Origin: a virus
Direction: 5' to 3' (one strand)
IMG/VR virus record: IMGVR_UViG_3300030202_001270
Coordinates: 1 to 31,347 of that record
Length of the DNA: 31,347 bases
How positions within the stretch are numbered: position 1 is the first letter of the stretch; each line of letters starts with the position of its first letter. The translations under genes were made by a program, and so were the position numbers. The notes below the pieces were generated by a model. The model was given only the letters and a program-made list of their open reading frames with translations, did no database searches and had not been told where the DNA came from. This document shows, in pieces, positions 1 to 31,347 of this stretch.

Positions 1-1130
1 CAGCTGCTCTTATTAAGAGTGGTGGTGCTAAGGGGTTAATGGATAGTATTAAAGGTAAAATAGGTTCTATAAAGTCTGATCTTGGAGCGATGGGAGCAAA
101 AAGAGAAATGAAAAAGATACTTGAAGAAGAACGTAATAAAGAATTTGGCATTGGTGAAGAAAAAGTTGAACAACCTATTAATATAGATGACATAGAAGTT
201 GAAGATATAGATATAGAGGAGCCAGAAGAGCAGTTTCCAGATGATGGTGAACAACTTGGTAGAGAGGCTGCGGCAATGAGGCAACTGATGGCAGAACAAG
301 ACTTAGAAGAGTCTGATCGTTTAACGGAAGAGGAGCAGCTACAAGAGGCGACAAGAGAAGCGGATAAGCTGTCTGCGATAGAGGAAGCAAAAGCAGCAGG
401 ATCATACAAAAAAGTAGCCCCACCTCGTGGTGGAGGCGCTCCAGAAGAAGAGTTTGCTGAAGGAACAAGCACAGAAGATATGTTAAATGCACTTCAAAAT
501 GCTGAAACACCAGAAGAACAACAAAGAATACTAGATAAGATGGGGGTTGTCAAAGGTGGCGGTGGCATGACATTAGAGGAGGCTCAAAAAGATATACAAC
601 TTAGACAGCAGCTAGAACAAGGTAGAGGGGCTCCAAGTGCTCCAGAGAGTGTCGTACCCGATACCCCAGGTCAGGGAGAAGAGGTTAAATTCCCTGAAGC
701 TGGTGCAGAACCAGATGATGCAGATTTAGAAGAAGCTCGAAGGCTTCTGATGGAATTGAATCGTGGTGATGACATTCAACGTCTTGAACCTCTTAAGGCA
801 GGTCCAATAGACCGTCCAGAAGATCCGTTTGCAGGTCAGTTACCTGTAACACGTGCACAAGAGCTTTTAAAACCTTTTATGCCTTCGGGCCGAACAGGTA
901 GTTCAGGTCAGCAGTCAGGTGGAGTAGATATCACAATGCCTGATGGAAGTGATGCACCTCCAGGAGCTAGTACAAGTAGATCTACTGCAGAGAAGCAAAT
1001 GAAGCCAGGGCAGGTTATACGTGGTTACAGAACAAAAGACGGTCAGATTGTTTATTACCCAGCAGATTCAGGTAAAACGACTCAAGCAGTCGGTGGTATG
1101 GTAAAACGACTTATGAATAGATATAGATAA
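1..1130 (+). CDS. Acidic low-complexity phage protein, 5' end outside window
   Basis: The frame is open from the first bases of the window; an ATG at 39 exists but the codons before it read in frame as similar K/G/A-rich sequence, so the gene probably begins upstream. From the ATG it is 363 residues, very rich in Glu, Gln, Asp and Ala, with predicted disordered or coiled-coil stretches (for example EEEQLQEATREADKL) and Gly-rich linkers. The last ~40 residues are basic (GYRTKDGQIVYYPADSG, then KRLMNRYR) and look like a small folded tail. It ends in TAATG with the next structural gene. I recognise no family; a virion-internal or assembly protein is inferred only from context. Confidence 0.8.
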   Translation, partial: AALIKSGGAKGLMDSIKGKIGSIKSDLGAMGAKREMKKILEEERNKEFGIGEEKVEQPINIDDIEVEDIDIEEPEEQFPDDGEQLGREAAAMRQLMAEQDLEESDRLTEEEQLQEATREADKLSAIEEAKAAGSYKKVAPPRGGGAPEEEFAEGTSTEDMLNALQNAETPEEQQRILDKMGVVKGGGGMTLEEAQKDIQLRQQLEQGRGAPSAPESVVPDTPGQGEEVKFPEAGAEPDDADLEEARRLLMELNRGDDIQRLEPLKAGPIDRPEDPFAGQLPVTRAQELLKPFMPSGRTGSSGQQSGGVDITMPDGSDAPPGASTSRSTAEKQMKPGQVIRGYRTKDGQIVYYPADSGKTTQAVGGMVKRLMNRYR

Positions 1131-1603
1131 TGGCAACACTAACATCGACAATAACAGAGAGTATATCCCTAAACGGAGCGGATAGAGGATCCACTAATAC
1201 ATTAAGTGTAGCATCCGTAACGCAGGTATTCCACCGTATCGTAACATGCCCAACTGGACAAGACACTACTGTGGCAACATTTGCCAGTACAGCAGACGAT
1301 AGTGCAGTATCTGGTAGTTTAGACGTAGAGGATGTAAAGTATATAAGGGTGACAAATCTTGATAGCTCTAACCCAGTAAACCTATCATTACAGATAGATG
1401 CAGGGGAGGACGACTCAGCTGCTGACGAATCAGCTACTATATTGATAGCCGCAGGCAGAAGCTTTATTATGGGGGCACCATCAGACGGTGTGGCTGTAAG
1501 CGATGCAAACGCCACTATAGTTACCGCTTTACACAATTTAGAATCATTATTAATTGACCCTATAAGTAACAATGTTACCGTAGAGGTCTTTATAGCAAGT
1601 TAA
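1130..1603 (+). CDS. Small beta-rich virion protein (paralogue of the proteins at 18315 and 18734)
   Basis: 157 residues, Ser/Thr/Ala/Val-rich with no Trp and few aromatics, typical of a phage beta-sandwich. The pattern YIRVTNLDSSNPVNLSLQI, then an ILIAAGRSFIMG turn, then VTVEVFIA at the C-terminus matches YVKNTSTVATEYVTISI / LYAGDWMFMPW / VEYALIFEA in the protein at 18315, and the related series at 18734. I therefore place all three in one structural family, perhaps head decoration or connector subunits. The start codon overlaps the previous stop by one base (TAATG), implying translational coupling. No catalytic motif is visible. Function is inferred from family resemblance and context. Confidence 0.8.
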   Translation: MATLTSTITESISLNGADRGSTNTLSVASVTQVFHRIVTCPTGQDTTVATFASTADDSAVSGSLDVEDVKYIRVTNLDSSNPVNLSLQIDAGEDDSAADESATILIAAGRSFIMGAPSDGVAVSDANATIVTALHNLESLLIDPISNNVTVEVFIAS

Positions 1604-1606
1604 GAT

Positions 1607-3337
1607 ATGAAGTACATGAAAAGAGGTGGGAAATCATTCCCAGATTTAAACAATGATGGTAAGATTACCATGGCTGATATTTTAAAAGGTAGAGGTGTAG
1701 GTAGACGTAAAAGAAAAGCAGCGGGAGGTATGTATGTACGACCTGGCAAGCAGATGGGTGTTGGTGGTGCTTTACTTACTCTTGGCAAGAATATAGCGCA
1801 GGGTAAGAAGCTAGGTAGTGGTGTATTAAAGGGTGTAGGTAGAGCTGCCGTTACACCAGGTAGTGGCGTAGGTGCTGGTCTTGGCTTTGCTGGGGCGCTG
1901 GCTGCTAAGTCTAAAAACCCAGCATTACAGAAATTAGGTAAAGGATTGGGTGTAGCTGGCGGCTTAGCTGGTATGCTTAATGTTGGTGGCGGTGGATTAA
2001 AGAATATTGGTGCTATGCTCAAGGGTTCTGGCGCTGGCACAGCTGGTGTTGTAAACGCTGTTGCTGGATCAGGTGGCGGAGGTATTCTAAAGAATGTGGC
2101 TGGTAAGGTGTTGGGCGGTCAGGGTGGAGGTGTGCTGCAGAACCTAGCTGGAAAGTTTCTTGCAAAAGACGGTATGAAGGTATCATACGAAGATGGGGGT
2201 AAGATGAGTTATGGACACGGAGGCAGCATGATGGAGGAGAGAAAGCCTATGCTTGTTATAAAGATGGATGAAGGTGGTATTACAGACCCTATACCTAATG
2301 GAACAGGTAATGGAAACGGTAATGGCGATCCTGTACCTACAGATGCTGGTGGTTTACCGAGCAGAGAATACATAACAACTACATTTGATTTAGATTATTC
2401 TGATGCAGACGAAATGGAAGGCTTCCAAGAGGGTAGTACTGATCATCTAGGGGCTATCAATAAAAACTTTGATTTAAAAACTCAAAGCTTTAACGATCTA
2501 GACGACGAGATGAAGCAAAACCTAAGAAACTCTCCGTTCGGTCAAAGATACTTCTCTGAAGACGGTGATATGGATGTTGAATATAAAAATTATGTAGGGG
2601 AAGTAAACCAGTTCTTTGAAAACACACCTAAAGAAACAATTTTAGGAAGGATTAACGAAATGGCTGCAGCTAGTCCAAACTTTGCAAAAGGTATAGAAGA
2701 CGCAAAAACAGATGAGGAAAAACTAACAGCTGCAAGGAGATTAATGACTGACGGTAAAATTGGTGAATATCACGGAGCTTTATTAGGCACTAAGACACTT
2801 TCAAAAGCTCTAACTACATATAACCCTAATAAACAGGGTCATATGGGTGGCTACTCTACTTCTGAGGGTGATATATATGACAGAGACTACATTAAATCGG
2901 TTGGAAATAGGTTCATTGATCCAAATGCTTTTAAGGGATACATGGAGGATGCTTTAGAAGCTGGTATTGATATTACGAATCCTAGTAGTAAAACAGGTGC
3001 TTGGATTGAAAACTGGATGGACGAAAATCCAGACGCTGTTCAGAAACCTGGCGTAAGGAGTGAAGCATATAGTCCAGCTTTTGTAGCTCAGGCTACATCT
3101 AACCAGGATGCTCGTTTAACAGGTGGAAGCGGTAGTGGTAGTAGGAGGGAGGTATCTGAGTTGGAAGCTAAGCTTGTAAACGCACAACTCCGCGGTACTG
3201 AAGAACAGGTAAGAGCTTTAGAAGCCGCTTTAGAGAAAGCAAGAAAGGGACCTGTTCTTGAAGACAGATACAATTTCAGTCAGTTCTCTCAAGCTATGGG
3301 TGGATCTGTTAATCCATTCAAGGTTCTTAAGCGTTGA
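1607..3337 (+). CDS. Gly-rich protein with N-terminal EF-hand/dockerin-like loop
   Basis: 576 residues in four parts. Residues 11-31 (FPDLNNDGKITMADILKGRG) fit a 12-position calcium loop: D13, N15, D17, K19, T21, D24. Residues ~45-195 are extremely Gly/Ala/Leu-rich (LGKGLGVAGGLAGML-like), suggesting a membrane-active or amphipathic segment. YEDGGKMSYGHGGSMM follows near 205. The remainder is acidic and globular, then a coiled coil near 508-545 (SELEAKLVNAQLRG, VRALEAALEKARKG) and the C-terminus VNPFKVLKR. From memory, EF-hand-bearing proteins starting MKYxxGG..FPDL..DGK occur in marine phage structural regions. An ejected or internal virion protein is possible, but this is inference. Confidence 0.82.
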   Translation: MKYMKRGGKSFPDLNNDGKITMADILKGRGVGRRKRKAAGGMYVRPGKQMGVGGALLTLGKNIAQGKKLGSGVLKGVGRAAVTPGSGVGAGLGFAGALAAKSKNPALQKLGKGLGVAGGLAGMLNVGGGGLKNIGAMLKGSGAGTAGVVNAVAGSGGGGILKNVAGKVLGGQGGGVLQNLAGKFLAKDGMKVSYEDGGKMSYGHGGSMMEERKPMLVIKMDEGGITDPIPNGTGNGNGNGDPVPTDAGGLPSREYITTTFDLDYSDADEMEGFQEGSTDHLGAINKNFDLKTQSFNDLDDEMKQNLRNSPFGQRYFSEDGDMDVEYKNYVGEVNQFFENTPKETILGRINEMAAASPNFAKGIEDAKTDEEKLTAARRLMTDGKIGEYHGALLGTKTLSKALTTYNPNKQGHMGGYSTSEGDIYDRDYIKSVGNRFIDPNAFKGYMEDALEAGIDITNPSSKTGAWIENWMDENPDAVQKPGVRSEAYSPAFVAQATSNQDARLTGGSGSGSRREVSELEAKLVNAQLRGTEEQVRALEAALEKARKGPVLEDRYNFSQFSQAMGGSVNPFKVLKR

Positions 3338-3849
3338 TACTGGTAAAGAAAAAATATGATGAAGGAGGTGACGTTCCGTCCATTGGAGAAAAAAGTGGTA
3401 AACATAAGTTTTCGCTAAAAGATCTTATTCAGCAATATAAGCTATACAAACCTCGACGATATAAAAAAGAATATACGTCTGATGATCTTGGATCCCAAGT
3501 AGCTGAGGAAGACTTTGTTGATGTTGGCGGAAATCCAGTTGAGAAAGGTGATGAATACACTAGATATCTAATGGATCTAGATCCTGAAACTCAAAAAGAA
3601 ATGATTGAAAAAGGAGAGATATCTGTTAAACATATTGGAGCCGCCGCTGGATCTGAAGGTGGAGGTGGTAAAAGTATCGTTAAGGTTTTAAAGGGAGGAA
3701 AATACATACCTCAAAGAATTGTATATAAAGGAACTAAAGAAGGCGGTACAAAAGTTAAGACTAGGTACGGTAAAATAAACCCCTTTAAAACTTTAAAGGA
3801 GTCTATTCAATCGCTTAGAAATACAGGCATAGTCACTCCAAGATTTTAA
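3334..3849 (+). CDS. Basic hypothetical protein, probable TTG start
   Basis: 171 residues, Lys/Gly/Glu-rich, opening with KKKYDEGGD and ending KINPFKTLKESIQSLRN. There is no ATG near the 5' end: the first candidate is TTG at 3334, overlapping the TGA of the preceding gene by three bases, and the next in-frame ATG would lose about 80 residues. The NPFKTLK segment close to the C-terminus echoes NPFKVLKR at the end of the preceding protein, and the YDEGG motif echoes YEDGG there, so the two may share an interaction peptide or be parts of one assembly. It ends three bases before the stop of a convergent minus-strand gene. No known family recognised. Confidence 0.7.
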   Translation: MILVKKKYDEGGDVPSIGEKSGKHKFSLKDLIQQYKLYKPRRYKKEYTSDDLGSQVAEEDFVDVGGNPVEKGDEYTRYLMDLDPETQKEMIEKGEISVKHIGAAAGSEGGGGKSIVKVLKGGKYIPQRIVYKGTKEGGTKVKTRYGKINPFKTLKESIQSLRNTGIVTPRF

Positions 3850-3852
3850 ACA

Positions 3853-4374
3853 TTACTTAGGATCCCATCCGCAAGGTGGGTTATGCGCTCCACCACCTAT
3901 GTATGTGGTTCTGTTGTTGTTTATGTGAGCTACTAATAGAAAAAAGTCGTGGTCGTAGCAAACAAAACCAACTTCACCCAACTTAAATGTGTCCTTACAT
4001 ACACGCGCAACTGTACCGCCTAGAACTTCACCAGTGTGTCTGTTTTTAGCAGTAATATGGTATATACCTAATTCGTGTACAGGGAACCATAATATAAAGT
4101 CTCCTGTGTGCTTATCTGTCTTTACACGATTCTTTTCAATCTGATCTTCTATGTATTCAGGTGTTATTTCAGGCTTCTCTTCTATACACAAGTACCAGTC
4201 GTATGGGTATGTGTTTCCTTTAGGTTCTTTCCACACCTCCCACTCTAGGTAATCCTCCCCAGCGTGCCATCCAGCTTTGTCCTCCATAAACACTATTTGG
4301 AATCTTGCGAGCTCCTCCTGTGCAAATACGCTTAACGATAATAAGCATGCAGTAAATAAAAATAAATTTCTCAT
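3853..4374 (-). CDS. Exported hypothetical protein on the minus strand
   Basis: Using the ATG at 4374 gives 173 residues beginning MRNLFLFTACLLSLSVFAQ, a clear signal peptide with a Bacteroidetes-style FAQ cleavage site; the longer start at 4398 would add eight residues before it and is less likely. The mature part is rich in Trp, Tyr and charged residues, with four later cysteines, compatible with a small periplasmic or secreted beta-rich domain. No lipobox and no T9SS C-terminal domain are seen. It is one of only two minus-strand genes in the window and convergent with the structural operon, the arrangement of an added cargo (moron) gene. Function unknown. Confidence 0.8.
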   Translation of the reverse strand: MRNLFLFTACLLSLSVFAQEELARFQIVFMEDKAGWHAGEDYLEWEVWKEPKGNTYPYDWYLCIEEKPEITPEYIEDQIEKNRVKTDKHTGDFILWFPVHELGIYHITAKNRHTGEVLGGTVARVCKDTFKLGEVGFVCYDHDFFLLVAHINNNRTTYIGGGAHNPPCGWDPK

Positions 4375-4406
4375 AACGTATAAATTAAGGGTTAACAAAT
4401 CAGTCG

Positions 4407-4414
4407 TATATTTG
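4407..4414 (+). promoter_or_regulatory. TATATTTG box, candidate promoter for the 4549 gene pair
   Basis: TATATTTG matches the Bacteroidetes -7 element TAnnTTTG, and the same octamer precedes several other genes here. No convincing -33 TTTG lies 17-21 bases upstream. Transcription would start near 4420 and leave a leader of about 130 bases before the ATG at 4549. That leader holds a short inverted repeat (TACGA at 4432-4436, TCGTA at 4445-4449) and a possible small ORF. The intergenic stretch 4375-4548 holds nothing else I can name. Confidence 0.5.
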
Positions 4415-4463
4415 GACTGCTGATCTCAGTATACGATAAAGTTTTCGTAAAAACAAATTTTTA

Positions 4464-4595
4464 TTGAAGAAAAGATATTTCAACACCAAGAAAAAACGTA
4501 AAGATCCAGCCGTAGAGGCAGAGAAAATAAGACTAAATAAAATTAAAAATGAAACTAGAGGTAATAAGATTCAACAAAGGGGTAGACTCAACTAA
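4464..4595 (+). CDS. Possible basic 43-residue leader peptide
   Basis: A TTG-initiated frame, KKRYFNTKKKRKDPAVEAEK and on, runs 43 residues to a TAA and overlaps the start of the DUF5675-like gene by 47 bases in another frame. It is strongly basic like other small phage proteins here and fills the otherwise empty leader downstream of the 4407 box. Against it: no ATG, no family, and A-rich DNA easily reads as Lys codons. It may be a shadow of the A-rich leader. Confidence 0.25.
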   Translation: MKKRYFNTKKKRKDPAVEAEKIRLNKIKNETRGNKIQQRGRLN

Positions 4596-5067
4596 TGGGA
4601 TACTATTCGATATAACAAATGGTAAAAGAAAATTTTTATGCTACACTCTCGAAGATGAAGACAGAGATGAAAAGGTACGTGGAGAAACTTGTATACCTGA
4701 AGGAGAGTACCGCCTCGGTATTCGAGATGTGGGTGGATTCCATCAGAAGTACTCTAAAAGATTTGCCGACATACATAAAGGGATGCTTCATGTCCTTGAT
4801 GTACCTAATTTTTCTTATATTCTTATTCATTGTGGTAATACCGATGAGCATACTGCGGGATGTCTTCTCGTGGGTGATACGCAAGAAAACAACAACATCA
4901 AAACAAACGGATTTATAGGTAAGTCAACAAAAGCATATATGAGGGTATACCCAGACATAGTAGATGCGGTTCTCTCTGGTGAGGAGTGCACTATTACGTA
5001 CAGAGACTTTGCCGAATGCCTTATACTACAGCAGGCCGATATAACTGAATTTTTCGGAGAATGCTAG
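4549..5067 (+). CDS. DUF5675-like protein, possible cell-wall enzyme
   Basis: 172 residues resembling DUF5675: a TLED.DRD.KV.GET.IP.G.Y region (residues 33-54) followed by a conserved H94-x-G96-N97 and G104-C105-L-L-V-G block. Its function is not established. The His...Gly-Cys spacing is reminiscent of the L,D-transpeptidase (YkuD) active site, with H94 and C105 as candidate catalytic residues, so a peptidoglycan-related role such as lysis is conceivable; that is inference. Its stop overlaps the start of the lectin-like gene at 5061. A +2-frame ORF inside it (4619-4918) could encode a membrane peptide. I see no separate conventional endolysin in the window. Confidence 0.8.
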   Translation: MKLEVIRFNKGVDSTNGILFDITNGKRKFLCYTLEDEDRDEKVRGETCIPEGEYRLGIRDVGGFHQKYSKRFADIHKGMLHVLDVPNFSYILIHCGNTDEHTAGCLLVGDTQENNNIKTNGFIGKSTKAYMRVYPDIVDAVLSGEECTITYRDFAECLILQQADITEFFGEC

Positions 5068-5798
5068 GTAGTATGGGAATGTCAGGGCCCAAGAGGCCAA
5101 AGAAGCCAAAAAAGCTAAAAAGGGTAAACAGCTGCATGCTTTTTGATGGTAATGACGATGATGCCATCATACCTATAAACAGCACCGCTTGGCCCAGCAC
5201 AGGTGATTTTAGCATATGCTTCTGGGCTGCTCCAGTAAATGGATCAGATGTCGATTGGTACTTTGGTCAAACAACTGGCAAAACCACCGCTTTGACATTC
5301 CAGCACGATAGCTTTAGTAAATTTCGATTTCGCATATCGTTTTCTAATTTAAACGCCGTAGACCTTCAAACGGTAGCAATGTCACGACTTACGAACAATC
5401 AATGGTACCATTTTGCAATAGTGGTAGACAGATCAAGCGCATCGAATAGTAAAATATACATTGATGGAAATGCAGCAAGCATGGATACTCAAACTGTAGA
5501 TGCTACAGCTGATATTAATATAAATAACGATCTGTATATAGCTAGAAATACAGCAACATCTCAAGATAGTGGATCTAAAAATATGAAGTGTGCTGACTTT
5601 GCTATATTTAGCGAAGCAATACCAGAAAAGCTTATAAAAAAGATGCATAGAGCTAAATGTAGATTAGATTTAACTAGAGGTAAGTTTTCGAAAGAGCTTG
5701 TATGCTATTACCGCCCAGGAATAAGTAATAGTGATTTTTCTGGCAATTTAGGTGATCTTACGGTTAGCGGAGCAACAATTGGCCAAGGTCACCCTTAA
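5061..5798 (+). CDS. LamG/concanavalin-like lectin domain protein
   Basis: 245 residues. After a basic, Pro/Lys-rich N-terminus (GPKRPKKPKKLKRV, residues ~9-22) comes a laminin-G/concanavalin-like fold: FSICFWAAP, later NQWYHFAIVVDRSS, KIYIDGNAA and LYIARN, then an ADFAIFSEAIPEKLIKKMH strand-helix end typical of LamG domains. Such domains bind glycans; on a phage they often sit on virion surface or tail proteins. ATG at 5061 overlaps the previous stop by seven bases; an in-frame ATG at 5073 is an alternative. The stop shares a TTAA with the stop of the convergent minus-strand gene. A glycan-binding role is inferred from fold. Confidence 0.8.
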   Translation: MLGSMGMSGPKRPKKPKKLKRVNSCMLFDGNDDDAIIPINSTAWPSTGDFSICFWAAPVNGSDVDWYFGQTTGKTTALTFQHDSFSKFRFRISFSNLNAVDLQTVAMSRLTNNQWYHFAIVVDRSSASNSKIYIDGNAASMDTQTVDATADININNDLYIARNTATSQDSGSKNMKCADFAIFSEAIPEKLIKKMHRAKCRLDLTRGKFSKELVCYYRPGISNSDFSGNLGDLTVSGATIGQGHP

Positions 5799-6217
5799 CC
5801 CTCAAGTTCTCTGTACACCCTCTGTACAAGAAGTCTAGCTTTTTGAGTTAACGCATATCTTACCCTGTAGTTGTATTTAGTCTCATCTCTAAACAGATGA
5901 TCTTCATATGTGTCAGATGGAGTTAACTTGTCGAAGTGTTTATATATGTACCCTTTATTAACCATGGGGTATATAAAGCGGTTCTGTGTATTGTTCTTAT
6001 TCATCCCCATATCCTTAGATGCATAGTCTATTGTAAAAAACTGTAGGTCATACCCCCATAATAGAAACTCTACCTGACTAAATGAGAGATCGGTATTTTT
6101 GTTTATATTACGTTTAACCTCTTTGAGTCTTTTAAGGTAGTTTCTTAGAATATATTTCTTATCTTGCAGAGCAAAATCTCTGAAAAGACGTTTCTTTGGA
6201 ACTCTACTTTTAGGCAT
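5795..6217 (-). CDS. Putative winged-helix (MarR-like) transcriptional regulator
   Basis: 140 residues, basic. Residues 43-138 read like a MarR-type winged helix: DLSFSQVEFLLWGYDLQFF (helix entering the domain), TIDYASKDMGMNKNNTQNRF (helix-turn-helix, residues ~62-81), YPMVNKGYIYKHF (recognition helix into wing), then VRYALTQKARLLVQRVYREL, the strand plus C-terminal helix usual in this fold. The minus orientation and near-abutting divergent start with the gene at 6222 suit a regulator controlling adjacent genes. The similarity is by pattern only, so the assignment is moderate. It could alternatively be an assembly protein with a wHTH domain. Confidence 0.65.
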   Translation of the reverse strand: MPKSRVPKKRLFRDFALQDKKYILRNYLKRLKEVKRNINKNTDLSFSQVEFLLWGYDLQFFTIDYASKDMGMNKNNTQNRFIYPMVNKGYIYKHFDKLTPSDTYEDHLFRDETKYNYRVRYALTQKARLLVQRVYRELEG

Positions 6218-6221
6218 TGAA

Positions 6222-6548
6222 ATGAATTTATTACGTAAAGATATGGAAGAACAGGCTTTTTTCTTAGAGATTCAGCGACTATCTATGGAAATAGATAAAG
6301 TCATTGATGAATATGGTATGCGTGATAGAGCTTTGTCTATTATGGTTACAGGTCTTATCGACCAGAACATATTTGGAGACACACGGATTAAGGCTATATA
6401 TAGTTATAGTCTGGAATCACAAGAAGAATTAGATAATATAATAAACTTTATTGACAACACCTGGGACGACCCTAATAAAAAAGAAGACACCTATTATAAA
6501 GATATAGACGATTTATTAGACGGAACGGGTATAGAATTAGAAGATTAA
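6222..6548 (+). CDS. Small acidic hypothetical protein
   Basis: 108 residues, helical and strongly acidic, especially the C-terminal third (DDPNKKEDTYYKDIDDLLD). It begins only four bases from the divergent start of the regulator candidate, so its promoter must lie inside that gene or be shared. It leads a run of small genes ending in the terminase. No motif or family recognised; an acidic DNA-mimic or regulator-interacting role would be speculation. Confidence 0.72.
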   Translation: MNLLRKDMEEQAFFLEIQRLSMEIDKVIDEYGMRDRALSIMVTGLIDQNIFGDTRIKAIYSYSLESQEELDNIINFIDNTWDDPNKKEDTYYKDIDDLLDGTGIELED

Positions 6549-6553
6549 ATAAA

Positions 6554-6793
6554 ATGGAAGGACTTATTAGAAAAATTGTGGTCGGAAGAGACCCTAAAGA
6601 TGCCATGGCCTATTATATAGGTATGAGGGCAGGTGCTGGAAAAGTCAGCACAATAGTACAGGATGAAAGACACTTACATAAATATGGTAAAACAAGATAC
6701 TTTGTGTATATGCAGGATGAGGAAGGTATTCAGACATTATGGAAGGCCATAGACGACATGCCGTGTATGCTTGAGTTTGATTGTAACTTTTAG
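6554..6793 (+). CDS. Small hypothetical protein
   Basis: 79 residues with a mixed alpha/beta pattern (GLIRKIVVGRDPKDAMAYYI at the start, RYFVYMQDEEGIQTLWKAID near the end). The start is preceded by an A-rich TTAAATAAA stretch, as with other genes here lacking a Shine-Dalgarno. It lies five bases after one gene and two before the GroES-like gene, so it is part of the same operon. I do not recognise the family. Confidence 0.72.
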   Translation: MEGLIRKIVVGRDPKDAMAYYIGMRAGAGKVSTIVQDERHLHKYGKTRYFVYMQDEEGIQTLWKAIDDMPCMLEFDCNF

Positions 6794-6795
6794 CC

Positions 6796-7398
6796 ATGAA
6801 GACATTTGATTTATTTGTTGTTAAGCTTGAGAAAAGGTTTGACGATAAGGTAGTTACAGACAGTGGTTTAGAACTGTATATGGATACAAAGTTCAATGAA
6901 TTTGAGAACCGCATCACAGAAGGACCTGTTGTATGCGTACCTTTTAAATATGACACTGGCGTTGAAGAAGGTGATACCTTATACTTTCACCACCTTGTAG
7001 TTATGGGTGGAGATAACAACGGTCAGATATTTACAGAAGAAGACAATACCTATATAGTAAAGTATGATCCAAAATTTGCTATAAGCAATCAGGCTATAGC
7101 TTATAAAAGCCAAAAAGACGGTAAGATACGTTGTCTTACAGGATGGTGTTTGTTAAAGCCTGTAGAGCAAAAAGAACTAACTCTTCAATCTGACATCATA
7201 GAGGTAGTAGACAACAGTGAGAAACTCCCAACAAAAGGTGAGGTAGCTTATTTATGTGAAGAGGGTAAAGAGATGGGATTAGAGCCTGGTGATATTGTTG
7301 GGTTTAAACAGAATAGAGATTATCGTTTAACCATAGACGGGCAGGAATACTACCGTACCCGTGCAGAAGATTTATATGGAGTCTATGTCGAAGCCTAA
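6796..7398 (+). CDS. Tandem GroES-like co-chaperonin candidate
   Basis: 200 residues that read as two GroES-type domains. Domain 2 (about 116-200): WCLLKPV, a loop with IIEVV (134-138), K147-GEV, L162-x-x-GDIVGF (165-170), YRLTIDGQEYYRTRAEDLYGVYVEA, closely following the GroES order and its usual DILAIVE-like end. Domain 1 (1-~110): FDLFVVKLEK, a loop with GLELYM (24-29), EGPVV (42-46), VEEGDTLYF (56-64), EDNTYIVKYD. In GroES the mobile loop contacts GroEL. Phage co-chaperonins such as T4 gp31 replace GroES for capsid folding; a similar role here is inferred. Upstream of the terminase, in the small-gene operon. Confidence 0.68.
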   Translation: MKTFDLFVVKLEKRFDDKVVTDSGLELYMDTKFNEFENRITEGPVVCVPFKYDTGVEEGDTLYFHHLVVMGGDNNGQIFTEEDNTYIVKYDPKFAISNQAIAYKSQKDGKIRCLTGWCLLKPVEQKELTLQSDIIEVVDNSEKLPTKGEVAYLCEEGKEMGLEPGDIVGFKQNRDYRLTIDGQEYYRTRAEDLYGVYVEA

Positions 7399-7675
7399 AT
7401 TTACCACAGTAGAAGCCGCGCAAAGGCTTATGAATAGTATGGAGATTGCTATCAACAACATGATTGATGAGATTAAAAAACCTGTTGATCCCGAAATAAA
7501 TGGGAGCGCAAGAAAAGCAGAACTGCAGTCTATAAAACAAACAGCTACAGATTGTAAAGAGTTACTTGTTGAAAGGCAGAGATTAGAACAGATGATTAAA
7601 GACCTTAATGACAGCGGAGAGATAGAGAAAGCCAAGGATTATACTGGTGGATTTGCGGAAAGGTTTTCTAAGTAA
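7385..7675 (+). CDS. Small helical protein before the packaging genes
   Basis: About 96 residues from the ATG at 7385 (upstream ATGs at 7361 and 7376 are possible but enlarge the overlap with the preceding gene). MSKPKFTTVEAAQRLMNSM is followed by a charged helical region with heptad spacing (LLVERQRLEQMIKDLNDSG), suggesting a coiled-coil oligomer. Its position just upstream of HNH-like and TerL genes would suit a small terminase subunit, but no HTH is evident, so I leave it as hypothetical. The promoter for the next gene lies across its 3' end. Confidence 0.65.
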   Translation: MSKPKFTTVEAAQRLMNSMEIAINNMIDEIKKPVDPEINGSARKAELQSIKQTATDCKELLVERQRLEQMIKDLNDSGEIEKAKDYTGGFAERFSK

Positions 7676-7680
7676 CTTTG
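7652..7680 (+). promoter_or_regulatory. Complete Bacteroidetes promoter (TTTG-N17-TAACTTTG)
   Basis: TTTG at 7652-7655 and TAACTTTG at 7673-7680 are separated by 17 bases, fitting the Bacteroidetes -33/-7 architecture. It is the only promoter in the window with both elements clear. The next ATG is at 7685, four bases after the box, so the predicted transcript has almost no leader. It would drive the HNH-like gene, the zinc-ribbon gene and terminase. Confidence 0.68.
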
Positions 7681-7684
7681 TAGT

Positions 7685-7924
7685 ATGCGCCTAAAAAAGA
7701 GAAATTATAAAAAAGAATATAAAAAGTTTCAATCTTCCCCTGAACAGAAAAAAGAGAGGGTTAAAAGAAATAGAAACAGAAGGAAGCTCTTAAGGGGTGG
7801 TTTAGTCTCTAAAGGTGATGGAAAAGACATACATCATAAAGGTAATAAACTTACCGTTATGAGCGCTTCTAAAAATAGAGGTATAGCCGAAAAGTCTAGG
7901 CTAAAAGGATCTAAACGCAAATAA
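7685..7924 (+). CDS. Miniature HNH-like protein
   Basis: 79 residues, highly basic. The first 45 resemble the lead of small marine phage HNH proteins (YKKEYKKFQSSPEQKKERVK, NRNRRK, SKGDGKD). The core is HHKGN (H50, H51, N54) followed by LTVMSASKNRG with N64, like the HHKDGN...NL.V.S.SKNR pattern of HNH nucleases but apparently lacking about ten residues between the first His pair and the final Asn. HNH proteins beside terminases assist packaging in several phages; whether this short version is active is uncertain. It is first in the unit started by the 7652-7680 promoter. Confidence 0.68.
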   Translation: MRLKKRNYKKEYKKFQSSPEQKKERVKRNRNRRKLLRGGLVSKGDGKDIHHKGNKLTVMSASKNRGIAEKSRLKGSKRK

Positions 7925-7934
7925 ATTGAATAAA

Positions 7935-8120
7935 ATGGCTGAGTATAAATGTGAATGCGATGAGCATGAATTAGAATGTTCTAGTGTGGTTATTAGAATG
8001 ATAGATGGTAAGGCCACACACGACATTAAATGTCCATGTGGAAAATACATGGAATTATCAAACCCCAAGACAGGAATTGCATCTCTTGGAAGAATGAATA
8101 AGAATGGTAGCAGTTACTAA
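7935..8120 (+). CDS. Small zinc-ribbon-like protein
   Basis: 61 residues from ATG 7935 (a TTG at 7926 is less likely). Cysteines C6-x-C8, C15 and C33-x-C35 around YKCECDEHELEC and IKCPCGKYMEL suggest a metal-binding ribbon. The stop overlaps the terminase start by one base (TAATG), so the two are translationally coupled and probably function close together. It may assist DNA or terminase binding, which is inference only. Confidence 0.72.
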   Translation: MAEYKCECDEHELECSSVVIRMIDGKATHDIKCPCGKYMELSNPKTGIASLGRMNKNGSSY

Positions 8121-10234
8121 TGTCTGTACTATTAAATGTAAAAGAATATGATGACCCTGCTGTCAAGATTTGCCCCAACGGTACGGAGGGTGAAATTATC
8201 GAACTCGGTGGGCTACTCATTTGCCTTCCAAAAAGGCCGCCGAAGAAAGAAGTTTTCGGACATAAAGAATCAGACTCTATGCAAGTGTGGAGAAGGGTAC
8301 CTATGCCGAAGGAACTGTCTCGTATTAAATCTATGGATGAGTGGGAGGAAATGCCAAGGGAGTTCAGAGCGAGGTTTCGTCCATATATCGAGGAGGAGTT
8401 TAGGCGTAGGCGTGAGGGTTTTTGGTTTTATAACAACGGTACAGCTACATATATTACGGGGCGGCATTACATGATGCTGCAGTGGACCAAGCTAGATATT
8501 GGTCATCCTTATTTTCTTAACTTTCAACGTGAAATCTTTCTACACATGGCTGCATGCGAAGCTGATCCACGTTGCATTGGTCAGCTTTATACTAAGTGCC
8601 GTCGTTCTGGGTACACTAATATATGCTCTGCTGTACTTGTTGACGAGGCAACCCAGGTTAAAGACAAGCTTATGGGTATACAGTCGAAAACTGGTAAGGA
8701 TGCTCAGGAAAATATTTTCATGAAGAAGGTAGTTTATATGTTTAGAAACTATCCATTCTTCTTCAAACCTATACAAGACGGTACAACTAATCCACGTATG
8801 GAGCTAGCTTTTAGAGAGCCGTCAAAGCGTATCACCAAAAAGAACAAAACATCTCAGATGGGTGAAGCGCTTAATACAGTTATAAATTGGAAAAACACAA
8901 CTAACAATGCATACGATGGTGAGAAGCTACACCTATTGTATCTAGATGAAGCAGGAAAATGGGAAAGACCTACAGACATAAGAGACGCATGGAGGATTCA
9001 GAGGACATGTTTGATCGTCGGGCGAAAAATCGTGGGAAAGGCACTCGTGGGAAGCACAGTAAATCCGATGGACAAAGGGGGAAAAGAATACAAAGATCTA
9101 TGGGCGGACTCGAACCCCTTGACGAGGAACGCGAATGGTAGAACCGTAAGCGGTCTCTATAGGTTGTTTATACCAGCACAAGATTCACTTGAGGGGTTTT
9201 TTGATATATATGGGTATCCAGTTATAGAAACTCCAGAATCTCCAATAGAGGGTATAGATGGTGAGAATATAACTATAGGCTCTAAAAGATATCTTAAAAA
9301 CGAAAGAGAATCTTTAAAGCATGATCCGTCAGAGCTTAATGAGGTAACTAGACAGTTCCCGTTTACAGAGGACGAAGCCTTTAGAGACAGTATAGAGGGT
9401 AGTCTATTTAACATAGGTAAGATATACCAGCAAATAGAATATAATGACGAGCTCTTTCCCAATCCTGTAGTAAAGGGTAATTTTGTATGGAAGGAGAAAG
9501 ATAAGCAAGCTGTATTTAGCCCAGACGTTAATGGTAGATTTAAAATATCGTGGTTACCACCAGATGATCAAAGAAATGTAACAAAATTAGACAGAGGTAA
9601 AAAAGTACCGCCTTTTGGAGACAGAGGTTGCGGTGGTGTCGACAGTTATGACCTTGATGCTACAGTAGACGGTAGAGGTTCTAAGGGTGCTCTACATATG
9701 TACAATAAATTTCATATGGAGAATCCATCTAATATGTTTGTTGTGGAGTATGCATCCCGTCCAGATCTTGCGAGGATATTCTACGAAGACGTTCTTATGT
9801 GTGCGTTTTTCTACGGTTACCCTATCTTAATTGAAAACAATAAGTATGGTATAGCAAGATACTTTGAATCAAGAGGTTATGATGGTTATTTAATGGATCG
9901 TCCAGATCATTTAAAGACAAGCAATGCAAAGGTTCATGTAAAAACAAAAGGTATACCCTCTAACTCTCAAGACGTTATACAGGCACACGCTCATGCTATA
10001 GAGTCATATATACACGAACATGTGGGTGTAAATTATGATACGGGTGACATGGGTAAGATGTATTTTAACGCAACGATGGAGGATTGGATAGGATTTAAAA
10101 TAGATAAAAGAACAAAATTTGACTTAACGATTAGCTCAGGATTAGCCCTTTTAGCTGCACAAAAAACAAAGACTAAGCCGAGAGCAGACTTCACTGAACA
10201 CAAGTTCTTTAGGAGATATGAAGTAATCGGTTGA
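8120..10234 (+). CDS. terL: Terminase large subunit (packaging ATPase/nuclease)
   Basis: 704 residues, long for TerL. N-terminal ATPase: Walker A-like KCRRSGYT (159-166, the KxRRxGxT/S variant of phage terminases), Walker B LLYLDEA with D276 and E277, and GSTVNP (~311-316) at the coupling-motif position. C-terminal RNase H-like nuclease: GGVDSYDLDAT with D508, ILIENNKYG with E572, and a last acidic region around MEDWIGFKID near 655. The extra N-terminal ~110 residues are acidic/basic mixed. It cuts concatemers and drives DNA through the portal encoded next. ATG overlaps the upstream stop (TAATG). Confidence 0.93.
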   Translation: MSVLLNVKEYDDPAVKICPNGTEGEIIELGGLLICLPKRPPKKEVFGHKESDSMQVWRRVPMPKELSRIKSMDEWEEMPREFRARFRPYIEEEFRRRREGFWFYNNGTATYITGRHYMMLQWTKLDIGHPYFLNFQREIFLHMAACEADPRCIGQLYTKCRRSGYTNICSAVLVDEATQVKDKLMGIQSKTGKDAQENIFMKKVVYMFRNYPFFFKPIQDGTTNPRMELAFREPSKRITKKNKTSQMGEALNTVINWKNTTNNAYDGEKLHLLYLDEAGKWERPTDIRDAWRIQRTCLIVGRKIVGKALVGSTVNPMDKGGKEYKDLWADSNPLTRNANGRTVSGLYRLFIPAQDSLEGFFDIYGYPVIETPESPIEGIDGENITIGSKRYLKNERESLKHDPSELNEVTRQFPFTEDEAFRDSIEGSLFNIGKIYQQIEYNDELFPNPVVKGNFVWKEKDKQAVFSPDVNGRFKISWLPPDDQRNVTKLDRGKKVPPFGDRGCGGVDSYDLDATVDGRGSKGALHMYNKFHMENPSNMFVVEYASRPDLARIFYEDVLMCAFFYGYPILIENNKYGIARYFESRGYDGYLMDRPDHLKTSNAKVHVKTKGIPSNSQDVIQAHAHAIESYIHEHVGVNYDTGDMGKMYFNATMEDWIGFKIDKRTKFDLTISSGLALLAAQKTKTKPRADFTEHKFFRRYEVIG

Positions 10235-10239
10235 TTCAC

Positions 10240-10247
10240 TATATTTG
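10240..10247 (+). promoter_or_regulatory. TATATTTG box before the portal gene
   Basis: TATATTTG lies between the terminase stop and the portal ATG at 10254, six bases after the box. It matches the -7 element; no good -33 TTTG is seen. The predicted transcript is nearly leaderless. The box also explains why the TTG at 10245 should not be used as start: it is inside the promoter. Confidence 0.58.
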
Positions 10248-10253
10248 CATAAT

Positions 10254-12665
10254 ATGTATGGACACGACAACGTAAATAAAAAGAATGGATTTCCTGATCC
10301 ATTAGCAGATCAACAAACCAAGGAGTCCGACGCATATGGACTACAGTATGCAAAAGCTATTCATTCCCAGTGGGGTAAAATGAATGAAGCGTCTTCTTTG
10401 TTTGCAAAAAGAAATAAAGTATTTGAAAGAAGTAGAGACTACGCTAACGGAACACAGGATACAAGTATATACAAACAGCTTTTAAACTCTTTATCACCCA
10501 ATAAAGGTGACGGGAGCCTCTTAAATCTAGACTATACACCAGTACCGATTCTTCCAAAATTTGTAAAAGTTGTCGTAAACAAAACATTATCAAGGGATCC
10601 ATACCCTAATCTAGAATCTATAGATCCAATATCTTCTTCTGAAAAAAATAAGAAGAAAGATAAAATGAGGATGCAGGTAGAGGCAAAAGAATTACTGCGC
10701 TCTCTAAAACAAAAAACAGGCGTTGTTTTGGATATGGATCCAGATGCTATACCAGATACTCTTGAGGAGGCTGAGATATTTATGGATACAAACGTAAAGA
10801 CTGACGCTGAAATAGCTGCTCAGATAGGAACCAACATGACGTTGAGCTGGAGTAACTTTTCAGACACAACATACAGAAGGGCTGTTAACGATATAGTAGC
10901 TCTTGGTATGGGTGTTGTAAAAAGAAGAAACGACCCAAATAAAGGTATATCTCTTGAGTATGTAGATCCTGCATCTTTTGTACATAGCTACACAGAAGAT
11001 CCTAATTTTGATGATCTTGTATATGCTGGTAGTGTAAAGAGAATATCTATACAGGAGCTAAAAAGATTGTCTGCTGGCTCATTTGAAGAAGAGGAATACA
11101 AGAAGATAGCTGAGCAGGTAAAAAATAAACAAGGTAATGATCCAGGAAAATTAAGCCAAACACATTACAATGAGCGTTTACAACGCACAACATATGGCTA
11201 TGATGAGTACATGGTTGATCTACTTGATTTTGAGTTTATATCTGTAGATACCATGCATTTTGAGGAGAAAGAGAGTAGACACGGAAATAAAGGTTTTTAT
11301 TATAAAGGATTCCAATACAAAGAAAAACCAGGTAGCGTTTTTGAGCGTACTCCACATAAAATGGAAATGTCTGTTCTTTATGGTGGTTCCTATATCCTAG
11401 GTACTGATAAGCTATTTAATTACGGGAGATCTAAAAACGTACCCAAGAACATACACGATATATCAAAGTGTAGACTGTCTTATTCTGTAGCCGCAACCAA
11501 CATTAGGCGCATGATGCCTAAGTCCATGGTTGAGAGCTGTACAGGGTTTGCAGATATGTTACAGCTTACTCACTTAAAAATTCAGCAGGCTATTGCAAAG
11601 GCTAAGCCTGACGGATTAATTATCGATATTGAGGGGTTAGAAAATGTACAGCTTGGTAAAGGGGGTGAATTACAACCCCTAGAGCTTCACGATATATACG
11701 AGCAGACTGGTGTATTTTATTACAGAAGTAAAAACCCAGAAGGCGGTTTCCAGAACCCACCTATACGTGAAATTGGAAATACAATAAGAAACATAAATGA
11801 ACTTATAGGTTTGTATAATCATTATATGCAGCTTATTAGAGACACGACGGGTATTAATGATGCTATGGATGCATCATCACCTAAAGGTGAGGCACTTGTC
11901 GGTGTTCAGCAGCAGGCTATAGCTGCAGGTAACAACGCTATATATGATATAACAAACGCATCTATGATGCTGTTTAAGAGAGTATGTTCTGACGTTGTTA
12001 AATGTTTACAAATCCTTCCAAAAGAATCCGTTCTATATAAGATATACACAAACGCTATAGGCGAAGAGAATATGAATGTTTTGTCTTCGTTTGAGGATCT
12101 GTCTATGTACAACTTTGGTGTTCAGGTGGTTAAGGAGATGGAGGATAAGGATAAGGAGTATCTGGAGATGAATATCCAGATGGCTATACAGCAGCAACAA
12201 ATAGATCTAGAAGACGCTATGGCTGTTAGAGCCCTTAAGGATGTTAATCAGGCAGAGAGATTGCTTATTATACGCAGAAAGAAGAGAATGCAGGAGCAGC
12301 AACAGATGGCTATGCAGAATTCTGAGCAGCAGGCTCAGCAAGCAGCAGCAGCTGCAGAGCAGGCATCACAAGCCCGTATGGGTGAGCTTCAGGCTCAGGC
12401 TCAGATAGATCAACAAGAGATTCAGCTTAAGGGTCAGCTTGAGATGCAGTTAGCTCAGATGAAACACGAGTTTAATAAAGAAATTGAGATGATACGCGCT
12501 CAGGCTACGCTTGGGTTTAAAGAGGATGATCAGAACTTTAAAGAAAAGCTTGATGTTATGAAAGAGGACAGAAAAGATGAACGTCAACAAGACAATGCGG
12601 ATAATCAGATGAAGATTACACAGATGGCTCAGGGTGAGGAGCCACAACCCGAACAAATGATGTAA
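10254..12665 (+). CDS. Portal protein with long Gln-rich coiled-coil tail
   Basis: 803 residues. Directly after TerL. The body has the usual portal feel: YGLQYAKAIHSQWGKMNEA and a LPKFVKVVVNKTLSRDPYPN region near 105-125, a GMGVVKRRNDP segment, GLYNHYMQLIRDTTGINDAMD followed by GEALVGVQQQAI in the region matching the portal stem/crown. The last ~150 residues (QQQMAMQNSEQQAQQAAAAA, then EIQLKGQLEMQLAQMKHEF) form a long Gln/Ala/Glu coiled coil. It forms the dodecameric DNA channel at one capsid vertex. Large portals of 700-800 residues are known in podoviruses of Bacteroidetes, which fits. Portal rather than another large head protein is inferred from position and pattern. Confidence 0.85.
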   Translation: MYGHDNVNKKNGFPDPLADQQTKESDAYGLQYAKAIHSQWGKMNEASSLFAKRNKVFERSRDYANGTQDTSIYKQLLNSLSPNKGDGSLLNLDYTPVPILPKFVKVVVNKTLSRDPYPNLESIDPISSSEKNKKKDKMRMQVEAKELLRSLKQKTGVVLDMDPDAIPDTLEEAEIFMDTNVKTDAEIAAQIGTNMTLSWSNFSDTTYRRAVNDIVALGMGVVKRRNDPNKGISLEYVDPASFVHSYTEDPNFDDLVYAGSVKRISIQELKRLSAGSFEEEEYKKIAEQVKNKQGNDPGKLSQTHYNERLQRTTYGYDEYMVDLLDFEFISVDTMHFEEKESRHGNKGFYYKGFQYKEKPGSVFERTPHKMEMSVLYGGSYILGTDKLFNYGRSKNVPKNIHDISKCRLSYSVAATNIRRMMPKSMVESCTGFADMLQLTHLKIQQAIAKAKPDGLIIDIEGLENVQLGKGGELQPLELHDIYEQTGVFYYRSKNPEGGFQNPPIREIGNTIRNINELIGLYNHYMQLIRDTTGINDAMDASSPKGEALVGVQQQAIAAGNNAIYDITNASMMLFKRVCSDVVKCLQILPKESVLYKIYTNAIGEENMNVLSSFEDLSMYNFGVQVVKEMEDKDKEYLEMNIQMAIQQQQIDLEDAMAVRALKDVNQAERLLIIRRKKRMQEQQQMAMQNSEQQAQQAAAAAEQASQARMGELQAQAQIDQQEIQLKGQLEMQLAQMKHEFNKEIEMIRAQATLGFKEDDQNFKEKLDVMKEDRKDERQQDNADNQMKITQMAQGEEPQPEQMM

Positions 12666-12666
12666 A

Positions 12667-13137
12667 ATGGCAAAGATAAATTTCGACATATCAAAAAGAC
12701 TTGACATCACTGTTAGACAAGGTGATTCGTTTAAATTAGAACTTACGTTAAAGGACTCTAGCGGCAATGCTTTGAATTTATATGACGACAAATTTCACTT
12801 TCAGGTTAGTAGATTTGTGACGGGTGAGTACGGATCTGCTATTGCATCTCCTGTAATGGCAACACCAAACTATGAATCCTCAGCGATTGCTATGATCCCT
12901 ATGACCGCATCCATAACAGACGATGAAAGTACAACGGCATCTACGGCAACAGGCAAGGTTAAGTTTGAGGCCTCAGCTGCTGATATGCAACAAATTCCAG
13001 CTAATACAAGAATGATATATGACGTTCAATATGTAGATATGAGCGCTGGTGAGGAGGTTGATGGAGGTGGGAATGCACGAACAATATTATTTGGTGACTT
13101 TATAGTTAAGCAAGACTACACGCACGTAGCGGAATGA
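12667..13137 (+). CDS. Beta-sandwich virion protein (BppU-N-like)
   Basis: 156 residues. DITVRQGDSFKLELTLKDSS and GNALNLYDDKFHFQVSR near the N-terminus match the start of baseplate/tail adaptor beta domains (RQGD..L.LT..D..G...DL). Near the end TRMIYDVQYVD and ILFGDFIVKQDYT complete the strand pattern. Such domains commonly serve as structural adaptors in phage tails or fibres. It follows the portal by one base and its stop overlaps the next small gene (ATGA). Confidence 0.75.
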   Translation: MAKINFDISKRLDITVRQGDSFKLELTLKDSSGNALNLYDDKFHFQVSRFVTGEYGSAIASPVMATPNYESSAIAMIPMTASITDDESTTASTATGKVKFEASAADMQQIPANTRMIYDVQYVDMSAGEEVDGGGNARTILFGDFIVKQDYTHVAE

Positions 13138-13292
13138 GTATTACAATAAATACAACCACAGGGACTGTAAGCGTAACAGAGCCTGTTACAATAACAGCAA
13201 AAGCTACTGAGTCGTCTGTTATAACGGCTACGGCTACAAAGCCTACAAAATTAAATATAGAGGTTACACTTAATTCAAGATCATTAAGATGA
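13134..13292 (+). CDS. 52-residue Thr/Val-rich small protein
   Basis: An ATG-initiated frame overlapping both neighbours by ATGA. The peptide (SITINTTTGTVSVTEPVTIT, then AKATESSVITATATKPTKLN and IEVTLNSRSLR) has no aromatic residue and alternates Thr/Val as in a beta-rich structural protein. It is too small for many gene finders but the two four-base overlaps and the absence of any other gene in this 150-base interval make it likely real. Function unknown; perhaps a small virion component paired with the preceding protein. Confidence 0.72.
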   Translation: MSITINTTTGTVSVTEPVTITAKATESSVITATATKPTKLNIEVTLNSRSLR

Positions 13293-15502
13293 GATATATA
13301 CTATTAGCTTTATTTTTTATACCCTCTTTATTGTTTGCTCAGCCAGACGACGCAAGCTGGTTAAACGTAACATTACAGACAGATCAGTATGCTGGAGAGT
13401 CATCGTGGGAGATAATAAACTTAGATAGCATTGTGGTCGCTACAAATCCACCGCTTCAGAATAGTTCGCTATTGAATACAATGGTTTTTTTACCTGCAGG
13501 TGATTATAATTTTATTATGTATGATGCGTTTGGTGATGGTATATGCTGTTCATTTGGTAATGGCTTTTACGGGATAACGAACAACTGTGGTTTAGAGGAG
13601 TTTAATTATGAATTTGCTGGAGCTATAGATACGATACCATTTACGCTAACACCTTGTCTCCCTGTACTTCTTGGGTGTATGAACGAGGCTGCAGATAATT
13701 ATAACCCATGGGCCAATCAAGATGACGGCAGCTGTGAGGTTATAGAATGTGATTCACTTGAAACGCTTGTAACTATGGAGTTAACGCTAGACACATGGCC
13801 TGGCGAAACTGGATTTACAATAGTTAACATAGCAGACGGTCAGCCATATGAGCAGGTTATACCTGGGGAATTTGACTTTGGTGATCAACTGGCTACATAT
13901 ACATATGACTTTTGTGTGTCATTAGGCTTTGAGGTAGTCCTTGTTGATGAGTTTGGTGATGGGTTAAACGGTTTTGAATCAGGTGGTCAAGATGGCGGAT
14001 GTGTTGTTACTGCTTGTGACAGCGTTATATGGGAGTTAGAGGATTTAGCTTTTACAGAGTTTGGCGGTAATACTATGTACTCTGGCGCTATATTTACACA
14101 GCCGTGCCCTCCCGCACCTGACGTTTACGGATGTATGGATGATGACTATGTTGATTATAATCCAGAAGCTACAGTTCAGGACACCTGCATGACTTTACAT
14201 ACGTGGGGTTGTACAGATCCAGTGGCTATGAATTATGACAGCACAGCTACTATAGCTGACCTAAGCGGTCCCTGCAGTATACAGATTGTACTTCAAGACG
14301 ACGCTGGTGATGGTTGGGGTATGTCAGGTATTGGCATGAAGCAGGGAGATCAACAGTGGTTATTCACTATAGGTCCTGGCATATTCTCAGAGTCATGGGA
14401 TATTATCTTGGACTCTGATGAAGAGGTAGATATATACTACTTCCAAGATGGAGGTCAGCAATCTTCTTCACAAGAGTTGGCATTCCAAACATTACATAAC
14501 TCCGTGTATGCTATTAATGAAGCTGGAGATACATTGTTGTCTGAAGGGTCTAACCCATTCCTAAATAACGGACAAGGAGCTTTACAGCCATTTAGTGCTC
14601 CAGAGTGGAAGGTGTACCACTTCACACCATACTGCGGAGATAGTTGTATACCTTATATATATGGTTGTACTGATGAGACTGCATGTAATTACGATTCTGA
14701 TGCTAACACAAATTCTGATTGTAGCTACCCAGTACAGTATTACGACTGTAACAACAGCTGTATTAGTGACTATGATAGTGATGGGGTTTGTGATGAATTA
14801 GAGGTTGCAGGCTGTCAAGATCCTACTGCATTTAATTACAATGCATTAGCTACAGACGCTGGAGAGTGTATTCCAGTTATATTCGGCTGCACTGATCCAA
14901 CACAGTTTAACTACAATCCAGAAGCCAATACGGAGAACGGAAACTGCATACCTTTTATATACGGATGTATGAATCCAGATGCATTTAATTACAATCCAAA
15001 TGCCAATACAGAGCTTGAAGATTCATGTATTGAAGTATTGGTTGACTGTATGGACCCTAATGCGTTTAATTACAATGAGTTAGCTAACACCTCTAACGAA
15101 GAATTATGCTTATATGATGCTGGATGCATTACAGGACCTGGCAATCCATACTGGCTAAACAACGGGTGTTACGCATGGATTATAGATATTGACCCATACT
15201 GCTGTGAGGTTGAATGGGATGATTCGTGTATAGAGTTATATTCATACTGTGAGCAGGGTTGGCCACAGGGTGTATATGATATACACGATGTATACGGTAT
15301 ATACCCTAACCCTACAAGCGAGGTTCTGAATGTGCGGGCCCCCGAAGGTACTATAATCAGTATCTATAACACAACAGGACAGCTTGTAGTGGCTAGGACT
15401 ACAGATAAAGTCATTGACCTAACAAACCTACCTAAGGGTGTTTATAAGGTTGTAATGGAATACAATAAAAGAACTATTAACAAAAAAATTATTAAGTCAT
15501 GA
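13289..15502 (+). CDS. Secreted multidomain protein with T9SS type A sorting domain
   Basis: 737 residues. Signal peptide MRYILLALFFIPSLLFAQ (1-18). Beta domains with the FGDGxx motif (YDAFGDGICC, VDEFGDGLNG, DDAGDGWGMS) at ~85, ~220 and ~340. Eight GC.xxxAxNYNxxAxxxxxxC cysteine repeats at 129, 281, 307, 459, 508, 533, 559 and 586. A TSP3-like calcium stretch YDSDGVCDELEVAGC (~492-509). A T9SS type A sorting domain from about 670: IYPNPTSEVLNV, ISIYNTTGQLV, DLTNLPKGVYKVVM, KKIIKS. In Bacteroidetes, this domain sends cargo across the outer membrane, where it is usually cleaved or attached to lipopolysaccharide. Located between portal-proximal and envelope genes, coupled by ATGA overlaps. Its phage role is unknown. 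Confidence 0.9.
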   Translation: MRYILLALFFIPSLLFAQPDDASWLNVTLQTDQYAGESSWEIINLDSIVVATNPPLQNSSLLNTMVFLPAGDYNFIMYDAFGDGICCSFGNGFYGITNNCGLEEFNYEFAGAIDTIPFTLTPCLPVLLGCMNEAADNYNPWANQDDGSCEVIECDSLETLVTMELTLDTWPGETGFTIVNIADGQPYEQVIPGEFDFGDQLATYTYDFCVSLGFEVVLVDEFGDGLNGFESGGQDGGCVVTACDSVIWELEDLAFTEFGGNTMYSGAIFTQPCPPAPDVYGCMDDDYVDYNPEATVQDTCMTLHTWGCTDPVAMNYDSTATIADLSGPCSIQIVLQDDAGDGWGMSGIGMKQGDQQWLFTIGPGIFSESWDIILDSDEEVDIYYFQDGGQQSSSQELAFQTLHNSVYAINEAGDTLLSEGSNPFLNNGQGALQPFSAPEWKVYHFTPYCGDSCIPYIYGCTDETACNYDSDANTNSDCSYPVQYYDCNNSCISDYDSDGVCDELEVAGCQDPTAFNYNALATDAGECIPVIFGCTDPTQFNYNPEANTENGNCIPFIYGCMNPDAFNYNPNANTELEDSCIEVLVDCMDPNAFNYNELANTSNEELCLYDAGCITGPGNPYWLNNGCYAWIIDIDPYCCEVEWDDSCIELYSYCEQGWPQGVYDIHDVYGIYPNPTSEVLNVRAPEGTIISIYNTTGQLVVARTTDKVIDLTNLPKGVYKVVMEYNKRTINKKIIKS
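13673..15109 (+). repeat. Eight GC.xxxAxNYNP-type cysteine repeats (protein level)
   Basis: Inside the T9SS cargo gene, units of about 20-23 residues begin at 129, 281, 307, 459, 508, 533, 559 and 586. Each has GC (DC in the last), a D/N two positions on, Asn-Tyr-Asn/Asp near the middle and a final Cys. The last four are nearly tandem (spacing 25-27 residues), the first four scattered between larger beta domains. Repeats of this type are familiar in secreted Bacteroidetes proteins. Confidence 0.85.
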
Positions 15503-15687
15503 AAATTGATTGGATAAACAGCTGGAACGCTGGAAACAAAAAAGAGAAGTACGAGATTAACTTTAGATTAGGTACAGTAAGTGTGCTTGAGATTTCGTTC
15601 TGCCCATGCCCAGCATGTGACAAGAAAAAGAAAAACGCCTGTCCAAGGTTTAGATTTATGATCCTTAACTTCGGATTCGAGCTATGA
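15499..15687 (+). CDS. Small Cys-cluster protein
   Basis: 62 residues. The central CPCPACDKKKKNACPRF has four cysteines, likely binding a metal. No signal peptide: it starts MKIDWINSWNAGNKKEKYEI, so it probably stays in the cytoplasm or virion. ATGA overlaps join it to the T9SS gene before and the outer-membrane gene after. I do not recognise the family. Confidence 0.72.
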   Translation: MKIDWINSWNAGNKKEKYEINFRLGTVSVLEISFCPCPACDKKKKNACPRFRFMILNFGFEL

Positions 15688-16721
15688 GATATACATTAGC
15701 TATAATACTATCGCTTCTTTCGCTTACTGTAAGTTCTCAAACTTTAAAAAAAACATTTAAGTTTGCTACATTCTATACGGCATTTAGTGGCGGTAACTCT
15801 GTAGCTGATGACAACATCTATTCTGTAACAAATGGACTACAGACTGATGTCCTGGAAACTCCTTTTGATTATTCATTTACCGCAGGTGTTCGTAAGATTG
15901 CAAGGTTTGGGTATGAGAACAGAGCAAATGTATTCTATGACGGTACAGAAAAGTCATACAGTGACGCGGCCACTATAGGTAAGGTAAAGGGTTTTGAGTT
16001 TTTATTTGAAGCTGACTGGCGAAGACAGCAGGGTAGAAACTTTTTAGATCAGGATTATTTCTTGCGCTATGTAGCAAAAAACTGGATAGCTAAGGTTGAA
16101 TACCTACAAGACGGTTTTGCAGATGTAGAGTACTTTGAGGGATCTCAGAGGTTAAGACTTAATGTGAATGACCGCCTCAGTTTCAACGTCGGGGTGGCTC
16201 AGCGTATATCTGAACCATATGGCTACAACCCTTTAGAAGAATGGGTGCTGTCAAATAATAACATACATTACACAAGCCTTGCTATACAAGAAGGCTATAC
16301 TGTTGATGTACAAGGCGGTGAATATTTTGCACCCGACGGAACACTGGTGGCTAATAGTGTTGACGTATGGGAGCAGGTCGTTATACCTGATGTTATTAAT
16401 AACTATGTTGCTAGAAAAAGAAATGAACTACCTAATGTATGGAATTACTCTTTAGTTCTTGGATATGATTATTATAAGTATTCTAAGGAGTTTTGGGTAC
16501 ATAATTGGGTGAGTGTAATGCCTTATCATCTTAAAACAGATGATGAGTATTCTTACTTTGAAACCACTGAAGGGGGGCAATGGATTGATTACGGTGCAGG
16601 CCTTATCTTTGGTTGGAGATTAAATAAAAGTCTTGGCGTTTTTATGGAAGGTAAATACAACAAATACTGGAATCGAGAATGGCATGACTTTTCTGTCGGA
16701 CTAAACTATGTAATACTGTAA
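15684..16721 (+). CDS. Exported outer-membrane beta-barrel candidate
   Basis: 345 residues starting with the signal peptide MRYTLAIILSLLSLTVSSQ (1-19, SSQ cleavage). The mature region has many alternating amphipathic strands with aromatic girdles: FATFYTAFSG, YSFTAGVRKIARFGYENR, GFEFLFEADWRRQQG, YSLVLGYDYYKYS, AGLIFGWRLNK, GVFMEGKYNKYW, and the C-terminal strand HDFSVGLNYVIL, as in outer-membrane barrels. I expect an outer-membrane protein of about 12-16 strands. Cysteines are absent, as is common in barrels. Lying right after the T9SS gene in an ATGA-linked chain, it may serve in the host outer membrane. A structural virion role is less likely because of the signal peptide. Confidence 0.72.
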   Translation: MRYTLAIILSLLSLTVSSQTLKKTFKFATFYTAFSGGNSVADDNIYSVTNGLQTDVLETPFDYSFTAGVRKIARFGYENRANVFYDGTEKSYSDAATIGKVKGFEFLFEADWRRQQGRNFLDQDYFLRYVAKNWIAKVEYLQDGFADVEYFEGSQRLRLNVNDRLSFNVGVAQRISEPYGYNPLEEWVLSNNNIHYTSLAIQEGYTVDVQGGEYFAPDGTLVANSVDVWEQVVIPDVINNYVARKRNELPNVWNYSLVLGYDYYKYSKEFWVHNWVSVMPYHLKTDDEYSYFETTEGGQWIDYGAGLIFGWRLNKSLGVFMEGKYNKYWNREWHDFSVGLNYVIL

Positions 16722-17002
16722 TGGCACAACAAATTGGAGAAGATACTAAAGTAACCTTTGACCTTAAGACAATAGGTATGGGTGTAGCGGGGCTTGCAGC
16801 TCTTATAGGGATGTGGTTTACGCTACAAGCTGATATAGCAGAAGCAAAAGAGTTGCCAGAGCCGTTACCATCAGAGGTTACACGTATGGAGTTTGATATG
16901 AAGGATCAGTTAATCCGACAGACTATTATGACTACTCAGGAGGACGTTACTGAGATTAAGGATGATATGAAACGTATTGAAGAAAAAATAGATAACCTAT
17001 AA
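16721..17002 (+). CDS. Single-span membrane protein with C-terminal coiled coil
   Basis: 93 residues. Residues ~16-36 (TIGMGVAGLAALIGMWFTLQ) form one transmembrane helix; ~50-93 (LIRQTIMTTQEDVTEIKDDM, KRIEEKIDNL) a charged heptad coiled coil. This is the topology of many small phage membrane proteins, including class III holin candidates and spanin-like proteins; nothing decides between them. TAATG overlap with the barrel gene and close neighbour to another membrane-anchored protein. Confidence 0.75.
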   Translation: MAQQIGEDTKVTFDLKTIGMGVAGLAALIGMWFTLQADIAEAKELPEPLPSEVTRMEFDMKDQLIRQTIMTTQEDVTEIKDDMKRIEEKIDNL

Positions 17003-17006
17003 TAAC

Positions 17007-17378
17007 ATGGAAACAGACACAATGAATTTTGGAACAGTGCTGACATACATATTGGTTATGTTATTTGTGTTTTTAAGCGGAACGGCTTTGAGTCAGAACT
17101 TATGCGGTAGTGATATATGTGTCGTTCAATTTAACGCTAGTTGGAATGAGAGCAACAGTGTAGACTATCTAGATAAGCTTACAGACTGTGAGGTAATGAA
17201 TGTCAACATAGATGAAGGTACGTATCAATCCGATTATAAGATAGTTGTAGTACCTACTATAGTAGTATTTAACGGCAAGGAAGTAGAGAGATTTCAAGCT
17301 AATATCATGATGCAGATGGAGGCCACCCGTAAAGAGGTACAGGAATCGGTCGATGAAATTATAATGAGTTCGTTCTAA
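17007..17378 (+). CDS. Membrane-anchored or exported thioredoxin-like protein without the CxxC site
   Basis: 123 residues. N-terminal hydrophobic segment (8-29, ending SGTALSQ) acts as a signal or anchor. The rest follows a thioredoxin fold: VVQFNASWNESNSVDYLDKL, VMNVNIDEGTY, YKIVVVPTIVVFNGKEVERF, then a helix EVQESVDEIIM. The cis-Pro (VPT, P83) is present, but the usual W-C-x-x-C is W46-N47-E48-S49-N50, so no disulfide chemistry is expected. It may bind partners in the periplasm. Two other Cys pairs (C33, C38) are near the N-terminus. Alternative start ATG at residue 6. Confidence 0.72.
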   Translation: METDTMNFGTVLTYILVMLFVFLSGTALSQNLCGSDICVVQFNASWNESNSVDYLDKLTDCEVMNVNIDEGTYQSDYKIVVVPTIVVFNGKEVERFQANIMMQMEATRKEVQESVDEIIMSSF

Positions 17379-17683
17379 TGAAGGTATGTAAGCACGGATG
17401 CAAAGCTAAGGTTATGAAGAAAGGGGGTAAGACCCCTGCGTGGACGCGTAAAGAGGGTAAAAATCCATCTGGCGGTCTTAACGCTAAAGGTAGAGCTTCA
17501 TATAGGGCAGCTAATCCTGGCAGTAAGCTTGGCGCTCCCGTTACTGGCAAAGTGAAACGTGGATCTAAAGCGGCTAAAAGGCGTAAGTCTTTCTGTGCTC
17601 GTATGAGTGGAATGAAGGGGCCTATGAAAAGAAATGGTAAACCAACACGTAAGGCATTAGCTTTAAGAAAATGGAAATGTTGA
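17378..17683 (+). CDS. Small basic protein, DUF6321-like
   Basis: 101 residues, very basic. PAWTRKEGKNPSGGLNAKGR, ASYRAANPGSKLGAPVTG, KRRKSFCARMSGMKGPMKRN and GKPTRKALALRKWKC match a pattern I recall as DUF6321, seen in cyanophages, other marine phages and large eukaryotic viruses. No function is established. The richness in Arg/Lys suggests nucleic-acid binding. It starts the run of four small basic genes and overlaps the preceding stop (TAATG). Confidence 0.82.
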   Translation: MKVCKHGCKAKVMKKGGKTPAWTRKEGKNPSGGLNAKGRASYRAANPGSKLGAPVTGKVKRGSKAAKRRKSFCARMSGMKGPMKRNGKPTRKALALRKWKC

Positions 17684-17684
17684 T

Positions 17685-17864
17685 ATGAAAGCAGTAAAGA
17701 AAAAACTAACCATATCTAATAAAAAGGTGTCTGTCGATCCACCAAAAGGTTATCACTGGATGGAGGAGAAGGGTAGGTACTACCTAATGAAAGGAGAGTA
17801 TGCACCGCATCCTGGGGCCGTAGAGAAAGCACAATTTAAAACATCTAGCCATGCCAAAAGTTAA
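17685..17864 (+). CDS. 59-residue small basic protein with HWM...PHPGA motif
   Basis: ATG one base after the previous stop; TAA after 59 codons. The sequence DPPKGYHWMEEKGRYYLMKG and EYAPHPGAVEKAQF matches a motif I recall in marine phages (GYHWMKKGxxYxLMKG..xPHKGAxxxAxF), so I regard it as a real gene missed by length cut-offs. It overlaps the start of the next gene by 14 bases. Function unknown. Confidence 0.75.
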   Translation: MKAVKKKLTISNKKVSVDPPKGYHWMEEKGRYYLMKGEYAPHPGAVEKAQFKTSSHAKS

Positions 17865-18033
17865 AAAAAAGAAAAAGAAAGTATACTATAAAAAAGGTGG
17901 TAGCGTAAAGGACGCATGTTATCACAAGGTAAAGCGTGGTGAAAAAGTATTTCCAAGTGCGTATGCTAGCGGAAGAATAGCTAAGTGTAGAAAGATGGGG
18001 GCTGCTAATTATGGTAAGGGTAAGAAGAAATAA
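17851..18033 (+). CDS. Small basic protein with FPSAYASGRIAKCRK motif
   Basis: 60 residues. A Lys-rich start (VKKKKKKVYYKKGG) is followed by SVKDACYHKVKRGEKVFPSA and YASGRIAKCRKMG, a motif (KVWPSAYASGALVKCRK-like) widely seen in marine phages and giant viruses. The two Cys may be structural. Coupled through TAATG to the next gene. Function unknown; nucleic-acid binding is inferred from charge. Confidence 0.8.
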   Translation: MPKVKKKKKKVYYKKGGSVKDACYHKVKRGEKVFPSAYASGRIAKCRKMGAANYGKGKKK

Positions 18034-18284
18034 TGGCTGTTCGTAAAACAGCAAAAGGACTAGCTCTTAAACGATGGTTTAAAGAAAAGTGGAGAACACC
18101 GAGAGGTAAGAAGGGATATAGTGGAAAAGATAGAACCTTCCGACCTACCGTCCGTGTGTCAAAAAAAACCCCCGCTACATGGTCTGAATTATCACCATCA
18201 GAAAAAGCAAGGGCTGCTAAGGAGAAACGTACAAAAGGTAGGGTGTCTAGATACAAAGTAGTCAAAAAAAAGAAACGTAAATAA
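18033..18284 (+). CDS. Small basic protein, DUF5872-like
   Basis: 83 residues, very basic. ALKRWFKEKWRTPRGKKGYS, FRPTVRVSKKTPATWSELSP and SEKARAAKEKRTKGR resemble the DUF5872 pattern (LKKW.KEKW...LSPSEKAA...KKR) seen in marine viruses. No function is known. It ends the small basic gene run; a promoter box follows five bases after its stop. Confidence 0.8.
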   Translation: MAVRKTAKGLALKRWFKEKWRTPRGKKGYSGKDRTFRPTVRVSKKTPATWSELSPSEKARAAKEKRTKGRVSRYKVVKKKKRK

Positions 18285-18288
18285 TAAC

Positions 18289-18296
18289 TATATTTG
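18289..18296 (+). promoter_or_regulatory. TATATTTG box upstream of the capsid-region genes
   Basis: TATATTTG 19 bases before the ATG at 18315. It matches the -7 element; no TTTG is seen 17-21 bases upstream. Likely gives a leader of about 12 bases and may drive the run to the major capsid gene, which has no nearer box. Its flanking (ACTATATTTGCATAA) is nearly the same as that of the portal box. Confidence 0.58.
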
Positions 18297-18314
18297 CATA
18301 AATAACTATTAATT

Positions 18315-18734
18315 ATGGCAACAACAACCGCAACATTAACACTATCGAGCGCTGACCTAACTGGTGACGCTCTATCGTTGTCTACAACGACAACACTAAC
18401 TAAAGCTGGAACGCTTACTGGTTTAGATCAAACAACAGGTGTGGGTAGAAAAACTACTTCATCTACTTCACTATACAATCTTTTTGAGGGAGCAACCTAC
18501 ACAGCTGCTAAAGCTCATAAGATTTATGTAAAGAACACAAGCACTGTAGCTACTGAGTATGTTACAATTTCTATTGGTGATTCTGGAGGCACTCCAGAGG
18601 AGATCGGTAGATTGTACGCAGGAGACTGGATGTTTATGCCGTGGTCTGCGCACGACGCAGCAAACGACATCTGTGTTACACCTAGTGTCAGCACAGCTCT
18701 TACAGTTGAGTACGCACTTATATTCGAAGCATAA
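18315..18734 (+). CDS. Small beta-rich virion protein, family member 2
   Basis: 139 residues, Thr/Ser/Ala-rich. Motifs IYVKNTSTVATEYVTISIGD, EEIGRLYAGDWMFMPW and LTVEYALIFEA match the pattern shared with the proteins at 1130 and 18734. I recall this pattern from decoration-like proteins in marine phages (AGExxFxPW...IEYxLF). Likely a capsid or connector component; placed before the scaffold and capsid genes. TAATG overlap with the next gene. Confidence 0.78.
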   Translation: MATTTATLTLSSADLTGDALSLSTTTTLTKAGTLTGLDQTTGVGRKTTSSTSLYNLFEGATYTAAKAHKIYVKNTSTVATEYVTISIGDSGGTPEEIGRLYAGDWMFMPWSAHDAANDICVTPSVSTALTVEYALIFEA

Positions 18735-19153
18735 TGGGTTTACTCCGAGGCGCACTAACACTAACAAGTTCGGATGTACTAAGCATTCCGATCAACCTTA
18801 ACGTCGACGCATCATTTAATGCAGACGGTGGGTCTATTGGTCGCGCCAAGGTTTTAAAAACAGCTGTGCATAACAACGCTCTGGATCTATATGTGGCAGA
18901 CGATAAGCTAATTACAGCATATCTATATGCTAAGAACCTAGAAACAGAGAAAGAAAACTTTATGTATATCTACAATAACGCCAACTCAAACGATGTTGTT
19001 GCTAAGTTAGGCGGTGGTGAGTTTTGTTTTATCCCTGTTGCGGCGGATCAAAACTTAAAATGCTACGGGACAAGAGTAGATAGTATTATCGAGTTTGCTG
19101 TATTTGGACTAGATAGTTCAGCAGCAGGACCATTCATCGGATCTGGAGATTAA
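18734..19153 (+). CDS. Small beta-rich virion protein, family member 3
   Basis: 139 residues. Same pattern as the preceding gene: AYLYAKNLETEKENFMYIYN, VVAKLGGGEFCFIPVAADQN, SIIEFAVFGLDSS. The N-terminus (ALTLTSSDVLSIPINLNVD) differs. Side by side with its relative, this looks like duplication and divergence. Probable virion component. Confidence 0.78.
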   Translation: MGLLRGALTLTSSDVLSIPINLNVDASFNADGGSIGRAKVLKTAVHNNALDLYVADDKLITAYLYAKNLETEKENFMYIYNNANSNDVVAKLGGGEFCFIPVAADQNLKCYGTRVDSIIEFAVFGLDSSAAGPFIGSGD

Positions 19154-19166
19154 TAAATAATAAAGT

Positions 19167-19562
19167 ATGGCAACATTAGCAAATACAGGAATGGCCAACC
19201 AGATGGCTTTTGGTCAACACGGTAGTGCATACTGTAATACACAGACAGGAGAGGTTATACCTCCAAAAGGTAAAGTTATTGTAGCTGTTCAGTTTTTAGT
19301 AGATACTACACTTACAGATCTCATAGCTGAAGATCCTTCTCAGTACATTAATACAGCAGAAGCTGCTCACAACGAATCAGCTTCTTCGGAAACTCAGGTA
19401 GAAGGTAGTGGCGGTTTAGCCGTTCCAACTACTGCTGTTTTTCCTGAAGGTATGACTATATACGGTAGGTGGACAAAGATTGAACAAGCTGACTCTACTA
19501 ATACCGCAGGTGGATACATCGTTTACTTTGGGCCAGCTAGAAGCTACTCAGTAACGTCTTAA
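19167..19562 (+). CDS. Virion-region protein of unknown function
   Basis: 131 residues. Opens MATLANTGMANQMAFGQHGS, then VIPPKGKVIVAVQFLVDTTL, a Ser/Glu-rich middle and MTIYGRWTKIEQADSTNTA with a YIVYFGPARSY end. The WxxIxxADs.taGGYIVYFGP segment reads like a jelly-roll/Gly-rich decoration or tail protein. Located in the pre-capsid block. Function inferred from context only. Confidence 0.75.
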   Translation: MATLANTGMANQMAFGQHGSAYCNTQTGEVIPPKGKVIVAVQFLVDTTLTDLIAEDPSQYINTAEAAHNESASSETQVEGSGGLAVPTTAVFPEGMTIYGRWTKIEQADSTNTAGGYIVYFGPARSYSVTS

Positions 19563-19563
19563 T

Positions 19564-20106
19564 ATGGGATACGATATTATAACAATAAAACCGACACTCG
19601 ACACTAGCGCATATGTAGCTGGAGATGTTTTATTTTTAGGAACTCAGGTTAAATTACCAGCAAGTTCTTGTAAGCTTATAAACGTGCAGGCTATATGGGA
19701 TGATACACAGGCTCCGTCTGAACAGATACAGCTGATGTTTTTTCAGAAGAATCTTCATGGGTTAGCATCTGCCCTTAATTCCGCGTCAGCCCCAACAGGA
19801 GATCAGTTAGAAGCTAATGTGTTTTTAGGAGCTAGAAGGATTATAAGTAGTAGTTATAACGAGCAGCGATTGGGTGGTCCTACCTTATTAACAAGCGGAG
19901 GGATGGCTGGGGATAGCTCTACTGAAACCTTTGGACCTTTCGAAGATTTGGTTTTAGTTTCTGGAGAGTCTCAAGATGCTGGTCAGGAATCATCTACTAC
20001 GATTGCCCCTAGAAATACTGTATTTGTGCAAGGTTACTTAGAGACATCAGGGGGCATTACATGCGACGCAGATTCTTTAATTATTACTCTTCACGTAGAG
20101 TATTAA
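19564..20106 (+). CDS. Virion-region beta protein
   Basis: 180 residues. YDIITIKPTLDTSAYVAGDV LFLG opening resembles a group of marine phage virion proteins (YDxITLxPTLDTSAYAxGDVLF). Later LINVQAIWDDTQAPSEQIQL, MFFQKN and the end SLIITLHVEY give alternating strands. Follows the previous gene after one base. Probably a capsid-associated or decoration protein; not proven. Confidence 0.75.
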   Translation: MGYDIITIKPTLDTSAYVAGDVLFLGTQVKLPASSCKLINVQAIWDDTQAPSEQIQLMFFQKNLHGLASALNSASAPTGDQLEANVFLGARRIISSSYNEQRLGGPTLLTSGGMAGDSSTETFGPFEDLVLVSGESQDAGQESSTTIAPRNTVFVQGYLETSGGITCDADSLIITLHVEY

Positions 20107-20131
20107 ATAAAACAATAACTAATTTAATAAA

Positions 20132-21241
20132 ATGGAAAACGAACAATTTGAAAAAGTGGAGATCTTTGATACTCCCGAACAACTTGCTGCCTCTATGCAG
20201 GCAGACGCACAAACCACTACAGAAGAGGCTCCACAGCAGGAGTCTCAACCTGTTTCTGAGCCTAATCAGGATCAGCCACCTGTAGACACTCAACCAGAGG
20301 TACAATCAGAACCCCAGGTAGAGCAACCACAAGAAACTACAGCTCCACAGGAAACTGTTGAGCAACAACAATATTCAGATGATCAGATAGAGACGGCTGT
20401 CCTCGAATACATGAGCGAAAGGCTCGGTACGGACATTAATTCTTTTGATGATTTTTTGGACACCCCGCAGGAGCAATCACCTCTTGATGAGAGAGTTGCG
20501 GCGATAGCAGAATTTGTCGAAACGACAGGACGCACGCCTCAGGATTGGTTCAAGTATCAGTCATTAAATCCGTCCGAAATGAACGATTTAACAGCCGTAA
20601 AGGTTGATATGGCAGCAAAATACCCGAACCTATCATCAGAAGAAGTAAACTTACTCGTTAGGAATCAGTACAAGTTTGACACCGAAAAAGATGGTGCTGA
20701 GCAGGTACAGTTATCGCAACTGCAACTTAAAATAGATGCTGAGAATGCACGTAAAAACATATTGGAGATACGTAATAAATACAAAGCTCCAAATGTGCAG
20801 GCTCCAGCAGAATCATTTGTTACCGACGACTGGGTTAACCAAATGGCTAGCGAGGTAAATGATTTGACTGGATTACAATTTGATCTAGGCAATGACAACA
20901 CCTTTACGTTTACCATTGACGATAACTATAAGTCTGAGTTAATAGATAAAAATACAAGGATAGAGGAATTCTTTGATCCGTTTGTACGTGAAGACGGAAG
21001 TTGGGACTTTGACGCTCTTTCATCACACAGAGCCGTTGCTGACAACATCGACCAAATCGTAAGCGCTGCTTATAGACAAGGTGTAGGTGATGGTCAGAAA
21101 GGGTTAGTGAATAAAGCAGCCAATGTGTCGACCGCCTCTCCACAACAAGGTACAAACACTTCTCAAACCGAAAGCCCTCTTGCAGAGCAGGTTAAGAATA
21201 TTATGAATCAAAACTCCTCTAAGATGACTTTTAAAATTTAA
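20132..21241 (+). CDS. Candidate capsid scaffold protein
   Basis: 369 residues directly before the major capsid candidate. Residues ~20-90 are low-complexity Gln/Glu/Pro/Thr (PQQESQPVSEPNQDQPPVDT, VEQQQYSDDQ); the remainder is acidic and helical (AVLEYMSERLGTD, QLQLKIDAENARKNILEIRN), ending EQVKNIMNQNSSKMTFKI. Composition, length and place fit a scaffolding protein that is removed from mature heads. No protease domain is evident. An internal head protein is the alternative. Confidence 0.72.
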   Translation: MENEQFEKVEIFDTPEQLAASMQADAQTTTEEAPQQESQPVSEPNQDQPPVDTQPEVQSEPQVEQPQETTAPQETVEQQQYSDDQIETAVLEYMSERLGTDINSFDDFLDTPQEQSPLDERVAAIAEFVETTGRTPQDWFKYQSLNPSEMNDLTAVKVDMAAKYPNLSSEEVNLLVRNQYKFDTEKDGAEQVQLSQLQLKIDAENARKNILEIRNKYKAPNVQAPAESFVTDDWVNQMASEVNDLTGLQFDLGNDNTFTFTIDDNYKSELIDKNTRIEEFFDPFVREDGSWDFDALSSHRAVADNIDQIVSAAYRQGVGDGQKGLVNKAANVSTASPQQGTNTSQTESPLAEQVKNIMNQNSSKMTFKI

Positions 21242-21254
21242 AAACTAAGAAACA

Positions 21255-22670
21255 ATGGCAACATTAGGAACAGATAGAACTGCATCTACAGGTAACTTGC
21301 CTCCGATTGACGGAGCAGCAGGTTCGTTTCGTATTAAACCAGAAACGTACACAACTGTAGATACACTTATCAAAACAACAAAAGATGAGGTAATGCCTAA
21401 CCTCGTTGAGACTTACGGTGATCAAGGTATTACTGGATTTCTTAAATTAACAGGGGCAATTAACAGCGGCGGATCTTCAGACCAGATTGACTGGTGGGAG
21501 GCAGGTCGTCGTCATAAGTCGTACTCATATGTAATTGGAGACGTTACAGATAACACAACTTCTATTACTGTAGCTGCAGGAACTGATAGTTTCTCTTCTA
21601 ACGTGCAGGCAAATGACGTAGTAATGGACAGCTCTACAGGAACACGTTTTATTGTTAAGTCTGGCGGATTCGGAACAGGATCAGCTGTAGATGTAGTAAT
21701 GGTTAAACTTGATGGATCAGCAGTAACTATTGCTTCTGACCTTGATCTTGTTGGTGGAGAGTTTATTAAGCTTGGCAACATGTATGCTCAAGGAACTAAC
21801 CAGCCTACTGCATTTGACGATTTCAACGCAGTGAGAAAGTCTAACCCATTCATGATCGTTAAAGATCGTTATGAGGTTAACGGATCACAGGCTACGAATA
21901 TCGGTTGGGTAAATGTAGGCGGTGGTGAGTACCGTTGGTTCATGAAGGGTGAGCAAGAGGCTCGCGCTCGTTTTGAGGATCGTCGTGAAATGATGATGCT
22001 TCTTGGACAACAGCACTCAGGTACTGCAGGAGCGGGACTTGCTAACGATATTGCTGGCTCTGAAGGTTACTTCGCAGCTATCGAGGATCGTGGAATTCAA
22101 GTTTCTAACGCTAACTCAAACCCACTTGATTCATTCTCTGAGTTCGATGATATTATCATGGAGCTTGATAAGCAAGGTGCGCCATCTGAGTACGCTATGT
22201 ACGTAAACAGAAAGCAAGACCTAGCTATTGACGATATGTTAGCATCAGGTATCTCTACATCAGTAAGCGCTGGTTTGCCTGGACAGTTTGGAGCATTCAA
22301 CAACGACGCAGACATGGCTGTAAAGCTTGGATTTAAGTCGTTTACTCGTGGTGGATACACTTTCCACAAGCACGATTGGAAGCTTCTTAACGATCCAACT
22401 CTTCTAGGTGCATCTAACTACATTCAAGGGGCTATGATTCCTTTATCACAAGTTACAGACGCGCGTAGCGGAATGAAAGCACCAGCTTTAGCTATGTACT
22501 ACAAAGAGGCTAACGGGTATAACCGTGAGATGGAGCACTGGGTAACTGGTAGCATCTTGGGTCATACTAATAACGGAGATCAGGGGCAAGACAACGCTGT
22601 CTTCCACTACCGTTCGGAGATTTCTTTATGTACTCGTGCAGCTAACCAGCACGTAATGATCAAAGGCTAA
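21255..22670 (+). CDS. Major capsid protein candidate (HK97-type)
   Basis: 471 residues following the scaffold candidate. Features consistent with a capsid: an early helix (TYTTVDTLIKTTKDEVMPNL), long beta regions with loops, FMKGEQEARARFEDRREMMM (a spine-like helix near 226-250), and MEHWVTGSILGHTNNGDQGQ near the end. Codon use is biased towards highly expressed codons: Arg is mostly CGT here, while neighbours prefer AGA, as expected for the most abundant virion protein. The fold is inferred; no sequence motif alone proves it. Confidence 0.85.
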   Translation: MATLGTDRTASTGNLPPIDGAAGSFRIKPETYTTVDTLIKTTKDEVMPNLVETYGDQGITGFLKLTGAINSGGSSDQIDWWEAGRRHKSYSYVIGDVTDNTTSITVAAGTDSFSSNVQANDVVMDSSTGTRFIVKSGGFGTGSAVDVVMVKLDGSAVTIASDLDLVGGEFIKLGNMYAQGTNQPTAFDDFNAVRKSNPFMIVKDRYEVNGSQATNIGWVNVGGGEYRWFMKGEQEARARFEDRREMMMLLGQQHSGTAGAGLANDIAGSEGYFAAIEDRGIQVSNANSNPLDSFSEFDDIIMELDKQGAPSEYAMYVNRKQDLAIDDMLASGISTSVSAGLPGQFGAFNNDADMAVKLGFKSFTRGGYTFHKHDWKLLNDPTLLGASNYIQGAMIPLSQVTDARSGMKAPALAMYYKEANGYNREMEHWVTGSILGHTNNGDQGQDNAVFHYRSEISLCTRAANQHVMIKG

Positions 22671-22697
22671 TTATTAACATATTAAAAAACAGAAAAG

Positions 22698-23036
22698 ATG
22701 AAATATTTTTACGTTAATACAGCGACTGACGACGCAAACGCAACACTAGAAGAAAGAATTTTTCCAGTAGACTCAATGATTTTGACCGACTCTACTAACG
22801 GAAAATTAGATCTTGTATTCAGTGGTGGTCTTCTTAAAGACGGAGGTACTGGAGCAAACTCTATAATTAGGTTAGATGTTGCTAATGCTAAAAGACGAGG
22901 TGTATTAGAGGCTATTGTTAATGAAGTTAACAAAGGCGGTGGTGATAATTTTATTGTCCTTGCGGATGATGAAAATTCAGTTTACTTCCACTCTGATATA
23001 ACAGCGGTTGTATGTGTAGCTGACGCAGCTAGCTAA
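22698..23036 (+). CDS. Small decoration-like protein (HSDIT family)
   Basis: 112 residues. KYFYVNTATDDA opening, RIFPVDSMI, GKLDLVFSGG, then FIVLADDENSVYFHSDITAV. The same motifs occur in the proteins at 23702 and 24022 and partly at 25423. Probably a capsid-decoration or fibre-base module given its place after the capsid gene. A short TTCG hairpin follows its stop. Confidence 0.8.
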   Translation: MKYFYVNTATDDANATLEERIFPVDSMILTDSTNGKLDLVFSGGLLKDGGTGANSIIRLDVANAKRRGVLEAIVNEVNKGGGDNFIVLADDENSVYFHSDITAVVCVADAAS

Positions 23037-23056
23037 TAACAGCTAAAACGTAAATT

Positions 23057-23073
23057 GGGCTTCGGCCCTCTTT
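23057..23073 (+). terminator. GGGC-TTCG-GCCC hairpin terminator (short)
   Basis: GGGC (23057-23060), TTCG tetraloop, GCCC (23065-23068), then TCTTT. The stem is only four base pairs and the T run is interrupted, so it is weaker than the terminator at 23661 but shares its TTCG loop. It ends the capsid-decoration unit or attenuates transcription. Confidence 0.5.
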
Positions 23074-23113
23074 ACAATTAATTTTTAAAAACGAAAAAAA
23101 ATAATAAGAAAAT

Positions 23114-23638
23114 ATGGATGAATTAGTTTTAAGTAAACTTGATGTTCAGTCATTAGTTAGCCCATCGGTTAATTACACTAAATCAGAGGTAATTACAGAC
23201 GACGGAGACGGCACAAGAACACTTCTTGCTTCAGAAGCAGGAACAGTATTCTTGATTGATGACGCAGAATTAATCGTTATACTACCAACCGTAACTCAGG
23301 ATATGGTCGGATCAAAATATAAGTTTGTTATAGCTGAAGAAGAAACAACAGGCTTAACAATTAAGACGCAGGGTAATACACATTACCTTAATGGATACGC
23401 TGTTATTACAGCTGGTGCAGCCGTTCCCCAACTGTGGGTTCCAGATGGAAACTCAAACTCTGAGTTAAACCTAAATGGTACAACTTCAGGTGGTAGAGGA
23501 GCAGGTGCAACAGGTGATACAGGAAACATTAATGTGCTTGAGTTCACTTGCATTAACGGCGGCCCTGGTGCTGCATGGTTTGTAGAGGCTCATTTACATG
23601 GTTCTGGAACAATCGTAACACCATTTGCTGATCAATAA
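23114..23638 (+). CDS. Capsid decoration-like protein
   Basis: 174 residues, beta-rich. LLASEAGTVFLIDDAELIVI, LPTVTQDMVGSKYKFVIAEE and TTGLTIKTQGNTHYLNGYAV follow a common phage tip/decoration theme (ITLPTV...GxxYxFV...TGLTI). C-terminal Gly-rich FTCINGGPGAAWFVEAHLHG. An A-rich stretch precedes the ATG. Followed by a strong terminator. A head-decoration or fibre role is inferred. Confidence 0.75.
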   Translation: MDELVLSKLDVQSLVSPSVNYTKSEVITDDGDGTRTLLASEAGTVFLIDDAELIVILPTVTQDMVGSKYKFVIAEEETTGLTIKTQGNTHYLNGYAVITAGAAVPQLWVPDGNSNSELNLNGTTSGGRGAGATGDTGNINVLEFTCINGGPGAAWFVEAHLHGSGTIVTPFADQ

Positions 23639-23660
23639 TCAGTAATAAACTACTACAAGA

Positions 23661-23688
23661 AAGGGGCTTCGGCCCCTTTTTTATTTTT
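23661..23688 (+). terminator. Strong intrinsic terminator with TTCG loop
   Basis: AAGGGGC (23661-23667), TTCG, GCCCCTT (23672-23678) followed by TTTTATTTTT. A seven-base stem with a stable tetraloop and T tract. The -7 box of the next unit starts immediately after it at 23690. Confidence 0.88.
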
Positions 23689-23689
23689 G

Positions 23690-23697
23690 TATATTTG
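23690..23697 (+). promoter_or_regulatory. TATATTTG box, leaderless start
   Basis: TATATTTG begins two bases after the terminator and the ATG at 23702 follows four bases after the box. It matches the -7 element. The upstream space that would hold a -33 element is occupied by the terminator hairpin. This fixes the start at 23702 rather than the TTG at 23687 inside the box region. Confidence 0.6.
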
Positions 23698-23701
23698 TGA
23701 T

Positions 23702-24022
23702 ATGCTTAAATACTTGTTCTTTCAAAACGGTACAGATGATTCTGCTCTAATGCCAGCAGGAAATCTTGTTGATATGGAGATAAGCTCTGACGGGACCGAC
23801 TTAACTATGTCGTTTAAAAGCTTGCTGCAGTCAAAAGGTGTAAACTACTCTATAGTACTTTCCATAACAGAGGATACAGGTAGGCAGGTTATGTCTGAAA
23901 TTGTTGATGAGATAGTACTTGGGGATAATCCATTTATAACAATAGCCGATGAGGCAAACAGTGAGTTTATACATTCCGATATAACAGCTGTAGAGACAAC
24001 ATTAGACGGAAGTTTTCAATAA
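23702..24022 (+). CDS. Small decoration-like protein (HSDIT family)
   Basis: 106 residues. LKYLFFQNGTDDSALMPAGN, LTMSFKSLL, IVDEIVLGDNPFITIADEAN, SEFIHSDITAVETT parallel the protein at 22698. It uses the ATG at 23702; the TTG at 23687 would begin inside the promoter. TAATG overlap to the next member of the family. Likely virion decoration. Confidence 0.8.
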   Translation: MLKYLFFQNGTDDSALMPAGNLVDMEISSDGTDLTMSFKSLLQSKGVNYSIVLSITEDTGRQVMSEIVDEIVLGDNPFITIADEANSEFIHSDITAVETTLDGSFQ

Positions 24023-24858
24023 TGGCTGCTGATCCAAATAAAAAGTTTTTATATTTTAATAAAGATGGTACATCTGGTGAGATGGATGAATCTCTATGTT
24101 TCCCTGTATCTAGTTTTATAGGTGCTGAAACTCAAAGTCTCTCGCAGATTGACTTGTATTTTAAGGGATCTAAAGGCACAGATGCAACTCAAGTTAGGAT
24201 TGTTATAGACACTGGTTTTATTAATATAAAGAATTTCTACAAAAAATTAGTTGATCAGATTAACTTTGGCGAGATAGCCTTTATAAAGGTAAATGACTAT
24301 GCAGAGAGATCTACTCATCAATCTGATGTTACGTTTGCAATAACTGCCGATGTAGTCCCTACATTTACTTTGCAGGACAATGTTCTTCTTGCAGAATCAA
24401 TTACTGTTACTAACAATACGATTACAGATTCTTTAAGAGCTACCTCAAGAAATATCCCAGTAACTCATTTATATGGAGAATCAGCTGGATCTCATGAAGG
24501 AGATATAATATTTCTCGGTAGTACATCTACAACTGCAGGTAAATTATATCACTATAAATCAGATGGCACATGGGAAGAGGCTGATGCAGATGCAGCTTCT
24601 ACGTGCGATGGTTTACTAGCTGTTGCTCTAGGGACTAATTCTGCATCAAGTGGTATGCTACTAAGAGGTACAGTTACATTAAGTCACGATCCAGGCGCAT
24701 TAGGCGACGTATTGTTTGTATCCACAACAGCGGGTGAAATAACAGCAACTGCTCCTTCTGGTTCTGGGGACATAGTAAGAATTGTTGGGTATTGTTTACA
24801 CGCAACAGGCGGACAGATATGGTTTAACCCAGACGGAGCGTTTGTAGAGGTAGCATAA
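24022..24858 (+). CDS. Head-fibre-like protein: HSDIT-type N-domain plus C-terminal beta domain
   Basis: 278 residues. N-terminal domain (1-~115) has KFLYFNKDGTSG, CFPVSSFI, IDLYFKGSKGT, AFIKVNDYAERSTHQSDVTF, related to its neighbours. A linker follows, then C-terminal domain (~150-278): GDIIFLGSTSTTAGKLYHYK, GLLAVALGTNSASSGMLLRG, TVTLSHDPGALGDVLFVSTT, VGYCLHATGGQIWFNPDGAF, a domain familiar from phage head fibres and decoration proteins. Likely a trimeric exposed fibre. TAATG overlap with both neighbours. Confidence 0.8.
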   Translation: MAADPNKKFLYFNKDGTSGEMDESLCFPVSSFIGAETQSLSQIDLYFKGSKGTDATQVRIVIDTGFINIKNFYKKLVDQINFGEIAFIKVNDYAERSTHQSDVTFAITADVVPTFTLQDNVLLAESITVTNNTITDSLRATSRNIPVTHLYGESAGSHEGDIIFLGSTSTTAGKLYHYKSDGTWEEADADAASTCDGLLAVALGTNSASSGMLLRGTVTLSHDPGALGDVLFVSTTAGEITATAPSGSGDIVRIVGYCLHATGGQIWFNPDGAFVEVA

Positions 24859-25406
24859 TGCCAACAGTAATAATAAGACCAGACGGAGACACGACAGTAG
24901 GTAGCTTTTCAAACACACCTATTAACGCTGTTTTATCAGATAGTAACGATGCTACGTTTACGAACAACACGGCCCAAAACCAAAGTTTTATAGTTAGTCT
25001 TGATGACGTTAGTTTAAGTGGAGCTACGTTTAATTCTTGGACTATGACTGTCCGCGCAAAAAAAGGCGGTAAGGGTAATGCTTCTTGTAACGCTAGACTT
25101 TTTGATTCAAGTTTTGCCGTAAACCACGTGAGTAGTCTTAGCATAACTTCAAGCAGCTATATAAACCATGCGGCTGGAACTGCTAGTTTTCCTAGCGGGT
25201 TTTCAGAAAGCGACGTTAACAACTTATCTGTTAGGATAGACACAACGGGCGGTACGCAGGTCTTTATAGCTGAAATATATGTAACAATCGACTACACGGC
25301 AGCAAGCGGTTATGGACAAAATGTAAATACTGTAGCAGCTGCTAATATAGGGAAGGTAAACTCTGTAGCTACAGCCAATATAGGTAAAGTCAATAGCGTT
25401 GATTAA
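24858..25406 (+). CDS. Beta-rich virion protein with C-terminal IGKVNSV repeats
   Basis: 182 residues. A beta domain (VIIRPDGDTTVGSFSN to VFIAEIYVTIDYTA) ends in two copies of an 11-residue unit (ANIGKVNSVAT, ANIGKVNSV). Short tails with IGKVNGV-like repeats are known to me from other phage decoration or fibre proteins, where they may mediate trimerisation or attachment. TAATG with the previous gene; followed after 4 bases by a promoter box. Confidence 0.78.
   Translation: MPTVIIRPDGDTTVGSFSNTPINAVLSDSNDATFTNNTAQNQSFIVSLDDVSLSGATFNSWTMTVRAKKGGKGNASCNARLFDSSFAVNHVSSLSITSSSYINHAAGTASFPSGFSESDVNNLSVRIDTTGGTQVFIAEIYVTIDYTAASGYGQNVNTVAAANIGKVNSVATANIGKVNSVD
25341..25403 (+). repeat. Two 33-base direct repeats encoding ANIGKVNSV(AT)
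   Basis: Copies begin at 25341 and 25374. They differ mainly at third codon positions (GGG/GGT, AAG/AAA, GTA/GTC, TCT/AGC), so the protein sequence is conserved more than DNA. Confidence 0.8.
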
Positions 25407-25410
25407 TTAG

Positions 25411-25418
25411 TATATTTG
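25411..25418 (+). promoter_or_regulatory. TATATTTG box, leaderless start
   Basis: TATATTTG four bases before the ATG at 25423, with the same local layout as the boxes at 23690 and 27702. No terminator precedes it, so it may add transcripts to read-through. A -33 TTTG is not apparent. Confidence 0.58.
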
Positions 25419-25422
25419 CAGT

Positions 25423-26787
25423 ATGACCAGAAAGTTTTTTTTATTCCGTAGATCAGATCCAGTAGGGCCCGTAAAAAGAATTTCAGACAACGGTAAAGAC
25501 ATACCGATTCTTGCTATCCCCGCCGACAAAGTAGCTTTTGTATCTGCAGGTAAGGGTGAAATAAACATGACGTTTAATGATGCCAGCATATATGAAGATA
25601 ATGAAATGCTTGCTGGGGATTCTATTGAAAAAACAAACATAACCATAGCGTGCAGGCAGGGTGAGGAGATGTCTATGATAGAGAAAATATTAATCTTTGC
25701 AGGTAGCACAACGGGGAAACCTATAATGAAATTTGATGTGCTTGAGAGCTCGTCACCTCTAAAGGAGGCGGTTTTGGAACAGGTATCAAATATGGTTGCT
25801 AAGATTAAATCTCAACCTACAGAGCGTGTTACGCAGAAAGTGAGTACAGGGGATGTATCTACTAGATTTTTAAATGTTATAGGCGAGATAAATTTTGGTA
25901 GCAGAGAAAATAGGCCTTTTGTAGATTACAATCATGAAAGTATGTATCCTGTTGACAATACAGACATTGTAGCTGTCGCTGCAGCTGAGTGGAAGAATGC
26001 GGGCACGGGGGGTGCTGTATACGACATAACAGGAGGAACTGGCTCTGTAACTACACAGACTGAAGCCACAGCTGCTGATGTAGGGCTTGGCCAGATATGC
26101 GCTCAATTTGCATCCAATTCATTTCTAGACGTACCAGACATTACTGTTAAAGACGATTACACTATGTATTTTGTTATAGGTGACGCAGGTTCTGGATCAG
26201 GCGGTGAAGGATTTGGTGTGTTGTTTGGTGACGATGATGGAGAGACAACAGGTTTTTCTGGAGCTGGAGCTGCTAGCTCTTTTTCCATGAGGCATGACGG
26301 TTTGGTGGGTAATCCGTTTAAAGTAAGCACAAGCACATCTACAAGCGGTACAGAATCGTACTCTTTTCCAGACCCATCATCGATAGCGTCTATAGGTGAA
26401 AGGCAGTTTTGTTACCCATTTGTTATAAGAAGAGATAAAGAGTTTAATATGTATCTTTACAACTTTGAGGGCGAGGTGGTTGCATTTGCGCCAGCATTTA
26501 CGATAAAATCTACAGCTAAGCCTAATTTAAAAGAAATAGGATCGAAATATAAAGAATTAGATAAAAACAAACAGGGAGGTAAATTAAAAACAAAGGTTAC
26601 AGAAGGAACAGGAGGTAGAACTGATGGAAACTTATTGATACAACAGCTTGGCAGTTCTGGAAGCAACGTAGCAAATAGCTTTTCAGGTACCCTCGGTAGA
26701 TTTGGTGTAATAACGCGAGATATTGGTGAGGCAAATTGTTCTAAATTAGCACAAGATTTGTACGAACTGTACAAACCGACAACATAA
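25423..26787 (+). CDS. Lectin-like fibre protein with HSDIT-related N-domain
   Basis: 454 residues. N-domain (1-~110): RKFFLFRRSDPVG, IPILAIPADKVAFVSAGKGE, INMTFNDAS, ITIACRQGEEMSMIEKILIF resembles its neighbours without the HSDIT end. From ~165 a concanavalin/LamG-like domain: YTMYFVIGDAGSG, FGVLFGDDDGETTG, FCYPFVIRRDKEFNMYLYNF, LGRFGVITRDIGEANCSKLA, with QDLYELY as the typical final helix. Suggests a particle-attached glycan-binding protein. Transcribed from its own box at 25411. Confidence 0.78.
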   Translation: MTRKFFLFRRSDPVGPVKRISDNGKDIPILAIPADKVAFVSAGKGEINMTFNDASIYEDNEMLAGDSIEKTNITIACRQGEEMSMIEKILIFAGSTTGKPIMKFDVLESSSPLKEAVLEQVSNMVAKIKSQPTERVTQKVSTGDVSTRFLNVIGEINFGSRENRPFVDYNHESMYPVDNTDIVAVAAAEWKNAGTGGAVYDITGGTGSVTTQTEATAADVGLGQICAQFASNSFLDVPDITVKDDYTMYFVIGDAGSGSGGEGFGVLFGDDDGETTGFSGAGAASSFSMRHDGLVGNPFKVSTSTSTSGTESYSFPDPSSIASIGERQFCYPFVIRRDKEFNMYLYNFEGEVVAFAPAFTIKSTAKPNLKEIGSKYKELDKNKQGGKLKTKVTEGTGGRTDGNLLIQQLGSSGSNVANSFSGTLGRFGVITRDIGEANCSKLAQDLYELYKPTT

Positions 26788-26804
26788 ATTAAATTAAATA
26801 CATA

Positions 26805-27644
26805 ATGACAAAGGAAAAAGTGGCTACTGAGGCCCCTAAAACTCAGACGAAGGTGGCTGTAGAGCCCCAAAAGGTTGCCCCGAAGGCACCGCCTAAAAAG
26901 ACAAGAAATATCAAGCGTAAAGAGCAGATTCTACAGCATGCTGAATACGAGATACCTAAAAACGCTGGGATTGTATATATGCTCCCGCAGAAGGGTATTA
27001 CAGTATATGATGCTGAGAAAGATACTGTACGTGAGATGCGCTACTGTCCAAATGAGCCATCTATATGGGCTGACGAACAGGGCGATAATGCACGCAAAGA
27101 AACTGTTGCGTTTAGAGAGGGTAAATTGTTTGTACCAAAGGATAAGCCAAACCTACGTCAGTTTATGGATCTACACCCTATGAACATGTCTAATGGCGGC
27201 AAAATCTTTAAGCATGTTGATAAAAAGAAAGACGCTGAAAACGAACTTAAGAAAGAGTTTAAGCTCACTGAGGCGGTCGCTATGGTAAGGGATAAGGACA
27301 TCAACGAACTACTCCCTATTGCTCTTTATTTCGGCGTAAACATAAACACACCTGTATCTGAGATAAGATACAATCTACTGAATATTGCAAAGAAGAAGAC
27401 TGAGGAATTTATCCAATCGTTTGATTCTCCGCAGGTTCAGGTTAGATCAACAATACAGCAATCTAAGGATTATCAAATTATTAATCTTAAATCTGATGGT
27501 TGTTACTGGTTTGACACAAACAAACTAATAGTATCTGTTCCTGTTGGACAAGACTCTATGGACGTTATGGTGAGATTCTGTCTTACCGAGAAGGGATCCC
27601 CTGTATTATCTACTATAGAAGAAAGGTTAGATAGACTGGGATAA
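26805..27644 (+). CDS. Virion-region protein with Lys/Pro/Ala-rich N-tail
   Basis: 279 residues. Residues 1-~42 are Lys/Pro/Ala/Thr-rich (EAPKTQTKVAVEPQKVAPKA) and likely disordered. The body includes YEIPKNAGIVYMLPQKG, PSIWADEQG, LFVPKDKPNLRQFMDLHP and helical FKLTEAVAMVRDKDINELLP, ending VRFCLTEKGSPVLSTIEERL. I do not recognise a family; it precedes the connector genes and a terminator. A structural or assembly role is likely from place. Confidence 0.75.
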   Translation: MTKEKVATEAPKTQTKVAVEPQKVAPKAPPKKTRNIKRKEQILQHAEYEIPKNAGIVYMLPQKGITVYDAEKDTVREMRYCPNEPSIWADEQGDNARKETVAFREGKLFVPKDKPNLRQFMDLHPMNMSNGGKIFKHVDKKKDAENELKKEFKLTEAVAMVRDKDINELLPIALYFGVNINTPVSEIRYNLLNIAKKKTEEFIQSFDSPQVQVRSTIQQSKDYQIINLKSDGCYWFDTNKLIVSVPVGQDSMDVMVRFCLTEKGSPVLSTIEERLDRLG

Positions 27645-27670
27645 GCTCATGATACGATACTGCAAAGACG

Positions 27671-27699
27671 AGCCGCCTAATATGGCGGCTTTTCTTTTT
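27671..27699 (+). terminator. Intrinsic terminator before the connector operon
   Basis: AGCCGCC (27671-27677), loop TAATAT, GGCGGCT (27684-27690), then TTTCTTTTT. Seven-base GC-rich stem with T tract. A promoter box follows three bases later at 27702. Confidence 0.88.
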
Positions 27700-27701
27700 C
27701 G

Positions 27702-27709
27702 TATATTTG
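27702..27709 (+). promoter_or_regulatory. TATATTTG box, leaderless start of the tail operon
   Basis: TATATTTG directly after the terminator, with the ATG at 27714 four bases downstream. Layout identical to 23690. No -33 element visible. It would drive the connector and tail genes to the window end. Confidence 0.6.
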
Positions 27710-27713
27710 TGTC

Positions 27714-28451
27714 ATGGCTAGCGTACAAGCAGTATATAACTCATTAAAGGATCTGACGAACAAGGAGCAGAAAGGATTTATTACTCCTCAGATATTCAAT
27801 TCATTAGCCTCATTGGCTCAAATGAATATTTACAATGAGTTTTTTACAGAACTTGTTGATGCCAAAAAACTATCTAGACAAAACCTTGAGCTGGGTAGGG
27901 ATAAATCTGTAAGAAAATTTAAGCTTGAGGATTTGTCGTTTATGGTGAGAAACGCTACAATTGACTCGTCTGACAATGTGTTTAATAGGCCAGATGATCT
28001 ATCAAGAATTATATCTATAAGGGTTAACAATACTTTTGATTTTACAGGCTCAGACTCAAGAACGCTATGTGAAACACTATATGATGCGGGTAAGATGGAC
28101 GCTATATTGGGTAGTAACCTATCTACACCTACCGAATCATTTCCTGTAGCCTTAATAGGTAGAGAGATTGAGGTGTTCCCAAGTACAATTAATTCTGTAA
28201 TTGTAACGTATTACAAAAAGCCTACATCGTTTGAGGTAGGTACTAGGGATGAGTCACCTCTACAACCGTCATATAATGCATTTGAACAGTTTGATGGTTC
28301 TCTACAGTTTAACCCGATAGGTAGTCGTGATTTTATGTTACCAGACCACTGTATACCTGAAATTGTTAACGAGATGGCTAAGTTATTGGGTGTACGCTTA
28401 AGGGATCAGAACGTACAGGTAACAGCAACAAGAGAAGAAGCTAGTGAGTAA
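27714..28451 (+). CDS. Head-tail connector/ring protein candidate
   Basis: 245 residues. SLKDLTNKEQKGFITPQIFN and SLASLAQMNIYNEFF at the N-terminus resemble podovirus ring proteins (NKxQ.G.ITP..FN..A..AQ..I...F), a type found in Crassvirales-like phages. Later MLPDHCIPEIVNEMAKLLGV and RLRDQNVQV are helical, as at the base of such adaptors. Starts an operon with two further tail genes, coupled by TAATG. Connector role is inferred. Confidence 0.75.
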   Translation: MASVQAVYNSLKDLTNKEQKGFITPQIFNSLASLAQMNIYNEFFTELVDAKKLSRQNLELGRDKSVRKFKLEDLSFMVRNATIDSSDNVFNRPDDLSRIISIRVNNTFDFTGSDSRTLCETLYDAGKMDAILGSNLSTPTESFPVALIGREIEVFPSTINSVIVTYYKKPTSFEVGTRDESPLQPSYNAFEQFDGSLQFNPIGSRDFMLPDHCIPEIVNEMAKLLGVRLRDQNVQVTATREEASE

Positions 28452-29290
28452 TGAGTATGAATAAAGTAAAACTAAGCCAGATTATCCGTGATTTTATTAT
28501 CACGATGGATGATGACGATTATGTAAGCAACGTATCGGATGTTGCTATACGTAACTTTGCGCTGAGGGGTATACGTGAGATAGGGTTTGACTTGGGTAAG
28601 AAGATAAAGTCTATTAAGTTAACCGTTGAGTCAAATGATACAATTACATTACCTGACGATTATGTAGATGTTAGTAAAATAGGTATTGTTGGTGGAGACG
28701 GTATAGTTAGAGCGCTTACCATGAATGGTAATCTTAATTACTCAAGAAAATACGAAGTAGACTCAGCAGGAGCTGCTACAAACGAGACACATGATAGTGA
28801 AGAGGGACCGCTTGATATTGAGGGTAACATTGTGAAAGACAGAGAGGATGATAAAACATCTACATCAAGTTCAAGCACTGACGATTTTAACGCCTTTATA
28901 TTTGAGAATTATATATTCCAAGGTGGTACAGGTCGTCTATATGGTGTAGGCGGTGGATCATCACCTGGTGAGTTTAGGATAAACCTAGACCAGAATAGAA
29001 TTGAGGTATCATCTAACACAGATTTTACCAACCTCGTTATGGAGTATGTTGCTGATGAAGCTAGATCAACAGATCCAGAGGTACACGTATACGCTGAGGA
29101 GGCTCTAAGATCTTATATATATTACAAGCTGGTTGAGCGTAAAGCAAGCGTACCAGCCAATGAAAAAGCAAGAGCCCGTACAGAATACTACAATGAAAGA
29201 AGAAAGGCTAATGCTAGATTAAGTCACTTTACCAAGGATGAGGCTCTTAAGGTTATACGTAAGAACTTCATGCAGGCACCCAAGTTCTAA
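28451..29290 (+). CDS. Tail-tube/adaptor protein candidate
   Basis: 279 residues. SQIIRDFIITMDDDDYVSNV, RNFALRGIREIGFDLGKKIK, then TITLPDDYVDVSKIGIVGGD match head-tail adaptor/tubular proteins of podoviruses (helical N-part, LPxDYxxxxKI..). A Ser/Thr-Asp stretch (DKTSTSSSSTDDF) forms a linker; C-terminal YIYYKLVERKASVPANEKAR is helical. TAATG overlaps link it with both neighbours. An internal ATG two codons later is an alternative start. Confidence 0.75.
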   Translation: MSMNKVKLSQIIRDFIITMDDDDYVSNVSDVAIRNFALRGIREIGFDLGKKIKSIKLTVESNDTITLPDDYVDVSKIGIVGGDGIVRALTMNGNLNYSRKYEVDSAGAATNETHDSEEGPLDIEGNIVKDREDDKTSTSSSSTDDFNAFIFENYIFQGGTGRLYGVGGGSSPGEFRINLDQNRIEVSSNTDFTNLVMEYVADEARSTDPEVHVYAEEALRSYIYYKLVERKASVPANEKARARTEYYNERRKANARLSHFTKDEALKVIRKNFMQAPKF

Positions 29291-31347
29291 TGATAGATAA
29301 AATTACACCTAGAGCTCTGGATAAAAGTTCAGATTATAGACTTGTACCTAAAACAAGTATGATCGACGCGCTTAATGTTTACATTACTGATGATGGAGAT
29401 GGCGCTGAGGGTAACGTAGGTACGTTAAAAAATGTTAGAGGTAACAGTAGCGTAGATTACGCCACAGAAGCTGATTATCCATCAGCATCTGAAAACGCTG
29501 CGCTTAAAGTTATAGGTAGCGTAACAGATTCCAAGACTAAAATATGTTACTTTTTTGTATGGAGTCAGGTTGCTTCAGATCACGGCATATGGGCTTATGA
29601 CAAGTACGGTAAATTACCTATATCTACATCAGATGGGTTGGGTGTACCTAACTCATTGAGAAAAATATTTACATCGGATCAGTTTAATTTTCCAGAACAC
29701 GGATTTGTAAAAGGGGATGTAGTGTATACCAATACTACAGAGTTCCGAAACCATGCTAAAATCATGTCCGATAATCAATATAACGAGGGTTGGAATATAG
29801 ATTTTGAGAAAGATGCATTGCTGTATTTTACGGACAACGTAAACGAACCTAGAAAGATAAATATATACAGGGCTCTGCTTGAGAAAAATGATGCACTTGC
29901 TGGTCCTGAGTATACAAACGGTAATGAGCTTGAGCTTACAGACTTTATATGCGCGTGTCCTAAGGCTCCTTTAGATAGAATTACCTTTGTGTTTGATGCA
30001 GATGCTTCAGTATCTACAAACAACTTTGCCGCTTCACCTGGATTCCAGTTTGCATATCAACACATATATAAAGATAAAACAGAGAGTGCAATATCCGTGT
30101 ATTCAGAGTCCGCATTCCCACCGTCTATTGTAAACAGAGGAGCAGCTTCTACAAGCGATATACTAGCTCACAACGTATGTATTTTGAGCATACCGCAAGC
30201 TGGTCCAGAAATTGAGTCAATAAGGTTATTGGCAAGATATGGAAACTCAACCAATTTCTTTGAAATAGATGAAATAGGTAATAATGAGTCTGTTACAGAA
30301 AACTGGGATATTGATCAGAGGCTTTATAGATTTTATAACGACAGGGTGGCTTCAGGAGTACACCCTCAGGAGGTAAACAAAACATTTGATAACGTACCCC
30401 GTAAGGCGCAGGCTCAAACAGCCATATCGAACCGCCTCATATATGGGAACTACCTAGAGGGTTTTGATAATATAAACACAGAGTGCAAATCTAAGGTTAT
30501 ATATAACGAAAGACCACCAGACTATCTAGATCTACTGATTCGTACACACGCATCTATAGAACCTACACCGTATGGTGAAAACAGATGTGTAGGTTTTCAG
30601 ATAGATACGACGGAGATGCCTTCAGATATTTCTGCAGGTACTATTATAAACGCCGTTATAGAGTATCAACCAGATAAAAACTTTCATATATATCAAGCGC
30701 ATAATATAGAGAATACTTACCATCAATCTAGACATATGGGTAAGTATTCTGCTAACGCTAAAGGATATAGGAGATACCCTCTTGAAAACGAAAACACAGC
30801 CTTTAACCTTGAGGGGGAGGGTAACAACGTGTTGGATATAGAGAATACTGGAGCTACCTTAACAAACTGGAGTGCTTATAAGCCTGACACTCAAGCAAAT
30901 AACCAAGAAACAGGAAGCGGTTCTTCGGGGGGATATAGAACGGCTAACCAATCTGGTGCTGAGTATTTAGAAAAATTTGGACAAAGATTCTTCGGTAAAA
31001 ACTGGGGTGTGGGTGCACGCGGCGACACGTTTGGTGCTGATTGGATATCTGATGATCATCCAGCTATGCCCTTACAGACACCTAAATGGATTGCTAGCCA
31101 TATGCCGAATACAGATAATGTAAATATTGACCCTCAGGCTGTATACGGAAGTAGTGCGGGTAATCCACTTATTATCAAGAGTGTAAACTTAAGTTTTCAG
31201 GTAAGGTTTACGGTGACGCAGGACATAAACAGCTACGGTAAGACACTTATATCCGAAACCATATGTGAAGCTCTTGCTGGGGCAGAGGGTAATGATTTAA
31301 CGCATTCAGGTGCTGTTGTTATCGATGAACTCATAAATGTTGCAAGA
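29290..31347 (+). CDS. Tail nozzle/muzzle-like protein, 3' end outside window
   Basis: Open for all 686 codons to the window edge. MIDKITPRALDKSSDYRLVP and MIDALNVYITDDGDGAEGN, then GTLKNVRGNSSVDY resemble the opening of large podovirus tail nozzle proteins (xxxITPRxLDKxxDxRLV..xxMIDAxNVxIxxDxxGxxGVIKNVKGN). Repeated beta patterns include ICYFFVWSQ..DHGIWAYDKYGK. ATG overlaps the preceding stop (TAATG). Probably forms the central tail tube below the ring proteins. Total length unknown. Confidence 0.82.
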   Translation, partial: MIDKITPRALDKSSDYRLVPKTSMIDALNVYITDDGDGAEGNVGTLKNVRGNSSVDYATEADYPSASENAALKVIGSVTDSKTKICYFFVWSQVASDHGIWAYDKYGKLPISTSDGLGVPNSLRKIFTSDQFNFPEHGFVKGDVVYTNTTEFRNHAKIMSDNQYNEGWNIDFEKDALLYFTDNVNEPRKINIYRALLEKNDALAGPEYTNGNELELTDFICACPKAPLDRITFVFDADASVSTNNFAASPGFQFAYQHIYKDKTESAISVYSESAFPPSIVNRGAASTSDILAHNVCILSIPQAGPEIESIRLLARYGNSTNFFEIDEIGNNESVTENWDIDQRLYRFYNDRVASGVHPQEVNKTFDNVPRKAQAQTAISNRLIYGNYLEGFDNINTECKSKVIYNERPPDYLDLLIRTHASIEPTPYGENRCVGFQIDTTEMPSDISAGTIINAVIEYQPDKNFHIYQAHNIENTYHQSRHMGKYSANAKGYRRYPLENENTAFNLEGEGNNVLDIENTGATLTNWSAYKPDTQANNQETGSGSSGGYRTANQSGAEYLEKFGQRFFGKNWGVGARGDTFGADWISDDHPAMPLQTPKWIASHMPNTDNVNIDPQAVYGSSAGNPLIIKSVNLSFQVRFTVTQDINSYGKTLISETICEALAGAEGNDLTHSGAVVIDELINVAR

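Follow-up and report, generated by a model that had tools for sequence, protein, structure and literature searches.

A predicted tandem GroES co-chaperonin encoded beside the terminase gene in Bacteroidota phages

Known co-chaperonins and the phage gene

Bacterial GroES (Cpn10) consists of one domain with a mobile loop that docks on GroEL, and a roof hairpin closes the dome. Phage T4 encodes its own co-chaperonin, gp31, a single-domain heptamer that is needed for folding of the capsid protein. The larger size of the GroEL-gp31 chamber has been attributed to the absence of roof loops together with an extension of the mobile loops (PMC6318259). Chloroplast Cpn20/Cpn21 carries two GroES domains head to tail, and the puzzle it poses is an even number of lid domains on a seven-fold chamber (PMC5780408). 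GroEL is reported to function with lids of six and of eight domains, while in chloroplasts the native lid is, most likely, a seven-fold symmetric ring of mixed composition (PMC5780408). The Cpn11/20/23 complex found on ClpP is a heterotetramer (PMC8889267). Up to now the even-domain puzzle has been studied mainly with Cpn20 from chloroplasts and apicoplasts.

The closest known phage counterparts of the protein reported here belong, as it does itself, to PHROG 13932 (annotated as "co-chaperonin GroES") and are encoded by flavophages: gp096, gp089 and gp013 of Cellulophaga phages phi13:2, phi38:1 and Calle_1, respectively, gp30 of Flavobacterium phage elemoF and a protein of Maribacter phage Panino. 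They share its size (approximately 180-200 aa), homology over the full length and a position upstream of terminase and portal, but are only about 21-28% identical to it, and many of the phages carrying them add GroEL and a single GroES. GroEL genes have been reported in phi38:1-like environmental genomes (36 members of group 2; PMC5332604), cpn10 is listed among the Pervagoviridae core genes (PMC8776804) and Panino was noted to have GroEL and GroES (PMC11590407). The phi38:1 GroEL turned up both within infected cells and, as peptides, in samples of free virions (PMC13288928, Table 3). A description of a tandem or double phage GroES was not found in the literature searched, which consisted mostly of open papers, so that its absence there is weak evidence. 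The gene family is thus known, and its double-domain design appears to be undescribed; the plain flavophage annotation "co-chaperonin GroES" hides it.

The stretch of DNA analyzed here (the window) is a 31,347-base IMG/VR virus record representing a fragment of a genome, probably that of a phage infecting marine Bacteroidota. Based on PHROG profile matches it encodes a head and packaging operon, with the following genes of interest:

6796-7398, plus strand: tandem GroES co-chaperonin gene, 200 aa (ORF; phrog_13932; model match to Cpn20, 7ekq_R)
8120-10234, plus strand: large terminase subunit, the downstream neighbour (phrog_6681, E 1.4e-203)
10245-12665, plus strand: portal protein (phrog_6547, E 2.4e-192)
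21255-22670, plus strand: virion structural protein, 471 aa (phrog_13704, E 2.4e-114)

The ORF at 6796-7398 starts with ATG, and its coordinates are exactly those of the initial annotation. Judged by its conservation it is a real, conserved gene, since full-length homologues at 99% down to approximately 21% identity occur on hundreds of viral contigs. The PHROG 13932 profile is matched end to end (residues 1-196 against profile positions 1-198 of 200, E 3.7e-41).

Fold and loops of the two halves

The features discussed below, all within the tandem gene, are:

6796-7110, plus strand: GroES-fold half 1, approximately residues 1-105 (model of residues 1-108; profile match)
6853-6924, plus strand: mobile-loop-like segment of half 1, residues 20-43 (aligned to the KTxSGLxL loop of phage GroES)
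6970-6993, plus strand: GDTLYF block (residues 59-64) and HH of half 1, together residues 59-66 (conservation)
7093-7134, plus strand: inter-domain hairpin, residues 100-113 (predicted strands E100-104 and E111-113)
7123-7395, plus strand: GroES-fold half 2, approximately residues 110-200 (Pfam Cpn10; profile; structure match)
7168-7239, plus strand: mobile-loop-like segment of half 2, residues 125-148 (aligned to the GroES mobile loop)
7288-7305, plus strand: GDIVGF block of half 2, residues 165-170 (aligned with GDIVIF of GroES)

The C-terminal half is readily recognized. Residues 111-197 match Pfam Cpn10 above its cut-off (25.7 bits, the threshold being 21.1; E 1.2e-5), and a profile-profile comparison with bacterial GroES gives P 1.3e-13 (all hhalign P-values given here are single-comparison values). 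In structural comparison of the full model this half reaches Z 7-8.5 against GroES chains. The Cupin_2 and DUF1958 matches of Pfam on the same half were rejected, both being under their own cut-offs. The reference in alignments and profile comparisons was a sequence that we take to be that of E. coli GroES.

The N-terminal half is not recognized by curated GroES sequence models. No Pfam or NCBIfam match covers it, its HMMER profile retrieves nothing from the PDB sequences up to E 10, and no single-sequence match to GroES is significant. Profile-profile comparison with phage single-domain GroES, on the other hand, aligns residues 1-64 (P 4.3e-6) in the proper register, with TDSGLELYMD placed on KTxSGLxL of the mobile loop; the score of 36.7 compares with a maximum of 17.9 among 100 column-shuffled controls, none of which is as good. 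The match to bacterial GroES is weak (P 0.0025). Because the C half dominates the match list of the full model, residues 1-108 were also modelled separately with AlphaFold (pLDDT 88; the underlying alignment is not very diverse, with Neff approximately 3). Co-chaperonins then fill the 16 best VIA-align rows from the PDB at Z 5.5-7.7, and the GroES-like domains of alcohol dehydrogenases come next as a fold, from Z 4.4. Foldseek ranks GroES at the top as well, though with an E-value of only 1.7e-3. On the modelled structure we thus have good confidence in a GroES fold for the N half. A reading as an alcohol dehydrogenase GroES-like domain was discarded, as it ranks below the co-chaperonins for the full and the N-half models alike.

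The initial annotation had read two GroES-type halves into the 200-residue protein and had proposed separate profile searches of the halves as well as structure prediction. These point to a GroES fold in both cases, by Pfam and profile for the C half and by profile and model for the N half. It had further pointed to chloroplast Cpn20 as the best-known tandem form, and a likeness in architecture is borne out by the AlphaFold model of the full protein (mean pLDDT 83; the predictions rest on alignments of modest diversity). Its best match by Foldseek and VIA-align is 7ekq chain R (Z 10.6, 170 aligned residues, rmsd 4.4), which the PDB sequence table lists as a Cpn20 co-chaperonin subunit, and the match spans residues 1-198. 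Identity over the alignment is 18%, however, and at the profile level Cpn20 is matched with E 0.93 only and over the C half only, which does not support a shared origin of the fusion. Between T4 gp31 and the window protein no sequence relation was detected, and the structural Z is only 5.8-6.3.

Comparing the halves with each other by hhalign reveals no detectable sequence similarity: 2 of 100 column-shuffled controls score as well. A recent internal duplication is therefore unsupported. With a mean identity of 43% for the N half and 39% for the C half, conservation is equally strong in the two, and so there is decay in neither. In the full model, the last strand of half 1 (residues 100-104) and the first of half 2 (residues 111-113) are neighbours with a short turn between them, a predicted arrangement as would be expected if the domains stood side by side in a ring.

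The anatomy of the loops brings the protein closer to gp31. In the alignment, the segment linking the GEV strand with the GD turn comprises 17 residues in half 1 and 18 in half 2, against 25 in E. coli GroES, which means that the roof loop of the latter is absent from both halves. Chloroplast Cpn20 differs from the phage protein in the same respect. The mobile loop of half 1 is approximately 8 residues longer than in GroES, whereas that of half 2 is near normal. Roof loops are absent and mobile loops longer in gp31 too (here the longer one is in the N half), but gp31 has one domain per chain and the window protein two. These traits agree with a roomier, gp31-like cage. The tandem fusion would not be needed for it, since gp31 achieves a roomier cage as a single-domain protein.

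With bacterial GroES the window protein shares the predicted fold, the GD-x-V-x-F block, a putative mobile loop and the end strands. The mobile-loop-like segment and the GD-[IT]-[VL]-x-F block that had been noted in each half are both found again, the segments aligning with GroES loops in the profile alignments and the blocks reading GDTLYF and GDIVGF. In half 1 the loop contains the motif G-[LIVF]-E-[LIF]-[YI] (residues 24-28), which is widespread among relatives: E26 is present in 37 of 43 diverse sequences and residue 27 is hydrophobic in all 43. The half-2 loop contains SDIIEVV in the window's clade. Both aligned, putative docking loops would therefore carry a hydrophobic-Glu-hydrophobic motif, and the motif centre differs from E. 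coli GroES in that half 1 has a Glu where the latter has a hydrophobic IVL run. D60, H65 and H66 are invariant in the 43 diverse tandem sequences. The pair His65-His66 (6988-6993, plus strand), directly after GDTLYF, is without counterpart in half 2 and missing from phi13:2; metal binding, lining of the cage or a ring contact are suggested as candidate roles.

Distribution and chaperonin partners

The tandem gene is widespread. Homologues were confirmed in 94, at least 538, 540 and 26 stretches, respectively, in four scans of IMG/VR (overlapping sets), and the isolates that carry it infect Cellulophaga, Flavobacterium and Maribacter. Terminase and portal genes come after it in nearly every case. 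Among 190 related viral loci with at least 2.5 kb of downstream sequence, 188 have the terminase on the same strand within 4 kb downstream and the other two slightly further (many loci are near-identical, so these counts are not independent). Several tandem genes in RefSeq are already named co-chaperonin GroES. The double-domain form is common in Bacteroidota phages rather than unique to the window. The contrast drawn in the initial annotation with phage co-chaperonins as single proteins therefore does not hold, given the many tandem entries in RefSeq and PHROGs.

Pfam searches of long contigs and isolates revealed three states with regard to partners; for the window, being a fragment, the state is deduced from relatives. 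In state (a), comprising Calle_1, phi38:1, Panino, ctfjg026, elemoF and relatives, the tandem gene lies by the terminase and a GroEL gene lies beside a single-domain GroES elsewhere. In state (b), phi13:2 and contig G013 have the tandem and a single GroES, and GroEL was not found by Pfam. In state (c), the closest relatives of the window (contigs G002-G006) have the tandem gene only, with neither GroEL nor single GroES found by Pfam. Three of these (G003, G004 and G005; 60-66 kb) show circular permutation when compared with each other and are hence near complete. Truncation of the contigs is thus unlikely as the cause of the missing GroEL, and the absence of GroEL and single GroES in the window's clade is probably real.

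The strongest neighbourhood evidence for cooperation between tandem protein and GroEL comes from four loci (L074-L077) from four metagenomes, in which a GroEL gene sits between the tandem gene and the terminase:

L074:7138-8685 (also L075, L076 and L077): GroEL, bacterial-type, 515 aa, no GGM tail (TIGR02348 equivalog, 673 bits)

This GroEL is 51-59% identical to GroEL of Bacteroidota hosts and 32-38% to other phage GroELs, and its sequence suggests that it was probably acquired separately from a bacterium. Chimeric assembly was ruled out as its source, as four contigs from different metagenomes carry it. A Pfam search found no single GroES in the 55-kb contig of L074 (G007).

Isolated phages of Flavobacterium and Cellulophaga were seen to possess three chaperonin genes, namely GroEL, single GroES and the tandem GroES beside the terminase. 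The chaperonin loci extracted from two RefSeq records are:

L305:4234-6047 and 11200-11742 (NC_055853.1, 24233-26046 and 31199-31741): chaperonin loci
L306:5745-7868 (NC_062744.1, 65744-67867): chaperonin locus

Proposed role and neighbouring genes

Taken together, we propose that the protein is a phage co-chaperonin that acts as a lid of GroEL, a tandem analogue of gp31, probably serving the folding of virion proteins (probability roughly 0.8). The gene, its two-domain layout, the predicted fold of each half, the conservation and the gene surroundings are what the analysis shows; ring formation, GroEL docking, stoichiometry and clients are what we infer. The two GroES-fold domains would stand head to tail, with the strand junction mimicking adjoining subunits of a GroES ring. 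The lid would be assembled from several copies, possibly along with single-domain GroES of phage or host origin, and its mobile loops would dock on the apical domains of GroEL and close the folding chamber. GroEL itself would be provided by the host in the window's clade and by the phage in other clades. As in gp31, roof loops are missing and a mobile loop, that of the N half, is long, so that the chamber under the lid probably offers more room or has an open top. The location of the gene in a packaging and head operon and the precedent of gp31 make virion proteins, for instance the major capsid protein, the probable clients. Several observations speak against this reading: no single-sequence or HMMER match of the N half to GroES is significant and its fold is a predicted one, Glu occupies the centre of its docking motif, and the ctfjg026-like group has a truncated mobile loop in half 2. 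A further caveat is that many relatives pair a phage GroEL with a single GroES, so that the tandem protein might have another partner.

The 471-aa product of 21255-22670 is likely the major capsid protein and a candidate client; its late-operon counterpart in Calle_1 bears the annotation virion structural protein / major capsid protein. The suggestion of the initial annotation that a tandem form might make GroEL cages asymmetric or wider, to suit a large capsid protein, is speculation. For an unusually large client there is no sign, as the likely capsid protein is no larger than T4 gp23 (about 56 kDa; PMC6318259).

A more specific version of the lid reading, differing in stoichiometry, holds that the tandem protein always needs single GroES as its partner, so that a seven-domain ring would be built from three chains of the former and one of the latter, as in the mixed Cpn10/Cpn20 rings of chloroplasts. 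States (a) and (b) would then be self-sufficient and state (c) would need the host's GroES. Many relatives encode both forms, 7ekq lists one Cpn11 and two Cpn20 chains, the Cpn11/20/23 heterotetramer (PMC8889267) amounts to seven domains if Cpn23 is tandem as well, and chloroplasts most likely use a mixed seven-fold lid in the native state (PMC5780408). Nevertheless, the nearest near-complete relatives of the window have no single GroES, so the partner would have to be the host's, and mixing is not required in view of the working six- and eight-domain lids (PMC5780408). We regard this stoichiometry as quite possible, though short of even odds.

It is rather unlikely that one half is the GroEL lid domain and the other an adaptor for clients or capsid, delivering or retaining virion proteins. 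The halves indeed share no detectable sequence similarity, members of the ctfjg026-like group have a shorter mobile-loop segment in half 2 and the invariant HH pair of half 1 is absent from half 2. Still, both halves keep the GroES fold at about equal conservation, and the full model matches Cpn20 over both domains.

Capping of another seven-fold ring such as host ClpP, by which proteolysis would be inhibited and phage proteins protected, is very improbable: the best full-length PDB match is Cpn20 from a ClpP complex and the title of a reference cited in PMC8889267 reports a co-chaperonin complex inhibiting Chlamydomonas ClpP, but this match reflects fold rather than partner, no phage link to ClpP was seen, and the neighbours are packaging genes, with GroEL in one subgroup. 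Hardly any weight can be given to a virion component that is not a chaperone, as the fold is that of a co-chaperonin, and although the gene lies inside the head and packaging operon, the free-virion peptides (PMC13288928, Table 3) concern phi38:1 GroEL rather than the tandem protein and may be carry-over.

The tandem design is a real, testable variant of a known machine and no new type of system. As a tentative picture, Bacteroidota phages may have evolved a roofless tandem lid separately from chloroplasts, used on seven-fold GroEL as an even-numbered or three-plus-one ring, and several clades may employ it as a dedicated lid for capsid folding beside a complete phage GroEL/GroES pair. If true, one phage would run two lids on one chamber. 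Culturable phages bring the tandem design in natural versions with or without phage GroEL and phage single GroES. This makes the symmetry question, and why phages replace the host's lid, testable by phage genetics and native mass spectrometry.

Finally, some other genes of the window deserve mention. Just upstream of the co-chaperonin gene lie a DUF5675 protein (4549-5067, plus strand; E 1e-27) and a protein with a concanavalin-like/laminin-G domain (5061-5798, plus strand; E 1.4e-13). A 140-aa ORF without Pfam match runs on the opposite strand inside the operon (5795-6217, minus strand) and is found at the equivalent position in relatives with 56-87% identity. At 13289-15502 (plus strand) a 737-aa protein is encoded whose N terminus resembles a signal peptide and whose C terminus carries a T9SS type A sorting domain (PF18962, E 3.9e-11; TIGR04183 above cut-off), with homologues in contigs G003, G005 and G007. 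The sorting domain suggests that the product may use type IX secretion of the host, which would then be a member of the Bacteroidota.

Follow-up and report, generated by a model that had tools for sequence, protein, structure and literature searches.

What is shared by the small proteins encoded directly downstream of a phage capsid gene, and where on the virion might they act? The question is raised by the window, by which we mean the whole 31,347-nucleotide IMG/VR virus record IMGVR_UViG_3300030202_001270. Its major capsid protein (MCP) gene (21255-22670, plus strand, as are all features described below) matches PHROG 13704 ('virion structural protein', E 2.4e-114) and is the upstream neighbour of an array of genes. 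The original prediction was that four array proteins, beginning at 22698, 23702, 24022 and, in diverged form, 25423, share one N-terminal domain. In most loci the downstream border of the array is a gene at 26805-27644 (g26805; PHROG 34748), and the next conserved structural gene, at 27714 (g27714), belongs to PHROG 14543, of the class 'head and packaging'.

We found relatives of the MCP in 85 of 50,697 phage records, every one below 60% identity. These relatives, which are structural proteins, come from Flavobacterium Elemovirus, from Cellulophaga phages such as phi38:1 and Calle, and from Maribacter phage Panino; the one in Calle_1 is annotated as structural/major capsid protein. We propose that the window comes from a clade of uncultured marine phages that are kin to Pervagoviridae and Elemovirus. 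Structural proteins homologous to those of phi38:1, which the window clade has as well, are described for marine Bacteroidetes phage group 2 (PMC5332604) and for Pervagoviridae (PMC8776804), and the window clade probably lies within group 2; the accessible parts of these two papers make no mention of the surface array. The host is probably a member of the Bacteroidota, which agrees with the type-IX sorting tail (Pfam PF18962) of one window protein.

Open reading frames are present at all four predicted positions, and three of the encoded proteins can be aligned directly over a module of ~105 residues. Protein A (22698-23036, 112 aa) and protein C (23702-24022, 106 aa, with its ATG inside a TTG-initiated ORF that begins at 23687) are bare modules, and protein D carries the module in residues 1-118 (24022-24375). 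Local alignments gave z 18.4 for A-C, 9.9 for C-D and 7.9 for A-D, and none of 1000 shuffles reached any of these scores, which refutes convergence among small beta-rich phage proteins as the source of the similarity of A, C and D. Protein F, whose residues 1-130 (25423-25812) were predicted to be a diverged copy, has no detectable pairwise resemblance to C (977/1000 shuffles reached the score) or to D (243/1000), as convergence would have it, and a marginal one to A (9/1000). Because F cannot be recognised pairwise against C and D, its membership had to be assessed with profiles. Starting from A, C and D, an HMM search took in 65 distinct bare modules and, in its first pass, no F protein out of 50 distinct ones. 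When the 65 bare modules were compared with the 50 F N-termini by hhalign, the two families matched with probability 96.6 and E 6e-10, while for five other families taken from these loci as controls the probability was at most 0.4%. Similarly, the bare-module HMM recognised 44/50 F N-termini at E<0.01 (the F of the window at 0.0019) and none of 100 reversed or shuffled controls.

The predicted structures agree with this result. AlphaFold models of C (pLDDT 89) and F (pLDDT 84), compared by the order of their elements, have the same eight-element succession of five strands, a helix and two strands. In C the strands are at residues 4-9, 13-18, 22-27, 33-38 and 48-55, the helix at 60-73 and the last strands at 78-83 and 94-102; in F the corresponding elements are strands 5-9, 29-33, 37-43, 46-51 and 71-77, helix 82-94 and strands 101-105 and 124-128. 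Unrelated N-terminal folds, the outcome that would have spoken against the prediction, were not seen in these two modelled members. Together, these results demonstrate that the module of F is homologous to those of A, C and D, and make convergence a highly improbable account of the family as a whole. The motifs by which the domain had been described fit A and C, and D loosely; F lacks the HSDIT motif.

The module has few matches elsewhere. Searches of A, C, D and F against Pfam gave no match of the module above cut-off (best, below threshold, sCache_3_2 with A, E 0.023), and PHROGs gave nothing usable for the modules of the window and, among 72 modules, one weak match to phrog_19210 (E 0.00097, function unknown). 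In the PDB we found no significant sequence or fold match (best profile-search E 0.087), and no known capsid-binding fold was matched in these searches; the missing PDB match hints weakly at a new fold. Pleckstrin-homology domains provided the best rows of VIA-align (3ulc, Z 6.1, rmsd 3.9, 70 aligned), values within the background of the tool; we keep this assignment as a lead only, because an auxiliary capsid protein of crAss001 is described as having such a domain too (PMC10172136, seen in part). The ten BFVD matches at E<=0.001, all viral proteins that lack a characterisation or a name, belong to 'uncultured virus' (four), 'Virus NIOZ-UU157' (two) and nameless entries (four), the best being A0A218MM55 (E 1.2e-13, 58%). 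A single-protein search with A found no relative among viral contigs, and one with the window's F found none among genome contigs; in the 50,697 phage records, tblastn gave no match for A, B or F, for the F of locus L163 or for a module of L013. The titles and abstract openings searched, in which subscription journals are poorly covered, contain no description of the module.

Since the search with A returned no relatives, we used the MCP and F as bait. The best 80 of 282 MCP relatives in IMG/VR formed one set, and an iterated profile search then detected 158 module ORFs, spread over 68 of the 86 sources (the window and its own fragment L002 included), each of them downstream of the MCP in its own locus. 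For the second set, a scan with the F family yielded 94 relatives among 127 candidate stretches, of which 80, many on contigs shared with the first set, were taken; the MCP is present in the locus in 80/80. Pooling both sets and removing 48 duplicates and 33 incomplete loci left 80 distinct complete arrays, extending from the MCP to g27714. Each contains exactly one F (80/80), which precedes g26805 in 66 arrays and follows it in the other 14; bare modules occur in 43 and a non-F module with cargo in 21, and in 30 F is the sole module detected. As the pooled set was partly fetched with F, the fairer count is that of the MCP-fetched set, where F is present in 51/51 complete intervals (window included, some contigs near-duplicates). 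In stretches of ~25 kb from Elemovirus, phi38:1, Panino and phi13:2 (L001, L003, L004 and L005) we found no module ORF. The module thus shows the accessory distribution expected of decoration proteins, being absent from these four sister-phage stretches, with F universal within the clade of the window. In a tree of non-F modules (130 tips), the bare or cargo-bearing state changes at least 6 times, against a mean of 28.7 after shuffling, so this state is mostly inherited; two ORFs labelled as cargo-bearing that fall within the F clade of another tree are probably F genes cut by contig ends.

What, then, does the module carry? In D, the module is 80.5% identical (95/118) to that of a module protein in L012, with only 26% identity in the C-terminal half. 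The cargo of D (Dc; residues 119-278, 24376-24858) is instead 62% identical (98/157) to the tips of fibres in L049 and L074, whose genes begin ~5-5.5 kb upstream of their own MCP, following the post-portal gene. It is also homologous to the C-terminus of the 'tail fiber protein' of the cultured Flavobacterium phage Immuto (42%, E 1e-25): among the 50,697 phage records Dc has four matches, all Immuto, and the matched segment (6001-6459) stops six bases short of the end of the CDS (4729-6465). The predicted fibre domain of D is thereby borne out, and D is, as judged from its sequence, a chimera of a module and a fibre tip. A joint alignment of D, modules and fibre tips placed the bare modules on the C-terminus and was not used. 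In L009 the module is found on a 548-aa, repeat-rich, shaft-like protein with the tip at its end; the similar proteins of L007 and L027 are both cut by the contig end.

The gene after D encodes the 182-aa protein E (24858-25406), whose family has 15 ORFs, window included. Its relatives follow the gene of a Dc tip in other phages too, adjoining it within the array (L009, L086) or upstream of the MCP (e.g., L074, L049, L024, L060). E and protein B (23114-23638), both outside the list of the original prediction, belong with the module array. The locus with the closest F, L086, is 63% identical to the window in the MCP, 88% in C, 89% in D (module 83%, cargo 94%), 48% in E and 87% in F, and a 157-aa gene there replaces A and B; the array and the capsid gene thus have separate histories.

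A fibre tip on a module could also mean that the module serves as an adaptor of the tail or neck. The paralogues would then assemble into an adhesin complex on the tail or at the portal vertex, and their adjacency to the MCP would reflect no more than clustering of structural genes. In Immuto the tail fiber CDS lies in the tail operon, beside the tail sheath and tube genes. We nevertheless regard this explanation as unlikely: the array begins after the MCP, the next conserved structural gene is the 'head and packaging' gene g27714, and several bare modules per genome would be hard to fit on a short tail. In addition, a separate fibre gene is retained at the post-portal position in 29 of the 60 loci in which the post-portal gene is visible. 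Among these 60, the fibre tip is upstream in 29, in the array in 3 and in both places in none, a pattern that, with just three array tips, may be due to chance (~0.13 by hand calculation).

The cargo of F (residues 151-454, 25873-26787) was predicted to be a lectin domain. In structure comparisons its model (from residue ~148/151 to 454) matched domain 4 of AbnA (5hon_A; VIA-align Z 16.5, rmsd 2.8, 189 aligned; Foldseek E 1.2e-5) and the tailspike of the cyanopodophage Pan3 (9vyh_p; Z 16.3, rmsd 3.5, 222 aligned), well above background, with Z>=8 for 451/1000 chains. The presence of a tailspike among the best matches fits a tail or neck adaptor as well. Clostridial neurotoxin binding domains, which have the same fold, are also among the matches and carry no functional implication. 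When 49 F proteins were searched against Pfam at E<0.1, no LamG/ConA model was among the families matched, so the ConA-like assignment is made at the level of fold, not of family. The lectin reading thus holds for the predicted ConA-like jelly-roll fold and found no counterpart in Pfam, and we describe the domain as a putative carbohydrate-binding lectin.

This domain is also the part of F that differs most between phages. Among 83 distinct F proteins, 34 pairs have modules at least 90% identical, and in 17 of these the C-terminal domains are less than 70% identical, the 17 coming from four locus groups and so not representing 17 independent events; the reverse pattern was found in 0 pairs. 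Mean identity is 0.92-1.00 over residues 1-130, 0.78 at 131-150, 0.60 at 151-170 and 0.37-0.39 at 171-240, a drop at the domain boundary (residues 131-200). Cargo therefore differs across the boundary between near-identical modules. Between related phages, the C-terminal parts of D and its L012 counterpart, the C-terminal domains of F and the cargo groups of the non-F modules all vary while the module stays. Recombination near the junction of module and cargo would account for this pattern.

For the remaining cargo, we took the 27 cargos found on non-F modules together with 91 array proteins that lack a module. When these 118 sequences were clustered by single linkage on iterated profiles, 96 of them were chained into one group, and the method was given up in favour of pairwise searches with a length condition. 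By the latter, the non-F cargos form nine groups, or eight without one that is cut by a contig end; an iterated B profile merges the group of L013 and L031 into that of B, leaving seven or eight. Four groups, that of B among them, also contain module-free proteins. B itself is such a protein, with a short N-terminal peptide (~residues 1-18) in front of a cargo domain. The same domain follows a module in L046 (against B residues 30-172, E 3.9e-9) and in L082 (against B residues 28-125, E 3.6e-6). Similarly, the fused cargo of L082 matches residues 19-180 of a free protein in L138 with E 2.3e-69 and 112/162 identical residues (69%), so that the same cargo starts at residue 19 in one genome and follows a module in the other. 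Twenty-two module-free proteins, a list chosen by peptide pattern and hence no measure of frequency, open with an MNELILSKLEV-like or MGHFDKLQAK-like peptide before differing domains, and the two peptides are similar. From these arrangements we infer that the short N-terminal peptide is a second docking element.

Another alternative is that the module does no docking and is a domain for the oligomerisation or folding of surface proteins, in which case the bare copies would act as hetero-oligomer partners. In the window (C-D) and in L012, L039, L047 and L067, a module-cargo gene is directly preceded by a bare module, as might be expected of co-assembling pairs. We consider this explanation improbable, given that the 30 arrays mentioned above contain F with no other detected module and that a cargo fused to the module in one genome can be module-free in another.

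We asked whether the site of docking is reflected in co-variation with the MCP. In a first Mantel test that included near-duplicate contigs, the F module and the MCP gave a partial correlation of -0.05 (433/500 permutations). The tests were repeated after de-duplication (124 to 77 and 86 to 51 loci), and gave 0.09 (52/1000) and -0.015 (594/1000) for the F module and the MCP, and 0.23 (0/1000) for the F module and g26805, which itself co-varies with the MCP (0.62 and 0.38, 0/1000 each). The F module thus does not clearly track the MCP, as would suit an adaptor of the tail or neck. Non-F modules co-vary weakly with the MCP (0.22, 1/1000; 0.15, 11/1000, with g26805 also held). The lectin half of F, which is not expected at the shell, gave 0.16 (7/1000), so that a signal as large as that of the non-F modules can arise from linkage alone; neighbouring genes recombine together, and co-variation of this size may be linkage. 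In L050 and L053 the non-F modules are 33% identical and the MCPs 97%. Of 26 pairs that share at least 85% identity in gene 20132, the non-F modules are below 60% in 25, the F module is at least 90% in 20 and the MCP is at least 90% in 2. Gene order favours the head as the site of the module, and co-variation does not settle the matter. Three observations lie on the side of capsid docking: the position downstream of the MCP, the absence from the four sister-phage stretches and the weak tendency of non-F modules to co-vary with the MCP.

Our results support the part of the original prediction that concerns reuse: a shared mount occurs bare and with different C-terminal domains, and would carry different functions. 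For the other part, docking on the capsid, gene position is the guide, and we infer from it that the shell, not another part of the virion, is the target. We thus hold, with somewhat better than even confidence, that the module is a docking element of the virion exterior, most likely on the capsid shell, with bare copies and exchangeable cargo. The ~105-residue domain would dock on the outside of the virion; bare copies would be small decoration proteins, and other copies would hold a C-terminal cargo, be it the fibre tip of D, the ConA-like lectin domain of F or, in relatives, a member of some six or seven other groups. F would be the constant member, one per genome, with its lectin as the part that turns over. 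Cargo would be swapped by recombination near the module-cargo junction, some of it also riding on proteins that, like B, have only a short N-terminal peptide, and may adhere to host or environmental glycans. More tentatively, and with slightly less than even confidence, we propose a combinatorial surface platform, in which a module of undescribed fold and a peptide-sized dock share a pool of exchangeable cargo, receptor-binding tips of tail fibres included, through recombination at fixed junctions.

The combination of a docking domain with a variable display domain is already known. As far as the available parts of the respective papers go, Hoc of T4-like phages has a conserved capsid-binding domain, with binding demonstrated, and display domains that vary; in some phages there are two Hoc-like proteins, T4 Hoc docks through its C-terminal domain and displays strings of Ig domains, and a Hoc-like protein of phage PG7 joins an N-terminal docking domain to a lipase-family C-terminal domain (PMC10385173). 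The array resembles Hoc in its conserved mount and variable display domains, known here from the genes alone, and is unlike it in its tandem bare modules, which we did not find described for Hoc in that source (PMC10385173). No Ig model was among the Pfam hits of A-F, and the cargo of F is predicted to be ConA-like. In T5, pb10 likewise has a conserved N-terminal docking domain and an exposed C-terminal domain (PMC5292684); pb10 docks, as we suppose the module does, but the portion of that paper at hand describes a single protein with an alpha-helical docking domain and Ig-like cargo (PMC5292684). On the shell of the Bacteroidota phage crAss001, the head fibres gp21 and gp29 have two different docking N-termini (residues 1-38 and 1-58) and different C-terminal domains (PMC10172136). 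They resemble short-peptide proteins such as B, and no tandem family of ~105-residue modules is described in the available text (PMC10172136). Modular Ig-like adhesins of gut phages combine Ig, BACON and PKD domains in varied ways, many of them in Bacteroidota phages; they too are modular surface proteins, but a common docking module is not among the features given in the accessible part of that account (PMC13370021). What differs here, at the level of sequence, is a tandem family with bare members, cargo shared by a folded module with a putative peptide mount, and the lack of any significant match of the module in our PDB searches.

These findings present a case, visible in sequence, of modular surface display in uncultured phages that likely infect marine Bacteroidota, and they name a candidate docking domain and the junctions of its cargo. 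They predict that the adhesion of particles can change while the capsid protein stays unchanged. If the module does bind shells, it would be usable as a display handle. If the array is a combinatorial platform, marine phages would re-equip the exterior of their capsids, including with tips taken from tail fibres.

The gene that in most loci borders the 3' end of the array behind the major capsid protein (MCP) gene, g26805 (26805-27644, + strand), belongs to PHROG 34748, a family without an assigned function. We found that the identities of its product between loci co-varied strongly with those of MCP (partial correlation 0.62, reached by 0 of 1000 permutations). This co-variation suggests that the g26805 product may contact the capsid protein.

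MCP itself diverges between loci whose backbones are near-identical, as seen in L074 and L090 at the equivalents of window genes 20132, 21255 (MCP) and 26805: their MCPs are 70% identical, against 97-99% for the products of 20132 and 26805 and for F, the array protein with a predicted ConA-like C-terminal domain. In many loci (L010, L023, L024 and others), the first gene 3' of MCP encodes a member of a 144-179 aa family with a QPANS-type motif, which formed a cluster of 35 in a pairwise search of the array proteins.

A further group of small proteins, of comparable sizes, is encoded 5' of gene 20132 in the window (18315-19153, + strand) and in L009, L007 and L066. The window's 18315 and 18734 are connected to each other solely via relatives in these loci, where four consecutive ORFs each resemble one or the other.

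The product of 5061-5798 (+ strand) is a predicted second lectin-like protein, with an above-cut-off match to Laminin_G_3 (PF13385, E = 1.4e-13). The 737-aa protein encoded at 13289-15502 (+ strand), which has homologues in L007 and L012, matches the type-IX secretion C-terminal sorting domain in Pfam above cut-off (PF18962, E = 3.9e-11). The host type-IX secretion system would be an unusual destination for a phage protein.
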